Positions 1-64,000 of a stretch of DNA of 64,000 bases are shown piece by piece. The translations under genes were made by a program, and so were the position numbers. Origin of the DNA: CBDFMG01 sp965221205 [NCBI: bacterium]. Lineage in GTDB: Bacteria > SM23-31. The first letter of the stretch is position 1; each line of letters opens with the position of its first letter. The notes below the pieces were generated by a model. That model was not told where the DNA came from. It ran no database searches and saw only the letters and a program-made list of their open reading frames with translations. The stretch spans positions 806,001 to 870,000 of the forward strand of contig OZ244870.1 of NCBI GenBank assembly GCA_965221205.1. Direction: 5' to 3'.

Positions 1-1
1 C

Positions 2-136
2 GAGCTGCATCCAGGTCAACGGGTGCGACTGCTGAACGTCCACATTAGCGTGCCTTACAAAGAACCTGTTGAAGAGAAACAACGTACGATTGCGGCGACA
101 ATGGGAGTAAATTCCGAGGCGTTTATGCTCTCGTGA
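2..136 (+). CDS. C-terminal end of an unidentified protein (partial)
   Basis: An open frame runs from the left window edge to a TGA at 134-136 and gives a 44-residue C-terminal tail. It begins ELHPGQRVRLLN and ends NSEAFMLS. The rest of the gene lies outside the window. The composition (charged, with PVEEKQRTIAATMG near the end) looks like real coding sequence, but I do not recognise the family. It converges with pyrE on the other strand. Confidence 0.45.
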   Translation, partial: ELHPGQRVRLLNVHISVPYKEPVEEKQRTIAATMGVNSEAFMLS

Positions 137-216
137 ATTGTAAGCCTTGCGAAGTTACAACATAGATTAGTTAAGTACTGCGACAACCTTTCGCTGAGGT
201 GAATGAAGTATAATGG

Positions 217-765
217 TTAGTCGAGAAATTCCTCAATGTCAAAGAGGGCCTTAAATGTATAGCCTCGTTTTTCAATAGCTTCTCTGCCCCCTTGCTGACG
301 GTCTACGATAACCAAAACAGCCTTAACAGTACCGCCAGACTCCTCAACTGCTTCAACAGCATTCAATAACGAGCCTCCCGTTGTCATAACATCTTCAACG
401 ATAACGACCCGGTCTCCATTTTTGAAGTTGCCTTCAATACTTTTTTGTGTACCGTGTTTTTTTACTTCTTTTCTGACAACAAATAATCTCAAAGGATTAT
501 CTTTCAGATGTGACGCAATTCCTATACCGGTAACTATTGGATCAGCTCCAATTGTCGGTCCCCCGACAGCATCGATCGGTTTAGACAGATTCTGTATCTC
601 CTGTAACATCAATTGGCCAATGAGGTACGCTCCTTCTGGGTCGAATGATGTCATTTTACCATCCATATAATAATTGCTTTTTTTGCCCGATGCCAGAGTG
701 AAATTTCCAAATTTTAAAGAACGTTCCAGAATGAGTTCTTTCAACCTGTTACGTACACCGTCCAC
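217..765 (-). CDS. pyrE: Orotate phosphoribosyltransferase
   Basis: Joins orotate and PRPP to give orotidine 5'-monophosphate, the fifth step of pyrimidine synthesis, in the cytoplasm. The 182-residue product is close to the usual family length. It carries the PRPP-binding signature VVIVEDVMTTGGS in the C-terminal half, a GGPTIGADPI segment, and an N-terminal FTLASGKKSNYYMDGK stretch typical of PyrE. The start is the ATG at 765 (MDGVRNRL). Its 5' end and upstream region are duplicated in decayed form at 1971-2320. It lies downstream of the amidase gene on the same strand, separated by about 155 bp. pyrF, the next enzyme of the pathway, is at 20.4 kb. The assignment is firm. Confidence 0.95.
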   Translation of the reverse strand: MDGVRNRLKELILERSLKFGNFTLASGKKSNYYMDGKMTSFDPEGAYLIGQLMLQEIQNLSKPIDAVGGPTIGADPIVTGIGIASHLKDNPLRLFVVRKEVKKHGTQKSIEGNFKNGDRVVIVEDVMTTGGSLLNAVEAVEESGGTVKAVLVIVDRQQGGREAIEKRGYTFKALFDIEEFLD

Positions 766-999
766 ATCTGTTACCTCAATGATAATTTCGTCAAATATAA
801 AAAATAGTATTTACTTTTGAAAGAAGAAACCAGTGTAAATTAATGAGGGTGGAGTATGTGGGCGTCCTCGGGAGTCATCTCTAAAAGAGAAGTGCTGTTT
901 ATATCTTTGGAATAAGCTTTGTTATTCCAAATTTTCAAGGAAAGTTTCGATTGAGTTGGTCAGGCCCTTTGCAATTTCCTCCCGGTACCATGATTGACG
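649..999. repeat. Copy A of a diverged direct repeat (pyrE start / amidase end junction)
   Basis: This segment holds the first part of pyrE, the pyrE-amidase spacer and the last part of the amidase gene. It matches 1971-2320 in the same orientation over about 350 bp with scattered substitutions and a few indels. A 9-bp hairpin (TTGGAATAA, 6-nt loop, TTATTCCAA on the minus strand) overlaps the amidase stop codon and is kept in both copies. Confidence 0.9.
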
Positions 1000-1917
1000 C
1001 AAATAGTTTTCGCCTACTTTGCTTGAAATATAGCAGCTCTCTACCAGTACCGAGCCAAATGTTGCAGGATTCTTGTATATAACGGTAAAGGGCTTCCGGC
1101 GGATATAGCCTTTATCCCGCTCTAATTCATCAATGAGTTCATCACGCACTACTTCCGCAAGTTCCTGACTTTTTTTGTCGTAGTAGTAAATTTCAGTCTG
1201 GTTCAGGGAACTGTTTTTACGGGCAGCGCTGTTAGCATGTATTGAAATAAAAATGTCTGGCTTCCATTGGTTTGCATGTGCCCGTCGGGCAGATGGTCGT
1301 ATTGCCGTGTCTCTCCGGCGCGTAAGCTCAATAATTAAATCGCCGCGCTGTTTTAACTGCTGCTCAAGTATGAGCGCTATATCAAGTGTGACATCTTTTT
1401 CTTTTGTTCTTTTGACGGGTCCGATTGCTCCAGCATCTACTCCGCCATGACCAGGATCAATGAGTATTTTATATTGTTTTGCCGGTTTCACGGCAGCAGT
1501 GCCGTTCCAGGACACAAGTATATAGGGTTCTTCTGCTTTTTTGACAAAAGAAACGGTTGGCTTAATTCCGCTTTTTTTGAATTTAATTACCACACGTGAG
1601 ATGTTCGGTTTGAATTGTGCCCGCCGCAATGAACGGACATCATCAAGATCAATTGTTGAATTTAATGGGCTTTTAATTCTGCTGTCATAAACATCCACAT
1701 AGAATCTGGATCCTTCAAGCATATTGTATTTGAACTGTGGTGTGTTTTGTGATCCGGCCGGATCGATAAAAATTTTAACCGTATCATATGAGTACCACAC
1801 CTTACTAACGGTATGCAATCGAGTTTCGGCATACGATTCGCTGGATTGTGATACTATTGATAATGCAATAAGCAGTGTGAGCACAATGAGTTTTAGCAGA
1901 TGTATCCGTTCTATCAT
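922..1917 (-). CDS. N-acetylmuramoyl-L-alanine amidase with AMIN-like N-terminal domain
   Basis: A zinc amidase that cleaves the bond between N-acetylmuramic acid and L-alanine in peptidoglycan, used in cell separation. Residues 1-30 form a signal peptide (MIERIHLLKLIVLTLLIALS). Residues about 35-145 look like an AMIN beta-domain that would locate the enzyme on the wall. From about 150 the Amidase_3 domain follows: KILIDPGHGGVDAGAIG (first zinc His), KEKDVTLDIA (Glu ligand), SIHANS (His ligand) and LVESCYIS (catalytic Glu). Length 331 residues, normal for the AmiC type. The start is the ATG at 1917. It is immediately upstream of pyrE on the same strand, and its 3' end is duplicated in the decayed copy at 1971-2320. 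Confidence 0.92.
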   Translation of the reverse strand: MIERIHLLKLIVLTLLIALSIVSQSSESYAETRLHTVSKVWYSYDTVKIFIDPAGSQNTPQFKYNMLEGSRFYVDVYDSRIKSPLNSTIDLDDVRSLRRAQFKPNISRVVIKFKKSGIKPTVSFVKKAEEPYILVSWNGTAAVKPAKQYKILIDPGHGGVDAGAIGPVKRTKEKDVTLDIALILEQQLKQRGDLIIELTRRRDTAIRPSARRAHANQWKPDIFISIHANSAARKNSSLNQTEIYYYDKKSQELAEVVRDELIDELERDKGYIRRKPFTVIYKNPATFGSVLVESCYISSKVGENYLRQSWYREEIAKGLTNSIETFLENLE

Positions 1918-1970
1918 AATAAATGATCCTTGAGTAGTCTCTTATATACCGACATAGTTTTCTTTTAAGG

Positions 1971-2320
1971 TGTCATTTTACCATCAATGTGGTAATTGCT
2001 TTTTTTACCCGATGCCAGAGTGAAATTCCCCAATTTAAAAGAGCTTTCCAGAATGAGTTCTTTTAACCGGCTGCGTACATTGTCCACGTTACTTCAAGTA
2101 TAACTTTATCGAATATAAATAATAATATTTACTTTTGAAAGAAGAAAAAAAAGAAATTGAAAAATCAAGTGTTCCGTGTGAATTAATGGGGATGGAGTAT
2201 GTGGGCATCCTCGGGAGTCATCTCTAAAAGAGAAGTGCTGTTTATACCCTTGGAATAAGCTTTGTTATTCCAAATTTTCAAGGAAAGTTTTGTAATTTCC
2301 TCCCGGTACCATGATTGACG
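1971..2320 (-). pseudogene. Copy B: decayed duplicate of the amidase 3' end and pyrE 5' end
   Basis: Diverged copy of 649-999. Read on the minus strand it holds an amidase tail lacking about 24 bp, the spacer with an insertion of about 30 bp, and then a pyrE N-terminus without an ATG (VDNVRSRLKELILESS). Several differences from pyrE are synonymous or conservative (for example Arg for Asn). This suggests the copy evolved as a coding paralog before it was truncated at 1971. Its right edge, at 2320, abuts a flagellin relic, which marks a rearrangement junction. Confidence 0.85.
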
Positions 2321-2325
2321 GGACG

Positions 2326-2726
2326 GGACCTACACTGGTAAATCGTTTCAAACAGGTGAAGGAAAGGCGGATACGCTTACATTCAGTATAGCATCAGGTA
2401 GCCGGCACCAGCAGACCTCAACGTTGCCTCGAATCAGGCAGCGAATAGTGTTGACAATTTCAACAATGCCGGTACTGCTCTCGATAATGTGAATAACGCT
2501 CTGAAATCTTCAGACGATTGGTGCTACAATTGCACGCTTAACATTCAAGAAAGAAACGTTAAGAATCGCAGTCACAAATACCCTATCTACCAAGAGTAGA
2601 ATCCTTGATTCGGGTATAGCGTTTGAGCAGTTGAGATCTACTAGGCTTCAGATCATTCAGCAAACTGCGACAGTGCAACTGGCACAAAATGTTGCTCCTC
2701 AGAACGTGCTGACATTATTCCAGTAA
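2326..2726 (+). pseudogene. Flagellin C-terminal relic
   Basis: Read across three frames, this segment encodes the end of a flagellin. Frame 1 from 2326 gives GTYTGKSFQTGEGKADTLTF. A second frame gives ANSVDNFNNAGTALDNVNNA. A third gives TIGATIARLTFKKETL, then SRILDSGIAFEQLRSTRLQI, and ends APQNVLTLFQ before a TAA at 2724-2726. The end matches the conserved D0 helix of flagellins (SRI-D-A-E, QIIQQ, LAQ-N, PQNVL-L). At least two frameshifts and the loss of the N-terminal half make it non-functional. An intrinsic terminator follows, as expected for a flagellin gene end. No other flagellar gene is in the window. Confidence 0.85.
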
Positions 2727-2771
2727 GAGGAATTATCTTATTAGTTTTTCGGGCATTGCTGCATAGCAGTC

Positions 2772-2808
2772 AAGGTGGTTCACCTTTTAGGGTAACCGCC
2801 TTTTTTTA
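2772..2808 (+). terminator. Intrinsic terminator after the flagellin relic
   Basis: The hairpin arms AAGGTGGTTCACC and GGTAACCGCCTT pair with one bulge and a G-T pair, and a run of seven T follows on the plus strand. It sits 46 bp after the flagellin stop and was probably the terminator of that gene. Confidence 0.75.
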
Positions 2809-2833
2809 TACTAATAAAGTGTATTTGTGAGAA

Positions 2834-4288
2834 TTAAGCAACACCGGGAGATTCGTATGATTGTGATGAATTTGAGAGCTTTTTTGAGTGAGCTTCGAAC
2901 CACTGGAGGTGGTCACGCAGGCGTACAACTTCCCCGACAATAAGAAGTGCCGGAGATTCCATCGGTTCACTTTTGAGGATATCAGCTATTGTTTCAAGAG
3001 TTCCGGTAACCGTTTTTTGATTAGGTAAGGTGCCATTTTGAATGATTGCGACCGGCGTTTTAGGCGGACATCCGTTATTAATAAAGGAATATATAATTTC
3101 TTCGAGATTCGAGAGCGCCATGTAGACTGCAACGGTATCAATCCCAATTGCTAGTGCTTTCCAGTTAACAGCTCTCCGCTCTCCGGATGTGCTCTGGTGA
3201 CCGGCAATAAAGGCAAAACTCGAACTATACCGTCTGTCTGTCAGGGGGATACCCGCATAGGCAGTGGCTGCAACTGCGGCAGTTATTCCGGGTATTATCT
3301 CAAATTCTATACCTGCTTCAAAAAGGGCTTCTGCCTCTTCTCCACCTCTTCCAAAGACAAACGGATCGCCACCTTTGAGCCTGACAACAGTATTTCCCTC
3401 TTGTGCTCTAGTAATGAGCAGAGCATTAATGTCATCTTGATTACGTCTGTATTTACCGTATTTTTTCCCCACGAATATCCGCTCGGCAGCGTCACGTGCC
3501 TTCGCGAGCAGACGGCCGTCTACGAGGTAGTCATAAAGAATAACATCTGCCTCGTGCAAAGCTTTCAAACCTTTAACAGTAATCAAATCAGGATCACCAG
3601 GGCCGGCGCCAACTAAAAGCACCCTGCCTGTTTCAGCATGCGATTCGGGTTTCCTGCTTACTCGTGCGCTGGATATTGAGTCTTGCTCCAATTCACTATT
3701 TTTTTCGGCAGCTTCGAGACATTGCAACTCTTTGGCAACAATTTCTTCGAACATCGCTTTCCGTTTTTCATAATCTTCTGTTGAACTAAAGACAACTGGC
3801 CGAATATCACCGAGCCGATTTAGAAGATCGCTATAATCACTGCCAAACTGTTTTTTTACTCTGTCCCGTATAATCTTACCGAGTGTTGGACTTTTGCCAT
3901 TCGTTGATACAGCTACGCAAAGGTCGCCTTCTCTGTAGACAGATCCAAGATAAAATGAGCACAGTTCCGGAACGTCGGCAATATTAACGGGGATATTGTT
4001 CTCTTGAGCATCACGGAACACCACTTCATTCACGGTAGGATTATCCGTTGTCCCAAACACAATTGTATAACCGCTGCAATCCCCTGTTAGGTACTTTCTT
4101 TTGTGCAGAGTAAGTGCTTTGTCTGTCTGCAGATCCCGAATAGTATTGGTAACTTCAGGAGATATTACGGTAATATGTGCTTGAGCAGATTGGAGCTGCT
4201 TAATTTTCTGTTCTGCAACGGCACCTCCTCCGACAACGAGACACTGTGCGTTGTTCAAATTAATGAATATGGGAAGTAAATTATTCAT
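2834..4288 (-). CDS. cysG: Siroheme synthase (precorrin-2 dehydrogenase/ferrochelatase fused to uroporphyrinogen-III methyltransferase)
   Basis: Makes siroheme, the prosthetic group of the sulfite reductase encoded upstream. The N-terminal CysG/Met8-like domain has the NAD-binding CLVVGGGAVAEQKIKQL near residue 12 and an SPTLGKIIRDRVKKQF segment. The C-terminal half is an SAM-dependent SUMT domain with VGAGPGDPDLITVKGLKAL, RLKGGDPFVFGRGGEEAE and a GITAAVAATAYAGIPLTDR segment. The chosen ATG at 4288 gives 484 residues. A longer frame from a TTG at 4312 would start inside the hairpin region. It is the last gene of the sulfur block, 69 bp after the DUF2061 gene, with a terminator hairpin in between, so it may be expressed less than, or separately from, the upstream genes. 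Confidence 0.93.
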   Translation of the reverse strand: MNNLLPIFINLNNAQCLVVGGGAVAEQKIKQLQSAQAHITVISPEVTNTIRDLQTDKALTLHKRKYLTGDCSGYTIVFGTTDNPTVNEVVFRDAQENNIPVNIADVPELCSFYLGSVYREGDLCVAVSTNGKSPTLGKIIRDRVKKQFGSDYSDLLNRLGDIRPVVFSSTEDYEKRKAMFEEIVAKELQCLEAAEKNSELEQDSISSARVSRKPESHAETGRVLLVGAGPGDPDLITVKGLKALHEADVILYDYLVDGRLLAKARDAAERIFVGKKYGKYRRNQDDINALLITRAQEGNTVVRLKGGDPFVFGRGGEEAEALFEAGIEFEIIPGITAAVAATAYAGIPLTDRRYSSSFAFIAGHQSTSGERRAVNWKALAIGIDTVAVYMALSNLEEIIYSFINNGCPPKTPVAIIQNGTLPNQKTVTGTLETIADILKSEPMESPALLIVGEVVRLRDHLQWFEAHSKKLSNSSQSYESPGVA

Positions 4289-4313
4289 GATGTTGTTTTG
4301 TGTACTGCGCAAA

Positions 4314-4343
4314 AAAATACCCCAACCTAACGCGGGGTATTTT
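4314..4343 (-). terminator. Intrinsic terminator between DUF2061 gene and cysG
   Basis: A perfect 10-bp stem (AAAATACCCC and GGGGTATTTT) with a 10-nt loop. On the minus strand the right arm runs into TTTTTTT, so it can stop transcription from the sulfur operon about 25 nt before the cysG ATG. The plus strand also ends in a short T run, so it could act in both directions. It probably lowers cysG expression relative to the upstream genes or separates the two units. Confidence 0.75.
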
Positions 4344-4357
4344 TAAACACAGGATTT

Positions 4358-4591
4358 CTATTCAAGTGTCGCTTGCTGTTCGAGGACTGCCGGCTGCTTT
4401 CTGAATCGGAGCCGGATCCACGCCCGCTCATGGAGATAATATGCAATTAGTTTGAAAATAGCATCCAAAATCCCGATAGATGCGGCAAATTTCGCTTCAC
4501 CGGTAATATACCATGCAATTACCATTGTTAACACCGTCGCGACAAATCTCCAGCTAATTGCTTTCAGCACACTGACTTTTGAGGAATCCAT
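4358..4591 (-). CDS. DUF2061 small membrane protein
   Basis: A 77-residue protein with two hydrophobic segments (FVATVLTMVIAWYITGE and a second from about residue 36, ASIGILDAIFKLIAYYL). The SVLKAISWRFVATV start and the YYLHERAW segment are typical of the DUF2061 family, which often sits beside sulfate assimilation genes. Its function is unknown; a role in membrane transport or operon-linked accessory work is inference from location. It starts 18 bp after the cysH stop, with a terminator hairpin downstream. Confidence 0.85.
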   Translation of the reverse strand: MDSSKVSVLKAISWRFVATVLTMVIAWYITGEAKFAASIGILDAIFKLIAYYLHERAWIRLRFRKQPAVLEQQATLE

Positions 4592-4609
4592 CGTAGATTG
4601 TACCTATAC

Positions 4610-5329
4610 CTATTGTGTCTCGACTTCTACACCAAGCGGACGAGTATGAATACCACATTCTCCGCCACACTTGCTTGTGCCAATCCATCTGCCGGCACGT
4701 TCGTCTTCACCGACTGAAATGCTTGAGCACGGAGCACAACCAAGCGATCTGTATCCCTCGCCATACAACGGATTTATCTCAACATCGTTGAGGGCAAGGT
4801 ACTGCCAAACCTCACGTTCATACCAGATAAGAATCGGGTTCAGCTTAACGAGATTTTTGTCGCGTTGTTCAATTTCTTTATAATCTGTTCTTGTGCGGCC
4901 TTCTGTACACCGCAATCCGGTCACCCAGCAGGTTACATTCATTTCCCGAACAGCACGCCGTACCGGTTCGACTTTCAAGTTGTCGCAGCACTGATCTGGA
5001 TCCGTCAGGTAGAGTTTGTCGGGCTGCTCAGTATCGTTTTTGAATACCTTAAGCGTCGGATATTTTTTTACGAGTCTATGCATCAACTCAATTGTCTCTT
5101 TCGGTTTATACCGTGTTGTTACAATAAAACCTTTAATGTCCTTGCTCACTCTTTGAGCCAGATCCCACACAACGAGCGAATCTTTTCCGAGACTGTTCGC
5201 AACCACAAGTCGATCACCATATTTTTCGTGTGCATCACTGATAAGTGATAAAGCTCTGTCAACTTTCTGTTTATAGTTCAGCCCTTTGACAAGTTCAGTA
5301 ACATTTTCTCCATTTCCAGCAAAACTCAT
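4610..5329 (-). CDS. cysH: Assimilatory APS/PAPS reductase, iron-sulfur type
   Basis: Reduces adenylylsulfate (or PAPS) to sulfite with electrons from thioredoxin. The PP-loop-like VVANSLGKDSLVVWDLA lies at about residues 42-58. The paired CC (DQCCDNLKVEP) and the later CAPC (GYRSLGCAPCSS) are the four ligands of the [4Fe-4S] cluster found in the APS-using type, and the catalytic Cys is in KCGGECGIH near the C-terminus. The cluster cysteines favour APS as substrate, but this is a family rule and not proof. Length 239 residues. It lies about 100 bp downstream of the sulfite reductase gene on the same strand. No ATP sulfurylase gene is in the window. Confidence 0.93.
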   Translation of the reverse strand: MSFAGNGENVTELVKGLNYKQKVDRALSLISDAHEKYGDRLVVANSLGKDSLVVWDLAQRVSKDIKGFIVTTRYKPKETIELMHRLVKKYPTLKVFKNDTEQPDKLYLTDPDQCCDNLKVEPVRRAVREMNVTCWVTGLRCTEGRTRTDYKEIEQRDKNLVKLNPILIWYEREVWQYLALNDVEINPLYGEGYRSLGCAPCSSISVGEDERAGRWIGTSKCGGECGIHTRPLGVEVETQ

Positions 5330-5431
5330 TTCTTGTACTTCCCTTTCCGAGAGGTGTGTTTGTGTATTACATTAATTATAAATTTGTTTTGAATTCTTGA
5401 GCTATAAATCTTCATTATCTGAAACAGGATA

Positions 5432-7204
5432 TCAACTCATACATTCGCCGGGACCAGTATTGACAATAAAATCTGTATCTTCACCGATGTCAGTATAATA
5501 TTCGGGAGCTTCCTCGTAATCCGGAATAAGCGCAAGGTCCTGCAGATGCTCTTTAAAGCTCCGCGAACCGACCCGCTTTACATAATCCCAAAAAGTTTCT
5601 TCTTCGTTCCGCTCTGACAGGAAGCGTTTTACAATTCTCATAACTGCCTCGGATCCACGTTTAGCGGGGATTTTCATAACATTATCCCCATAATTCTGTA
5701 AACCGGAATTGATACCGCCGCCGATAAACAAAATATAATGTGGTGCCAGCCGTCCTTTAACCTTTCTGACCGCACCGTGGAGCCCGATTGAAGCCACATG
5801 GTGTTGACCACACGAGTTCGGACACCCACTGATTTTAACTCTGAGGTCGCGTAAAATCTTGCTCCATCCGCTGTTTTCACGGAAAAAAGCGGTTAATTCG
5901 CTTCCAAGTGCTCGTGAATGGGTTATGCCTAATTGACAGGTATCAGCGCCGGGACATGCAGTTACGTTTCCGATTGAGTCTGCACCCGGCGTTTCAAGCC
6001 CTGCCTTTTTAAGGTCACTATAGAGATGCATCAAGTCGTCTGTTTTTATCCATCTGAGAATTATGTCTTGTGTCGCAGATGTCCGGACTGTACCATCTGA
6101 ATAGGATTCAGAAATTTTTGCAAGTGCATAAAATTGTTCCGATGTTAAATCACCGATTATTGGGTTTACATAGACAATATTATACCCCTTCTGTTTTTGA
6201 TGGGATATGTTTGTCTGTCTCCAGAACTCAAATTCATGCTGGGCAATATCACTAACATCGGGCTTCTCAGTTACACTGTACTCTGGAGGTTCTTCATCAT
6301 AAAGTTCAACTTCGGGAACTTTTGTCCCTTTGGGGAACAGCCGGTCGCGCTCTTTATAAACATACTTTTTGAAATTCTGAAAGCCGAGTTTCCACAAAAC
6401 ATATTTCATCCGTGCGCGTTTTCTATTGACGTGATCACCATGCTTGTCGAACACAGAAATAATCGCTGCAGATACCTGAACAAACTGCTCAACCGGCAAA
6501 AATTCCTCGAACACGTCTGCTACACGGGTATGTGCACCGAGTCCGCCGCCGACGTAGACTTTGAATCCTCGCCGTTCAGAACCGTTTTCACCTATTGTTG
6601 TTGCCACAAATCCTATATCGTGTATCCAAGGGATAATTCCATCTCTGTCGGCATCGGCACCGGAAAATGAAATTTTGAATTTCCGGGGAAGCTTCGATGT
6701 AAGTTCGTTGCGCATCAGATATTTCGTTAGCGTGAGTAGATACGGAGTAATATCAAAGGCTTCTTCCCGCGAAACACCGGCAACCGGCGAACCGACAACA
6801 TTCCTGATAGTATTGCCGCACGCCTCTCGTGTCGTCAAACCTGTTTCGGCAAGCTTTTTCATCACCTGCGGAACTGTTTCAATTTTTACCCAGTGGTACT
6901 GTATATCCTGCCGGGTTGTTACATGGCCGAGACCATCTGCATATTCCGCAGCAACATAGCCGATTGTTCTGAGCTGTTCCGACGAAAGGATGCCGCCTGG
7001 AATCTTAACACGAATCATGTTCAGACCGGGCTGGTCAATACGCTGACCGTATATACCCCGCTTCAAACGGAAGCTTCTGAATTCATCATCGGAAACCTCG
7101 CCGTTTTTTAACTTCTCAAGCATTTTTTTGAAGTCTTTGATATCCTCATGTAGATCTTCTGCTGTATCAACAGCAAAACGTGGATAACCTAATTGTATGT
7201 CCAT
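5432..7204 (-). CDS. Siroheme-dependent sulfite (or nitrite) reductase
   Basis: A ferredoxin-type siroheme/[4Fe-4S] reductase that would reduce sulfite to sulfide by six electrons. The two-fold repeated ferredoxin-like and siroheme-binding halves are visible. Motifs include ACGNTIRNVVGSPVAG, VTACPGADTCQLGIT and KISGCPNSCGQHHVASIG; the last two hold the cluster and siroheme cysteines. The ATG at 7204 gives 590 residues. A longer frame from a TTG at 7234 is less likely. There is no Shine-Dalgarno sequence ahead of the ATG. Position at the head of a cysH-DUF2061-cysG block, and the Cys-codon leader upstream, favour sulfite over nitrite. The same family does include nitrite reductases, so the substrate is inferred. 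Confidence 0.88.
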   Translation of the reverse strand: MDIQLGYPRFAVDTAEDLHEDIKDFKKMLEKLKNGEVSDDEFRSFRLKRGIYGQRIDQPGLNMIRVKIPGGILSSEQLRTIGYVAAEYADGLGHVTTRQDIQYHWVKIETVPQVMKKLAETGLTTREACGNTIRNVVGSPVAGVSREEAFDITPYLLTLTKYLMRNELTSKLPRKFKISFSGADADRDGIIPWIHDIGFVATTIGENGSERRGFKVYVGGGLGAHTRVADVFEEFLPVEQFVQVSAAIISVFDKHGDHVNRKRARMKYVLWKLGFQNFKKYVYKERDRLFPKGTKVPEVELYDEEPPEYSVTEKPDVSDIAQHEFEFWRQTNISHQKQKGYNIVYVNPIIGDLTSEQFYALAKISESYSDGTVRTSATQDIILRWIKTDDLMHLYSDLKKAGLETPGADSIGNVTACPGADTCQLGITHSRALGSELTAFFRENSGWSKILRDLRVKISGCPNSCGQHHVASIGLHGAVRKVKGRLAPHYILFIGGGINSGLQNYGDNVMKIPAKRGSEAVMRIVKRFLSERNEEETFWDYVKRVGSRSFKEHLQDLALIPDYEEAPEYYTDIGEDTDFIVNTGPGECMS

Positions 7205-7261
7205 AGTATCTATCTTTTTTTGTTGTTTGTTCAAATATAATGAGCGTGAATTATAGGTATT

Positions 7262-7296
7262 AAAAAAGCCGCCTGTGAAAGTGCACCTCCGACGGC
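7262..7296 (-). terminator. Attenuator terminator in the leader of the sulfite reductase operon
   Basis: On the minus strand the arms GCCGTC (7296-7291) and GGCGGC (7273-7268) pair, with one G-T pair, around a loop that can itself fold through GTG and CAC, and TTTTTT follows. It lies between the Cys-rich leader frame and the first structural gene, 58 nt before the ATG at 7204. Its upstream half overlaps the 3' side of the antiterminator at 7281-7335. Confidence 0.8.
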
Positions 7297-7335
7297 CTCG
7301 TGATATATAAATTGTATGTATCGGACGCTATGCAC
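7281..7335 (-). promoter_or_regulatory. Candidate antiterminator of the Cys attenuator
   Basis: On the minus strand GTGCATAGCGTCCGA (7335-7321) lies just after the leader stop. Its parts TCCGA and GTGCA pair with TCGGA and TGCAC in TCGGAGGTGCAC (7292-7281), giving ten pairs around a small internal loop. This helix and the terminator hairpin cannot form together. A ribosome stalled on the Cys codons would leave the first strand free and favour antitermination. A ribosome reaching the stop codon would cover it. The pairing was drawn by eye. Confidence 0.65.
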
Positions 7336-7339
7336 CTTC

Positions 7340-7393
7340 TCACTGTATTGCTGTACAATGACAACAACAAATACAACTCATTGCTTTTCTCAT
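7340..7393 (-). CDS. Cysteine-rich leader peptide of the sulfur operon
   Basis: A 17-codon frame, MRKAMSCICCCHCTAIQ, starts at ATG 7393 and ends at TGA 7340. Five of seven consecutive codons are Cys (all TGT). It precedes antiterminator and terminator structures and the sulfite reductase gene. This is the classical architecture of a leader peptide for transcription attenuation, in which scarcity of charged tRNA-Cys stalls the ribosome. The frame has no clear Shine-Dalgarno sequence, and ATG at codon 5 is an alternative start. A TATAAT-like -10 element on the minus strand at 7468-7473 would start a leader RNA of about 200 nt. The composition is far from chance, but expression is untested. Confidence 0.8.
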   Translation of the reverse strand: MRKAMSCICCCHCTAIQ

Positions 7394-7478
7394 ACAGAGG
7401 CCGATTTGCTTCAATGCGTCTATTCTGGTGTGCATTATTACGTATAATTACCAACGTTAATCATGTTATTATAGTAAG

Positions 7479-7508
7479 AAACCCTTCAAGCTGTGGCTTG
7501 AAGGGTTT
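7479..7508. other. Strong 12-bp hairpin upstream of the sulfur leader
   Basis: The perfect arms AAACCCTTCAAG and CTTGAAGGGTTT enclose a 6-nt loop. On the minus strand the second arm continues TTTCTTACT, a weak U-tract. It could be a terminator for transcripts arriving from the ddl side, or a 5' element of the sulfur leader. The choice cannot be made from sequence. Confidence 0.5.
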
Positions 7509-8052
7509 CAGAAATATCGTATTTACATGAACCTACCCATGCCACTGCCTTATACAAGGCATACAGATACAACAACACCTGCAGCATGCGGTCATATTCA
7601 ACATATATAGGTTTGAACGAGTCATGATAACTTGGCGAGTACTTTCAGTTTAAGAGCAACAGTTTAAGCATTAATATTTTAAAATGCAAGACCTTTTTAT
7701 GCCGTTAGCACCAACGCTCTTTTATAACTCTACCTGCTTACACATACAAACATATTATTTGATTTTAATAGTTCCATTATAAATATTTTACGTGATCGTA
7801 TACTTGGTTAAACAAATAAATCCTTAATCATTCCTTATTATAAGCAGGCTCTGCAAATGTACGAAAAAGCACTTTCACGGAACTCCGGCATTGTGGTTCA
7901 GTGTAAGCAGATAGGAAAGTATAATAAAGCTACTCGAATATCACTTCAAAAGCCTTGCATTAAACAGGAAGAACCGTCAGCCAAACAGTGAATCAAGATC
8001 GTTGAACGACATTAGTATAGTCTATCCGTTAATTGGACGAAGCTGATTATCA
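7509..8052. other. Gene-free AT-rich spacer
   Basis: No supported gene. It contains small inverted repeats (for example GCCTTATACAAGGC near 7540) and a 44-codon plus-strand frame from ATG 7857 that resembles nothing I know. The right end grades into a histidine-kinase relic, so part of this stretch may be older, fully decayed kinase sequence. Confidence 0.4.
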
Positions 8053-8260
8053 GATAGCGGTGCAGGTATTCCACATGAGGATATGAAGAAGATATTTGAG
8101 CCTGAATTCCGCACTAAAAAGAGTCGGATTAGGTTCGGAATTGGGTTGTACACATCACATAATATAATTCTGAGACACATAAGGAACATTGGATATTAAA
8201 AGTCCGGTTGGAAAGGGTACTTCAACTACTATTTCACTTCCTAAAAAATTCAGAAGATAA
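8053..8260 (+). pseudogene. Histidine kinase ATP-binding domain relic
   Basis: The segment reads DSGAGIPHEDMKKIFEPEF, then a degenerate GIGLYTSHNII, and after a frameshift DIKSPVGKGTSTTISLP with a TAA at 8258-8260. These are the G1 box, F box, G2 box and final strand of the HATPase_c domain of a two-component sensor kinase. There is at least one frameshift between the G2 box and the end, another just before the G1 box, and no N-terminal half, so it cannot encode a working protein. Confidence 0.75.
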
Positions 8261-8274
8261 GTATTTAGCTGCTT

Positions 8275-9402
8275 TTATTTTACCTCCGGCGTGTAGACCA
8301 CCTTACTGCTTCCGGAGTCTTCTGAGCGTTCAAAGGCTAGTTCGATGAGTTGTGTTATAAGTTCCTGATAAGAAAGGCCGCTTGCTTCCCAGAGTTTCGA
8401 GTACATGCTGATCGAAGTAAATCCCGGCAGAGTATTCAGCTCGTTAACAAAGACTTCATCGGTTGTGCGGTCGACTAAGAAATCAACCCGTGCCATACCC
8501 GCGCAATCGACTGCCTTGTATGCCTGAATTGCAAGATCTTGTATTAGTTGCGCAGTTTTGTCCGGAAATTCCGCTGGTATAATCAATTCCGATGTATCAT
8601 CAATATATTTTGCGTTATAATCATAAAATTCCTTCGAGGGGATAATTTCACCAAGCACGGATACTTTCGGCTCGTCGTTGCCGAGAACCGAACACTCTAT
8701 CTCACGTGCGTCGACCGCTTTTTCAACCACAATTTTTCTGTCGTATTCAGTTGCTGTATTAAATGCCTTTTCAAAACCTGCAACATTGTCAACTTTTGAT
8801 ATACCGACGCTTGAACCGGTATTCGACGGCTTCACAAAACAGGGAAATCCGATGATATGCTCCACCACTTTTGTGATATCCGCTTTGTCGTTCTTCCACG
8901 CTTTACGCAAAAAATACTCAAAAGGGGGTGTGGAAATATTACCGCTTATAAACACTTGTTTCATCAGCACTTTGTCCATACAGACGGCTGATGAGGCTAC
9001 ACCTGCACCGACATAAGGAATTCCTGCCATTTCCAGCAATCCCTGCAGTGTTCCATCTTCTCCATAGGGTCCATGAAGAACCGGAAAAACAACATCCAGT
9101 TTTTTGAGGAATTGTGTAATTGCTCCTTCGCTGTCGGAAGTTACTGCTACAAAACAGCCGTCTGCGGGTGTTGTGGGCAGATAGAGCATTTCACGAAACT
9201 GCGGCTGTTTTCCGTTAAGAAGGTTTTGAGCGTCATCGCCGGCAACCCAATTTCCACTATGGGTGATGCCGATACATTCTACATCATACTTTGCTGTATC
9301 TATGTGCTGTAGAATTGACCGGGCTGATGAAAGTGAAACTTCGTGCTCGCGGGATCGTCCTCCGAACAGAATGCCGACACGAATTTTTGAACTGTTTGTC
9401 AT
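8275..9402 (-). CDS. ddl: D-alanine--D-alanine ligase
   Basis: ATP-dependent ligation of two D-Ala for the peptidoglycan stem peptide, in the cytoplasm. ATP-grasp enzyme of 375 residues with the N-terminal VGILFGGRSREHEVSLSSA, the central GSSVGISKV loop, REIECSVLG, the substrate-loop region FYDYNAKYIDDTSELIIPA, and VNELNTLPGFTSISMYSKLW with the metal-binding Asn. The YDYxxKY spacing is that of ordinary D-Ala-D-Ala ligases and not of D-Lac ligases, which is inference. It overlaps the upstream aspS by 4 bp (ATGA), so the two are co-transcribed and probably translationally coupled. Confidence 0.95.
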   Translation of the reverse strand: MTNSSKIRVGILFGGRSREHEVSLSSARSILQHIDTAKYDVECIGITHSGNWVAGDDAQNLLNGKQPQFREMLYLPTTPADGCFVAVTSDSEGAITQFLKKLDVVFPVLHGPYGEDGTLQGLLEMAGIPYVGAGVASSAVCMDKVLMKQVFISGNISTPPFEYFLRKAWKNDKADITKVVEHIIGFPCFVKPSNTGSSVGISKVDNVAGFEKAFNTATEYDRKIVVEKAVDAREIECSVLGNDEPKVSVLGEIIPSKEFYDYNAKYIDDTSELIIPAEFPDKTAQLIQDLAIQAYKAVDCAGMARVDFLVDRTTDEVFVNELNTLPGFTSISMYSKLWEASGLSYQELITQLIELAFERSEDSGSSKVVYTPEVK

Positions 9403-11198
9403 GAAGTCTTCGTCTTTTTTGCTTTGGCAATCAAGAGACCCAATTCTTCAAGCTGCTCTTTGTCGATTTCGGATGGTGTTTCGACCATAGGACAGAATGC
9501 TTTATTTGTTTTCGGAAATGCAATCACTTCGCGGATCGACTGCTTTTCTGCAAGGAGCATGGCAATCCGATCGAAACCGAGTGCGATTCCGCCGTGGGGA
9601 GGCGCACCAAAATCAAATGCTTCGAGCAAAAAGTCGAACTTTTTTAGGGCTGATTCTCGGTCGATGTCGAGGGCATCGAAAACTTTTTCCTGAACATCCC
9701 GTTTATAGATACGAATACTGCCGCTTCCAAGCTCATACCCGTTCAGGACAATATCATAGGCGCGGGATCGGACTCGCATCGGATCTCTTTTCAAATATTC
9801 AAGATCTTCCATAACAAGAGATGTGAACGGATGGTGTGTTGACAGGTATCTGCCCGACTCTTCTTCATATTCGAAGAGAGGAAATTCGGTTACCCACGTG
9901 AAGCTGAACCGTTCTTTTGGTGGAAGCTCAAACTTACGGATAAGCTCAAGCCGTAGCTTCCCAAGCACATCCAGAGTTATTTTCCGTTTGTCTGCGACGA
10001 GAAAAACAACATCACCGACCCGAGCATCCATTTTCTCCATGATCAATTTCGAGTGCTCTTCGGAGAGAAACTTGGCAACAGGCCCCTGAAATCCGTCTTC
10101 ATTGATTTTGAGCGTCACAAGCCCTTTTGCACCTTCACCAGTGGCAAATTTGGCAATATCGTCAACCATTTTTCTCGAAATATCGGGCTTCTCTTTCAGT
10201 ACTAATCCGGAAACGATGCCACCGTTTTTGATTGCATCCGAAAATACCTGGAAATCTGATTCTTTTGCAATATCACTGATATCAACAAGCTGCATATCCC
10301 AGCGGGTATCCGGCTTGTCACTCCCGTACCGCTCCATCGCTTCATTATACGACATTCTCAAAATCGGAGTTGCTATTTCAAGATCATGGACATCACACAT
10401 TAGTTTGACAAACATGCCGTCTATAATGGAATAGATATCTTCTTCATCAATGAATGACATTTCCAAGTCGATCTGTGTGAATTCGGGCTGCCGGTCTGCA
10501 CGGAGGTCTTCATCGCGAAAACATTTCACAATCTGTATATATTTATCGAGACCTGCCACCATGAGAATCTGTTTGTAGGTCTGCGGTGACTGCGGGAGAG
10601 CGTAGAAGCTTCCGGGAAACACTCTGCTCGGAACAAGATAATCCCGGGCACCTTCAGGTGTGCTTTTCATGAGCATCGGTGTCTCGATTTCAAGAAATCC
10701 CTGCCCGTCGAAATAATTTCTGACAGACTGATAGCACGAGTGCCTGAGAATTATATTTTTTTGCATGACCTCTCTTCTGAGATCGAGATAGCGCCATTTT
10801 AGTCTTATATCTTCCGATAACTCTCCTGATTCGCTGACAGAAAATGGTGTTACTTTGCTCTCATTCAAAATTTGTATTTCATCAGCAGCTACTTCGATCA
10901 TACCGGTAGCAAGCTTATTGTTTACCATATCATCGGGACGTGCTTCAACTACTCCCCGCGCCGCGAGTACAAATTCACGTCTGAGTTCTTTGGCCATACC
11001 GTGTGCTTCCTGATCCTTGCCTAGGTCAAAAACAATTTGTGTTATTCCATATCTGTCGCGCAGGTCGATAAACCGTATGCCGCCGTGGTCCCGCCAGTTG
11101 TCGATCCAGCCATTCAGTGTAACATTTTTTCCGATATCGTCTGCTCTGAGATCACCACACGTGTGTGTTCTCTTAAAAAATGTATCCTGCATATTCAC
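9399..11198 (-). CDS. aspS: Aspartate--tRNA ligase
   Basis: Class II aminoacyl-tRNA synthetase charging tRNA-Asp. The 599-residue bacterial-type protein has an N-terminal OB-fold anticodon domain (VTLNGWIDNWRDHGGIRFID), class II motif 2 (CFRDEDLRADRQPEFTQID), a GAD insertion between about 290 and 420, and motif 3 (GGIALGFDRIAMLLA). Start at the ATG at 11198 (MNMQDTFFKRTHTCG), with a second ATG two codons on. Whether it also charges tRNA-Asn cannot be read safely. It forms a two-gene unit with ddl. Confidence 0.96.
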   Translation of the reverse strand: MNMQDTFFKRTHTCGDLRADDIGKNVTLNGWIDNWRDHGGIRFIDLRDRYGITQIVFDLGKDQEAHGMAKELRREFVLAARGVVEARPDDMVNNKLATGMIEVAADEIQILNESKVTPFSVSESGELSEDIRLKWRYLDLRREVMQKNIILRHSCYQSVRNYFDGQGFLEIETPMLMKSTPEGARDYLVPSRVFPGSFYALPQSPQTYKQILMVAGLDKYIQIVKCFRDEDLRADRQPEFTQIDLEMSFIDEEDIYSIIDGMFVKLMCDVHDLEIATPILRMSYNEAMERYGSDKPDTRWDMQLVDISDIAKESDFQVFSDAIKNGGIVSGLVLKEKPDISRKMVDDIAKFATGEGAKGLVTLKINEDGFQGPVAKFLSEEHSKLIMEKMDARVGDVVFLVADKRKITLDVLGKLRLELIRKFELPPKERFSFTWVTEFPLFEYEEESGRYLSTHHPFTSLVMEDLEYLKRDPMRVRSRAYDIVLNGYELGSGSIRIYKRDVQEKVFDALDIDRESALKKFDFLLEAFDFGAPPHGGIALGFDRIAMLLAEKQSIREVIAFPKTNKAFCPMVETPSEIDKEQLEELGLLIAKAKKTKTS

Positions 11199-11284
11199 TT
11201 TCCGTTTGTATCACGTACAAACTTAAAGTATACCAAAAATAAATCACATATTCCACAGGAATAATCTACACGCAGGGCATGTAC

Positions 11285-13312
11285 CTAACGTATCAAAACC
11301 ATTTTTTGTGTCTCGCTGAATCCCGGTGCTTGAAGGCGATAAAAATAAATTCCCGATGACACTACTGTCCCTGTATCATTACTTCCATCCCACCATATTC
11401 TGTGCTCACCTGCACTTAACGGACCATTATTGAGCGTTTTGATGTGACGACCAAGAGCATCATATATTATTAACGACACAGATGCGTTACGTTGCAGTCC
11501 CACTGTTATAATCGTTGATGCATTAAATGGATTGGGAAAATTATTAGCGAGCGTAAACTCTACAGGAATCGTGACGTCGACATCTTCCTCCCGCTGCACA
11601 TTTATACTTCCTGATACAAATGTAAATATATTTCCTGATTCCGGAAATTCAGATTCGTTCCCGTCGCCGTCCGAGGCGCTCATGAAAAATCTGACTCGTT
11701 GGCCAGTACTTGCCGGGATCACGGCGGAAAAAGAAGTTTCATCGTTCTGTGTCATGGCAATTTCTGTAAAATCGGATCCTGTTCCGAAGTTGTATTTGAG
11801 TCTTACAGACGATGCATTAACACTTAGCGACGATAAAACCTTCGTCGAAATCTTATCTCCGCCTGAGACATTTTCGATATTCGCCTCATTACTGAATGCA
11901 GGTCCGAATGAACTCAACGCATCAAGTGTATTAATTATTCCCCAGCCAAACTCATTATCGGGATTACTGCTTCTGCTGGCTGTCTCTTTTAGCGCTGTCA
12001 TAACCTCAAACGCGCTCACTTCAGGCTTGGCAGACATAATGAGTGCCGCAGCACCCGCAGTGAGCGAACACGAAAAAGACGTGCCGTTAACAAAAGAGTA
12101 AGAATTTTGTGTTCCGGCAGTTGCCACGATAACCGACATTCCTATTGCTACAACGTCGGGTTTAATTCTTCCGTCTGCAGTTGGCCCGCGAGAACTAAAC
12201 AATGCTAAAGAGCCAGTCGATGTCACTGCCCCTACTGCCAGAACCGAATCACCGTCCGCCGGAGCGTTGATTATTCCCCATGCATCGTTCCCTTCGTTTC
12301 CTGCAGAATTCACAATCAATAATCCTTTTGAGGCACCGATATCGGCAGCACGGGTTGTCACCGCAGTGTTGCCGTCCATATCCGCCTGTGTGTAGAATGG
12401 AACATCGTCGAATTCTGTATAACCGAGCGAGCTTGAGACAATATCGACACCAATACTGTCCAGCCACTCAAGACCAGCTACCCAATAATCTTCTTCTACG
12501 GCACGTTCCCCATTGTTATCTTCTGTTTTCGCCAGAGCAAACTGCGCGTCATATGCCGAGCCAATTAGACTTTCTTCGGCATAACCAGCGATAGTTGAAA
12601 AGGTGTTTGTTCCGTGATTCTGCTGTGTGAAAAGATCCTGGCCATCCTCATTCGATGTTTTTCCATCGCTATTGATAAAGTCGTATTCGGCAATAACCTC
12701 GGCATTCACGATCGCGTTATGCTCAAGATTAAATCCGGTGTCGAGCATACCGATCAAAACTTTTTTTCCCGTAATGCCGGCCTGATGTAAATCCAGTGCC
12801 CCAATCGCATCAATCTGTGTCAATGATGCTCCGTAGAGCTGTGGTACATCGCCCGCATATCTCGATTTTGAGCTACGTGCTGCTTCAGGTACCGCAGGAG
12901 TGGGTTCCGGAACAGGAATGACAGCAACCCTTCTGATTTCCAGAACAAAATCGAGACGCGCAATTTGCTGCAGCTGCTCATCTGTTAACTTAAAAGAAGC
13001 ACCGTTCAACCATTTCGAAATAGTGACAAGAACGCCGCCGGTTGCGGAAATCCGATCAAGATAGTGTTGTGATATCGGAAGGTCTGTTTCATGGATTAGG
13101 TGGTCATTGTTTATTTTTAACCGCCGTTTGATCGCCCGGTCACTCACTATTGTTCGGAGTGTAAAAATATCCTGAGCCGTTTTCAGGTGCTGTGACGAAT
13201 CTTTGTCGTTGAAAAACACCCAGTATTTTACCGGAGCAGGTTCATTCGAGGGTGTCAGTGCAACCGAAACGAAGCACAGAAACGTAAGCAGTACTATTCT
13301 CTTTATGTTCAT
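11285..13312 (-). CDS. Secreted subtilisin-family (S8) serine protease with C-terminal sorting domain
   Basis: 675 residues: signal peptide (MNIKRIVLLTFLCFVSVALT), a propeptide to about residue 155, then an S8 catalytic domain. The triad is visible as Asp in GMLDTGFNLEHN (about 200), His in NHGTNTFSTIAG (about 230) and Ser in VNGTSFSCSLTAGAAALI (about 410). After a beta-rich linker the last 90 residues form a FlgD/Por-type Ig fold (NNFPNPFNASTIITVGL, YDALGRHIKTL, SGIYFYRLQA, KMVLIR), the sorting tail used for type IX secretion and related export in FCB bacteria. Export by that route is inferred from the tail. It lies 43 bp downstream of a transporter gene on the same strand. Confidence 0.92.
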   Translation of the reverse strand: MNIKRIVLLTFLCFVSVALTPSNEPAPVKYWVFFNDKDSSQHLKTAQDIFTLRTIVSDRAIKRRLKINNDHLIHETDLPISQHYLDRISATGGVLVTISKWLNGASFKLTDEQLQQIARLDFVLEIRRVAVIPVPEPTPAVPEAARSSKSRYAGDVPQLYGASLTQIDAIGALDLHQAGITGKKVLIGMLDTGFNLEHNAIVNAEVIAEYDFINSDGKTSNEDGQDLFTQQNHGTNTFSTIAGYAEESLIGSAYDAQFALAKTEDNNGERAVEEDYWVAGLEWLDSIGVDIVSSSLGYTEFDDVPFYTQADMDGNTAVTTRAADIGASKGLLIVNSAGNEGNDAWGIINAPADGDSVLAVGAVTSTGSLALFSSRGPTADGRIKPDVVAIGMSVIVATAGTQNSYSFVNGTSFSCSLTAGAAALIMSAKPEVSAFEVMTALKETASRSSNPDNEFGWGIINTLDALSSFGPAFSNEANIENVSGGDKISTKVLSSLSVNASSVRLKYNFGTGSDFTEIAMTQNDETSFSAVIPASTGQRVRFFMSASDGDGNESEFPESGNIFTFVSGSINVQREEDVDVTIPVEFTLANNFPNPFNASTIITVGLQRNASVSLIIYDALGRHIKTLNNGPLSAGEHRIWWDGSNDTGTVVSSGIYFYRLQAPGFSETQKMVLIR

Positions 13313-13355
13313 TCGGCCGATATTTTCTTCAGTATAGTGTCCGAACGATTATATT

Positions 13356-14621
13356 TTATCTCCAGACCAGCCATATCACGATCGATCCGGCAAGTGTCGC
13401 GGCAAGTGTAAAAGGTATTCCAATTTTTGCAAATGACCAGAACGAAACTAGATATCCTTCTTTTTTTAATATGCCTACCGAAACGATATTTGCAGCAGCG
13501 CCGATTGGAGTTATATTTCCCCCCATGCAAGTCCCGATTAAAAGGCCAAATACCAGTAAATATTCCGAGCCTATCTCGATTCCCATCTGGTACGTAATCG
13601 GAATCATAAGTGTAATAAATGGGACGTTATCGATAAACGCAGATACCACAACTGAAAATAGCACAATAAATATAAAGTTTAGCGCTACATCTGACCCAAG
13701 ATAAAGAACGAAAACATTTTTTAAATCGGTAATAAGTCCTGCATGTTCAAATGCATTAACAAGAACAAATATACCAGCAAGAAACAATGTTGTATCCCAG
13801 TCGTAATGTTTGAGAATTTTTACAGATTCACTTTTGTCGAAGTTGAAACCCCACACGATTGTGATGGCCGCACACACCATGCAAATGGCTCCGCTGAGCC
13901 ACCTGAATTCAGGATCGAAAATTGGTGCAATAGCAAGTCCGACAATCATTGCACAGAGCAGTGCCGTGGGAAACCAACTTAGCACTTTATCTTCAGGAAC
14001 ATCTTTAACCGGATCTTTGTTGCCAGCGAACAATGCCCAGAGAACCAATATAGAGGCCACAGCCCCGGATTCAACAGCAAAAAATATCCCAGGATTACCA
14101 TGAAACACAAAAAAATCATTGAAATTCATTTTGAGTTGGCCGGCAAGAATCATACTTGGCGGATCACCGATCAGCGTTGCCGTTCCCTGAAGGTTGCTCG
14201 AAATTGCGATTCCAATAATAACCGGCACAGGTGATATTTCCAGCTTTTTGATAATTTCGAGAGCAATAGGTGTAATAATCAGCACAACCGCGACATTTTC
14301 GATAAAGATTGAAAGAAATCCCGACATTATACAGACACGAAGCATTGCTGACCCGGCACTGCTTGACCTCTCTATAATAACATCCGAAAGGTATGCAGGG
14401 ACCCGGGAAAAGGCAAAATGTTCAGCTATAATCAGCGTTCCGGTAAATATTCCAATAACATTCCAATGGATTTTTGTTATCACATTTATTAACGGGTTTG
14501 CTCCAAGCATTACAAGTATAAAAATACCGCACCATAACGCTATAGCACGGTTGTGTTTAAATAAAATTAAATAGAGGTAGACCAGTATAAACATTGAAAG
14601 AATAATAACTTTTTCATTCAT
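13356..14621 (-). CDS. ArsB/NhaD-type ion transporter (SLC13/IT superfamily)
   Basis: A 421-residue polytopic membrane protein of about 11-12 helices. The layout is that of the ion-transporter superfamily: a repeated half with FIENVAVVLIITPIALEII and GTATLIGDPPSMIL in the first half, and FIDNVPFITLMIPITYQMG with GGNITPIGAAANIVSVGILK in the second. These paired re-entrant motifs are typical of NhaD Na+/H+ antiporters, ArsB arsenite pumps and related anion carriers. The substrate cannot be told from sequence alone. The arsenic methylation genes at 44 kb are too far away to decide it. Probably the promoter-proximal gene of a unit with the protease. Confidence 0.85.
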   Translation of the reverse strand: MNEKVIILSMFILVYLYLILFKHNRAIALWCGIFILVMLGANPLINVITKIHWNVIGIFTGTLIIAEHFAFSRVPAYLSDVIIERSSSAGSAMLRVCIMSGFLSIFIENVAVVLIITPIALEIIKKLEISPVPVIIGIAISSNLQGTATLIGDPPSMILAGQLKMNFNDFFVFHGNPGIFFAVESGAVASILVLWALFAGNKDPVKDVPEDKVLSWFPTALLCAMIVGLAIAPIFDPEFRWLSGAICMVCAAITIVWGFNFDKSESVKILKHYDWDTTLFLAGIFVLVNAFEHAGLITDLKNVFVLYLGSDVALNFIFIVLFSVVVSAFIDNVPFITLMIPITYQMGIEIGSEYLLVFGLLIGTCMGGNITPIGAAANIVSVGILKKEGYLVSFWSFAKIGIPFTLAATLAGSIVIWLVWR

Positions 14622-15650
14622 AGCAGTATAATTTTTGCTTGCTAAAGCGAATACAGCTCTGAAACTTCATTCTGCCTTGTGAGGATGATTTCGGGAATAT
14701 AACTACAAGTTTCAGCAATTTTATCGTGAATTGTTTTATATGCTTTCGTTGGACTATTGTTTTCTTTGCTTATATGTGACTAGAAAGACCACTTTCTAAT
14801 TATCGTGTATCACCTACTTCAAAAGCTTATAGGTATCGTTATTTGCCTTAAGTACAAGTAATGTCGAATCTTTAGAATTTTTCACTACTAAATCGGTGAT
14901 CAATCCGATTATCTGTGATATATCCGATTTTTATGGCTGTTTGACTAAAAAGTAAACCAAACTGGATCGGAAGCATCATACATAACTGGAAAACAACCGA
15001 AGAATTCTCCGGTTCAATAAATATAATTGTAAATACAGGATTAGAATAGATATATTCCCCTTGCTTCCACTTCATAACACTGTTAATTATAGTGTATCCG
15101 TACTTATTTTACTCATTTAAATAAGTATACAAATTACAAGTATATCTATGAAAAGTCAAGTGGATACTCTGAGGAAAACAAGATGGCAACATTGTTAATA
15201 ATTATCGTATAAGTATGTATAATTTGTTAATAAATTGCCCTGTTTTTACTTATCCTAAATTTTTTATCCTTATTAATTTTACAAGGATTTTTTCCACACT
15301 GGTGTTAACATAAATTTAACTTTTATTAACATGTTTCATTTTATCTGAAATTACGATTTTTTATATTCCAAGTTGTGTTGCTATTGACAACGACAACGAT
15401 ATTTAGTATTAGTGTCTATTTAGTGTTTTAACGATTTTGAAGATATTAACACCATAATAATAATAGTAGTAATGTTTTTATATTTATATAATATTATTAA
15501 TAACTACCTTTTGCTTTTCTCTTTCAATTCAGTGAGTATACTTACCAGCACACATTTTTTCCTTGTAATACAAGTCATATTTTACTAATTTAATTAGGTG
15601 CGAAGTATAATTTTATTTTCGCTTTATATGCCGACTGCAAGGTTTGCAAA
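14622..15650. other. AT-rich intergenic region upstream of dnaN, candidate replication origin
   Basis: About 1 kb without a convincing gene, very AT-rich between 15150 and 15600. Three motifs close to the DnaA box TTATCCACA lie within 50 bp: TTATCCTAA (15250-15258), TTATCCTTA (15264-15272) and TTTTCCACA (15290-15298). They are followed by A+T runs suited to unwinding. Transcription diverges here, with every intact gene from 0.2 to 14.6 kb on the minus strand and dnaN to pyrF on the plus strand. The dnaN-recF-DUF721-gyrB order is the usual origin-side order, but dnaA is not here. A 67-codon minus-strand frame at 14872-15075 has no recognisable features. Confidence 0.45.
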
Positions 15651-15666
15651 ATGAGGAGGTTTTGTA

Positions 15667-16779
15667 ATGAATATTACTGTTGGTTGTGGTGAGTTAAAAT
15701 CAGGATTACAGCATGTGATCAACGTAATACCATCAAAGACTACTCTTCCGATTCTTAATCATGTATTGATCGAAGCAAGCGGCGGTCGACTCACGCTAAG
15801 TGCTACGGACCTTGAAGTGTCTTTACGGACTCATGTAGATGTTACTATCGAGGAAGAAGGCAGTACTACTATACAGGGAAGACTCCTTTACGATGTTGTT
15901 AGAGAAATACCCGACGTTCCAATCTCCTTAAAGACAGATGATAATAAGCGGATAATCATGAGTTATTCGCGAGGTCGGTACACCTTTTTCGGTGAAAATC
16001 CGAAAGAATTTCCACAGCGTCCGGCAATTGATGTCGAGCATGAAATTGTAATCGAGAAGAAAAAATTTTCCCGGAACCTTGATAAGACTATTTTTGCAGT
16101 ATCGAATGATGAGTTGAGAGCGGCGCTTATGGGTGTATTGTTGCAGATTCGTGAAAACGAATACCGTGCAGTTGCAACAGACGGACATAGACTTGTCAGA
16201 ATTATAGATAAGGGGTTTATCACGGATGAAGCAATTGACGATGTGATTGTTCCGGTAAAGGCGCTGAACTTGTTACAGAAGAATCTTGAGGGAGACGGTA
16301 ATATTAAGATTTCATTTGGGTCAAACCATGTTGTTTTTGATCTGGATAAAGCGTCAATCAGCGCATCCCTCATAGAGGGAAAATATCCGGATTATGAAAA
16401 AGTAATCCCGGTAAATGATAATAAAAAACTAATTATAAATCGTGAACAATTAATAACTGCACTGCGGACAATATCGGTTGTTGCAAATAAAATAACACAG
16501 CAAATTAAAATATATATTGAGCAAGATAAAGTTACGGTTACCTCGCGGGATATGGACAGAGGTGAAGGTATAGAAACTATCGAAGCGGAATACACCGGCG
16601 ATCCTTTGGATGTAGGTTTTAATTCTGCTTATCTGTTAGATGTATTACGCCACATTGATACGGAAAATGTTATTATTCGTCTAGATACAGCTGTCAGTGC
16701 TACGTTGGTATTTCCTATGAAACAGGAAAAAGATGAGGATTTATTAATGCTTGTTATGCCGATAAAGCTACGTGAATAA
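15667..16779 (+). CDS. dnaN: DNA polymerase III beta subunit (sliding clamp)
   Basis: Forms the dimeric ring that tethers polymerase to DNA. 370 residues with the three-domain clamp pattern: PILNHVLIEASGGRLTLSATDLEVSL in domain 1, AVATDGHRLVRI and SLIEGKYPDYEKVIP in domain 2, and the C-terminal VSATLVFPMKQE with LMLVMPIKLRE closing domain 3. A strong AGGAGG lies 10 bp before the ATG at 15667, which fixes the start. It is the first gene after the AT-rich, origin-like region and is followed by a dead recF. Confidence 0.97.
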   Translation: MNITVGCGELKSGLQHVINVIPSKTTLPILNHVLIEASGGRLTLSATDLEVSLRTHVDVTIEEEGSTTIQGRLLYDVVREIPDVPISLKTDDNKRIIMSYSRGRYTFFGENPKEFPQRPAIDVEHEIVIEKKKFSRNLDKTIFAVSNDELRAALMGVLLQIRENEYRAVATDGHRLVRIIDKGFITDEAIDDVIVPVKALNLLQKNLEGDGNIKISFGSNHVVFDLDKASISASLIEGKYPDYEKVIPVNDNKKLIINREQLITALRTISVVANKITQQIKIYIEQDKVTVTSRDMDRGEGIETIEAEYTGDPLDVGFNSAYLLDVLRHIDTENVIIRLDTAVSATLVFPMKQEKDEDLLMLVMPIKLRE

Positions 16780-16812
16780 CAAAATGCACGGAGAAGTTTT
16801 TGCACGAATAGA

Positions 16813-17558
16813 TTGAAATGTTTCAGAAGTTTTAAAAGAGGTACTAGTAAAAACTTGGTCAATTGGGGGACACAGCACTTTTCTGTGTCTGGGTTCTTTG
16901 AAACGGAGAGTGGACTTGAACGAAATCTTGCTGTTGATTAGGAAGCAGGCCAGAATAAATTTGAGAATGATAGAATACGGAGGGTTTCGGAACTTGTCAG
17001 ATTATTTTCTGTAGTTGATAAAAAACATCTGCAACACCTGATTGTTTATAAAAAGACATTAAAACAGCGAAATATCAGACTTGCTTTATGGAGAAATTCA
17101 TCCTCGAATATTGAGAGCAATTATAGATGTTTGGACAAAGAAGCTTGTAATACACGGCTCGTTTCTCATTTGCAATAGAGCAGAAGAAAGCAAAAGAAAA
17201 GTAACCGTTGTTGGGCCTCACCGAGACGAAATTACTGCCTGCCTTGATAACCATGATGTGCGGCAGTATGTATCACAGGGACAGCACAAGACGATACTCC
17301 TGTCTCTGAAATCGGTAGAACATGAATTTATTTCAGGATTAAAAGGATTTCAACCGGCTATACTTTTGGATGGTCTTTTTGCCCTGCTGGATAAAGGAAC
17401 GGATTTTAGAGTTTTTGAAGAAAACACGTGGGTATGGGCAATTCTTTATAACGGATAATCACGATATTAAACGGGAAATACTTTTCTCAGAAGTTGGATT
17501 TCAGGTGTCGGATTTTAGTCGGAACCATGTCGAACACGGCTCAATACGACCTCAATGA
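16813..17558 (+). pseudogene. recF: Decayed recF
   Basis: RecF is an ABC-type ATPase that loads RecA at gaps. Here its sequence is spread over three frames with stops. LVNWGTQHFSVSGFF and YKKTLKQRN come from the first half. VVGPHRDEI, then YVSQGQHKTILLSLKSVEHE and ILLDGLFALLDKG, come from the ATPase core, and QFFITDNHDI comes from the end after another shift near 17425. The N-terminal Walker A loop is gone, and the Walker B aspartate pair (usually LLDDVFSELD) reads LLDGLFALLD. Position between dnaN and a DUF721 gene is exactly where recF belongs. Missing N-terminus, frameshifts and lost catalytic residues make it a clear pseudogene. Confidence 0.9.
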
Positions 17559-17644
17559 AAGGGAAAATATGAGAAAGGAAAACAAAATTCCAGATAGTAG
17601 TGTCTTTTCAATAAGATGTGACATAAGAGTATTAGCATCAATAT

Positions 17645-18007
17645 ATGAGAAGTAGAGGAAGTGTAGTAAAATACGCACGGGAGGATTTTCTTTATATACT
17701 AGTTGAAAATGACTTGGGTAGAAAAATATCGTCAGTGCATGAGGCTATAAGTATAGTTGAAAGTAACAAGTTTGATATGGTAGGGGCTGATAGAGCTGGA
17801 CTATTAAAGGCGTTACAAATTGAGTCATTAAGTAAGGAGTTTCAAGTTGGATCTGAAAGAAAAAAGAAAGATACAATAAAAAAGCAACCAGAAAAACCTC
17901 ATTATGAAACTAAAGGTGGGGAAGAAAGTGGAGGAAAAATAATGATAGGAGATATTACTTTAGTTGTAGTAGTGTTATTAGTAATATGTAACAGAACATA
18001 TAAATAG
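17645..18007 (+). CDS. Hypothetical protein with C-terminal hydrophobic segment
   Basis: A 120-residue frame whose product I do not recognise. The N-terminal 60 residues look like a small folded domain (YAREDFLYILVENDLGRKIS, then VGADRAGLLKALQIE). A charged Lys-rich linker follows, and then a hydrophobic stretch (DITLVVVVLLVIC) that could anchor it in the membrane. Codons are markedly more A-rich (ATA, AGT, AAA) than in dnaN or gyrB, which suggests foreign or decaying DNA. It sits between the recF relic and the DUF721 gene, a slot that normally holds no gene. It may be a small insertion; coding status is uncertain. Confidence 0.4.
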   Translation: MRSRGSVVKYAREDFLYILVENDLGRKISSVHEAISIVESNKFDMVGADRAGLLKALQIESLSKEFQVGSERKKKDTIKKQPEKPHYETKGGEESGGKIMIGDITLVVVVLLVICNRTYK

Positions 18008-18018
18008 GAGGTAATATA
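18006..18018 (+). promoter_or_regulatory. Strong Shine-Dalgarno site pointing at an ATA codon
   Basis: AGGAGG at 18006-18011 is followed after four bases by ATA at 18016-18018, which is in frame with the DUF721 gene. No ATG, GTG or TTG lies between it and the GTG at 18058. The residues this would add (KGKKLKEPELLGT) fit the usual N-terminus of the family. Either ATA is used as a rare start or an ATG has mutated. Confidence 0.5.
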
Positions 18019-18057
18019 AAAGGTAAAAAACTCAAAGAACCTGAATTACTGGGTACA

Positions 18058-20243
<2,186 letters not shown>

Positions 20244-20294
20244 CCGTATTCAGGCCTGTATTGTTCAACGGTTTGGAATTTTTATAATTTAAAC

Positions 20295-20326
20295 AAAAGC
20301 GTCCTGTTGCTGCAGGGCGCTTTTTT
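20295..20326 (+). terminator. Intrinsic terminator after gyrB
   Basis: The arms AAGCGTCCTG and CAGGGCGCTT pair with one G-T pair and a short loop, followed by TTTTTT. It closes the dnaN-gyrB unit about 50 bp after the gyrB stop and separates it from pyrF. Confidence 0.85.
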
Positions 20327-20378
20327 AACAAGAAAAAGAAAATAGTGTTGTTCAGCTGATCACCTGGGAGATTCTTAC

Positions 20379-21194
20379 ATGCAATTCTATAACAAATTAC
20401 AACGTGCAGTTCAAAAGACACATTCATTTGTCTGTGTCGGGCTTGATTCTGATATCAACCGTATTCCGGACTGTATTGAGGGCAATACCGGAGAGAGAAT
20501 AGCTTTATTTAACCAAGCTATAATAGAATCTACCCAGCTCTACTGTGCGGCATATAAATTTAATATTGCCTTCTTTGAAGCGCTTGGAATGACGGGACTT
20601 GAAGCACTTGAAAAAAGTCTCCCATATGTACCTGAGAGCCATGTTTTGATTCTTGATGCAAAGCGGGGTGACATTGGCAATACCTCTCAGCAATATAGCA
20701 GCGCTCTCTTTGATGTGATGAAGGCCGATGCAGTCACGGTAAATCCCTATATGGGTTACGATAGTATTTTGCCGTTCATCGAGCGTGAGGACAAAGGTGC
20801 CTATATCCTCTGCTTGACTTCTAATAAAGGGAGTGAGGATTTTCAGCAGTTAAAACTTGAATCGGGAAAACGCCTTTTTCAAGAGGTGGCAGAAAAGATA
20901 ACAAAGTGGAATACACGAAATAACCTTGGAATGGTCGTGGGTGCAACTCACCCTGATGAATTGAAAACGGTCAGGACTATTGCTTCGGATATGCCGTTTC
21001 TGCTTCCTGGGATCGGTGCCCAAAAAGGAGACCTTGAATCGGTGGTTTCTACTGCAATCGGGAAAAAACGAATTCCGACACTTATCAATTCCAGCAGAGG
21101 GATAATATTTGCATCCGGTGGCGAGAATTTTGCCAAAAAAGCTGTTCAGAAATGTATAGAGCTTCGAGATTCAATTAACAATCTTCTTGAATGA
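20379..21194 (+). CDS. pyrF: Orotidine 5'-phosphate decarboxylase (type 2)
   Basis: Decarboxylates OMP to UMP, the last step of de novo UMP synthesis. 271 residues, the length of the longer type 2 family. Motifs: FVCVGLDSDINRIP near residue 18, the catalytic Lys/Asp array LDAKRGDIGNTSQQYS about residue 90, MVVGATHPDELKTVR, and FLLPGIGAQKGDLE with INSSRGIIFAS in the phosphate-binding end. GGGAG lies about 8 bp before the ATG at 20379. It has its own unit after the gyrB terminator. The enzyme acts directly after PyrE, whose gene is at the left end of the window. Confidence 0.95.
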   Translation: MQFYNKLQRAVQKTHSFVCVGLDSDINRIPDCIEGNTGERIALFNQAIIESTQLYCAAYKFNIAFFEALGMTGLEALEKSLPYVPESHVLILDAKRGDIGNTSQQYSSALFDVMKADAVTVNPYMGYDSILPFIEREDKGAYILCLTSNKGSEDFQQLKLESGKRLFQEVAEKITKWNTRNNLGMVVGATHPDELKTVRTIASDMPFLLPGIGAQKGDLESVVSTAIGKKRIPTLINSSRGIIFASGGENFAKKAVQKCIELRDSINNLLE

Positions 21195-21210
21195 ATTCAC
21201 CGTTTTTTAG

Positions 21211-21226
21211 CATGTAAATTTACATG
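21211..21226. other. Perfect 16-bp palindrome between pyrF and leuS
   Basis: CATGTAAATTTACATG lies 17 bp after the pyrF stop in the gap between two convergent genes. It is too AT-rich and lacks a T tract for a normal terminator. It could be a protein-binding site or chance. The rest of 21195-21425 holds nothing else I can support. Confidence 0.3.
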
Positions 21227-21425
21227 TAGCGGTCTGCTGGCCATCCTTATGAGCTGCGTGAACCGCAAATGTTGAACCAAAAATTACAATTTCAAGGCTT
21301 AATTTACCATATGATTAACTTATTTACGAAAAATATTTTTCTCAACAGACTTGTTTACGCAGAATAACCGTGTTTTCTGATTTTTATGCGTTTTTATGCG
21401 GAAAAGTTAGATTGGTTAAACGGAG

Positions 21426-23915
21426 TTATAAACTAATGACAATATTGACAAGCCTGTCTTTAACATAAATGATTTTTCGAATTGTCCCACCCAGAAATTT
21501 TCGGACATTCTTCACCTGCTGTGCTTGTTCTTTTATCTCCTCTTCGCCCATATCGGCAGGTATAACCAATTGACCACGAAGCTTACCGTTTACCTGTACC
21601 GCAATAGTCTTTTTTTCGGCAACAAGGAGTGATACATCATGCTTCGGCCACGCGTAGCAGGAGAGAAATTCTTCTCCTCCAAGAGCTTCCCACAATTCTT
21701 CGGTAATGTGTGGTGCGAACGGGTTGAGAAGTGATAAAATTCGTACAATTCCTTTAGTAACCAATAGAACCTGACTGGACGATGTGGAAAAATCGGGAAA
21801 CTCAGCTATGTAATCGCGGATTTCATTATATAGTTGCATGGTTGCACTGACACCAGTATTAAAATGCATCGATGATATGGAATCGGTTACCTGTTTTGTC
21901 GCAGTTTCAATTTCTCGCACAAGTTTTTTTGAAGCTTGATCACTCAAATCATCAATGCTGCTATCTTTAAAATGATTTGAAAAGGTAGTTTGATTCTTCC
22001 AGATGAAATTCCAGATACGGTTGAGAAACCGGGACACTCCAAAGATTCCCTCATCATTCCAATCGTACTCTTTCTCAGGTGGGGCGGCAAATAACATAAA
22101 GGTCCGGATTGAGTCGGTACCATGCTTTTCGATGAGTTCACCGGGGTCGGCCACATTTCCTTTCGATTTCGACATAACTTCGCCGCTTTTAAGAACCATA
22201 CCCTGTGTAGTCAATCGCTTGAAGGGTTCACCGTGCTTTGTAAGATTCAAATCACGGAGAGCTTTCATGAAAAAGCGCGAATAGAGCAGATGAAGAATGG
22301 CGTGGGTAATTCCGCCAATATAGTGGTCGACTGGCATCCACCGGTCGATAAGCTCCCTGTCAAACGGTTTATCATTATTATCCGGAGTTATATACCGTAG
22401 AAAATACCACGAACTGTCCACAAAAGTATCCATAGTATCAGTTTCTCTTTTGGCGGTTCCGCCGCATTGCGGACAGTGGACATCAGAAAACGTTTGAGAT
22501 GATTCAAGAGGATTTCCTTCACCAGTAAAAGCAACATCGTCGGGCAGAACAACCGGAAGATCCGATTCAGGTACTGGAATAACACCACAAGATTTACAGT
22601 AAATGATAGGAATCGGTGCACCCCAATATCTCTGCCGGGAGATTAGCCAGTCACGAAGACGGTAGGTTATGGAAAAATCACCGAGGGCGCTGCTTTTCAA
22701 TTTTTCGGTGATTGCTTTCTTTGCATCTTCGTTTAAAATGCCGTCAAATTCGCTTGAGTTAACAAGGATTCCTGAATCAACATACGCTTCTTTCATCGAA
22801 TTTTCACGCAGAGGATTATCAGGATGGGGAGTTATAACAACTTTTATAGGAAGCGAATATTTTTTCGCAAATTCAAAATCTCTCTGGTCATGTGCTGGAA
22901 CTGCCATAACAGCACCGGTCCCATAATCCATTAGAGCATAATCGGCAATATAGACCGGGTATTTTTTTCCGGTCAGCGGGTGGACAATATGTCTTCCGAT
23001 AAAAATACCTTCTTTTTCTCTGTTTTCTGCGACTCTATCTGTTCGAGACTGCTTTTTGACTCGTTCAATGAAAGCAATCACATCATTTTTCTCAGGGACA
23101 CTTTTTATCAGTTCCGAAATAAGCGGATGCTCAGGAGCCATTACAAGATATGTTACACCAAAAAGGGTGTCCGGACGGGTTGTAAATGCCGGAATTACTG
23201 TATCAGAGCCGGCAAGCGGAAAATTAACTTCTGTTCCGTACGATTTCCCAATCCAATTACGTTGCATAGCTTTGACCTGATCCGGCCAGAGCGTAAGATC
23301 GTCGAGAGATTCTAGCAGCTCATCAGCATATTTTCGTATATTAAAAAACCACTGTTCAAGTTCTTTATCGACAACTACACTATCGCATCTCCAGCACCGT
23401 CCGTCGATGACCTGTTCATTGGCAAGTACTGTTGCACAGCTGCCGCACCAGTTTATAGCAGCTTTCTTCTTGTAAGCAAGTCCTTTTTTGAAAAACTGAA
23501 TAAAAATCCATTGATTCCATTTGTAATAATCAGGCTTAAATGTCGAAACCGTATGATCCCAATCGTAGCTGAATCCCATCTGGAGCTGTTGTTCTTTCAT
23601 CATATTGATACATTTCTGCGTCCATTCTTTCGGATGAATTTGATGCTTGATCGCAGCGTTTTCTGCCGGCATTCCCATTGCGTCATATCCCATCGGATAG
23701 AGGACATCATACCCCTGTCTCCGCATGAAACGAGCATAAACATCACCGATCGAATAATTGCGGACATGTCCCATGTGGAGTTTTCCTGACGGGTAGGGGA
23801 ACATTTCAAGACAGTAAAATTTCTTTGTGGAGCGGTCGTTGTTTAATTTGTACGCTCCCGATTCAGCCCACTTTTTTTGCCACTTGGCTTCGATTTTGGT
23901 AAAGTTATATTCCAT
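21426..23915 (-). CDS. leuS: Leucine--tRNA ligase
   Basis: Class I synthetase charging tRNA-Leu. 829 residues. The HIGH-type motif is in [19 protein letters not shown] (about 40-58). A zinc-ribbon-like [21 protein letters not shown] lies near residue 160. The CP1 editing domain is present ([20 protein letters not shown], then the conserved [17 protein letters not shown]). A second Cys cluster (CKSCG, CPQCGG) follows, the MSKSKGN motif is at about 590, and there is a C-terminal anticodon-binding helical bundle. The start is the ATG at 23915. No leader peptide or T-box was found upstream. Confidence 0.96.
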
Positions 23916-24097
23916 ATCATTTATTATGGAGTTATTGTACTAATTTCAATATCAATTCTGAAAGATTTAGCCTGAAATATTTCGTTATAGGGATTTTTAC
24001 GTATCCTAACAAGGTAACGAAATTTTGTGTTTGTTCAAAGAAATTTGTAATAAGTATAGAGCAGATTGTCGACGTAAAGGGCTGAAATATTATTGTT

Positions 24098-24577
24098 TTA
24101 CCGGGGAAGCAAATCGGCAAGGTTTTCTTTTTTTGCCTGGGGGAGATCTTGACAAATAAGTTCTATATTGTTCTTATCGAGGAATCGAAAATCCTCGATA
24201 TCTTTTTCACTCAAAAAAACATAAGGTAGAATTTTTGATTTGTCTTCACTATGGCGCATTCCGCCGATGTTAATCTGCTGAAACTGCACACCTTGTTTTA
24301 CCAGATTGGCATAAATACCCGGAGATTCAGCGAGTAATATAATGCGATCTTCATGGAAGATTTTCTTTAGGAGGGATTCGGCTGCTTCCTCTATTGTAAA
24401 TATCGAGACTGCAATATTAAAAGGGACACAGCTTTGGTAAAGCTCTTTTTCCCATTCGTTGTTGGCAATTTCATCGCTTATGAGGACAATCCTGTCGGGG
24501 TTCAGAAAACTCTCCCAACCAACAGTAACCTGACCATGGATCAAGCGGTCGTCTATACGTACAAGCACAATTGACAT
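24098..24577 (-). CDS. PTS system mannose/fructose/sorbose family IIB component
   Basis: Phosphocarrier that takes a phosphoryl group from IIA-Man on a histidine. 159 residues beginning VRIDDRLIHGQVTVGWESFL, with the active-site His at residue 14, and RIVLISDEIANNEWEKELY after it. It follows the IIA gene on the same strand with a gap of 63 bp. No IIC or IID membrane gene is nearby, so this may belong to an incomplete PTS used for regulation together with HprK. The last codons (LADLLPR) end close to the leuS region. Confidence 0.9.
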   Translation of the reverse strand: MSIVLVRIDDRLIHGQVTVGWESFLNPDRIVLISDEIANNEWEKELYQSCVPFNIAVSIFTIEEAAESLLKKIFHEDRIILLAESPGIYANLVKQGVQFQQINIGGMRHSEDKSKILPYVFLSEKDIEDFRFLDKNNIELICQDLPQAKKENLADLLPR

Positions 24578-24640
24578 AGATTATCCTCAAAATCAGGGCT
24601 GCCAAATCAGGTTAAGAATATTCGCTGAGAGGTCCTCGCA

Positions 24641-25045
24641 TCATTTATTTTCCAAAAGAGCCGGTTCTAGAATTACCTCTGTTCCTTTTAGCGAGCTTTC
24701 CTTAAGGTGTTCCGCTAAATCCGGAAGTTTGTACGATTCACGCTTATTGGCAAAGGTCAGCAACATAGGGAGGTTAACTCCTGAGATCAGTACGATGCCT
24801 TTGTTATTTTTCTGAATCATCTGTGCGGCATGCCAGCAGCTTCCTCCACAAAAGTCTACCATAATAAGAATTTCGTTGTCCTGCCATTCCTGCGCAATTG
24901 AATCGAGACTTCCAATCAACTCTTTGGTAGACATTAATTCATTACTGAGTACTTTTACATCGTCAAGGGGTCCGATAATTTTTTCAGTTGTATTCTGGAG
25001 TGCGCTGCCAAGATCTCCATGAGAAATGATGATACATTTTATCAT
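24641..25045 (-). CDS. PTS system IIA-Man-type component
   Basis: 134 residues starting MIKCIIISHGDLGSALQ; His 9 is the expected phosphorylation site that accepts phosphate from HPr. The LIMVDFCGGSCWHAAQMIQ and VLISGVNLPMLLTFANKRES segments are typical of the mannose-family IIA fold. It lies between hprK and the IIB gene on one strand, so the three are probably one transcription unit together with hpf. Confidence 0.88.
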   Translation of the reverse strand: MIKCIIISHGDLGSALQNTTEKIIGPLDDVKVLSNELMSTKELIGSLDSIAQEWQDNEILIMVDFCGGSCWHAAQMIQKNNKGIVLISGVNLPMLLTFANKRESYKLPDLAEHLKESSLKGTEVILEPALLENK

Positions 25046-25170
25046 GTATTATTCCGGATATTGTATCACTGATGTATTAGGATCGGCATTAAAACATTTA
25101 CCGTTTAAGAAAGGTACAACTTTTTACTCAATATCACCAGTCAGATGTTTGCGGAGTCTTTTATTTCTCT

Positions 25171-26099
25171 TTATTTTATTTTCCAGTTTTTGACAAATTC
25201 TTTTTCAGGGCGGACACCGTATACCCGTTGTATAATCTTAAGCGCTATTACTTCGGTGATTACTGTGATGTTTTTTCCAGGGAAAATTGGCAGATAAATG
25301 ATCGGTATATTTACATCGAGATACTGTTTAAAATCATCATCGATACCGAGACGGTCGTATTTCTCGATAGGTCTATGGTCTTCAAGGCGAACTTCAATTT
25401 CTATACGTTTTTGTGCTCGAATTGATCGCACACCGAACATACTTCTGACATCTATGAGACCGACACCGCGGATTTCCAATATGTTCTTCAATACCTCTTT
25501 GTTCGTTCCGACAAGGACCCCCGTCCGTTTTCGGTACACAGAAACCACATCGTCGGCAACTAGCTGGTGACCGCGTTCGACAAGATCGAGTGCAATCTCG
25601 CTTTTCCCGATTCCGCTTCTTCCAGTGAATAGAATGCCTATGCCGTAAACATCAACCAGCGTGCCATGTACGTCTGTGCTTAGAGCGCACTTGTCATTGA
25701 GGTATTCGTAAAGAATCTGATAAATATGATTTGATGAGTCGGGAGAACTGAAAACGGTAATGCCATTCTCATCCGCAATGTTGAGCAATCCCTTGCTTAA
25801 TTTATGGCCATTGGAAATGATGAGACAAGGGATGTCAGATTTCATCAATCGCCTGAATGTTACCGTTTGCTCATTTTTGTTAAGTTGCTTGAGATACGAT
25901 ATTTCAGTTTGTCCCAGAATCTGAATTTTTTTTCGGCGAATGTTTGTGTAAAACCGGCCAAGAGCAATCCCGGCCGGCAGAGATCGTGGTCTATTATAAT
26001 CCGTTTCAATCCGAGTTTCGTGTTGCACAGTTTTAGTTTCAGTTCGTGTTTGTTGTCTTTATAACATAATTCGACCGTCAGATCAATTCGACCGTTCAT
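25171..26099 (-). pseudogene. hprK: HPr(Ser) kinase/phosphorylase, interrupted by a one-base frameshift
   Basis: HprK phosphorylates or dephosphorylates HPr on serine to tune carbon use. The frame from ATG 26099, overlapping the hpf stop as ATGA, encodes the N-terminus (LKRIIIDHDLCRPGLLLAGF) and runs to a stop at 25860. The rest lies in another frame: KKIQILGQTEISYLKQL, the Walker A VYGIGILFTGRSGIGKSE, then HQLVADDVV, and a C-terminal EVIALKIIQRVYGVRPEKEF. The frames meet at an A8 run (25926-25933), and nine A would make a continuous protein of about 309 residues, the family norm. All catalytic motifs are intact. It could be a sequencing indel, a new mutation or a slippage-rescued gene. A shortened protein from the frame at 26028 would lack the normal start. 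Confidence 0.85.
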
Positions 26100-26449
26100 T
26101 TTTCCTCTTTCCACTGTGAATCTTCTAATACAAGTTCAACCGCTTTTTTATGATTAAAATTCCTTACACGGGCTTTATGTTTTTTCAGTTTCCTTTCCAG
26201 TTTGCCCAATGCTTTATCTAAAGATTTATACATATCATCCGACATTTCATGCGCTCTTAATATCTGGCCATGCACTGTGAGGTGAATTTCTGCATTGTGC
26301 TTCGAATATGTGGCTTTCACATAATCCATTATAACATTAGCTTCGATGATACCATCATAAAATTTTTCTAATCTTTGAATCTTGTTATCAATAAACATTT
26401 TAAGTTGATCGCTTGCCTTGAAATGACGTGCTGTGATATATATCTGCAT
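26096..26449 (-). CDS. hpf: Ribosome hibernation promoting factor / RaiA family
   Basis: Binds the small ribosomal subunit and silences ribosomes in stationary phase. The start at ATG 26449 (MQIYITARHFKASDQL) is supported by GGAGGG 5 bp upstream and gives 117 residues. The fold core is clear: IDNKIQRLEKFYDGIIEANVIMDYVK, AEIHLTVHGQILRA and DMYKSLDKALGKLERKLKKHKAR. It has no long C-terminal dimerisation domain, so it is the short form. Directly overlaps hprK (ATGA). hpf beside hprK and PTS genes is a common arrangement. Confidence 0.9.
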   Translation of the reverse strand: MQIYITARHFKASDQLKMFIDNKIQRLEKFYDGIIEANVIMDYVKATYSKHNAEIHLTVHGQILRAHEMSDDMYKSLDKALGKLERKLKKHKARVRNFNHKKAVELVLEDSQWKEEK

Positions 26450-26548
26450 TATTCCCTCCGTACTACATGTATTTAAACTGGGCAATTAGTTAAGAGAGTT
26501 ACTGAATGGGGTGTTACTTACATGCCTCCTTTGTTGCGATTGGAACTG

Positions 26549-27520
26549 TTACCGATTTATTTTTGTCGCACGGGGATGAGCCCTTTTATATTCTGTGCGA
26601 AGTTTTTCTATTGAAACATGAGTATATATTTGTGTTGTTGCCAAATTTATGTGCCCCAGCAGTTCTTGTACTGCCTTTAAATCTGCTCCATTATCGAGAA
26701 GATGTGTGGCAAATGAGTGCCTGAGCATATGGGGATGTACGTTTACGCCTTCGCCTATGTCGTTGAGCTGCCGCTCCACGACTCTTTGAACAGTACGTGC
26801 AGATATTCTGCTGCGCGGTCTTCCCCAAAAAAGTGGTTCTTCCGAAACAGGAATTCGATATCTATCTGCGCGAACATCAAGATATCTGCTGATTGTCCGA
26901 AAACAGGTTATTCCAACCGGAACAATGCGTTCTTTGCTCCCTTTGCCGAATACCCGAACAGTTCTTTCTTCAAAATTTACATCCCGAATACTCAAACTAA
27001 CAAGCTCGCGCAAACGAATACCTGTAGCATAGAGGAGCTGTATAATAGCTTTGTCACGCGTCTCTGTTAACTCATCGATTTTGGAATCAGCTGCGGGAGC
27101 AGTCCGGAGCATTTTATCAAGCAGTGCATCTTTTCCAAGGTGATCAGGCAATGTCTTCCGAAGCTTTGGGCCGGTTAAAATGCTCATCGGATCTTTGTCA
27201 ATTAATTTTTGACTCAGACAAAATTTGAAGAAACTCCTAAGCGACGACAATTTACGCGCAACGGTTCTTGCTGTTACATCTTTTTGAATAAGATAATCTA
27301 GGAAATTTCTTATATGGTGTACGTTGAAAGATTGAAGCTGCAACTCGGGCAGGAAGTTTTGAATCTGCTGAAGGTCATTTCTGTAAGATTGAATTGTAAA
27401 TGGGGAATAACCTTTTTCTTTTGCAAGAAAAGTCAGAAAATCATGAATATGATATGATAGTGCTAATTTTTTCAATGCGTATTCTTTTCTTATTACAGTA
27501 TATCTAATATGAGCATTCAT
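26549..27520 (-). CDS. Tyrosine recombinase of the XerC/XerD family
   Basis: Site-specific recombinase that would resolve chromosome dimers at a dif site. From ATG 27520 the product has 323 residues; a TTG at 27475 is also possible. The N-terminal SAM-like core-binding domain holds FTIQSYRNDLQQIQNF. The catalytic domain holds the first Arg in YATGIRLRELVSLSI, Lys in VFGKGSKERIVPVG, the HxxR pair in HPHMLRHSFATHLL, the third His in ELLGHINLATTQ and the nucleophile Tyr in IYTHVSIEKL. All six catalytic residues are present. XerC and XerD cannot be told apart here. It is about 100 bp upstream of hpf. Confidence 0.9.
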   Translation of the reverse strand: MNAHIRYTVIRKEYALKKLALSYHIHDFLTFLAKEKGYSPFTIQSYRNDLQQIQNFLPELQLQSFNVHHIRNFLDYLIQKDVTARTVARKLSSLRSFFKFCLSQKLIDKDPMSILTGPKLRKTLPDHLGKDALLDKMLRTAPAADSKIDELTETRDKAIIQLLYATGIRLRELVSLSIRDVNFEERTVRVFGKGSKERIVPVGITCFRTISRYLDVRADRYRIPVSEEPLFWGRPRSRISARTVQRVVERQLNDIGEGVNVHPHMLRHSFATHLLDNGADLKAVQELLGHINLATTQIYTHVSIEKLRTEYKRAHPRATKINR

Positions 27521-27808
27521 TATGAAAATCACAATATTTGTGCCAAAAAAACGCAATACAAACCACTATCCTCTCACATAGGCGTATTCTCCTTTAAAGT
27601 TCAGCACTACATAAATAATAATTCTCATTATTTATGGACACTGCTTATATTTATCACGAACAAATCAGGCAAAATGTTCCATCGATTCGGACTTTTCTGG
27701 GTTTAAAAATTAAGAATGTGCGGGAAATTACATAAAAATAACAGGAAAAATGCACAAGTTACGATGCGGAAATTATCTGAATTAAAGCTTGGTTGGGTAA
27801 AAGTTACT

Positions 27809-29950
27809 TTATACTTCAGGATCCTTCTTGGGGACAATATTGACAATGTTTTTGCAGTCGGGATGGCCGGTGCAAGCGTAAAACTTAGACTTGTTTTTGG
27901 ATTTCGCTTTCATATCCTTACCGCATAGCGTACATCGCAGAAGTGTATTTTTACAAGAGGGATAACCGGAACAGGCAAAAAATATGCCGTATCTTCCTTT
28001 GCGGATCACCATATCTTTGCCGCATTCTTTACAGACGTGACCCGTTGGTTGGGGTTCTGCCGATCCACCGGAAGCATCGCCCTCGTTTTCAATGCTTTTC
28101 GCGTTTTTACAGACGGGAAAGCCGGAGCAGGCATAAAACTTTCCGTTCTTGCTCCAGCGGATTACCATTTCGCTGCCGCACTTCTCGCAGGAAAACCCGG
28201 CTTTTTCAACCAGCTCTTGCTCGAACGTTTTAATTTCGCCGAAAACTTTGTCGAGATTTTCTTGAAACGGCTTGTAAAATTCGTCGACAACATCAAAGTA
28301 GTTTTTCTTTCCTGATTCGATGAGATCAAGCTCCGATTCCATATGTGCGGTAAAATTGACATCAATAATATCGGGAAAGCCTTTGACAACAATTTTACTG
28401 ACCATTTCGCCAAGTTCGGTAGGGGTCAGTTTTCTTTTATCACGTGTAATATAGTTCCGTGTAATGAGCGTAGATATAATTTGTGCGTAAGTGCTTGGCC
28501 GTCCAATTCCGAGCTGTTCGAGCTCTTTAACAAGAGAACTGTCATTGAACCGAGCAGGAGGTTTCGTAAAATGTTGCTTCAAATCAGAATTCTGCATTTC
28601 AAGAATCATTCCTTCGGTCAAACCGGATGGTATTTTATTGGACGAAGCGTCATTCTCTTCAATATCATCACCAATTTGTTGTTCGCTCCTTATTTTCAAA
28701 AATCCGGGGAATAAGAGTTCAGATCCGGTTAGGGAAAAATCACACGGTCCGGCACTTATCGTTATTGTGGTCTGGTTCGATACGGCTTCCTTCATTTGGC
28801 TTGCAACGACGCGGTTCCAGATCAAAAGATATAATTTGTATTGCTCATCATTCAAATATTGTCTAAGCGATTCCGGCGGACGGGAAAAATAAGATGGTCG
28901 GATGCATTCATGAGCGTCCTGAACTTTTCCTTTCGATTTCTTTTTGAAAATACGTGCTTTCGCAGGTATGAAATCCGGTCCATAATTTTTGCGAATAAAA
29001 TCGTGCAATTCATCGAGCGCTTCATTGCTGATCCGGGTTGAATCCGTACGCATGTAAGTGATCAGTCCGACGCTTCCCTCACGTCCCAACTCAATTCCTT
29101 CATACAATTGCTGGGCAATAAACATGGTTTTTTTTGGAGCGTAGCCAAGCCGGTTTGAAGCCTCTTGCTGAAGCGTACTCGTTATAAAAGGTGGAAACGG
29201 GTTCCGCTTTACCTTCTTTTTCCGAATGGATTTAAGTGTAAATTGCTCATTTTTGTACGACTGTTCAATTTCTTGAGCAGTTTCTCCATCGGGAATTTCC
29301 GCTTTTACACCTTTGTATTTTGCCAGGACTGCTTTTAATATATCGCTGTCAGGACTGTTCAAATCGACATGTATCGTCCAGTATTCCGTCGGACTGAAAC
29401 GGTGGATGCTACCCTCGAGTTCAGTAATAAGTTTCAGGGCAACGGACTGCACTCTTCCTGCTGATAAACTTCCTTTAAACAATGTCCGCCAAAGAAATGG
29501 ACTCATTTTATAGCCGACAAGCCTGTCAAGTACACGGCGAGCCTGCTGTGCGTCGACTTTCGGCATATCGATGGGAAACGGATTATCAATGGCATTTTGT
29601 ACTGCTTTGAGAGTGATTTCATTAAACAATGCCCGGTGGACTTTCTTATTATTTCCAATTTCTTTCGCTATATGCCATGCTATTGCTTCACCTTCCCGGT
29701 CAGGGTCTGTAGCAATGTATATTTCATCAGAGGATTTCGCCGCTTTTTTAAGCTCGTTTATCGTCTTTTGCTTCCCTTTGATAGTGACATACTCAGGTTT
29801 GAATTTATCTTCGATGTTGATACCGAGCTGGCTTTCCGGCAGGTCTCTGATATGACCGACGGAGGCTTTGACTGTATAGTCTCTACCGAGAAATTTATTG
29901 ATTGTTTTCGCTTTTGAGGGCGATTCTACGATGACCAACGATTTTTTCAT
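27809..29950 (-). CDS. topA: DNA topoisomerase I
   Basis: Type IA topoisomerase that relaxes negative supercoils. 713 residues. TOPRIM domain VIVESPSKAKTINKFLG with DPDREGEAIAWH, active-site Tyr in VGLITYMRTDSTRIS (about residue 298), and an SLVKELEQLGIGRPSTYAQI loop. Three Cys4 zinc ribbons close the protein, starting CEKCGSEMVIRWSKNG, CKECGKDMVIRKGRYG and CTLCGKDMKAKSKNKS. It starts 42 bp after the recA stop on the same strand. Confidence 0.96.
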   Translation of the reverse strand: MKKSLVIVESPSKAKTINKFLGRDYTVKASVGHIRDLPESQLGINIEDKFKPEYVTIKGKQKTINELKKAAKSSDEIYIATDPDREGEAIAWHIAKEIGNNKKVHRALFNEITLKAVQNAIDNPFPIDMPKVDAQQARRVLDRLVGYKMSPFLWRTLFKGSLSAGRVQSVALKLITELEGSIHRFSPTEYWTIHVDLNSPDSDILKAVLAKYKGVKAEIPDGETAQEIEQSYKNEQFTLKSIRKKKVKRNPFPPFITSTLQQEASNRLGYAPKKTMFIAQQLYEGIELGREGSVGLITYMRTDSTRISNEALDELHDFIRKNYGPDFIPAKARIFKKKSKGKVQDAHECIRPSYFSRPPESLRQYLNDEQYKLYLLIWNRVVASQMKEAVSNQTTITISAGPCDFSLTGSELLFPGFLKIRSEQQIGDDIEENDASSNKIPSGLTEGMILEMQNSDLKQHFTKPPARFNDSSLVKELEQLGIGRPSTYAQIISTLITRNYITRDKRKLTPTELGEMVSKIVVKGFPDIIDVNFTAHMESELDLIESGKKNYFDVVDEFYKPFQENLDKVFGEIKTFEQELVEKAGFSCEKCGSEMVIRWSKNGKFYACSGFPVCKNAKSIENEGDASGGSAEPQPTGHVCKECGKDMVIRKGRYGIFFACSGYPSCKNTLLRCTLCGKDMKAKSKNKSKFYACTGHPDCKNIVNIVPKKDPEV

Positions 29951-29992
29951 AATTATTTTTATTTGACACAGTCATTTTTAAAAAGAGTTGTG

Positions 29993-31021
29993 TCATTTTT
30001 GCTCATTTTTTTCGGAATTGACAAGATGAAGCACTTCTTTAACTTTATCGGTTACACTTTTGTAGACTGCGCTGTTTTCCTGAAGAAAGTGGCGCACGTT
30101 TTCCCGTCCTTGACCAAGGCGCTCTTTGCCATAAGAGAACCAGGTTCCGGTCCGTTCGATTATATTGTGCTCGAGCGCAAGGTCGATAATTTCACCTTCC
30201 TGTGAAATCCCTTTACCGTAGAGAAGGTCAAATTCGGTATCTCTGAAAGGAGGTGCAACTTTATTCTTTACAACTTTCACTCTTGTCCTATTACCTACAA
30301 TATTACTTCCTTCTTTTAACGAAGCAATTCGCCTGATATCGAGCCTGATGCTTGAATAAAACTTGAGTGCACGTCCTCCGGGAGTAGTTTCCGGATTTCC
30401 AAACATGACACCTATTTTTTCCCGAATTTGATTGATAAAAACACAGGTACATTGTGATTTGTTCACTACACTCGTAAGTTTTCTAAGTGCTTGTGACATG
30501 AGCCGTGCCTGTAGACCTACATGTGCATCACCCATTTCCCCCTCAATTTCTGCACGAGGTACCAATGCGGCGACTGAATCGATGACGACCATATCTATAG
30601 CTCCGCTCCGAATCAACGTTTCGGTAATCTCAAGCGCCTGCTCTCCGTTATCAGGTTGCGATACGAGGAGGTTGTCTATATCGACGCCGAGATTTTTTGC
30701 ATAGTACGCATCGAGTGCGTGTTCAGCATCCACAAAAACAACATTTCCTCCCAATTGCTGTGTTTCTGCAATAAAGTGGAGGCTTAATGTTGTTTTCCCG
30801 GACGATTCGGGTCCGAATACTTCAATAATCCTGCCGCGCGGAATCCCGCCGATTCCCAGCGCTGCATCAAGGCCAATCGAACCTGTCGGAATTACTGACA
30901 AATCGGACTGAATATTGGATTCCCCGAGTTTCATTACGGCTCCTCTACCGAACTGCTTGTCGAGCTGTGATATAGCAACTTCAATTGCTTTGTCTTTTTT
31001 TATTGAAGGATCTACAGCCAT
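29993..31021 (-). CDS. recA: Recombinase RecA
   Basis: ATP-dependent strand-exchange protein and SOS co-protease. 342 residues. Walker [14 protein letters not shown] at about 66-78, [19 protein letters not shown], Walker [22 protein letters not shown], the loop 2 region [27 protein letters not shown], and the C-terminal acidic and lysine-rich tail (SEKNEQK). GGAG lies 8 bp before the ATG at 31021. A perfect palindrome in its promoter region (31062-31079) is a good candidate for an SOS operator. It is upstream of topA. Confidence 0.97.
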
Positions 31022-31061
31022 CTTATTACTCCTCTCGGTATATACAGCTTCTAATATATGC

Positions 31062-31079
31062 TACACTCAGTAGAGTGTA
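31062..31079. promoter_or_regulatory. Palindromic operator candidate upstream of recA
   Basis: TACACTC, four bases, then GAGTGTA form a perfect inverted repeat 41 bp upstream of the recA start. On the minus strand a TATATT element lies immediately downstream, where a -10 would be, so the palindrome overlaps the promoter spacer. This is the expected place for a LexA-type repressor. The sequence is neither the proteobacterial CTGT-N8-ACAG nor the Bacillus GAAC-N4-GTTC site. Confidence 0.55.
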
Positions 31080-31180
31080 CAGTATCAGCAAAAGGTAATA
31101 ATTGGGAAAACTCTAATTCACGATTCTGAACGTGAAATACAATACCCTGCGTATTACATTTCGCAATATTCCGATGCGAA

Positions 31181-31738
31181 TCAATCAAAATTATGTTCTA
31201 CGAGAACAGAATATTCCGGTCCCTCTTTGCGAAGCACGCTCTTCATAAAGACCATTCTCGAGATCTGCAAGTCACCGGTCGCCATCAATTCCGGAGATAT
31301 AAATTTTTGCACCAAATCTGGTGGCGGATCAGTTTTGAAACGGCCTAAAGTCACATGTGCACGAAACGGCCGCTCTTCACGAGGAACCGAAAGTGAGGCA
31401 CACCGATTATTGACCAGATCAGCAATCTGTATGAGTTCCGGAACACCCTTTACTATTTTTGACCAGTAAGCACGGGGCCGTCTCATGTTCGGAAAAATAT
31501 CTGTTCCCCCGAGCGCTATGGTAAATTTACTAAAAAGTGGCGGCGGTTTGAAAATATCAGCAGTTATTTTTTCAACCAGTTTTTCGGAAGTATCTCCGAT
31601 AAATTTAAGGGTAATATGAATATTTTCCGGTTTTACCCAGTGCGGTCTGAAATTTTGTCCGGAGGCTTCTCGTTGAAACCGGTCGATCATCTCTCTAACA
31701 GATTCGGGTAATTCAATTGCTATAAAAGTCCGTATCAT
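31181..31738 (-). CDS. thpR: RNA 2',3'-cyclic phosphodiesterase (LigT/2H family)
   Basis: Hydrolyses 2',3'-cyclic phosphate ends of RNA. 185 residues with the two HxTx catalytic motifs of the 2H superfamily, HITLKFIGDT (about residue 46) and HVTLGRFKTDPP (about 127), after the typical MIRTFIAIELPESVREMI start. The gene overlaps the end of cinA by 26 bp, which suggests translational coupling. cinA-thpR-recA order is a well-known cluster. Confidence 0.92.
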   Translation of the reverse strand: MIRTFIAIELPESVREMIDRFQREASGQNFRPHWVKPENIHITLKFIGDTSEKLVEKITADIFKPPPLFSKFTIALGGTDIFPNMRRPRAYWSKIVKGVPELIQIADLVNNRCASLSVPREERPFRAHVTLGRFKTDPPPDLVQKFISPELMATGDLQISRMVFMKSVLRKEGPEYSVLVEHNFD

Positions 31739-32990
31739 TTAGCCGCAGCCTGATAATGTTCAGCATTGTTTGGACAGATTGCCCCTTGATTCTTGTCCGT
31801 TCTCCCCTGAGTTGGAGTTTTGTGACGTAGGTTCCAAATCCGTCTGAAAATCCAATGTAAACCAGTCCGACCAATTTTTCCGGTGTTGCTCCACCCGGAC
31901 CTGCAATACCGGTTATCGAAGTGCCTATATCACAGCCACTTTGCTTCCGAATGTTTTCGGCCATCTGCAGGGCTATTTCTTCACTGACAGCCCCATAGAT
32001 TTCAAGATTCTTTCGATCTATGTCGAGTAATTTGATTTTTGCTTCATTGCTATATGCTACAACAGCACGGTCAAAGTAGTTGGAGCTTCCAGCTACGTTA
32101 GTAATTTTGTCACTGGCTCTTCCACCAGTGCACGATTCGGCAACGGCGATTGATACGCTATGTTTTTTTAAAAGTGAGCCGACGACTGATTCCATAGAAT
32201 CGTCATCATAACCGTAAATATTATCGGGTATGAGCGCAACAATTCTCTTTTCTATTTCCTGAATACTACGATTCAATGCTTTTTTTTCTCGTCCCTGCGA
32301 CGTCAGCCGGATATCGACACCGAGCGGGTCCGGCAAAAATGCGACTTCAAGTTCAACGATTTCGGCCAGATCAGAATTCAAGATTTCGGCCAGTTTCGAC
32401 TCGCCGATTCCGGTTGTCCGAATTGTCCGGGACACAACTAAAACAGAGTGTGACAGGTGTTTCTTGAGATAAGGAACGACTTGATCGGTCATCAATCCTT
32501 CCATCTCCACTGGAACACCCGGAAGCATTATAAACACAACACCGTTATTGTTAATAATCAGTCCTGGAGAGGTACCACGTTGATTGGGTAATGTAACAGC
32601 GCCCTCCGGGATTTCAGCCTGTGTAATATTGCTCACCGGCATTTTTTTGTAGCCGAATGACTTAAACTGTTCCCGGACAATATCAAGCTGCTCTTCGCTT
32701 ACTTGAATTTCTCTACCGAAATAGTCAGCTACGGCTTTTTTGCTGATATCATCATGAGTGGGACCGAGTCCGCCGGTGCAAATGACAAGTGGTGCAGCAG
32801 CGCAGGCTGCCTCTGCACCCCACTGAATCTCCTCTTGAGAATCACCAACAGTAAGTGTGCGGACCGTTTTTAAACCTACTGTGGCAAGTTTCTGAGCAAT
32901 ATATGCAGCATTTGTATTAACAGTTTTCCCGGATAAAAGCTCGTTTCCAATAGATAAAATCGACGCTTTGTCAGATATTATGGTATTCAC
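31713..32990 (-). CDS. cinA: CinA family protein (competence/damage-inducible, NMN amidase)
   Basis: 425 residues: an N-terminal MoaB/MogA-like domain (ASILSIGNELLSGKTVNTNA, then CTGGLGPTHDDISKKAVADY) with pyrophosphatase activity in the family, a short linker, and a C-terminal CinA domain (SVSIAVAESCTGGRASDKIT, SGCDIGTSITGIAGPGGATP) that deamidates nicotinamide mononucleotide. Full length for the two-domain form. The start is the GTG at 32990. Upstream of thpR and recA on the same strand, a classical cinA-recA neighbourhood. Confidence 0.94.
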   Translation of the reverse strand: MNTIISDKASILSIGNELLSGKTVNTNAAYIAQKLATVGLKTVRTLTVGDSQEEIQWGAEAACAAAPLVICTGGLGPTHDDISKKAVADYFGREIQVSEEQLDIVREQFKSFGYKKMPVSNITQAEIPEGAVTLPNQRGTSPGLIINNNGVVFIMLPGVPVEMEGLMTDQVVPYLKKHLSHSVLVVSRTIRTTGIGESKLAEILNSDLAEIVELEVAFLPDPLGVDIRLTSQGREKKALNRSIQEIEKRIVALIPDNIYGYDDDSMESVVGSLLKKHSVSIAVAESCTGGRASDKITNVAGSSNYFDRAVVAYSNEAKIKLLDIDRKNLEIYGAVSEEIALQMAENIRKQSGCDIGTSITGIAGPGGATPEKLVGLVYIGFSDGFGTYVTKLQLRGERTRIKGQSVQTMLNIIRLRLNDTDFYSN

Positions 32991-33176
32991 GTTTTTATGG
33001 ACCTGTCACCGCTTCGTACAGATAGTAAATGTATTACAGGCAGAGATTACCCTATGAAATTCGAGTGTTGATACTGCCGAGCTGGGGTAATTATGCAGTT
33101 CTATATCAATTATTAGGGGATTAATATCGAACAATATCGGGTAATAATCAAGAATTATTTAGTCAAGGTAATCGCT

Positions 33177-33641
33177 TTACAGCAACCAGATGATGAGCCA
33201 ACAGCAGATATTGGTATAAATACCGGCAACAACGTCGTCAGACATTATTCCCCATCCCCCGGGAAGGTATTCGAATATTTTTATAGGCAGCGGTTTGAAA
33301 ATGTCAATTATCCGAAACAGAAAAAAAGCGGCGATCCATAGACCCATATCTTTTGGTAGTCCGATGAGTGCAATGATAATTCCCACAGCTTCATCGATAT
33401 TTATTTTTGATGGGTCTTTTCCCCATTCACCCACAAGCGCATGTGCAACGTGTGCACCGGTAAAAAATATTACTACTGCCAAAAGAGTCATAAGGAATGC
33501 AGACAGAGGAGACAGAAACCATAAAAATATGATCCAAAGGAGACTTCCGACCGTACCCGGTCCATACGGGAAATATCCCGTGAATAAACTAGTTGCTATC
33601 AGCTTGTAAAGCGGGGTCAAATTGAATTTTGTAGCGGGCAC
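33177..33641 (-). CDS. pgpA: Phosphatidylglycerophosphatase A
   Basis: Removes the phosphate from phosphatidylglycerol phosphate in the inner membrane. 154 residues from a GTG at 33641, with about four hydrophobic helices. The TGYFPYGPGTVGSLLWIIFL start, the WGKDPSKINIDEAVGIII loop with catalytic acids, and the SDDVVAGIYTNI end are typical of PgpA. It follows pgsA, the enzyme that makes its substrate, with a gap of about 63 bp on the same strand. Confidence 0.92.
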   Translation of the reverse strand: MPATKFNLTPLYKLIATSLFTGYFPYGPGTVGSLLWIIFLWFLSPLSAFLMTLLAVVIFFTGAHVAHALVGEWGKDPSKINIDEAVGIIIALIGLPKDMGLWIAAFFLFRIIDIFKPLPIKIFEYLPGGWGIMSDDVVAGIYTNICCWLIIWLL

Positions 33642-33704
33642 GAATTGAAATACCGGTATGTATTGGAAAGTTACGGTAACAGGAATTTATACAAATGTAG
33701 ATTG

Positions 33705-34319
33705 TTAAAACGGCACTACCATTTTGTAAAATCTCCGAATCAGGTCGGTCAACGGGCTGCGATGTTCATATAAATACACCAGTCCGGTTGCAATGGTAAA
33801 CAGTGCTACAAACTCCAAATAATTGTCAATGAATACCTTCATCGACGCTAAATATGAAAAGGATGCTACTCCCAAATCTGCACTGTAGTGAATTTCAAGA
33901 ATCAAATAAATAAACATTAAATATACTAAAATCACTTGACTGAATGTTTTCCATTTCGCTACGAGGTTTGCAGAGATGGGTTTTCCGAATGCTATCATAT
34001 AGCCGCGAAGTACCGTTATTATTAGATCTCTGCAGACTATAGCAATGATCCAACTGAATTTGAAGTATTTAAGCATCACAAAACCGATAAGCATAGTGGA
34101 TATCAGAATTTTATCGGCAAATGGATCGAGAAATTTCCCCCATTTTGATACGTATCCATACTTCCGGGCAAAATGTCCGTCATACCAGTCAGTGAGAGAA
34201 GCAATGATAAATACTCCGGTTGCAATATATTTAGCCTGTGTACCTTGTTTCAGGAGAAAATACAGTGCTACAGGTGTCAGAATTATTCGCAGTACTGTTA
34301 GTTGATTTGGCAACGTCAT
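33705..34319 (-). CDS. pgsA: CDP-diacylglycerol--glycerol-3-phosphate 3-phosphatidyltransferase
   Basis: Makes phosphatidylglycerol phosphate. 204 residues with about five membrane helices. The CDP-alcohol phosphotransferase motif is complete: DWYDGHFARKYG, then GKFLDPFADK, giving the DG-AR-G-D-D residues that bind two metals and CDP. Start at ATG 34319 (MTLPNQLTVLRIILTP, the usual family start). Its leader has a Bacteroidota-type promoter and an early terminator-like hairpin. pgpA, the next step, lies just downstream. Confidence 0.94.
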   Translation of the reverse strand: MTLPNQLTVLRIILTPVALYFLLKQGTQAKYIATGVFIIASLTDWYDGHFARKYGYVSKWGKFLDPFADKILISTMLIGFVMLKYFKFSWIIAIVCRDLIITVLRGYMIAFGKPISANLVAKWKTFSQVILVYLMFIYLILEIHYSADLGVASFSYLASMKVFIDNYLEFVALFTIATGLVYLYEHRSPLTDLIRRFYKMVVPF

Positions 34320-34350
34320 GATTTTTTAACACAGGTGTATGCTGCATACT

Positions 34351-34373
34351 AAAAAATAGCGGGAATTCCCGCT
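34351..34373 (-). terminator. Terminator-like hairpin in the pgsA leader
   Basis: The 16-bp palindrome AGCGGGAATTCCCGCT (34358-34373) is followed on the minus strand by TATTTTTT. It starts roughly 20 nt after the probable start of transcription and ends 32 bp before the pgsA ATG. It could be an attenuator or simply block stray transcripts. Confidence 0.65.
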
Positions 34374-34397
34374 CTGATGCATCGTTTGTCGCACACG

Positions 34398-34427
34398 CAA
34401 AAATACGACTTTTTTCTTGAATGTCAA
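34398..34427 (-). promoter_or_regulatory. Bacteroidota-type promoter of pgsA
   Basis: On the minus strand TTGACA (34427-34422) is followed after 16 bases by TATTTTTG (34405-34398). The latter fits the TAnnTTTG -7 element of Bacteroidota, and the former supplies the -33 TTG. It also resembles a general sigma-70 -35 box. It lies about 80 bp upstream of pgsA. Confidence 0.6.
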
Positions 34428-34509
34428 GAAAAAATTTAGTTCATTAAGGGCGGCCTAACTGCAAATTCAAACAGTTGTAAAAGTAAATAAAACAATGGTT
34501 TAGTTATAT

Positions 34510-35463
34510 ATGAAATCTCGCGAAACGATCAGAAACAGATCATCTGATATATTGTTATCCGGGACAGTGCTTGAAGGGTACGGCAGTTTTTATACCGTAC
34601 TGTACCGACAATTGCTCTATTCGTGTACACTTCGGGGTAAATTCCGGCAGATTTTAAGAGATGAACATTCTCCTGTTTCAGTTGGTGATAGAGTGAAATT
34701 TCAGAAGATTGATGCAACTTCGGGAGTGATCGAGAAGCTTCTTCATCGGAAAAATAAAATTTCAAGGCCCACAAAGTGGGGTCCGGTTAAAGAGAGGATT
34801 ATTGCATCGAACGTCGATCAGATTATTGCTATCGTTTCTGCAAAAAGTCCGCGTTTCACAACTGGTCTAATTGACAGAATGTTGCTGGTTGCCGAAAGGG
34901 AGCGACTCAAAGGTGTCGTATGCATCAATAAAATTGATCTTATTGATATGCGGGATATAGAAGATACCATTGTCATATACCGTAAGTTAAAGTACCGTAT
35001 ATATCCGTTGAGCGCAAAGACAGGCGAAGGAATCCAGGAGTTACAATCTTTTCTGGATAAGAAGTTTTCTGTCTTCGTTGGCCAGTCAGGTGTTGGGAAA
35101 TCATCGATTCTCAACCGCCTTTTACCAGATTTGAATCTAAAGGTGCAGGAGGTGAGCAGTTATAGCAATAAAGGGAAACATACAACATCTTCTGTTGCGG
35201 CAGTACTGCTCAATTCGGGAGGAATGATTGCTGACACACCGGGATTCAAAGATTTCGGATTATGGGGTATTGAGCAAAACGAGGTGTGTGCATTATACCG
35301 GGAGTTCCGAAGACATGCCCACCGGTGTAAGTATCAACCCTGCTTTCATATTCATGAGCCTGACTGTGCGGTAAAGCGTGCTTATGAAAAGGGGAGTATT
35401 GCTTCATGGCGGTACGAAAATTATATGAGAATATTCAACTCGTATTCCGAACCTTCATATTAA
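34510..35463 (+). CDS. rsgA: Small ribosomal subunit biogenesis GTPase RsgA
   Basis: Circularly permuted GTPase that acts late in 30S maturation. 317 residues: N-terminal OB fold (SVGDRVKFQKID), then G4 (GVVCINKIDLID), G5-like SAKTGEG, G1 (FVGQSGVGKSSILN) and G3 (ADTPGFKDFGL) in the permuted order, followed by a zinc-binding C-terminus (HRCKYQPCFHIHEPDCAVKRA). The ATG at 34510 begins MKSRETIRNRSSD. It is divergent from pgsA, sharing the 34320-34509 gap that holds the pgsA promoter. Confidence 0.95.
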   Translation: MKSRETIRNRSSDILLSGTVLEGYGSFYTVLYRQLLYSCTLRGKFRQILRDEHSPVSVGDRVKFQKIDATSGVIEKLLHRKNKISRPTKWGPVKERIIASNVDQIIAIVSAKSPRFTTGLIDRMLLVAERERLKGVVCINKIDLIDMRDIEDTIVIYRKLKYRIYPLSAKTGEGIQELQSFLDKKFSVFVGQSGVGKSSILNRLLPDLNLKVQEVSSYSNKGKHTTSSVAAVLLNSGGMIADTPGFKDFGLWGIEQNEVCALYREFRRHAHRCKYQPCFHIHEPDCAVKRAYEKGSIASWRYENYMRIFNSYSEPSY

Positions 35464-35514
35464 AATCTCCTCCATAATTTTCAGCACACACTTTCACTAA
35501 AAGTCTGTCATCGA

Positions 35515-38500
35515 TTACCCTATCGGCTGTTTTTTAGGACAAATCCATGGATAGTCGCAGAACTTGCAGTGATTTCCTTCGATAGGCTCAAATTTCTCCT
35601 CCCTGATCAGAGAAGCAGTTTCACGTATAGTATCAAAAGCGTTTGACAGCTGTTGATCGGATCTTTGTGTTGTAATTGCTTCATTCGTTTCGAGATAATA
35701 GAATGTCAAATTTTCCGGAATAGAGCCATACTTCTGCTTCACTGCTTCTGCATAAATTGAAACCTGCAAATTGGTATCGGCATCTTTCTGTGATTTCTGT
35801 TTTCCAGTTTTATAGTCAATGATTTCAAATGCACCTGACTCGTGAATGTCAATCCGGTCAATTTTTCCGGCAACAAGGGTTTCATCCAATATAATTTGAA
35901 AATACTCTTCAACACTTTTCGGCGGGCGTAAATGGCTTTTATTCCATTTAAAAAAATTCTTAAGCTGCTTTTCCCCCTTATTTCTGAATCGTGCCTCTTC
36001 GGCAGGATCCTTATAGCCATCCGGCCTCCAACATGTTTCATACAAATTGAACAGGGTTTTTTCATCCGGCTTTTCACCATCGATTATGATCTGATAAAAC
36101 CGTTGCAGTGTGTCATGGATTGTCTGTCCGAAGGTCGGCCGTGCAGATTTTGGTGCCCTGATTTTATCCATATATCTGAATTTATATTTAAGCGGGCATT
36201 GAGTATACGTATCAATTTTTGAGTAGTCTAATTGTAAAAGTTTGCGTTGTGCGTTATCGCTATCCTGTAGCCGGGGAGTCGGAAGATTCGCAGGATGAAA
36301 CTCAGTTTCAGAAAGTTCCAGCAGAGCAGACCTGATTATAATTGGATCAGGTATCGCATTGTGCGACTGCACATGTAAGTCGATAGACCTCTTTATAGTT
36401 TCTTTAATAGTATCCTTAGTAACAGCCATAAAATCTCCTAAATGGTTGTTGTGAATTGGACCGGATATTCTATCGGAATTTATTTTGGAATGAGCTTCAC
36501 CATTTCCTGCTCTTTCTGAGATGTTCCGTATGATAGATTCCGACCGGGGATCTTTGAGCAGTTCGTTAACAAAAAGGGAACAGGGTGATCCATGTTTGCT
36601 GATTGCAGAAAGATAAAGCTTCTGCCGGGTACGTGTCATAGCAACATAAAAAAGCCTCCGCTCTTCTTGTAGATGGAAATCACCTTCAGGAATCTTCTCT
36701 TTCATTAGTGTCAAGGGAAAAGGCACCATGTCCCTCCGCTTAGTAGTTGGAAACTTTCTACTTTGCAGCGAAATCAAAAAGACGGTGTCGAATTCAAGCC
36801 CTTTTGCTGCATGGACGGTTAAAAAGTTTACAGCACCTTCTTCAAAGGCAGATGTCTCCGGTCGTTCGGTTTCTCCCCCAGCAAGTATGAAATAGTCGAG
36901 AAACTCGATAAATTCTCCGAGGCTCTTATCTTCGTTGTTTTCTTCCTGTTCTAACACAAAATTATACAGACTGATTATTTCCTTTAAAATGAAAGGATTA
37001 TCTCTTGCAGACCTGCCTGTCATTAAAACGGTGTTGTATGCATGAGAGATGATTTTTTGCAGGGTTTTTGCTGCTGTGATGCTGCCTGTATTGTTTATAA
37101 GCGGTTTGAGGAATGTCTGAAATTTCCGTACAGTTACGCTGCCTGCCTCAGAAAGTATAGATTCCGGTCGCTCAAGGTGAATTATGCCCTGGGGGGGGCA
37201 GCCAAGTTCCTGAAGTTCGGATAAAAGAGTCATCATATCGGTAGTTGAGAGCTGCCAGAACGGGTGTTCAAATATTGAATAGAGATATTTGTCATCGGCG
37301 GTGTTATTCAACAGGTGGAGCATTGATACTAAAAACTTGTTCTCGGTCAGGTATAATAACGGATCGCCCGTTGCAATAGTACACGGTATTCCCCGGTGTC
37401 GGCACGCTTTATAGAGAAGCTTTCCGTGCGTATGTGCTCTGTAGAGGACAGCGGTCGTCTCTGAATGGGTTCTATTTCCATTCTTATACCGTTCATTGAG
37501 TAGGTCTGCAATCCTTTCAGCTTCTTCCGGAGGACTGCCGCTTTCAACATACTGCACTGGTATTCCGTTTTCACCAGTTGTGGTGATTTTTTTATCTGGA
37601 TACAGTCTGGACTTCCTGTTATGCTGAATCGATAATCCCGCACAGGTCAGGATGTTGCGCGTAGAACGGTAGTTTATATCGAGCATGATCTCCTTGCATC
37701 CGGGGAAGAGTGTTCGGAACCTTTTAAAGCTCGCATAGGATGCACCGCGAAACCGGTAAATTGCCTGATCGTCATCTCCGACTACGCATAGGTTTTTGTG
37801 GTTCTGAGCGAGGAGTGATATAATCTCTATTTGGGCGCTATTGGTGTCCTGATATTCATCAACAACAATGTGAGTATGGCGTTTTTGGAGCTGCTTCAAA
37901 ACATCAGTGTTGGATTTGAGCAGGTTATAAGCTTTAATAATTTGGTCACCATAATCAAGATATCCTTTTTCTGCAAGAATTTTCTCATATTCGGTATATA
38001 TACATGCGCATTCCTCAAGCTGTTTGGAGTACTGAAGGAGGTTACTATTTTCCGATTCAGAGTTTTCGGTGGAGCTGTTAATTTCGGATGAGAATTTCTG
38101 AGCATATTTGTACAATTCATGGGGCAAAACCAGCTCATCTTTTGCCCGGGAGATAAAAGTCCTTAATCCCATTATGGTCGATAATGGGTCATACGACTCA
38201 AGAAAGTGCTTCGGTTTCAAACGCGAAAAAAGTTTCCGTAATTCAATTTTTTGTCTGATATCGTCAAGCAGTTTATAGTGCGTCGGAATTCCGGCAAGGT
38301 ATCCATATTGACGTACAATCGAATCGCAGAATGAGTGGAATGTTGAAATGTGAACGGAAGAGTTCGGATGTTTGAGGTGTTCGTTCAATCGACTCTTCAT
38401 CTCTTCAGCAGCTTTGTTGCTGAATGTTAATCCTGCAATGTTTTCCGAGGCAACGTTTTTTGTATTGATGAGATAGGCAATTTTGTGAATTATGACGCGG

Positions 38501-38586
38501 GTCTTGCCAGTGCCAGCTCCGGCTGTTATCATGAGCGGGCCGCCATTATACTCTACAGCTTCTTTCTGCCTGTTATTCAGTTCCAT
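35515..38586 (-). CDS. UvrD/PcrA-like helicase with C-terminal iron-sulfur PD-(D/E)XK nuclease
   Basis: 1023 residues. The N-terminal two thirds form a superfamily 1 helicase: Q motif LNNRQKEAVEYNGGPL, Walker A ITAGAGTGKTRVI, motif II VVDEYQDTNSAQ, motif III GDDDQAIYRFRGA, motif V VHAAKGLEFDTVFL and motif VI RRLFYVAMTRT. The last 250 residues hold a RecB-like nuclease (GKIDRIDIHESG, then IIDYKTGKQ) flanked by a YTQCPLKYKFRYMDK Cys and a final CKFCDYPWICPKK cluster, as in AddB-type Fe-S nucleases. Likely role: DNA-end processing or repair. It resembles AddAB/AdnB enzymes but joins both activities in one chain, with no partner gene next to it. A G8 run at 37191-37198 does not break the frame. 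Confidence 0.9.
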   Translation of the reverse strand: MELNNRQKEAVEYNGGPLMITAGAGTGKTRVIIHKIAYLINTKNVASENIAGLTFSNKAAEEMKSRLNEHLKHPNSSVHISTFHSFCDSIVRQYGYLAGIPTHYKLLDDIRQKIELRKLFSRLKPKHFLESYDPLSTIMGLRTFISRAKDELVLPHELYKYAQKFSSEINSSTENSESENSNLLQYSKQLEECACIYTEYEKILAEKGYLDYGDQIIKAYNLLKSNTDVLKQLQKRHTHIVVDEYQDTNSAQIEIISLLAQNHKNLCVVGDDDQAIYRFRGASYASFKRFRTLFPGCKEIMLDINYRSTRNILTCAGLSIQHNRKSRLYPDKKITTTGENGIPVQYVESGSPPEEAERIADLLNERYKNGNRTHSETTAVLYRAHTHGKLLYKACRHRGIPCTIATGDPLLYLTENKFLVSMLHLLNNTADDKYLYSIFEHPFWQLSTTDMMTLLSELQELGCPPQGIIHLERPESILSEAGSVTVRKFQTFLKPLINNTGSITAAKTLQKIISHAYNTVLMTGRSARDNPFILKEIISLYNFVLEQEENNEDKSLGEFIEFLDYFILAGGETERPETSAFEEGAVNFLTVHAAKGLEFDTVFLISLQSRKFPTTKRRDMVPFPLTLMKEKIPEGDFHLQEERRLFYVAMTRTRQKLYLSAISKHGSPCSLFVNELLKDPRSESIIRNISERAGNGEAHSKINSDRISGPIHNNHLGDFMAVTKDTIKETIKRSIDLHVQSHNAIPDPIIIRSALLELSETEFHPANLPTPRLQDSDNAQRKLLQLDYSKIDTYTQCPLKYKFRYMDKIRAPKSARPTFGQTIHDTLQRFYQIIIDGEKPDEKTLFNLYETCWRPDGYKDPAEEARFRNKGEKQLKNFFKWNKSHLRPPKSVEEYFQIILDETLVAGKIDRIDIHESGAFEIIDYKTGKQKSQKDADTNLQVSIYAEAVKQKYGSIPENLTFYYLETNEAITTQRSDQQLSNAFDTIRETASLIREEKFEPIEGNHCKFCDYPWICPKKQPIG

Positions 38587-38785
38587 ATTGTTCTGTGCTC
38601 AGATAGTCCTAACCATGCAATAAAGCCGTTAAAAATTGATACGTTTTGTCTTGCATATCTCTCAAAAAATCGTGGAACGTAACAATCTCAGTTAGCAAAC
38701 GATACTATTTTTTTTTGAAAATATAAAGATAAAATGCAGAGGAGCAATTATTTTAAATTTGTAAAAAAGGAGAGTGAAATCTTTA

Positions 38786-41596
38786 TTAAAAATGGAACTG
38801 CAAACCTGTCCAGACTTCGCGGGGCAATTGAAAGAGTGATTTTAATTTGATGGAATCAGAAAGAAAATTATTGTAGGCGGCTTCCTGCTCACTTTCGTCA
38901 AGCACACCGTCATTATTCAGATCGGCTACACGGTTGTAGAGTGATTCAGGAGGTGTTTCTCCATTTTCTGTCCAGATGGTACGAGAATCAATATTTTCCG
39001 CAGAATAGAGTGGGCTGCCGGTGCGGGAATATTTTGCGACGGGTTCTACTCTGTTAATTAGATTTTTAATATCGAGAAAAAACGTAAAATTTGAGAATCG
39101 GTTAGCAATATATTTTTGGAGCCGGATGTTTGTGTTAAAATACCATGGATTTCTATTTGTATTAATTCCACTGTTCAATAATCCTGCTAAAGCAGTGGTT
39201 GTATATGGAGTACCCGATTCGGCAAACCCAGTGAGATTTGCAGTGACATTCTGCAAGGGTTTCATTCCGAACAGACTTGGTCCACTGTTTTTCGGAATTA
39301 CATAATTGAATACTGCTCTGAAACTGTGGCGTCGATCGAATGGAAGCGGAAAAAATTCCTGTTCCGAAGCTGTTTGCAGCAATTGCGGTGTTGTGAGAAT
39401 GCCATTCAAATCGTTCAGTGTTCCAAGGAGATTTCCTTCTACCTGAAACGGCGAAATATACATGTACGATCCGCGGGCAGAGGAAATTGTATATGATGCC
39501 CGCATTCCGAAATGCTGCCCAAGGTTTTTTACAAAGTTAAATTCAAGACCCATCGTTTTTCCTACACCAATATCATCATATTGTGGAGTAACATTGGTGC
39601 TATTGGAGGTCATGTCGGCTACTTCAATCTGTTGCAGCGCTTTATAAAAGCCGGCAGCACTTATTTGAATTTGGTCCGAAACAGAATAGTGCAACCCTGC
39701 TTCATATACAATGCTTCTTTGCGGATCAAGCGTTGGATTTCCGGTTAAACTTTCTGTTGCCGGACGAAGAAGGTTTTGACTGTTGCGTGAATAAAGTCCA
39801 TGAAACGAAGGCAATTGATAATGCCAGCCGAAATTTGCATGGGCTATAAGATTGTTCTGGAATTCATACGAAATTCCTGCTCTTGGGCTTAGCCGTAGTT
39901 TTTGATTACCTATCTGGATTAAATTATGTGGACTAGACAACGAACGGTCTGTCTGGGGATCGAAGTAATGGAGCCTGATTCCCGTATCGACAAAGAATCT
40001 TCCAATATTGATTGAACTGCCTGTATAGGCACTGATGTCATATGGTTCGTTTTCATATGCATCCAGTTCCTTTGCGGCGCTGACAACGGAACTGCTGGTA
40101 AATCGCCCTTTTGCTTTATAAAGTTTTGACTCAATTCCTGCTCGAAATTGCAGATAGTCTTTTAACTGGGAAACGACCTTTAATTCTGCACCGAAATACT
40201 GTGACCGGGTTGCCCAATACGAATCCAACTGGCCGTTGCTGATGAAAACGTTATTGACGCCGTAAGGATTGTCAGCGCCTATCTCAAACGGAACATCTTT
40301 GTTCAGGATGGGCTGAACATCATAGTCAAAAAACCAAAAACTTTCACCACTTTCATTCGCAAGTCCCCGTTCTGTCTGAGAATCAAGCATTTCAACTGTG
40401 GCTTCATAAAATAGATGTTGAGAAAGAGAATAGGTAAACCGGATATAACCGAATGCGTTCTGCCTGATAAATGACGGAAGAGCGTTGATAGAAGAGTTGT
40501 ACCGCCATAACCAGGAATCTTCTTCTTGATTCAGTCTGCCGAACAGACCTGCAGCAGTGATTTTCATGTTCGGATTGATTTGGTGAACTGCTTTACCGAA
40601 GAAGCCGTATTGTGCCAGTCTGTTATGTTGGTAATCGGTAATATTATTGCCGGCCGGATCTCGTACGTCGAGTCCCGGAGTCCTGTTCGACTGAGCATTA
40701 AATTTTCCTGAAAAGAACAGGCTTATATCCTTATTAAAAATAAGAACCGGACCGCCGGCAGCAAATTCAACAATTTTTTCTCCCCGGGGGTTGAGTTTAA
40801 AATCGCCGTTTTCACCGTTTAGTGCCGAAATAGAATTTTTTAATCGGATATCTCCTGTCCAGGTATCTCCACCCTCTTTTGTTATGAGGTTGACAACTCC
40901 GGACATTACATTTCCGTATTCGGCATTAAATCCCCCCGTTTTGACCTGAATTTCCTTGAGTGATAAATTATTCAAGAACGATTCGTATGACAGTCCGCCA
41001 AATAGGGCGTCACGGGTAGAGATACCGTCGATTTGGAAGTCGATATCTGATGGTCTCCCTCCCCTGATGGTATTATCCCTGCCAATTCCGGGAATAGTAG
41101 CGATAATTTCAGTTGGAGTTTCGCCGAAGCTATTTAAAATTTCGTCTTCGAGCAGAACATGATTTGTCCCGGAAGCATACTTGCCGATACCGCTGCGCTG
41201 TGCAGTAACTACAACTTCGTTGCCTAACTCAAGAGTAGTCTGATTCAGTTCGATATCTACACTTGTGGCAAGGCCGGCGCTTATCCAGATATTGGTAACC
41301 TTGACGGTTGTATATCCTATGAAGCTTGCAGATAGTTCATGAAGCCCGACAGGTACACCCAGCACAAAATATTCGCCCTTAAAATTTGTTGATGAGCCGG
41401 GTATACTGTTATCCAGTATAATATTTACACTTGGGAGGAGATCTCCGGTTTCCGCATCAACGACTCTGCCGGTAAGTTTACCGTACGTTTGTCCGTACGC
41501 TGCGTTCGAAATGCCATCCGACCAAAGGCTCCCGATGAGCAGAATCAAAAATACCAATCCGGATAAGATTCGAGATTTTTTTCTGAGTAAGTACAT
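38786..41596 (-). CDS. TonB-dependent outer membrane receptor with carboxypeptidase-regulatory domain
   Basis: 936 residues: signal sequence (LSGLVFLILLIGSLWSDGIS), an N-terminal CarboxypepD_reg-like beta domain (GKLTGRVVDAETGDLLPSVN through HELSASFIGYTTV), a plug domain (TPTEIIATIPGIGRDNT, then IRGGRPSDIDFQIDGIS) and a long beta-barrel ending in the membrane-type WTGLQFHF. This is the SusC-like architecture common in FCB bacteria. No SusD partner or TonB box gene is adjacent, and the substrate is unknown. An EF-hand-like loop (DLNNDGVLDESE, 38888-38923) lies 45 residues from the end, unusual for the family. Confidence 0.9.
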   Translation of the reverse strand: MYLLRKKSRILSGLVFLILLIGSLWSDGISNAAYGQTYGKLTGRVVDAETGDLLPSVNIILDNSIPGSSTNFKGEYFVLGVPVGLHELSASFIGYTTVKVTNIWISAGLATSVDIELNQTTLELGNEVVVTAQRSGIGKYASGTNHVLLEDEILNSFGETPTEIIATIPGIGRDNTIRGGRPSDIDFQIDGISTRDALFGGLSYESFLNNLSLKEIQVKTGGFNAEYGNVMSGVVNLITKEGGDTWTGDIRLKNSISALNGENGDFKLNPRGEKIVEFAAGGPVLIFNKDISLFFSGKFNAQSNRTPGLDVRDPAGNNITDYQHNRLAQYGFFGKAVHQINPNMKITAAGLFGRLNQEEDSWLWRYNSSINALPSFIRQNAFGYIRFTYSLSQHLFYEATVEMLDSQTERGLANESGESFWFFDYDVQPILNKDVPFEIGADNPYGVNNVFISNGQLDSYWATRSQYFGAELKVVSQLKDYLQFRAGIESKLYKAKGRFTSSSVVSAAKELDAYENEPYDISAYTGSSINIGRFFVDTGIRLHYFDPQTDRSLSSPHNLIQIGNQKLRLSPRAGISYEFQNNLIAHANFGWHYQLPSFHGLYSRNSQNLLRPATESLTGNPTLDPQRSIVYEAGLHYSVSDQIQISAAGFYKALQQIEVADMTSNSTNVTPQYDDIGVGKTMGLEFNFVKNLGQHFGMRASYTISSARGSYMYISPFQVEGNLLGTLNDLNGILTTPQLLQTASEQEFFPLPFDRRHSFRAVFNYVIPKNSGPSLFGMKPLQNVTANLTGFAESGTPYTTTALAGLLNSGINTNRNPWYFNTNIRLQKYIANRFSNFTFFLDIKNLINRVEPVAKYSRTGSPLYSAENIDSRTIWTENGETPPESLYNRVADLNNDGVLDESEQEAAYNNFLSDSIKLKSLFQLPREVWTGLQFHF

Positions 41597-42019
41597 TAAT
41601 GTTTAGTACCGGTCTTTAATGAGTGCTACCCTCATTCAAGAATGCATCAATGTCTGAAAAACCCTGCTTGCTACAGGCGCATCCCAGCACTCAATTATTG
41701 GAGTATTATTAAATAAGCAAACATTGTGCCATGCTTAATCTAGCATATAGTAAGGATATAAGCTTTATAATAACAATTGTTTACGAATATATCTTGAATG
41801 CGTTTATTCGTTAAGGTGCAACTCCTTGCACGGCAGGAAAGTGCAGGGTACAATAAGGAAAGTTTAATCACCGAAACATATAGTATATAATGCTCGGAAA
41901 ACGTTCAATTGTTCATAATTAATTTGAATAAGTGAATAAATACATTGTATTTAGATAATGAGTGTGTAATTTTTATAAGATTTATCTCATTCCAAGTAAC
42001 GTGCAGGAGCAAGAAGCGA
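41597..42019. other. Intergenic region between divergent TonB receptor and Nramp genes
   Basis: No gene. It must hold the promoters of both neighbours. Small hairpins occur: AATGAG / CTCATT near 41617-41635, and a set of alternative stems at 41816-41846 (GTGCAA, TTGCAC and GTGCA can pair only one way at a time) about 175 bp before the transporter start. No known riboswitch consensus was recognised. Confidence 0.4.
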
Positions 42020-43237
42020 TTGAATTCACATAAACGGTTTAAAATAGGTCCCGGCCTGATTGTAACAGCTGCGTTTATCGGGCCAGGAACAGTGACAACC
42101 TGTACACTTGCTGGAGCCGGTTACGGCTATTCACTCCTCTGGGCAATCATATTTGCCGTTATCGCAACATATGTCCTTCAGGAGATGAGCGGACGGGTTG
42201 GACTTGCCGGAAAAACTGGTCTCGGTGAAGCAATTTATAATGAGTTAACAGGTAAAACGGCTCGAATCTTTGGTATTGTCATGATTGTTGTCGCTGTAGG
42301 TATAGGCAATGCGGCACTTCAGACGGGAAATATTCTGGGCGCAAGCCTCGGCCTCAGTGCTCTAACGGGTATACCTGATATAGTGTGGCCGCTTATTGTC
42401 GGGGGCTGTGCGTTTGTGCTCCTTTGGTTCGGGACATATAAATCACTTGAAAAAGTTTTTATTGGAATTGTTGCTTTGATGAGCTGCTGTTTCATTATAA
42501 CTGCGGCTGTTATTCAGCCCGATTTTTCGAGCATTCTTCGGGGCGCCTTCGTACCCAGACTCACCGATTCAAACTTCTATATAGCACTCGGTCTTGTCGG
42601 AACCACTATTGTCCCCTACAACTTTTTTATATATGCATCCGCTGTGCAACAAAAGTGGGACGGAGTCGAATCAATAATATCGGCACGGCTCGACATGTTG
42701 ATTGCGGTTTGCATTGGCGGATTAATATCGATGGCCATTATTATTACATCATCGGCCGCATTTTATGGATCAGGGATTTCCATTTTGAGCGCACGTGATA
42801 TGGCGCTACAGCTTGAGCCGCTCCTCGGTACTTGGGCACGTGCAGCAGTAGCGCTCGGCCTTTTTGGAGCGGGTATGTCATCGGCAACAACGGCACCGCT
42901 CGGAGCAGCAATTGCTATTGCAGGCGTGTTTCGGTGGGAACAGAATATGAAATCTTTTCGCTTCCGGGCCGTTTGGTGCTCAGTGCTTGCTACAGGCGTA
43001 CTGTTTGCTTCAATCGGATTGCAACCGGTTCCGGCTATTATTTTTGCTCAGGCGGCAAACGGTGTGCTGATTCCAGTAGTTTCTCTGTTTTTACTCTACG
43101 TAGTTAATAAAAAGCGGCTGCTTGGTATGCACATTAATTCTACTGTGGGGAATACCATTGCCGGTGTGATCATTTTGATTACTCTTCTGCTCGCTGCGAG
43201 AGGTGTAATGCGGCTCGTGGAGTTTATCGGTTTGTAA
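42020..43237 (+). CDS. Nramp-like transporter with altered metal-site motifs
   Basis: A 405-residue membrane protein of about 11 helices in the LeuT-fold Nramp family (GPGLIVTAAFIGPGTVTTCT, VLQEMSGRVGLAGKTGLGEA). The start is set at TTG 42020, with AGGAG about 11 bp upstream; a longer frame begins at 41945. Classical Mn/Fe Nramp proteins have DPGN in helix 1 and MPH in helix 6. Here the matching positions read GPGT (residues 21-24) and VPYN (198-201), so the Asp, Asn, Met and His that grip transition metals are all changed. It may move another ion or molecule. Family membership is safe; substrate is not. Confidence 0.85.
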   Translation: MNSHKRFKIGPGLIVTAAFIGPGTVTTCTLAGAGYGYSLLWAIIFAVIATYVLQEMSGRVGLAGKTGLGEAIYNELTGKTARIFGIVMIVVAVGIGNAALQTGNILGASLGLSALTGIPDIVWPLIVGGCAFVLLWFGTYKSLEKVFIGIVALMSCCFIITAAVIQPDFSSILRGAFVPRLTDSNFYIALGLVGTTIVPYNFFIYASAVQQKWDGVESIISARLDMLIAVCIGGLISMAIIITSSAAFYGSGISILSARDMALQLEPLLGTWARAAVALGLFGAGMSSATTAPLGAAIAIAGVFRWEQNMKSFRFRAVWCSVLATGVLFASIGLQPVPAIIFAQAANGVLIPVVSLFLLYVVNKKRLLGMHINSTVGNTIAGVIILITLLLAARGVMRLVEFIGL

Positions 43238-43272
43238 AGTAAAATCACTTTTAACATGGAAACATTACTAAA

Positions 43273-44187
43273 TCAATTGCCGCATTTTCCCTTGTTTTTC
43301 ATGCAGTAGTGGTAGCACTCGGTATGAGTAAGCGCCACTGAATCGTCGAGTGATCGCTCAAGACTCTGCCCCATTTCAAACTGCGGCTCGTAGAGAATAG
43401 GACAGGGTAAGACCATTTTTTTATTGCCTATTTTCTGTATTGACCGCCCGTTATAACACTGTGGCAGTATGTTTTCCGGAGTGTTGTCAATCTCTGTTTG
43501 CGTAATTTTAACAAAATCGTGTTTCGCTTCCGCCCTCTTGGTCTGGGCTCCCATTTCCAGTATCGCAGGAATGACTTTTACAGAAACAGAAATTCCCTCT
43601 TTGAAGAAAATATCCCGATAGATTCGTCTGACGTGCGTTTCGGTTAGGGTTGTGCCCCGGTACACTTCTGCCGTCGGTGTGATGATGATATTTTCAAAAC
43701 CGGCATCCGCGAGCTGTCTGACAGTTTCGAATGTTTCACTGAATTTACCATTACCACGAATGAGATCGTGGCGTGCAGCTTGATAATGGTCGAGGCTAAT
43801 ACGCAGTGAAAGTTCATGCTGCATAGTTTTGCCTAATTCAATAATACTGCCAATATGTTTCCTAAGCAGTTTTGTCCCGTTGGTCAGAATCGTTGTGTTA
43901 GCAATGGGTAATGCGGATTCTATCATCAGCATAATTTCTTTATTAATAAACGGTTCGCCACCGGTAAAGTAAATCTGCTCAACGCCATAATTTGCTGCGG
44001 TTTTTAGTTCTTCTACAATATCATCATGGGTCATTTGATTGATGAAATCGTTTTTTGGATTACTGTCGACATAACAGTGGATACAGGAAAGATTGCATCG
44101 GCTGCCGGTATTGATCCACAGCTCATCTAATTTTTTTCTTCCGTTATTATGCTTAAAGGAAATTTTTCCAAAATTATTCGTATTCAT
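43273..44187 (-). CDS. Radical SAM protein linked to arsenite methyltransferase
   Basis: 304 residues from ATG 44187. The radical SAM cluster motif CNLSCIHC lies near residue 33 within INTGSRCNLSCIHCYVDS, followed by YFTGGEPFINKEIML, which binds SAM. The C-terminal part holds several cysteines (PQCYNGRSIQ, VLPCPILYEP, TECYHYCMKNKGKCGN) that could carry an auxiliary iron-sulfur cluster, SPASM-like. The gene overlaps the arsM stop by one base (TGATG), so the two are translated together. By analogy with ArsM-ArsS pairs in arsenosugar synthesis it may act on a methylated arsenical, but its sequence is not a clear ArsS and the reaction is unknown. Confidence 0.8.
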   Translation of the reverse strand: MNTNNFGKISFKHNNGRKKLDELWINTGSRCNLSCIHCYVDSNPKNDFINQMTHDDIVEELKTAANYGVEQIYFTGGEPFINKEIMLMIESALPIANTTILTNGTKLLRKHIGSIIELGKTMQHELSLRISLDHYQAARHDLIRGNGKFSETFETVRQLADAGFENIIITPTAEVYRGTTLTETHVRRIYRDIFFKEGISVSVKVIPAILEMGAQTKRAEAKHDFVKITQTEIDNTPENILPQCYNGRSIQKIGNKKMVLPCPILYEPQFEMGQSLERSLDDSVALTHTECYHYCMKNKGKCGN

Positions 44188-45332
44188 CAACAACAGGCTC
44201 CTATTTGTTCATCATCAGTTTTATTGTTTTGTGCAGCTGGTTCATCTCCACACGGGAATATGCCGAAATGGTTGACCGGCTCAGACACAGTAAAAAAGTT
44301 ATTCAACCGTGTATCCTTCAGCATCCGCGCCGTATTTCTGCACACTTTTTCCGGTTTATTCCGTTCAAACACATGGTTGTCGTCAAGTGCAAACTGTGCC
44401 GTGCTGTCCAGAAGATACCCATTATAAACAGCAATTTGACCATAATCCTCACACTGATTATCCACCGGAGGCAAATGCCGTGTGACCGGCGATGTTTCTG
44501 ATTCGGTAATTTTAAATGCTCTGATCTCAGCACTGTATACACCGACAGGGTAACCCTCTACTTCATCTTTGAATTTTGTCTGCTTTACAATTCTCGGATC
44601 TGAAAATCCGGCATGTTTCATAATTACTATCAGGTCATCTCTATAGAGCGCCCCGCCGACACATTCGCCAAGCAGACGGGCAAAAAGCTGCGGATCCTCA
44701 AATAGATCGAGCGGCAGCCGCCTGTCGAGGACAATATCGGAGAAATAAAGTTCGCCGCCCTCTTTGAGTTTACTAAAGATCGCTTCAAATACTTTTTCTT
44801 TTTTGGGCGACAGGTTAATCACACAATTCGAAACAACGAGGTCGAGGCTGTTGTTTTCGATCGATGAACCAAATTCAATATAATCTTGACGGAAATCAAC
44901 ATTCGATTCGGGGTAGTTAAATGCTTTCATGACCGCCGGCTTGAAAGATTCTGCACGGCTTATCTGTTCTTCAGCCATATCGATACCGATAACAGAGCCG
45001 CCAGGGCCGACAAGATGGGCAAGGGTAAAACAGTCGACACCCGAACCACATCCCCAATCTGCAACTGTGAGTCCGTTTAAGTCATCCCGTGGGATAGTTG
45101 TTCCGCAGCCATAGTTGTGCTGCAGCAGCGTATCGGGCAGCAATTCATAGATTGAGGTAAGCCGGCCATCACCGGGGATACAGCATGCACCCTGTTCAAA
45201 ATCATCATTTGTCTTTATCACCTTTTCATAAAAGTGTTTGACAAAAGTCCGGACTTCCTCAGCCTTCCGGACTGCTCCGGTGCTGTTTTTTTTAAACAAC
45301 TCTACCGTATCTAATTCTAATTTCTTCTGCAT
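44187..45332 (-). CDS. arsM: Arsenite S-adenosylmethyltransferase
   Basis: Methylates As(III) with SAM. 381 residues. The Rossmann SAM site is VADWGCGSGVDCFTLAHLVG. The cysteines that bind arsenite in the family are seen as VVSNCVINLSP (near residue 175) and LLGECVGGALYR (near 225), with an N-terminal pair QGACC. The C-terminal ArsM domain (YNGYLLDSTAQFALDDNHVF, VCRNTARMLKDTRL, HFGIF) is intact, and the protein ends in GACC, a Cys pair also seen in some ArsM enzymes. ATG at 45332. It is the first gene of a unit with a radical SAM gene; a long inverted repeat upstream may be its operator. Confidence 0.9.
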   Translation of the reverse strand: MQKKLELDTVELFKKNSTGAVRKAEEVRTFVKHFYEKVIKTNDDFEQGACCIPGDGRLTSIYELLPDTLLQHNYGCGTTIPRDDLNGLTVADWGCGSGVDCFTLAHLVGPGGSVIGIDMAEEQISRAESFKPAVMKAFNYPESNVDFRQDYIEFGSSIENNSLDLVVSNCVINLSPKKEKVFEAIFSKLKEGGELYFSDIVLDRRLPLDLFEDPQLFARLLGECVGGALYRDDLIVIMKHAGFSDPRIVKQTKFKDEVEGYPVGVYSAEIRAFKITESETSPVTRHLPPVDNQCEDYGQIAVYNGYLLDSTAQFALDDNHVFERNKPEKVCRNTARMLKDTRLNNFFTVSEPVNHFGIFPCGDEPAAQNNKTDDEQIGACC

Positions 45333-45390
45333 ACCACATACTCCAAAACTCTTGTTATAATGTCAATGGAAAAACCGGGAATCTGATTGG

Positions 45391-45427
45391 TTTCCAAAAA
45401 TTTTACTATAATAACACTTTTTGGAAA
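45391..45427. promoter_or_regulatory. 10-bp inverted repeat operator candidate upstream of arsM
   Basis: TTTCCAAAAA (45391-45400) and TTTTTGGAAA (45418-45427) are perfect reverse complements 17 bp apart. The spacer contains TTATTATAG on the minus strand, a -10-like element. It is centred about 75 bp before the arsM start. A repressor dimer covering the promoter would fit. No arsR gene is in the window, so the binding protein is unknown. Confidence 0.5.
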
Positions 45428-45624
45428 AAGAATCAAAGAGTTTAATAAACAGTTTTGTTCGGTATGTGCTGTTGTGATTCTTATTAGCAAGGAGAAAATC
45501 CATGTCATTCATGGCATCGTTGCTATCCGTAAAACAAAATTAGTTTCAAAAATAAAAAAACCATAGAGAAAAAGAGTTACCCCTGTTTCAGCATGGTTAA
45601 AAAGTTGTAGTAATGCTCAAATTA

Positions 45625-45924
45625 TCAGGCGAATCCGAGCCGTTTTTTGGCCTCTTCGCTCATTCTTTCAGGTGTCCACGGCGGATCCCAAACGAGATTT
45701 ATTCGCGCTTCTGTTACCTCTTCGATGCTTTCGACTTTCAACTTTGCATCCTGAGCTATAGACGTACCCATACCGCATCCCGGTGTCGTCAGCGTCATAT
45801 TGATATCGACGATGTCATCGTTGATTGCAACATTATATATTAATCCAAGCTCAACGATGCTCATTGGGATTTCCGGATCGAAACACTGACCGAGCGCTTC
45901 TATTATCTGTTCTTTTGTTACCAT
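45625..45924 (-). CDS. sufT: SufT/MIP18-family iron-sulfur assembly protein
   Basis: DUF59 family member thought to help mature iron-sulfur proteins. From ATG 45924 (preceded by GGGAGG at 6 bp) it has 99 residues. IIEALGQCFDPEIPMSIVELGLIYNV and TLTTPGCGMGTSIAQDAK hold the conserved DPE and TPGC motifs, and VWDPPWTPERMSEEAKKRLG is the usual ending. A frame beginning earlier, at 45957, lacks a ribosome site. The window encodes several potential Fe-S clients (sulfite reductase, CysH, radical SAM, AddB-like nuclease), but no other suf gene is adjacent. Confidence 0.88.
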   Translation of the reverse strand: MVTKEQIIEALGQCFDPEIPMSIVELGLIYNVAINDDIVDINMTLTTPGCGMGTSIAQDAKLKVESIEEVTEARINLVWDPPWTPERMSEEAKKRLGFA

Positions 45925-46266
45925 TTTTCCTCCCTGAAACAGTTCCCTTGAATGCATACAAAATAAATGATTTCATTTGAAAATGCAACTGTTTCATTGC
46001 AAAACATTACGATATGCGGCAATATCGTTCCATATTCATTCTTGCTATTGTTCATGTTTTTCGATACATTACACTACTCTTTTCTATTGTAAAAAGAGCG
46101 ATGAAACAAAGAGTAACATATGTTGCCCGGTGTTGCCCGGCAGAATTTTTGCGGTGATTCCAATCAGGTATAGCAGATTGAATTCACGCTGACAACATGT
46201 GCATGGATAAGAATTCTTTGGGATGTATAATATCGGGCATCAACTAAGAATGAGCACTATTAAATA
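45925..46266. other. Intergenic region between sufT and recJ
   Basis: About 340 bp of AT-rich DNA between divergent genes, presumably holding both promoters. TTGCCCGG is directly repeated at about 46120-46140. I see no gene, RNA or strong hairpin. Confidence 0.4.
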
Positions 46267-47970
46267 ATGAAAAAAGAGTGGATATTCCCGGAAACGATCG
46301 CAGATGTTGAAGCTGTCCGGCTGACCGAGGAATTAAACATACCGAAAATTATCGCTGAAATACTGGTAAGGCGCAACATCAAAACCAGCAGCGAAGTGAA
46401 GCAGTTTTTTAAACCGAAAATGTCCGACCTCTACGATCCCTTCCTCCTGAAGAATATGAAAACCGCGGTCGACAGAATTCAGGGAGCGTTGATCAACAAA
46501 GAAAAAATCCTCATCTACGGTGATTACGATGTTGATGGGATTACTTCCTGTTCACTCCTTTATCTCTATTTCAAAGAATTAACCGACCGTGTCGATTATT
46601 TTATTCCTGAGCGGTTGAAAGAGGGGTATGGATTTTCAGTAAGCGGTGTTGAAGAAGCAAAAAAGAAGGATATTACACTGATTATCTCCGTTGACTGCGG
46701 CATTACTGCAGTTGATGAAATTGCATTGGCGCAGGAATACGGAATAGATGTTATCGTAACCGATCACCATCAGCCCGGCAATGCAATTCCGAAAGCGTTT
46801 GCAATTATAAACCCGATGCAGGAAGACTGCCCCTATCCGTTCAAAGGTCTTGCGGGTGTGGGTGTTGCATTTAAATTGATTCACGCTCTTGACCAGACAA
46901 TTGGCAGAGATGCAAAACACCTCTTTAACTATACCGATCTTGTCGCTATTGGCAGTTCGGCAGATGTTGTGCCTCTTGTTGACGAAAACCGCATATTAGT
47001 CAGAGCGGGTCTTGAGCGGATAAACGGACGGCATAATATGGGGTTGAATGCCCTCCTGAGTGTTGCTTCTCTGAATAACAGTTTTATCGGCACCGGTCAG
47101 ATTTTATTCGGAATAGCTCCAAGAATAAATGCGGTCGGCCGTCTTGGTAATGCAGACAGGGCTGTTGAATTGTTTACCGTCAGCGAAAAGACACAGGCGT
47201 ATGAATTAGCACAGGTGCTCGAAAAGGAAAACAAGCTGCGTAAAACGATTGAAAAAGAAACGTTTGAAAATGCTTTTATGATCGCTGAACAAGAATTTAA
47301 TACAGACTCCAACGAGCCGCTCGTCCTCTTCAAGAAAGGGTGGCATCCGGGTGTAATCGGCATAATTGCTTCAAGACTTGTCGACCGTTTTTTCCGTCCT
47401 GTTGTTATGATTGCCGTCGAGGATGGTATCGGAAAAGGATCGATACGGAGTGTACCAGAATTTGATGTGTACAGCGCTCTGGACAGGTGTAGCGAATATC
47501 TGAAAGAGTTCGGAGGTCACAAATTTGCCGCAGGTCTCACTATTGAAGCAGAAAAGATCGATGCGTTTAAACAAGCATTTCAGGAAAGTGTGAGCAGTAC
47601 GATAACCGAAGAAGCACTGGTTCCAAAGCTAAAAATCGATGCCAAAATTTCATTAAATCAAATCAATATGCGACTGTATAAAATTTTGCAGCATTTTGCT
47701 CCCTTTGGTTCTCACAATACACGGCCGATTTTTGTTGTTGAAGGTGCACAGGCAGTCGGAACCCCGGCAATTGTTGGTAAAAACCATTTAAAATTTAATG
47801 TCAGACACAATAATACCGTTCTGCCGGCTATCGGATTTAAAATGGGTGATTATATTGACAGCATCGATGCTGGTGTTTCCAATCTCGAACTAGCTTTTGT
47901 CATCGACGAAAACGTCTGGAGAGGAACATCGACGCTGCAGCTTCAGCTCAAAGATATACGTGTTCACTAA
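46267..47970 (+). CDS. recJ: Single-stranded-DNA-specific exonuclease RecJ
   Basis: 5'-3' exonuclease on single-stranded DNA. 567 residues. DHH-family motifs: YGDYDVDGITSCSLLY (motif I), ISVDCGITAVDEI (motif II), VTDHHQPGNAIPKAFA (motif III DHH) and GLAGVGVAFKLIHAL. The DHHA1 part has GWHPGVIGIIASRLVDRFF and FGGHKFAAGLTIE, followed by the OB-fold end. ATG at 46267. With recF decayed in this window, RecJ would be part of a RecFOR pathway lacking its named member. It is followed at about 110 bp by a prenyl synthase. Confidence 0.95.
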   Translation: MKKEWIFPETIADVEAVRLTEELNIPKIIAEILVRRNIKTSSEVKQFFKPKMSDLYDPFLLKNMKTAVDRIQGALINKEKILIYGDYDVDGITSCSLLYLYFKELTDRVDYFIPERLKEGYGFSVSGVEEAKKKDITLIISVDCGITAVDEIALAQEYGIDVIVTDHHQPGNAIPKAFAIINPMQEDCPYPFKGLAGVGVAFKLIHALDQTIGRDAKHLFNYTDLVAIGSSADVVPLVDENRILVRAGLERINGRHNMGLNALLSVASLNNSFIGTGQILFGIAPRINAVGRLGNADRAVELFTVSEKTQAYELAQVLEKENKLRKTIEKETFENAFMIAEQEFNTDSNEPLVLFKKGWHPGVIGIIASRLVDRFFRPVVMIAVEDGIGKGSIRSVPEFDVYSALDRCSEYLKEFGGHKFAAGLTIEAEKIDAFKQAFQESVSSTITEEALVPKLKIDAKISLNQINMRLYKILQHFAPFGSHNTRPIFVVEGAQAVGTPAIVGKNHLKFNVRHNNTVLPAIGFKMGDYIDSIDAGVSNLELAFVIDENVWRGTSTLQLQLKDIRVH

Positions 47971-48081
47971 TGTTTGGAGAATCACTCTTCCGAATCAAAC
48001 ACCATATATAATTGTTGCCGTACTTTATTCATTTCGCGGTCAGCACAATTCAATACGTATAATAATTTGAACACCTTTTCG

Positions 48082-49101
48082 ATGAACACCAACAATTCAA
48101 AATTGTATAAATCCACGAATGCTAAAGATCCCGGACGTTATTTCAATGAACTCTCCGAACGTATTAATAACGATTTAGCCGGAGCGGTAAAGGAAGATTT
48201 TCCACCGAATCTCTACGATCCTATTCGCTATGTCCTCGAATCAAGAGGGAAACGGTTTCGGCCGGTAGTGCTGCTGATGGCATGTGAAGCTGTAGGCGGC
48301 TCAATTGAGCATGCTTATCACGCTTCTCTTGCAATCGAAATTCTGCATAACTTTACTCTCGTCCACGATGACATTATGGATAACGACGAGCTGCGCCGGG
48401 GACAGATGACCGTTCATAAAAAGTGGGATAACAATATCGCAATTTTAGCGGGTGACGGACTTATTGCGCTCGCCTACCGTTTTTTACTTGAAACAGAATC
48501 CGACCGGATCAAAAAAGTAATTCAGATATTCTCTGAAGCAATCATTAATGTTTGTGAAGGACAATCGATCGATAAAGATTTTGAGCTTGAAAACGATGTG
48601 TCGATGGACGCCTATATCGATATGATCACTCGAAAAACAGCGGTACTGATTTCTATTTCCGCCGAATTAGGAGGTCTACTGGGTAATGGAACAAACAGGG
48701 AAGTGGAATTGCTTAAAAAATTCGGTTATGAATTGGGTATTGCCTTCCAGATTCAAGACGATCTGCTTGATATTATTTCGGATGCAGTAACAATCGGAAA
48801 AGATTTGGGAAGCGATATCACGGAAGGGAAAAAGACATATCCGCTTATCGTATTTTCTGAGTGCGCTTCGCTTGAAGACGCCGGTTTTCTCAGAGAGACA
48901 CTTTCCAACGGCAATGCCGATGCAGCTGCAATCGAAAAAATCAAAACACTTCTGTACCATTATAATGTTGTTGAAAAAACACACCAGGAAGTAAATAAAC
49001 ACATCGATGCTGCATGTGCATTTCTGAAAGAAGCGCCAGGATCTTTCAAGGTCGGACATCTCTTCTTTATTGCCGAAATGATCAGAAACAGAACGTTTTA
49101 G
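48082..49101 (+). CDS. Polyprenyl (isoprenyl) diphosphate synthase
   Basis: Trans-type chain-elongating synthase. 339 residues from the ATG at 48082; a TTG at 47974 opens a longer frame whose first 36 residues look random. First Asp-rich motif LVHDDIMDNDELRRGQMTVH (about 95-115) and second motif FQIQDDLLDIISDAVTIGKD. The RYVLESRGKRFRPVVLLMAC segment is the usual start of the catalytic helices. Product length (octaprenyl, geranylgeranyl or other) cannot be read. Probably supplies quinone tails or lipid carriers. Confidence 0.9.
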   Translation: MNTNNSKLYKSTNAKDPGRYFNELSERINNDLAGAVKEDFPPNLYDPIRYVLESRGKRFRPVVLLMACEAVGGSIEHAYHASLAIEILHNFTLVHDDIMDNDELRRGQMTVHKKWDNNIAILAGDGLIALAYRFLLETESDRIKKVIQIFSEAIINVCEGQSIDKDFELENDVSMDAYIDMITRKTAVLISISAELGGLLGNGTNREVELLKKFGYELGIAFQIQDDLLDIISDAVTIGKDLGSDITEGKKTYPLIVFSECASLEDAGFLRETLSNGNADAAAIEKIKTLLYHYNVVEKTHQEVNKHIDAACAFLKEAPGSFKVGHLFFIAEMIRNRTF

Positions 49102-49672
49102 CTTCCGCTCTAATCTGTATAACAAGCTGCGTTACGTACATTTCCCTTCAGGTAAACGTATCACCCTCAAAGGGAATTATCTTCCCTTCACAGAGCACTA
49201 CAGAACAGACAACTCATATCATAAAGTATGGTTATTATTATAGTTATAGTTTCCTTTTGCAGCCTGGCATGTCCTTTGCCTTTTGGCAGGAAAACCAATA
49301 AAAAGGAGACAGGTCGAATGTGCGAACATAAACAGATACAGTATTGAGGAATTCAGAAAACGAAAGAGCGAAATAAAAAATTATATCGCTATAAGTGCCA
49401 TACAACAATTGCACTCGATAAAAAGCAGGTTCCACTTCGGAAAGGGAAGCCGAAATCGACAATTCGTATGCAGCACGTTATCTACAAATAAATGCTTCAT
49501 TATAAATCCGCATCGCTCAATTCTCACTTATTTATATTACACGTCAAAGTGTCTTCCAAAAATTCAATTGAATTTGACACCGTTTTCTTGTAAGATTAGT
49601 CGGTTCATTGGTCAACACGAATGAACTCATCATGATTTTCAATAATCTGCTCATCAATGTAAAGAATAATTC
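49102..49672. other. Gene-free region between prenyl synthase and DMT permease
   Basis: About 570 bp. There is a ten-codon frame after AAGGAG at about 49306-49345 and a 113-codon frame without similarity to anything I know. The stretch from about 49310 to 49490 has some coding-like look (NRYSIEEFRKRKSEIKNYIA), so it may be a decayed gene. I find no RNA gene or terminator. Confidence 0.35.
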
Positions 49673-50521
49673 ATGTTACTTGCTTACATTGCGCTAAGCT
49701 GCCGGATAGTGTCTCTCGGATTGGAGCGCATTCTGGTCAAAAAACTTGGAACAAACGCCGACAGCATCAGTACGGCTTTTATATTTATAGGGCTTTCTCC
49801 GTTTTTTCTCGCCTATTTTGCAATTCCGCACCTTGCTTATTATCCGGAGTTGTGGCTCATTTTTATCAGCGGAATTGTGTATGCACTGGCATTTATTCTC
49901 TATTCAAAATCGCTCTCAACAGGAGATGCCTCGCTTGTCAGTCCGCTTTACAACTTCAATGTATTATTTCTACTGATAATTTCTAATATCTTTCTCGATG
50001 AGCCGTTAACACTTCTCAAAATAACGGGGATTCTGCTCATGGTGTACGGGTTATCTTTTCTCAACAAACAACCCAACATACTTAAATCGCTTCAGGCAGT
50101 CATCTACGATGACGCATGCAGAATGATGATGATGAGTTCATTATTAATTGCCATCGGGCGAATTATTGACGGATATTCAGTTCGAACGGTACCGCCGGTC
50201 CTCTACGGTTTTGCGGTCGATGTTGCTATGGCAGGGTATCTGTTTCTTTTTCTCGTTCTGCAAAAAAAACTTCCGAACGTCACGGCGCTTTTTCTGAAAA
50301 AGCCGGTCCTCTCGCTTTCTACCGGCGCACTATCCGCAGGCTCTTACTTTTGTTTGCTCTATGCATTCTCAAAAATGGAGGTCAGTATCGTAGAGCCAGC
50401 ATCCATGCTGAGCATGATCGTCACGGTTCTTCTCGCCCGGATACTATTAAAAGAAATCATCAGCAACCGGTTAATCGGTGTTCTCATCATGTTGGCAGGC
50501 GCCTGGCTGCTGTTTCTGTAA
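49673..50521 (+). CDS. EamA/DMT-superfamily permease
   Basis: 282 residues and about ten membrane helices in two repeated EamA halves (first: FYSKSLSTGDASLVSPLYNF-type end, LFLLIISNIFLDEPLTLLKI; second: YAFSKMEVSIVEPASMLSMI with LLARILLKEIISNRLIGVLI). The paired P-containing helix and DEPL/KEII motifs are the signature of drug/metabolite transporters. The substrate is unknown. ATG at 49673, with weak ribosome site. Stands alone on the plus strand. Confidence 0.85.
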   Translation: MLLAYIALSCRIVSLGLERILVKKLGTNADSISTAFIFIGLSPFFLAYFAIPHLAYYPELWLIFISGIVYALAFILYSKSLSTGDASLVSPLYNFNVLFLLIISNIFLDEPLTLLKITGILLMVYGLSFLNKQPNILKSLQAVIYDDACRMMMMSSLLIAIGRIIDGYSVRTVPPVLYGFAVDVAMAGYLFLFLVLQKKLPNVTALFLKKPVLSLSTGALSAGSYFCLLYAFSKMEVSIVEPASMLSMIVTVLLARILLKEIISNRLIGVLIMLAGAWLLFL

Positions 50522-50962
50522 ATGATCCGAACAACAAGAGTATCTTGTAGAATGAAAAATGTTTTATTATATTAATTGTATCCAACAAGCGTATTAAAAA
50601 TAATGTCACTTTCCAGAAAAGGAACGCTTCGCTGCAATCCTGCAGCACTCGGAAAAAAGATTAACAATACTATGTAAGAATAAATCAGGGAATTATATAC
50701 TTGACGATTCCTGGATTGTAATCGCCCTCGTGCTGCAAAGCGGTGAAATCCGCCCTGATCAAGAACATAGAGACATTTGTTTTTGCCCGCTTGAGATTTT
50801 CAACCACTGCTCTGCTCCCTGCGAATAACCGCCACGATCTCATAGAATGATGGCAGTATGCTCATTCATCTGAAATAGAAAGCGCCGTATAAAGGTGTTA
50901 TTTCCGAACGGGATGGAACAAACAAAAATATATATTACCATATTCAATTTCAGGCAATCGAT
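50522..50962. other. Intergenic region with a small minus-strand frame and left 17-bp repeat
   Basis: About 440 bp before the kinase. On the minus strand 50685-50843 encodes 52 residues ending GDYNPGIVKYIIP, which look like a protein C-terminus (FAGSRAVVENLKRAKTNVSM upstream). A related tail, ending RIGSVKYIIPK, lies at the other side of the island near 57010. Both are probably relics of one family. Confidence 0.4.
50689..50705. repeat. Left copy of a 17-bp direct repeat around the accessory island
   Basis: GGAATTATATACTTGAC, identical to 56998-57014 in the same orientation. It spans the stop region of a small minus-strand frame encoding VKYIIP. The two copies are 6.3 kb apart and bracket the kinase, transposase fragment and restriction-modification gene. 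Confidence 0.6.
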
Positions 50963-52431
50963 ATGAAAGAAATTAAATTACCTCAAGGTGTCTGGTACTA
51001 CGACCAAAAGCAGCCTCTTGGAAAACCTGGAGGTTTTGGAGCAGTTTTCTTGGGTCAAGATGACAAGGGAAAAAAGGTCGCCGTTAAAAAATTGCATTCA
51101 AATGCAAAAGATTTTGCCTGCCGGGAACTCAGCGCAGCAGCCCTTATTCAGGAATTATCACCCGACAATGTTATGCCTATATTTGACTGTGGGCAGGCAG
51201 CTGGAACTGACGATTATTTCTTAGTTATGCCAGCAGCTGATCAAAATTTGCAAAAAAAATTGATGATGATAAAATTGTTTCAGAATCGGAAGCGATCGCC
51301 ATTCTCCAACAAATTGCATTTGGATTATCCACGTTTGGTGACGTTATTCATCGGGATCTTAAACCGCACAATATTCTTTTGCATGAAAATGTATGGAAAA
51401 TTGCGGATTACGGCATCGCAAAATTTATTGAGGAATCAACCGCTCCACAAACCCTTAAAAAATGTTTAAGCCCCTCGTATGCTTCACCGGAGCAGTGGTT
51501 GGAAGATAGCGTAACTCCGGCAGCAGACATGTATAGTCTCGGTTGTATAGCTTATGCGTTAATAACAGGCAAGCCCCCATTTGAAGCACATAGTAGAGAA
51601 GAATTGAAGGAACTACATTTGGAGAAAGCGCCTCCAAAATGTGATACGTGTACTACGAAACTTCAGAGTCTCATAAGTACCATGCTTCGAAAAGCTCCCG
51701 ATTCCCGACCATCTATTGGACGGGTACTCAATACTCTCAATAGCCTTAATGAAAAGAAGTCAAACATACCCGTAAGCAGTGGATTAGAAGCTCTTCGGGT
51801 GGCAGATGCAGAGGAATCCAGAAGGGCCGCTGAAGAAGAAGCTTCTCTTCGTTCAGCAGAGGCAAAACGGCACACTCGAGAGAAGCTTCGTGAAGAAGGG
51901 GAATCAATTCTCAACGAATGTATTGACGATTTTGAACAATTGATAAACAATGATGATCTACACGTTAACGTCCATCGCAGCGCGGCTCGAATCTCATTTG
52001 GATTGGGTTCTGCACAATTGGAATTTGATGTATCCATAATACAATCTGTTCCGCGAGACGATCCTTTGCCGGCATCACAATGGGATATTGTTTGTCGTGC
52101 TTCGATGAAAATTATACAGCAAAACCCAAAATCTGCAGAAAGAAGCTGTTCCTTATACTTTGCAAAAACCCCCGAAACACAAAATTATCGTTGGTGGGAA
52201 TTAAAATTTGATTTCAACCCCCACCCCTTGATGCGCCCACACCGACGAGGCAGGGAAGATGGGTATTTTGCTGTCGATGGTTATGAAAGTATCGATGAAG
52301 CTCTGGCTCCTGAAATGTCCAGTTATCAATTAACCGAACCCCCGTTACCAATCGATGGTGAAGACAAAGATGAAGCCCGCAACCGATGGGCTGTTTTGCT
52401 TGCACGCGCATCCCAAGGAACATTGGAATAA
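50963..52431 (+). pseudogene. Ser/Thr protein kinase, interrupted by a one-base frameshift
   Basis: Eukaryotic-like protein kinase. The first frame gives the glycine loop LGKPGGFGAVFLGQ and the Lys in KVAVKKLHS, and runs to ADQNLQKK. The second frame, open to 52431, gives DVIHRDLKPHNILLHENVWK (catalytic loop), IADYGIAK (DFG equivalent, with Tyr), SPSYASPEQWLE (APE equivalent) and DMYSLGCIAYALITGKPPF. The frames meet at an A8 run (51252-51259); nine A would give one protein of about 489 residues. After the kinase come an Ala/Glu-rich coiled coil (ADAEESRRAAEEEASLRSAE) and a C-terminal domain of unknown type. All kinase catalytic residues are present, so loss of function is not certain. No signal or membrane segment is seen. 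Confidence 0.8.
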
Positions 52432-53026
52432 GCACAACAACCTTGTCAATGCTTTGCTCCGTATGATTCCTCCTACCTTTGTATGCTCGTTTATTATAAT
52501 CTTTCTGGCTTTCTTGACCGCGGTCTTTCTTAAAAATGTTTTATCATGTTTCACGTTCTGTGGCTCCCGTACCTCCTCTCGTCTTTTGTGAAAGTGTGCC
52601 AGGATCTTCACCCGGCGCTTCTTCGAGACGTCTCACTGCTCTCTCCGAACGTTTGTTCTTGAGAAAACCGGATCAGCTTTTCTTGTAACTCCTTCGGAGC
52701 TGACGAGAGATAATGGAGACAAGCTCGCTTTGGCTTTATCATCTGCTTCTTCATGCGTCGTGTCTTCTTCAGTAATAGCGAATAATCCTTGCTCCTTAGT
52801 GTGGAATTTTTACGATAAGATATGTATATGAATTTATGACCGTTACCAGTCTGAATATGGTGCCGAATTGCAGGATTTGCCAATAAGGCAAACCAAATAC
52901 GTGTCTTAAAACGTGCAAAGAAGACATTACCAAAAGTTATTGAAAGGAAATTATATACGAGGGTCACATTTTCCTTGACACCGAGTCTTTGAATGCTTAT
53001 ATTACAGTCACTTTCACAAAGGGCGG
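52432..53026. other. Gene-free stretch between kinase and transposase fragment
   Basis: Nearly 600 bp. A minus-strand frame (52608-53078) encodes a basic stretch (KDYSLLLKKTRRMKKQMIKP) that may be a relic but matches nothing I know. AGGGTCACATTTTCC at about 52962, 65 bp before the transposase gene, could be near the left end of the insertion sequence. No inverted partner was found to its right because that side is truncated. Confidence 0.35.
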
Positions 53027-53032
53027 TTGTCA

Positions 53033-53488
53033 ATGGCAAAAAGTGCACCGAGTAAGCAGTATCGTACGGGGATGTCACTCGTTGCGTTGATGAGAATGTT
53101 CCCTGATGACGCAGCAGCTGAAAAATGGTTTGCAGCTCAACGTTGGCCTGACGGAGCGTACTGTCCGGTATGTGGTTCTTTCAATGTTCAGTGCGGCGTG
53201 AAACACCGGACCATGACGCACCGATGCCGCGATTGTAAAGACAAGAAGTTTTTTTCTCTCAAGACCGGGACAATCATGCAAGGTTCCAAGCTCGGCTATC
53301 AGGTCTGGGCGATGGCGATCTATTTGCTGACAACGGACGTGAAGGGTGCCTCCAGCACGAAGTTACACCGCGACCTGGGAGTTACGCAGAAGACAGCATG
53401 GTTCATACTGCACAGGCTGCGTGAAGCATGGGCAAAAGGGGCGTCCTCCCCCTTCTCCGGCCCTGTCGACGTGGACGAGACTATATAA
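53033..53488 (+). pseudogene. IS1595-family transposase, truncated
   Basis: 152 residues from ATG 53033 (MAKSAPSKQYRTGM). The N-terminus is that of IS1595-type transposases: LMRMFPDDAAAEKWFAAQRW, a zinc ribbon with CPVC (YCPVCGSFN) and CRDC (HRCRDCKDKKFF), then KLGYQVWAMAIYLLTTDVKG, LHRDLGVTQKTAWFILHRLR and the first catalytic Asp region GPVDVDETI. A stop follows within a few bases, so the DDE core is lost after its first acidic residue. The element is dead; only about a third of the protein remains. It adjoins the restriction-modification gene. Confidence 0.88.
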
Positions 53489-53680
53489 TCGGGGACACGG
53501 AACGAAACACGCACGCTAACAAGAATCTGCATACCTTCGCAGCCCGGCGCGCCAGGAACAATGCGCATGTGTACCCGGATGACGCCGCGGCGTCTCCTGT
53601 TATATAATCCTGAAGCATCTGAATCGGTATATCGCCGGGTGATCAGGACCCGGTAACGTAAAGAGAAGGAAACCCTGTTC

Positions 53681-56600
53681 ATGCCCGTCCTCAAGCTCAA
53701 ACCCGGGCAGAAGTCCGTAAAAGCCTATTATGAATCGCTTGATGACTTTGATCGGATCGGTGTCACGCATGAAGCCGCCGTGCGCTCGGCGTTTCAGTCA
53801 CTTCTTGCGTCGTGCGGGAGGCAGTTTCAGTGGACGCTCGTACCTGAACACTCGATCACCCTCCGCCGCAATAAGCGGATTGTCGTTGACGGCGCGTTAA
53901 TCGACAAGTTTGAATTGCGACACGGCATCTGGGAAGCGAAGGATATTCACGATGATTTGCCCGTCGCAGTGCAGCGCAAGTTCGCTGCGGGGTATCCCAG
54001 AGATAACATCCTGTTCCAGACGCCTCAACGGGCAATCCTGTGGCAGGATGATCGGCCGGTGCTCGATGCCGACCTGACCGACCCCCCGCAGCTCATCAAG
54101 ACGCTTCAAACCTTCTTTTCCCACCGTCCGGAAGCGATCGTCGAATGGGAAGAGGCGGTCGCGCAGTTCAAAGACAAAGTGCCCGACATCGGGCGCGGGT
54201 TGGCGGAGTTGATCCACAAGGAACGGCAGGCCAACCGCCGGTTTACCGCCGCCTTTACAGATTTTTTTGCAAAATGTCGATTGTCAATCAATCCCAATCT
54301 CTCTGAAGCTGCGGTCGAGGAGATGCTCATTCAACATCTTTTGACCGAGCGTATTTTCCGAACCGTCTTCAACAATCCTGACTTCGTCCATCGCAATGCC
54401 ATCGCCAATGAGATCGAAAAGGTCATTGACGCGCTCACGTCGCAGTCCTTCAGCCGCTCTGATTTTCTCCAGGGCCTTGACCGTTTCTATATCGCCATAG
54501 AGCGGACGGCACGGGCCACAGCCGATTTTTCCCAGAAACAGTATTTTCTCAACACCGTTTATGAACAGTTTTTCCAAGGCTTTTCGGTTAAGGTCTCCGA
54601 TACGCATGGCATCGTCTATACACCGCAACCGATCGTCGATTTCATGGTGAAAAGCGTTGAACACCTGCTGCAGGTCGAATGGGGTCGTTCTCTCTCCGAC
54701 AGAGGTGTCCATATCGTTGACCCGTTTGTTGGAACGGGTAATTTCATCGTCCGCATGATGCGGGCGCTTCCGAAAACCGCGCTCGAGGACAAGTACGCGA
54801 CTGAACTTCACTGTAATGAGGTGATGCTCTTACCCTACTACATTGCCAGCATGAACATCGAGCATGAGTTCTATGAGGCAGCGGGCGTGTATCAGCCCTT
54901 TAAAGGCCTGTGCCTGGTGGATACGTTTGAGTTGGCAGAGGAACAGCAGCTTGCCCTGTTTACCGCAGAGAATACCGAAAGAATTGAACAACAGAAGAAA
55001 ACGGAGATGTTTGTGATTATCGGCAATCCGCCCTACAACGCTGGGCAGGTCAACGAGAACGATAACAACAAGAATCGGAAACATGAAACGATGGATGGGC
55101 GGGTGAAGGAGACCTATGCAAAAGACTCCACGGCAACAAACAAAAACAGCCTCTACGATCCCTATGTGAAAGCGATTCGGTGGGCATCGGACCGGATCGG
55201 AAAGGAAGGGATTGTCGCTTTTGTGACCAACAATAGCTTTCTTGACAGTGTGGCGTTTGATGGGATGCGGAAGCACCTCGCAGACGATTTTGATGCGGTG
55301 TACATGCTCGATCTGGGCGGGAACGTCCGCAAGAACAAGAATCTGTCAGTAGCGAAGAGCAATGTCTTTGGGATTCGCGTAGGGGTGAGTATCAATTTTT
55401 GTGTAAAAAAGAGAGGCACGACACGTTCCGAGTCCGAAATTTTCTATGCTTGTGTTGACGATTCATTGAGTAAGGAAGATAAATATCGCTATCTCGATGC
55501 ACAGGAGCAGTACCGCAGGATAGAATGGAAACCGATAACGCCGGACAACCGGTATACATGGCTCACGGAAGGGCTCCACGCCGAATTTGAGACCTTTATG
55601 CCGATGGGATTGAGGGAAGTGAAGGCGGGAAAGGGTTCGGATGCGATTTTTAAGACGTACAGTCGGGGCGTAGCGACGTGCCGGGATGCCTGGGCTTATA
55701 ACTTCAACCGAAACGCACTTCGAGAAAATATGAAACGGATGATCGGGTTCTACAATGAGCAGGTGTCCACGTGGGAGCGGTGGGAAAAGAGGGATGCAGC
55801 CGTTGATGAGTTTGTCGATTATGATGACAGGAAAATCAAGTGGAGCAGCAGTCTGAAACAGGCATTGAAAAGTGGGAAAACCGCTGATTTTTGCAGGAAT
55901 AAAGTTCGGCAATCTCTCTATCGCCCATTTACGAAATCAAACCTCTACTTTGCCAGGTTGATGAACGAGAGAGTGTATGTATTTCCGTCCATCTTTCCCG
56001 TCCCAGGGACCGAAACCGGGAACCGGGTGATTTGTGTCAGCGGACTCGGCGGTAACAAACCTTTTCACACTCTGATGGCAAAAATGATTCCATGCCTTGA
56101 CATTCTCGAAAAAACCCAATGCTTTCCCTTTTACACCTACGACGAAGACGGGACACACCGCCGGGAGAACATCACCGATTGGGCGTTGGATCAATTCCGC
56201 TCGCATTACTGCGACAACACTATCGACAAGCGGGCCATCTTCCATTATACCTACGGCCTGCTCCACCATCCGGAATACCGCGAGCGATACCAGGCCAATC
56301 TCCGTCGTGCGCTGCCGCGCCTTCCGTATACGCCGGACTTCCTGGCCTTTGTCCGAGCAGGTCAACGTTTAGCTGAAATCCATGCCGGTTATGAAGACCA
56401 ACCCGTATATCCGCTCGAATCCATTGAAAACCCGGAATTACCGCTCGATTGGCGCGTGGAGAAGATGCGGTGGTTGTCCAAAGACAAAACAGAGATCCGA
56501 TACAACGACTTCCTGACACTCGGTGGAATTCCGCCGGAAGCGCTGGATTACCGGCTCGGGAATCGGTCTGCGCTGGAGTGGGTGATTGATCAATATCGAG

Positions 56601-56785
56601 TCACAACAGACACGCGGACGGGCATCATCAACGATCCGAACCGTCCGGATGATCCACAGTATATTGTACGGCTTGTTAAAAAAGTAATCGCCGTTAGTGT
56701 GGAGACCGTGAGAATCGTTTCGGAATTGCCACGGTTGGACAGTGCAGATAGGGATCAAAGGGAACAGGAAGCAGAAGTCCAATAA
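53681..56785 (+). CDS. Single-chain restriction-modification enzyme (type IIG/ISP-like)
   Basis: 1034 residues joining cutting, methylation and target choice. An N-terminal PD-(D/E)XK-like nuclease has Asp in VVDGALIDKFEL and the ExK in IWEAKD (about 68-88). A helical linker follows. The gamma-class N6-adenine methylase has motif I VDPFVGTGNFIVRMM (about 346-360) and motif IV IIGNPPYNAGQ (about 446-456). The C-terminal specificity region ends with LPLDWRVEKMRWLSKDKTEI, RLGNRSALEWVIDQY and GIINDPNRPDDP, as in type ISP enzymes. It lacks the helicase of true ISP proteins, so it should cut near its site without long translocation. Recognition sequence unknown. The gene is GC-richer than the core genes, which suggests transfer. 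Confidence 0.88.
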   Translation: MPVLKLKPGQKSVKAYYESLDDFDRIGVTHEAAVRSAFQSLLASCGRQFQWTLVPEHSITLRRNKRIVVDGALIDKFELRHGIWEAKDIHDDLPVAVQRKFAAGYPRDNILFQTPQRAILWQDDRPVLDADLTDPPQLIKTLQTFFSHRPEAIVEWEEAVAQFKDKVPDIGRGLAELIHKERQANRRFTAAFTDFFAKCRLSINPNLSEAAVEEMLIQHLLTERIFRTVFNNPDFVHRNAIANEIEKVIDALTSQSFSRSDFLQGLDRFYIAIERTARATADFSQKQYFLNTVYEQFFQGFSVKVSDTHGIVYTPQPIVDFMVKSVEHLLQVEWGRSLSDRGVHIVDPFVGTGNFIVRMMRALPKTALEDKYATELHCNEVMLLPYYIASMNIEHEFYEAAGVYQPFKGLCLVDTFELAEEQQLALFTAENTERIEQQKKTEMFVIIGNPPYNAGQVNENDNNKNRKHETMDGRVKETYAKDSTATNKNSLYDPYVKAIRWASDRIGKEGIVAFVTNNSFLDSVAFDGMRKHLADDFDAVYMLDLGGNVRKNKNLSVAKSNVFGIRVGVSINFCVKKRGTTRSESEIFYACVDDSLSKEDKYRYLDAQEQYRRIEWKPITPDNRYTWLTEGLHAEFETFMPMGLREVKAGKGSDAIFKTYSRGVATCRDAWAYNFNRNALRENMKRMIGFYNEQVSTWERWEKRDAAVDEFVDYDDRKIKWSSSLKQALKSGKTADFCRNKVRQSLYRPFTKSNLYFARLMNERVYVFPSIFPVPGTETGNRVICVSGLGGNKPFHTLMAKMIPCLDILEKTQCFPFYTYDEDGTHRRENITDWALDQFRSHYCDNTIDKRAIFHYTYGLLHHPEYRERYQANLRRALPRLPYTPDFLAFVRAGQRLAEIHAGYEDQPVYPLESIENPELPLDWRVEKMRWLSKDKTEIRYNDFLTLGGIPPEALDYRLGNRSALEWVIDQYRVTTDTRTGIINDPNRPDDPQYIVRLVKKVIAVSVETVRIVSELPRLDSADRDQREQEAEVQ

Positions 56786-57209
56786 AACCTGATACATAAG
56801 GGTCTAACGTTCTATCGTTTTGTCTATAATTCTTTTTCACTTTTTAATAGGTTTAACATTGTGTACCGTGTTTTTTGTGGTCCAAACATCGTTATAACAC
56901 CTCCGCAAACTACTAATAAATGAAGTCCTGTAGAGATTAGAGTCGTTAATAACATTAGACTTACCCGCATTGTATCAGGGCCGAAAGGATTTATTTTGGA
57001 ATTATATACTTGACAGATCCAATTCTATTCCCCCTTGCCTGCTGGTATACGAAAAATCTTGGCTTTATTGATATAAAAGAGTAAATTCACGTACCTCTAT
57101 ATACGCTCCATATCAATAAGGAAAATCATGGGTAAAACAGATATTGTATGTGCGAGATGTGCGAGGCCACGTTTTTTTATCGGGAGGCACATTGCTTTTA
57201 TATAACGGG
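56786..57209. other. Intergenic region with right 17-bp repeat
   Basis: About 420 bp between the restriction-modification gene and the TPR gene. A minus-strand segment ending near 56990 encodes QQARGNRIGSVKYIIPK before a TAA, similar to the tail at 50685-50730. No promoter or RNA was identified. Confidence 0.4.
56998..57014. repeat. Right copy of the 17-bp direct repeat
   Basis: GGAATTATATACTTGAC, identical to 50689-50705 and in the same direction. The following 30 bp are also loosely similar. This suggests that two homologous C-terminal coding ends, and not a transposon target duplication, explain the match. Confidence 0.6.
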
Positions 57210-58547
57210 ATGATCCGACTGCTCACAGCCGGAGTACGGACCGGGCTTGTCGCTGCTGTAATGGCTGCGGCCGTTCCAATGATTACGTTCGCACAGACGA
57301 CCGAAATTGAAAGCGCGCCTGCAGCGGTCGAGGCTGCGGTCGCCAAGTCAGCGCCCCCTGCCGTGGTCGAGGTCGAAACCCAGCGCGAAACTCTGAACCA
57401 ATTCGCGGAATACATAACATGGTGGGCGGAAACTGTTACATGGTGGCTCACCGGGACCGCCATATTTCTGACACTCTTCGCCGTTGCTGTAGCGCTTGCC
57501 GGTCTCTTTAGTTTCAAAAGATTCCAGGAAATCAAGGATGAGGCGAAAAAGAGTGCCGATGAGGCGAAAAAGAGTGCCGATTCCGCCGTCAAAGATGCGA
57601 AAGATGCAAAACGCTGCTTGGAAGAGATTAAAACGAAACAAGATGAGGCCAATGAGATTGTCCGGAATATGGACTCCAAGGCTGCTGCCAAGGAGCCTGG
57701 GGAAGCGAAGCAGGCCGCCGAGAATGTCCAAAATAACCCCGAAGCATCACCGATAGATCAGGCAATTGCCCGCGCAATTTTGCTCCAGCAGCATGACAGG
57801 ACAGACGATGCAGTCGAGAAATGGCGCGCCATCGCCCAAGTGGCAGAAAAAAGCGATAACGATCTCGCCGCGAGAGCCTGGTTTTCCGTCGGTTATCTGG
57901 TTCGGAACAAAAGCCCGGTAGACTGTATCTCGGCCAATGACAAGGCAATCCGCCTGAACCCGGACTACGCCGAAGCCTACTACAACCGGGGCAACGCAAA
58001 AAACGCGTTGGGACGGCACGATGACGCCATCGCCGATTATGACGAAGCGATCCGCCTGAACCCGGACGATGCCGAAGCCTACAACAATCGGGGCAACGTA
58101 AAGAACGCGTTGGGACGGCACGATGACGCCATCGCCGATTATGACGAAGCGATCCGCCTGAACCCGGACTACGCCCTAGCCTACAACAACCGGGGCGTAG
58201 CGAAGGCCGATTTGAAGCGATACGATGACGCCATCGCCGATTATGACGAGGCAATCCGCCTGAAACCGGACGACGCCATAGCCTACAAAAACCGAGGTGA
58301 AGCGAAGGCCGATTTGAAGCGATATGACGATGCCATCGTCGATTATGACGAGGCAATCCGCCTGAAACCGGACGACGCCATAGCCTACAAAAACCGGGGC
58401 AGGGTGAAAGCCGCGTTGGGCGATACGGAAGAAGCGCGAAAAGACTTCGAAACAGCGCTCGAACGGGCGCGGAATGCCGGCAATGCGGATATGGTGTCCC
58501 GAGCGGAGCAATCGCTTCGCGATCTCGATGCTGATAATGGCCGATGA
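57210..58547 (+). CDS. Membrane-anchored TPR-repeat protein
   Basis: 445 residues from ATG 57210; an earlier frame start at 57144 lacks support. A signal-like segment (GLVAAVMAAAVPMITFA) is followed by a membrane helix (GTAIFLTLFAVAVALAGLF) and an Ala/Lys/Glu coiled coil with a doubled unit (EAKKSADEAKKSAD). The C-terminal half is a tetratricopeptide array of 34-residue repeats (YYNRGNAKNALGRHDDAIAD type). Such arrays bind partner proteins; the partner is unknown. It follows the restriction-modification gene by 424 bp. The GC-rich codon use matches that gene more than the core genes. A long minus-strand frame opposite it is an artefact of repeat composition. Confidence 0.85.
   Translation: MIRLLTAGVRTGLVAAVMAAAVPMITFAQTTEIESAPAAVEAAVAKSAPPAVVEVETQRETLNQFAEYITWWAETVTWWLTGTAIFLTLFAVAVALAGLFSFKRFQEIKDEAKKSADEAKKSADSAVKDAKDAKRCLEEIKTKQDEANEIVRNMDSKAAAKEPGEAKQAAENVQNNPEASPIDQAIARAILLQQHDRTDDAVEKWRAIAQVAEKSDNDLAARAWFSVGYLVRNKSPVDCISANDKAIRLNPDYAEAYYNRGNAKNALGRHDDAIADYDEAIRLNPDDAEAYNNRGNVKNALGRHDDAIADYDEAIRLNPDYALAYNNRGVAKADLKRYDDAIADYDEAIRLKPDDAIAYKNRGEAKADLKRYDDAIVDYDEAIRLKPDDAIAYKNRGRVKAALGDTEEARKDFETALERARNAGNADMVSRAEQSLRDLDADNGR
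57948..58440. repeat. Tandem 102-bp repeats encoding TPR units
   Basis: About five in-frame units of 102 bp (34 codons) inside the TPR gene. The segment GACGCCATCGCCGATTATGA recurs every 102 bp in the first three units and nearly so in later ones. Units 1-2 share an ALGRHDDAIADYDEAIRLNP core; units 3-4 share a DLKRYDDAI core. Near-identity at the base level points to recent unit duplication or gene conversion. Confidence 0.85.
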
Positions 58548-58813
58548 GATCTTCCCGTTTCACCGAATCCGATGTCGAAGACACCGCCCTCGACTTGCTT
58601 GCGGTCAACCAGTTCACCGTTGCCGAAGACACGCTCGAGCAGCGTCCGGATATCGTTCGGCAGGCACACCCCCGCTCATCGAGCGTTACAACAGACCCGA
58701 TGGAACAGCATGTACACGATTGCGCGCCACTCCGCGCCGCTGTTTGTTTTTCTTGTGTCATCGTGTTTACACATGAGAATAAAACCGTACCGTCATTGCG
58801 AAGAATAAAGTGA
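58544..58813 (+). pseudogene. Possible fragment of a restriction-subunit N-terminus
   Basis: An 89-codon frame whose ATG overlaps the TPR stop (ATGA). The start, MRSSRFTESDVEDTALDLL, resembles the first helix of type I restriction subunits (FTESDVE-AAL-W). After about residue 30 the likeness ends and the rest looks random. The opposite strand also shows a coding-like stretch (LPNDIRTLLERVFGNGELVD). The call is weak. The remaining part of 58548-58994 has nothing else I can support. Confidence 0.25.
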
Positions 58814-58994
58814 TGCCGCACTTGCTATGTAATTATGTAATATGTATCCATTGCAGCCATTCGCGGTGCTTGATGAAAACGATAGAAAATGGTAGTAACT
58901 CAATGAAAACGAATGTGATTACCCGGAAATTCACTTGCATAAATGAGCAGCAATGTCTACGTTTGATCATGATTTTATTAAACGGGCAGGAACG

Positions 58995-60143
58995 ATGAAC
59001 TGGATATATTTTGCTGCCGGACTTGTTATCGGCATTGCTGCTGCGCTGATGTGGAAGGCACGACAGGGAAAATTGGTCGGTGATATTACCGATAAAGTAG
59101 TCGACGAAATTAAGGCAGCATTCGGTGGTCTCTCGCTCGAGGCGCTCGAGAAGTTTATCACTATGGCAGATTCGAAGCTCAAATCCGAACGGGAACTGGG
59201 TACGCAGGAGCTGGATAAGAAGAAAGGGCTGATAGACCAGCAGCTCAGCACGATGACGAATCAGCTTGAAAACGTTGCCAAGCTCATGGAGGGGCTTGAA
59301 AAAGACAGAGAACAGAAATTCGGGGAGCTGACGAATCAGCTTAAAAATGCAGGTGAGCAAACAGCAAAACTGACCGAAGTGACCGGCAAACTCAGAGAGA
59401 GCCTTGCGAGCGAAAAGACCCGCGGACAGTGGGGAGAACGGATGGCGGAAGATGTTCTCCGTATGGCGGGATTTGTCGAAGACATGAACTATACAAAACA
59501 GAACACCATCAATGACGGGCAGTCGAGACCCGATTTTACCTTCTTTCTGCCGCGTGACCTCACAGTGAATATGGATGTCAAATTTCCCTACTCGAATTAT
59601 GTCCGCTACATTGAAACCGGTACCGAATCGGAAACAGATAAAAATGCTTACAGAGACAAGTTTTTAAAAGATGTCAAAAACCGGGTTAAAGAGGTCGCAA
59701 CGCGTGACTATATCAATCCCGAGCAGAATACGGTCAGTTATGTGCTGATGTTCATACCAAACGAACAGATTTTTACCTTCATCTACGAACAGGACAGCTC
59801 TATTTTCGATAATGCGCTCAAAGAGCGGGTTGTCATTTGTTCGCCGATTACTCTGTTTGCCGTGCTCGCAATTATCCGGCAGGCAGTCGACAATTTTGCT
59901 TTTGAGCAGCGGTCGAACGAGATTCTTTTGCTTTTGGGAACATTCAAGAAGCAGTGGGGGAAATTCATTGATAAAATGGACGTACTCGGTAAGCGGATTC
60001 AAGATGCGCAAAAGGATTTCGATGACCTGACATCGAGACGAAAACGGCAGCTCGACCGTCCGCTTGATAAGTTGGATTCAATCAGAGACCAGCGGGAGCT
60101 TCCCTTAGCCCCTGAAGATTCCATCGATGATTTTACAGCTTAG
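58995..60143 (+). CDS. rmuC: DNA recombination protein RmuC
   Basis: Limits inversion and rearrangement at short repeats; predicted nuclease. 382 residues from ATG 58995, which has AGGA 5 bp upstream and begins with a membrane helix (WIYFAAGLVIGIAAALMW); an ATG at 58953 is less likely. A long coiled coil spans about 60-150. The core follows with EKTRGQWGERMAEDVLRMAG, SRPDFTFFLPRD and NMDVKFPYSNYVRYIE, and PNEQIFTFIYEQDSSIFDNA. The charged DRPLDKLDS tail is normal. Single gene on the plus strand next to the accessory island. Confidence 0.92.
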   Translation: MNWIYFAAGLVIGIAAALMWKARQGKLVGDITDKVVDEIKAAFGGLSLEALEKFITMADSKLKSERELGTQELDKKKGLIDQQLSTMTNQLENVAKLMEGLEKDREQKFGELTNQLKNAGEQTAKLTEVTGKLRESLASEKTRGQWGERMAEDVLRMAGFVEDMNYTKQNTINDGQSRPDFTFFLPRDLTVNMDVKFPYSNYVRYIETGTESETDKNAYRDKFLKDVKNRVKEVATRDYINPEQNTVSYVLMFIPNEQIFTFIYEQDSSIFDNALKERVVICSPITLFAVLAIIRQAVDNFAFEQRSNEILLLLGTFKKQWGKFIDKMDVLGKRIQDAQKDFDDLTSRRKRQLDRPLDKLDSIRDQRELPLAPEDSIDDFTA

Positions 60144-60959
60144 TATAGATTGTGATTCGGAATTAATAATCTCACGTGCATCGACCGGTTTTCGACAGCA
60201 ATGCCGGCGGCAATCCGTTCGATTGCCATGACAAGTAAAGAATAGAGGTCGGAATTCTTCCGGTAATCGGTTGATGCGACGTGCGACACACGGTCCTCTT
60301 CCGAAATCTTCCATGCTCGCACCCACCGTTCCCGCTTGATTTTATCATAGACCGCCAGCGGTTAAACGGGACAGCATATGCCTCCGGCTCCAGCTTTTTG
60401 TTCACTTCGAACGGTTTCCCTGAATAGTTATCCCCGATCATTCCTTTTGACATCTGGAAAAGATAACGGGTTTTATCGGTAAAGCTGATGATGCTCGTTG
60501 GAAAATAGATCTCCTCATTTTTCCCGTTATAGAGCAGTTTATTCCCCCAGGCTGCAGTCAGGTGTTTGCGGATACTCGAGGCCTGCACAATTTCATCCAG
60601 CCCGGAGCTGATACCAAAAAACTCGAGATTGATGCCGACCTGTTTTTCAGTGCTGATTGTTTGAACTTCTTGATTAAGATTCGCACACAATCCCCGGACC
60701 CCCTTGCAGCAGGAAATAGATTTCCCAAATTCAATCAAAGACTGCTTTGTTATTCTTTTATCCTGTGGTCGCGATCGGGATAGTTCGATCAGACTTTCTA
60801 TGTATGCCGTGACCGGATCCCATCCATCGTCCACAAACGGATCGACCGTTTTATGCCAAAAAGTCCGAACATCGATGCCAATGTGCTTCAAATACCGGTT
60901 GTACTGTCCGGCGTCAGTGTATCATCACAATCAAAGATAACGGCAATAATATTGTTCAA
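60140..60959 (-). pseudogene. HAD-superfamily hydrolase relic
   Basis: On the minus strand NNIIAVIFDCDDTLTPDST gives HAD motif I with its nucleophile Asp. A frameshift near 60900 follows, and another frame continues YLKHIGIDVRTFWHKTVD, through VGINLEFFGISSGLDEIVQA, to KGMIGDNYSGKPFEVNKKLE. The end lies in a third frame (WKISEEDRVSHV, then LLVMAIERIAAGI). Part of the motif IV region (usually GDGxxD) seems deleted around 60350. At least two frameshifts make it a pseudogene of a phosphatase of about 280 residues. The substrate is unknown. Confidence 0.75.
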
Positions 60960-61366
60960 ATATCCGCCAATTGTGCTGTTAACATAAAAACAAAACAGGA
61001 AAAACAAATATGGTTTTCAAGCAGGTAAATCGTAATGAATTTTTTAAATTAAATGCAAGAAGGATAAACTGATAATTACCTGCGCAGAAAATAAGTGAAC
61101 TTGGCGAGGGGGAAGTACAGGGAGGATACGTGCAGTACAGACGAAGCAGTGCTGCTGAAATACAGTACGTAACATCTCTTTAATTTCTAAAGCTGTAATG
61201 AACACAATACAGACAATACCGGGGATGCATCTGCACACTAACCATTCTTATTGACAATAGCAATGAATCGATTTTCTTGATTCCTGCATTGTGCACGCAT
61301 TGAATACAACGGTATCAGAAATACGTTCATCAATATTTGAAAATAATTGTGCACTCCTGGTATCTC
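60960..61366. other. Gene-free region
   Basis: About 400 bp between the HAD relic and the isomerase gene on the same strand. It is AT-rich, and I see no gene, RNA, terminator or repeat. Confidence 0.4.
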
Positions 61367-62236
61367 TTATGTAAACAGAGCAATATAATCGTCATAAAAT
61401 CTCTTTACTCCTTCGGCAGGGTCCATATCATGAAGTTCATATTCGGTAGAAATGTCGCCTTTGTAGCCTGCATTATCGAGCTGTTCTTCGATCCATGGAA
61501 AATCAATTGCGCCCTCACCGAAATGCTGCATTTCATACCCGCTGCCGACCGGCTTGCAGTCTTTGACATGGACATGAACGATATGGTCGAGCATAGTCAG
61601 CAGTGCTTCTTTATAATCAGTTGCGGTATCGTGCATCAGATTGCCCGGTTCATAAATAATTCCGAAATAAGGAGATCCGACTTTTTCGGCAATTTCAACA
61701 CATAATTCGGGTGTACCGGCAATACCGTCGCTGTGATTTTCCATTCCGAGGTACACGCCCTTCTCTGCGGCATGCTCCGCCGATTTTTTTAACCAGGGAA
61801 CGACGGTATTGATACTTTCCGGTTTGTCGTCGCCGGGCACAACGCGCACCGTCCGTGATCCAAAAAAAGAGGCAAGATTGATCGCCCGTCTCATCTGTTG
61901 AAACTCTTCTTCCAATTCTTCAGGATCAGTGCTTGAAAAACCGTAACGTGTGAAACGTTCGGGATTCTCTACTTCCCAATCATGAAATCCATACGCAATT
62001 CTCCGGCCGTCAAGTCCGCCTCCGACATAGGTAGCGAGTCCTGCAATCTGCAGGCCGTGCTTGTCAGCTGTTTCTTTCAATGCTTCGTGGTCGCATTCCT
62101 CAGGGAATAGTGTCAGGTGGATTTTTTCGTGAACGTCAACTTTTCTGTAACCAGCAGCAGCGATAGCCGCAAAAGCTTCATCAGCAGAGCGGTCGTTGAG
62201 CGATATACTGCATGTAGAAAGTCGTGCAATATCCAT
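61367..62236 (-). CDS. Sugar phosphate isomerase/epimerase (xylose-isomerase-like TIM barrel)
   Basis: 289 residues from ATG 62236, with GAGG upstream; an ATG at 62254 would add six residues. AP-endonuclease-2 fold: FAAIAAAGYRKVDVHEKIHL near the start, VYLGMENHSDGIAGTPELC with the first metal Glu, GIIYEPGNLMHDTATDYKEA, VHVHVKDCKPVGSGYEMQHF and DISTEYELHDMD with the last Glu. The metal-binding acidic and His residues are all present. The substrate is likely a sugar or sugar acid. It lies just downstream of a TRAP permease gene on the same strand, which may bring in that substrate. Confidence 0.88.
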   Translation of the reverse strand: MDIARLSTCSISLNDRSADEAFAAIAAAGYRKVDVHEKIHLTLFPEECDHEALKETADKHGLQIAGLATYVGGGLDGRRIAYGFHDWEVENPERFTRYGFSSTDPEELEEEFQQMRRAINLASFFGSRTVRVVPGDDKPESINTVVPWLKKSAEHAAEKGVYLGMENHSDGIAGTPELCVEIAEKVGSPYFGIIYEPGNLMHDTATDYKEALLTMLDHIVHVHVKDCKPVGSGYEMQHFGEGAIDFPWIEEQLDNAGYKGDISTEYELHDMDPAEGVKRFYDDYIALFT

Positions 62237-62357
62237 AACAAAAACCTCATTCATGGAACAGTATTAATCTGTACAGTTAAGCGTACATTACAACGCCAAT
62301 TCTTTTCTTACAGAGCAATTTCTAACAGCTTTCCTTGTCATCGGGGATGCATTCATA

Positions 62358-63641
62358 TCAATTAATATACCCAAACGCCCGCGGCAGAAGTAATGTAATC
62401 TCCGGAATATAACTGATGATAATCAGCGAGATAAACAAAGCAATCAAAAACGGTATGAGCGTCTTAAAAATTGATTCAACAGGAATTTTACTGATACCGC
62501 ACGAAACATAGAGCGTGATACCGACCGGGGGTGTTATCATGCCCAGACCAACGTTTGTGATAATTAGAATCCCGAGATGGACCGGTTCCATACCGAGTTC
62601 AATACCAACCGGCACAAGAATCGGAAGCAGCACCACATACGCCGGCAATGCGTCCATGATCATTCCAAGTGTGAGGAACACTACATTCACAAGAATCACA
62701 AAAATCACCCAGTTGTCAGCATACTGTACAATAATTTGCGCAATGGTATGCGGAATACGCTCAAGTGTCAGTACATATGAAAATATTACTGCCATCGACA
62801 TTACTAACAGCACTACACCGGTCAATGAAGCGGTATGAAGGAGCGCTTTCGGAATGTCGGGCAGTTTTAATTCTTTGTAGACAAAGAACGAGAGAATAAA
62901 ACCATAGACAACGGCAATGGCAGATGCTTCGGTCGGTGTGAAAATGCCACCGTAGATACCACCAAGAATGATTACAATCATTAGTATCGGAAAAAATCCG
63001 TCTAAACAAAGCTTGATCTTCTGCTGAAGTGAAATTTTCGGAGCGAGTGGGAGATCAAGTTTTTTAGCGTAAAACCATGTGAGAATAAAAAGTGCTGCCA
63101 TATTTACCAATGTCGGCAGGATACCCGCTGCAAATAACCCCGCTATTGAAATATTTGCCACAACCCCGACAATGATCAGATCTATCGATGGCGGCACCGT
63201 CGTTGTACCACCGCCAGCTGCTGCAAACAAACCAGTCGAAAAGGCTGATGGATATTTATTGCGCTCCATTTCCGGAAGCATTACCGACCCTATAGCCGCA
63301 GTCTTGGCACTCGATGAGCCGCAGATAGCGCCGAAAAAAGCGGTGGAAATTATAGTCACCAGCCCCAGGCCTCCCGGTATTCTCCCGACAAACACAAGAG
63401 ACATATCGACAATCCGGCGTGCAATACCGCCATATGACATTATCGATCCCGCAAGAATGAACAGTGGAATTGCAAGTAACGGGAAAGAGTCCATTCCAGC
63501 GAGGAATTTTTGCGGAAGCAGACTCAGAAATCCGGGATTAATATATAATATACCAATAAACGCAGTGACACCAAGCGCCATACCCACCGGAACCGATAGG
63601 AGCAGCGTAAGAATCAAGACAACAACAACGAGTATACCCAT
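62358..63641 (-). CDS. TRAP transporter large permease (DctM family)
   Basis: 427 residues with about 12 helices. The DctM signatures are clear: SVPVGMALGVTAFIG, PLLAIPLFILAGSIMSYGGIARRI, GGLGLVTIISTAFFGAICGSSSAKTAAI and GLGMITPPVGITLYVSCGI. It forms the translocation channel of a tripartite importer for acids or sugars. The small permease (DctQ) and binding protein (DctP) are not seen on either side: the upstream gene is a TolB-like propeller and the downstream one an isomerase. They may lie elsewhere or be lost. ATG at 63641. Confidence 0.92.
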   Translation of the reverse strand: MGILVVVVLILTLLLSVPVGMALGVTAFIGILYINPGFLSLLPQKFLAGMDSFPLLAIPLFILAGSIMSYGGIARRIVDMSLVFVGRIPGGLGLVTIISTAFFGAICGSSSAKTAAIGSVMLPEMERNKYPSAFSTGLFAAAGGGTTTVPPSIDLIIVGVVANISIAGLFAAGILPTLVNMAALFILTWFYAKKLDLPLAPKISLQQKIKLCLDGFFPILMIVIILGGIYGGIFTPTEASAIAVVYGFILSFFVYKELKLPDIPKALLHTASLTGVVLLVMSMAVIFSYVLTLERIPHTIAQIIVQYADNWVIFVILVNVVFLTLGMIMDALPAYVVLLPILVPVGIELGMEPVHLGILIITNVGLGMITPPVGITLYVSCGISKIPVESIFKTLIPFLIALFISLIIISYIPEITLLLPRAFGYIN

Positions 63642-63709
63642 ATGAGCATCCTGTAGTTAACTTTATCTCGAATATTCTATTGATGCAACAGCAGTATTGT
63701 TTCTATTCA

Positions 63710-64000
63710 CTATGGTGACCATGACGGCCAAGTATCATTAAATGCATTGTTGGTAATTCGTGTCTGGTGTGTTCCGTCTTTCCGCATAATATAGAGTTCA
63801 TTATTTCCGTCCCGGCTGGTGACGAAGGCAATATGCTCACCATCGGGCGACCAATCGGCAAATTCGTTATAACCTGAACTGTTTGACAGATTCATAAAGC
63901 CTGTTCCATCAATAGCAATGACACAGATGTCCGCATGGCCGTCATTATTGGCACTCCCGGCGGCGTTTGAGTCAAAAGCGATGGATGTGCCGTCCGGTGA
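63710..64000 (-). CDS. TolB-like beta-propeller (PD40) protein, partial
   Basis: The C-terminal 96 residues of a protein that continues past the right window edge. The repeats are WD40-like PD40 units: SPDGTSIAFDSNAAG, then FADWSPDGEHIAFVTSRDG with NELYIMRKDG, and a last unit ending WPSWSP before a TAG at 63710-63712. Such propellers occur in TolB and in extracellular sensor or lipoproteins of FCB bacteria. Signal sequence and length are not visible. It is upstream of the TRAP gene on the same strand. Confidence 0.82.
   Translation of the reverse strand, partial: SPDGTSIAFDSNAAGSANNDGHADICVIAIDGTGFMNLSNSSGYNEFADWSPDGEHIAFVTSRDGNNELYIMRKDGTHQTRITNNAFNDTWPSWSP

What the first reader, a model, noticed from the sequence alone, without database searches (positions are those of the whole stretch)
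7262..7393. Cysteine-codon leader peptide and antiterminator/terminator switch ahead of a sulfite reductase operon
A 17-codon frame has five TGT Cys codons within seven (MRKAMSCICCCHCTAIQ). Just after its stop, GTGCATAGCGTCCGA can pair with TCGGAGGTGCAC, and that second strand overlaps the upstream side of a terminator hairpin with a T6 tail, 58 nt before the first gene of sir-cysH-DUF2061-cysG. This is the layout of tRNA-sensing transcription attenuation, here for cysteine and placed in front of the pathway that makes its sulfide. Leader-peptide attenuation is well known for His, Trp, Thr, Leu and Ile operons. Polycysteine uORFs are described in mycobacteria. A Cys attenuator with terminator in an FCB-type bacterium would be little known or new.
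Basis: partly seen in the sequence, partly recalled or inferred. Interest (0 to 1): 0.85.

Follow-up and report, generated by a model that had tools for sequence, protein, structure and literature searches.

The report
Twin cysteine-sensing switches before sulfite reductase
Ahead of a bacterial sulfite reductase operon lie two short cysteine-rich reading frames in a row, each followed by an RNA stop/go switch, a layout that would let the cell make sulfide only when it runs short of cysteine; some related bacteria carry the same kind of switch on other cysteine genes.

Summary
The minus-strand leader of sir-cysH-DUF2061-cysG holds two cysteine-codon mini-ORFs in series: element 1 (7595-7533, MTACCRCCCICMPCIRQWHG) and the reported element 2 (7393-7340), each with its own antiterminator and terminator. 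They are the only short ORFs in the 64 kb window with at least 5 Cys in 7 codons; simulated sequence gives 0.00-0.03 per window.

All 9 sir relatives at 51-54% identity carry Cys-run leader, antiterminator and terminator. A covariance model built from those nine gives two matches in the window, the two elements (40 and a marginal 15 bits). In 197 genomes it also finds Cys leaders before cysE-cysK, cysK, cysM-like, cysH and O-acetylhomoserine sulfhydrylase genes, Trp leaders before trpE and tandem Met leaders, along with 18 unrelated terminators. Leader-terminator pairing is element-specific (0 of 20,000 permutations).

Best reading: ribosome-mediated transcription attenuation sensing Cys-tRNA, probably two attenuators in series for one amino acid. 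The kind is known; the cysteine regulon in Bacteroidota and the same-signal tandem look new. There are no RNA data, and a promoter-like site below terminator 2 could bypass the switch.

The parts
7533..7595 (-). Element 1 leader ORF, MTACCRCCCICMPCIRQWHG (7 Cys codons); in-frame upstream ATGs at 7604 and 7625
   Evidence: overlaps the R1 match 7579-7473, 40.1 bits
7529..7545 (-). Element 1 antiterminator 5' strand (GTGGCATGGGTAGGTTC), overlaps the ORF end and stop codon; pairs with 7509-7493
   Evidence: -14.9 kcal/mol
7478..7509 (-). Element 1 terminator hairpin, 14-bp stem, -23.5 kcal/mol, imperfect U tract (TTTCTTACTAT)
   Evidence: 2 of 500 shuffles reach the switch score
7340..7393 (-). 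Element 2 leader ORF, MRKAMSCICCCHCTAIQ (5 Cys codons; the finding); in-frame ATG also at 7435
   Evidence: overlaps the R1 match 7371-7260, 15.2 bits, E 0.085 over 64 kb
7321..7336 (-). Element 2 antiterminator 5' strand (GGTGCATAGCGTCCGA), pairs with 7292-7281
   Evidence: -16.0 kcal/mol
7262..7299 (-). Element 2 terminator: GCCGTC/GGCGGC core with inner GTG/CAC and T6 tail, -14.5 kcal/mol
5432..7234 (-). sir, NIR_SIR type sulfite reductase, first gene (ATG 7204 or TTG 7234)
4610..5329 (-). cysH, PAPS_reduct
4358..4591 (-). DUF2061 membrane protein
2834..4312 (-). CysG-type siroheme synthase (NAD_binding_7 + Sirohm_synth_M + TP_methylase)

Best explanation
The leader is a ribosome-mediated transcription attenuator sensing charged tRNA-Cys, present as two attenuators in series ahead of sir-cysH-DUF2061-cysG. 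When Cys-tRNA is plentiful, the ribosome reaches the leader stop codon and covers the antiterminator strand (7545-7529 or 7336-7321), so the terminator (7509-7478 or 7299-7262) forms and transcription stops before sir. When Cys-tRNA is scarce, the ribosome stalls on the Cys codons, the antiterminator strand is free and takes up the terminator's 5' arm, and the polymerase reads on. Element 1 is the relative of the conserved sir attenuator; element 2 is a second one below it, so full-length mRNA needs both to be passed. Shown here: the ORFs, the alternative pairings, their dependence on modelled ribosome position, and their conservation in the nearest relatives. Inferred: translation, stalling, termination, that both lie in one transcript, and the response to cysteine.
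For: Chance: only two ORFs of this kind in the window, both here. Switch: in element 2 the terminator has P 0.87 with the ribosome at the stop codon and 0.01-0.11 at the five Cys codons (14-nt footprint); the stop-against-mean-Cys contrast holds for footprints of 10-18 nt; 2 of 500 shuffles reach it. In element 1 the terminator's 5' arm is sequestered at P 0.73 before its 3' arm exists when the ribosome is on Cys codons 1-6, and 0.06 at the stop; 2 of 500 shuffles. Homology: model R1, trained on 9 sir leaders without the window, gives two matches up to E 1 in 64 kb, elements 1 and 2. Conservation: 9 of 9 sir relatives at 51-54% identity have a Cys-run ORF, terminator and antiterminator pairing. 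In the 7 simulated, antiterminator probability drops to 0.35 or less 4-7 codons after the Cys run. The conserved strand TTTCGCGAAGG is read in two different phases among the 9 leaders, so RNA rather than peptide is conserved there. Pairing specificity: own pairs -16.9 kcal/mol, swapped pairs -12.6, 29 leaders, 0 of 20,000 permutations; also 0 of 20,000 with one close sir and no window elements, n 19. Function by association: of 35 non-training R1 hits read (of 39), 9 are Cys-codon leaders above sulfur/cysteine genes, 3 Met leaders before O-acetylhomoserine sulfhydrylase and 5 Trp leaders before trpE.
Against: No transcript, ribosome or expression data. Of the 35 R1 hits read, 18 are terminators or other sequence without a matching leader, two of them at 43 and 41 bits (L157, L158), so element 1's 40 bits is not proof by itself; matches on the opposite strand of terminators reach 27 bits, so element 2's 15 bits is weak. 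Hairpins with U-rich tails at or below -9 kcal/mol stand in 26 of 47 sir and 8 of 20 AspRS upstream regions, so a terminator alone does not discriminate. Element 1's full-length fold is always the terminator (P 0.98-1.00), as in the seven relatives (1.00), so its switch must be kinetic; its U tract is imperfect; its seventh Cys codon, left out of the score, gives only 0.53. In element 2 the first Cys codon reaches terminator P 0.30-0.55 at footprints of 10-12 nt, and a ribosome on the six codons before the first Cys gives 0.06-0.62. In two of the seven relatives (L017, L046) antiterminator probability on single Cys codons falls to 0.22-0.37. The simple terminator scan finds neither element. 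A sigma-70-like site (11 of 12) at 7279-7250 could transcribe sir independently. No clear promoter was identified for either element. The swap test within the close sir family alone is modest (180 of 5040); a leader's own terminator is its best partner in 10 of 29. No other Cys locus read here is tandem. Sir genes at 35-43% identity mostly lack a Cys leader directly upstream (28 of 37; 14 of 17 more).
Confidence: 0.84

Rival explanations
1. Only one of the two elements is active: element 1 is the working conserved attenuator and element 2 a decayed or chance look-alike, or the reverse.
For: Element 2 scores 15 bits, E 0.085 over the window, within the range of opposite-strand terminator matches; element 1 has an imperfect U tract and never escapes the terminator at equilibrium.
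Against: Both have at least 5 Cys in 7 codons, a position-dependent switch reached by 2 of 500 shuffles each and own pairing of -14.9 and -16.0 kcal/mol. Tandem pairs recur before O-acetylhomoserine sulfhydrylase in L168, L172 and L185.
Confidence: 0.22
2. The Cys ORFs act mainly on translation or mRNA stability (stalled ribosomes, Rho or reinitiation), as proposed for mycobacteria, and the hairpins are ordinary terminators or processing signals.
For: Mycobacterial Cys leaders lack conserved terminator hairpins (PMC1262725); hairpin terminators are also common before AspRS genes (8 of 20).
Against: The terminator's 5' arm is complementary to that leader's own RNA more than to other leaders'. 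Element 2 ends about 135 nt before the sir ATG, far for translational coupling.
Confidence: 0.08
3. The switch exists but most sir expression comes from a promoter overlapping and below terminator 2 (7279-7250), so attenuation sets only a minor part.
For: TTCACA-18-TATAAT, 11 of 12 matches.
Against: Six promoter-like sites were found against 4.3 expected; in 8 of 9 sir relatives a TTGACA-17-TAnnTT site lies just above the leader ORF.
Confidence: 0.1
4. The peptides themselves matter, as a small metal-binding or redox-sensing Cys protein.
For: Cys density.
Against: The conserved RNA behind the Cys run is read in two phases, and peptides outside the run differ between loci. Loci of other pathways use Trp or Met codons in the same layout.
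Confidence: 0.03

Closest known systems
Classical leader-peptide transcription attenuation (trp, his, thr, ilv, leu operons; recalled)
   Same: Run of pathway-specific codons, mutually exclusive antiterminator and terminator, U-tract terminator before the first gene
   Different: Senses cysteine; relatives lie in Bacteroidota; two attenuators in series with the same codon
uORFC-8-2 motif (PMC8632094, passages read)
   Same: Cys codons in a short ORF and an intrinsic terminator; proposed to sense charged tRNA-Cys
   Different: There two tandem Cys codons before cysS in Rhodobacterales; here clusters of 3 or more Cys before sulfate assimilation and cysteine synthesis genes; no Rfam match in the window, and in 12 related loci only SAM riboswitches in two of them
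Polycysteine uORFs of mycobacteria (Canestrari 2020, not held; seen as described in PMC9031893, passages) and cys-operon leaders of Actinobacteria (PMC1262725, passages)
   Same: Contiguous Cys codons in short leader ORFs, before cys operons in Actinobacteria; leaderless start (also likely in the relatives here)
   Different: No conserved terminator hairpin there; here an intrinsic terminator with an element-specific antiterminator
mgtCBR tandem attenuators of Salmonella (PMC3641672, abstract read)
   Same: Two attenuating ORFs in one leader, one of them sensing an amino acid (proline)
   Different: [quoted passage not shown] here both respond, by inference, to the same amino acid

Membership tests
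Ribosome-mediated (leader-peptide) transcription attenuation | Short ORF with a run of codons for the pathway's amino acid | tested here: met
   Two ORFs with at least 5 Cys in 7 codons, the only ones in 64 kb
Ribosome-mediated (leader-peptide) transcription attenuation | Located before genes that make that amino acid | tested here: met
   sir-cysH-DUF2061-cysG; related leaders before cysE, cysK, cysM-like and, 450-500 nt above, cysH
Ribosome-mediated (leader-peptide) transcription attenuation | Mutually exclusive antiterminator and terminator | tested here: met
   In silico only; pairing specificity. For element 1 only before the terminator's 3' arm is made
Ribosome-mediated (leader-peptide) transcription attenuation | Intrinsic terminator with U tract before the first gene | tested here: inconclusive
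   Element 2 stem plus T6; element 1 strong stem, imperfect tract; simple scan found neither
Ribosome-mediated (leader-peptide) transcription attenuation | Leader translated; read-through rises when the charged tRNA falls | not testable with these tools
   Needs RNA or reporter data
uORFC-8-2 | Upstream of cysS in Rhodobacterales, two tandem Cys codons | tested here: not met
   Gene is sir; Cys clusters longer; no Rfam gathering match
Mycobacterial polycysteine leaderless uORF | mRNA starts at the ORF's AUG | tested here: inconclusive
   Relatives: TTGACA-17-TAnnTT 8-13 nt before ATG in 8 of 9 sir leaders by script (for the ninth, L046, the script reported another site); no clear promoter for the window elements
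Tandem attenuators (mgtCBR kind) | Two attenuators in one transcript, acting additively | tested here: inconclusive
   Two complete elements in series in sequence; single transcript and additivity not shown
T-box or riboswitch | Rfam aptamer or T-box in the leader | tested here: not met
   No gathering-score match in the window

The most novel reading that the evidence does not exclude
A lineage of Bacteroidota (the window's organism by inference) controls cysteine, tryptophan and methionine supply through one recurring type of leader-peptide attenuator, and in places stacks two attenuators for the same amino acid in series (Cys before sir here, Met before O-acetylhomoserine sulfhydrylase in three genomes), giving a multiplicative, steeper response to tRNA charging, a ribosome-sensing counterpart of tandem riboswitches.
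Probability: 0.5. Interest if true: 0.78.

Novelty: new variant of a known kind. Interest (0 to 1): 0.65.

Why it matters
If right, it extends amino-acid-specific leader-peptide attenuation to cysteine with intrinsic terminators in Bacteroidota. It would tie sulfate reduction, O-acetylserine synthesis and cysteine synthase to one signal, charged tRNA-Cys, with no dedicated regulator protein. Series attenuators for a single amino acid would give a testable way to sharpen such a response. No Rfam 15 family matched the element in the window or in the 12 related loci tested, so such operons may be annotated without their control region.

Tried and rejected
Riboswitch or T-box: no Rfam match in the window. 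Pattern TGYTGYTGYATHTGYATG in 395 Bacteroidota genomes: 10 sites in 9 genomes against 2 for the reversed control; only the two sites in G001 are leaders, and the other 8 look like other-frame or other-strand chance matches, judged by eye. Leader higher up when sir is not first: 20 upstream regions of about 9 kb (13 with a gene chain directly above sir; gene names there guessed from size, not checked) showed one ORF with 3 Cys in 6 codons (L105) but with a hairpin of only -3.2 kcal/mol, and none with a strong terminator, so the element is patchy in Bacteroidota. Acidobacteriota: of 10 sir loci only the two of genome G003 have a Cys leader. Ten genomes with the closest AspRS have no cysH match (the tool warns that an empty answer without a positive control shows nothing) and 8 weak R1 hits in 5 of them that I did not read. 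A base-pair count on the alignment was not used because sub-clades pair with a one-base shift; I used swap tests. An idea that 8083-8260 (+) is a decayed histidine kinase end found no Pfam support.

Full report
WHAT IS THERE. The minus strand between the D-Ala-D-Ala ligase gene (ends 8275) and sir (ATG 7204) contains the reported frame exactly as described. It is followed by a 14-bp hairpin at 7509-7478 (-23.5 kcal/mol). I call this element 1 and the reported one element 2. Short ORFs with at least five Cys in seven codons number exactly two in 64 kb, both here. One hundred order-1 Markov sequences had none; order-2 sequences had 0.03 per window. The operon is sir (NIR_SIR), cysH (PAPS_reduct), DUF2061 and a CysG-type siroheme synthase.

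THE SWITCH. I folded the RNA below a modelled ribosome for each codon in the A site. For element 2 the terminator has P 0.87 with the ribosome at the stop codon and 0.01-0.11 at the five Cys codons (14-nt footprint). The mean over Cys codons stays at 0.05-0.13 for footprints of 10-18 nt, though the first Cys codon alone reaches 0.30-0.55 at 10-12 nt. A ribosome on the six codons before the first Cys gives 0.06-0.62. Shuffling the stretch between ORF and terminator reaches the observed contrast in 2 of 500 cases. For element 1 the antiterminator can form before the terminator's 3' arm exists: the 5' arm is sequestered at P 0.73 on Cys codons 1-6 and 0.06 at the stop, with 2 of 500 shuffles reaching this. 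The seventh Cys codon was left out of that score and gives 0.53. Full-length element 1 always prefers the terminator (0.98-1.00), so that switch can only be kinetic. Plain folding energies are not remarkable, and the simple terminator scan found no site.

RELATIVES OF SIR. No genome is held for the window. The best AspRS match in 247 Bacteroidota genomes is 55% identical, so the organism is far from all of them; placing it near Bacteroidota is inference. The nearest sir genes (51-54% by tblastn, 9 loci from 8 genomes) all have a Cys-run leader and a terminator (9 of 9), for example MITSTSSRTNKACAACACCCCICMMGSLCFREGVGP in L001. The shared strand TTTCGCGAAGG at the end of the ORF pairs with the terminator's 5' arm in all nine. 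It is read in two different phases relative to the Cys codons, phase 0 in five and phase 1 in four, so it is kept as RNA and not as peptide. In the 7 leaders simulated, antiterminator probability before the 3' arm is made is mostly high on the Cys codons (0.22-1.00, lowest in L046 and L017) and falls to 0.35 or less 4-7 codons after the Cys run; single Cys codons beyond that point would not favour antitermination. Full-length RNA of all seven prefers the terminator. Within this close family the swap test is only modest (180 of 5040 permutations).

WIDER COUNT. Over 47 distinct sir upstream regions (8 duplicates dropped; window included), 19 have an ORF with at least 3 Cys in 8 codons, 15 at least 4 and 12 at least 5. 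The AspRS control has 1 of 20 at 3 or more. Shuffles give 5.1%, 0.3% and 0%. Terminator-like hairpins at or below -9 kcal/mol stand in 26 of 47 sir and 8 of 20 AspRS regions, so that feature alone is not telling. Of the 37 regions at 35-43% identity, 9 have at least 3 Cys; L006 among them has no terminator and looks like chance. A further 17 regions gave 3. Seven of the distant cases that I looked at closely have leader plus terminator: L003 and L015 in an Acidobacteriota genome, and L020, L031, L034, L044 and L045. In 20 stretches of about 9 kb above other sir genes I found no Cys leader with a strong terminator. Eight other Acidobacteriota loci had no Cys leader. The element is therefore patchy outside the close group.

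MODEL SEARCH. Covariance model R1 was built from the nine sir leaders only. In the window it gives two matches up to E 1: element 1 (7579-7473, 40.1 bits, E 7e-8) and element 2 (7371-7260, 15.2 bits, E 0.085). In 197 genomes of the class of G001 it lists 48 places. Nine are the training leaders. I read 35 of the other 39. Nine are Cys-codon leaders above cysE-cysK (L153, L156), cysM-like genes (L154, L155), cysK (L161, L165), cysH (L167 and L187, 450-500 nt above it, the stretch between not analysed; L187 has only two Cys, beside Met) and O-acetylhomoserine sulfhydrylase (L159). Three are Met leaders before O-acetylhomoserine sulfhydrylase (L168, L172, L185). Five are Trp leaders before trpE (L169, L170, L171, L178, L179). 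Eighteen are terminators or other sequence without a matching leader, the best at 43 and 41 bits (L157, L158). Gene names were checked with NCBIfam; the two cysE are below the TIGR01172 cut-off and the two cysM-like below the TIGR01138 cut-off. The four highest non-training hits (72, 62, 58 and 51 bits) are all Cys leaders before cysteine genes. Opposite-strand matches to terminators reach 27 bits, so element 2's score is weak support by itself.

PAIRING SPECIFICITY. I paired the RNA between Cys run and terminator with the terminator's 5' arm and loop. For 21 chosen leaders, own pairs average -17.6 kcal/mol and swapped pairs -13.0. For 29 leaders (L075 left out) the figures are -16.9 and -12.6; with one close sir leader kept, n 21, -16.2 and -11.7; without the window elements, n 19, -16.3 and -11.7. 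In each case 0 of 20,000 permutations reach the own mean. A leader's own terminator is its single best partner in 10 of 29; L020 and L079 pair weakly.

TANDEM ARRANGEMENT. Two full elements stand in series in the window. In L168, L172 and L185 two Met-rich leaders, each followed by a terminator-like hairpin with a T tract (read by eye), stand in series before O-acetylhomoserine sulfhydrylase. No other Cys locus I read is tandem. That the two window elements lie on one transcript is inferred. A sigma-70-like site at 7279-7250 (11 of 12), overlapping terminator 2 and reaching below it, could bypass both.

LITERATURE. Passages read: Cys leaders without terminators in Actinobacteria (PMC1262725); uORFC-8-2 before cysS in Rhodobacterales with Cys codons and terminator (PMC8632094); clues for leader-peptide attenuation in F. 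psychrophilum (PMC9723704); premature terminator survey (PMC2965389); a Met leader and others in Streptomyces lividans (PMC8079986); Cys uORFs in M. tuberculosis figure legends (PMC13236596). Abstract read: mgtCBR tandem attenuators for different signals (PMC3641672). Canestrari 2020 is not held; I rely on its description in PMC9031893. A 2010 comparative study of attenuation (Lopatovskaya et al.) was seen only as a citation and may overlap. In the listings (several show only the first 15-20 of more papers) I saw no paper on Cys attenuators in Bacteroidota or on same-amino-acid tandem leader attenuators; the library is open-access only.

VERDICT. The kind is known; the cysteine regulon in this group and the same-signal series arrangement are, as far as I could search, new.

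Noticed in passing
L168 300-760, L172 2660-3090, L185 130-560: Tandem Met-codon leaders with terminator-like hairpins, two in series, before O-acetylhomoserine sulfhydrylase genes in three genomes.
   Followed up: partly
L169, L170, L171, L178, L179: Trp-codon leaders (for example WAWWWY) with terminators before trpE, found with the same model.
   Followed up: partly
L001 631-741, L165 3153-3268: SAM riboswitches (RF00162) on the same fetched stretches as Cys leaders, so sulfur amino acid genes there may use two different RNA sensors.
   Followed up: no
window 8083-8260 (+): Short frames between the D-Ala-D-Ala ligase gene and element 1 recall the end of a histidine kinase (from memory); Pfam gave no support.
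   Followed up: partly
window 7279-7250 (-): TTCACA-18-TATAAT, 11 of 12 matches to a sigma-70 promoter, overlapping terminator 2; a possible bypass promoter.
   Followed up: no
L154, L155: The cysM-like gene below a Cys leader is followed by a small protein that looks like a JAMM metalloprotease (by eye; not tested), which would suggest a thiocarboxylate-dependent cysteine route.
   Followed up: no
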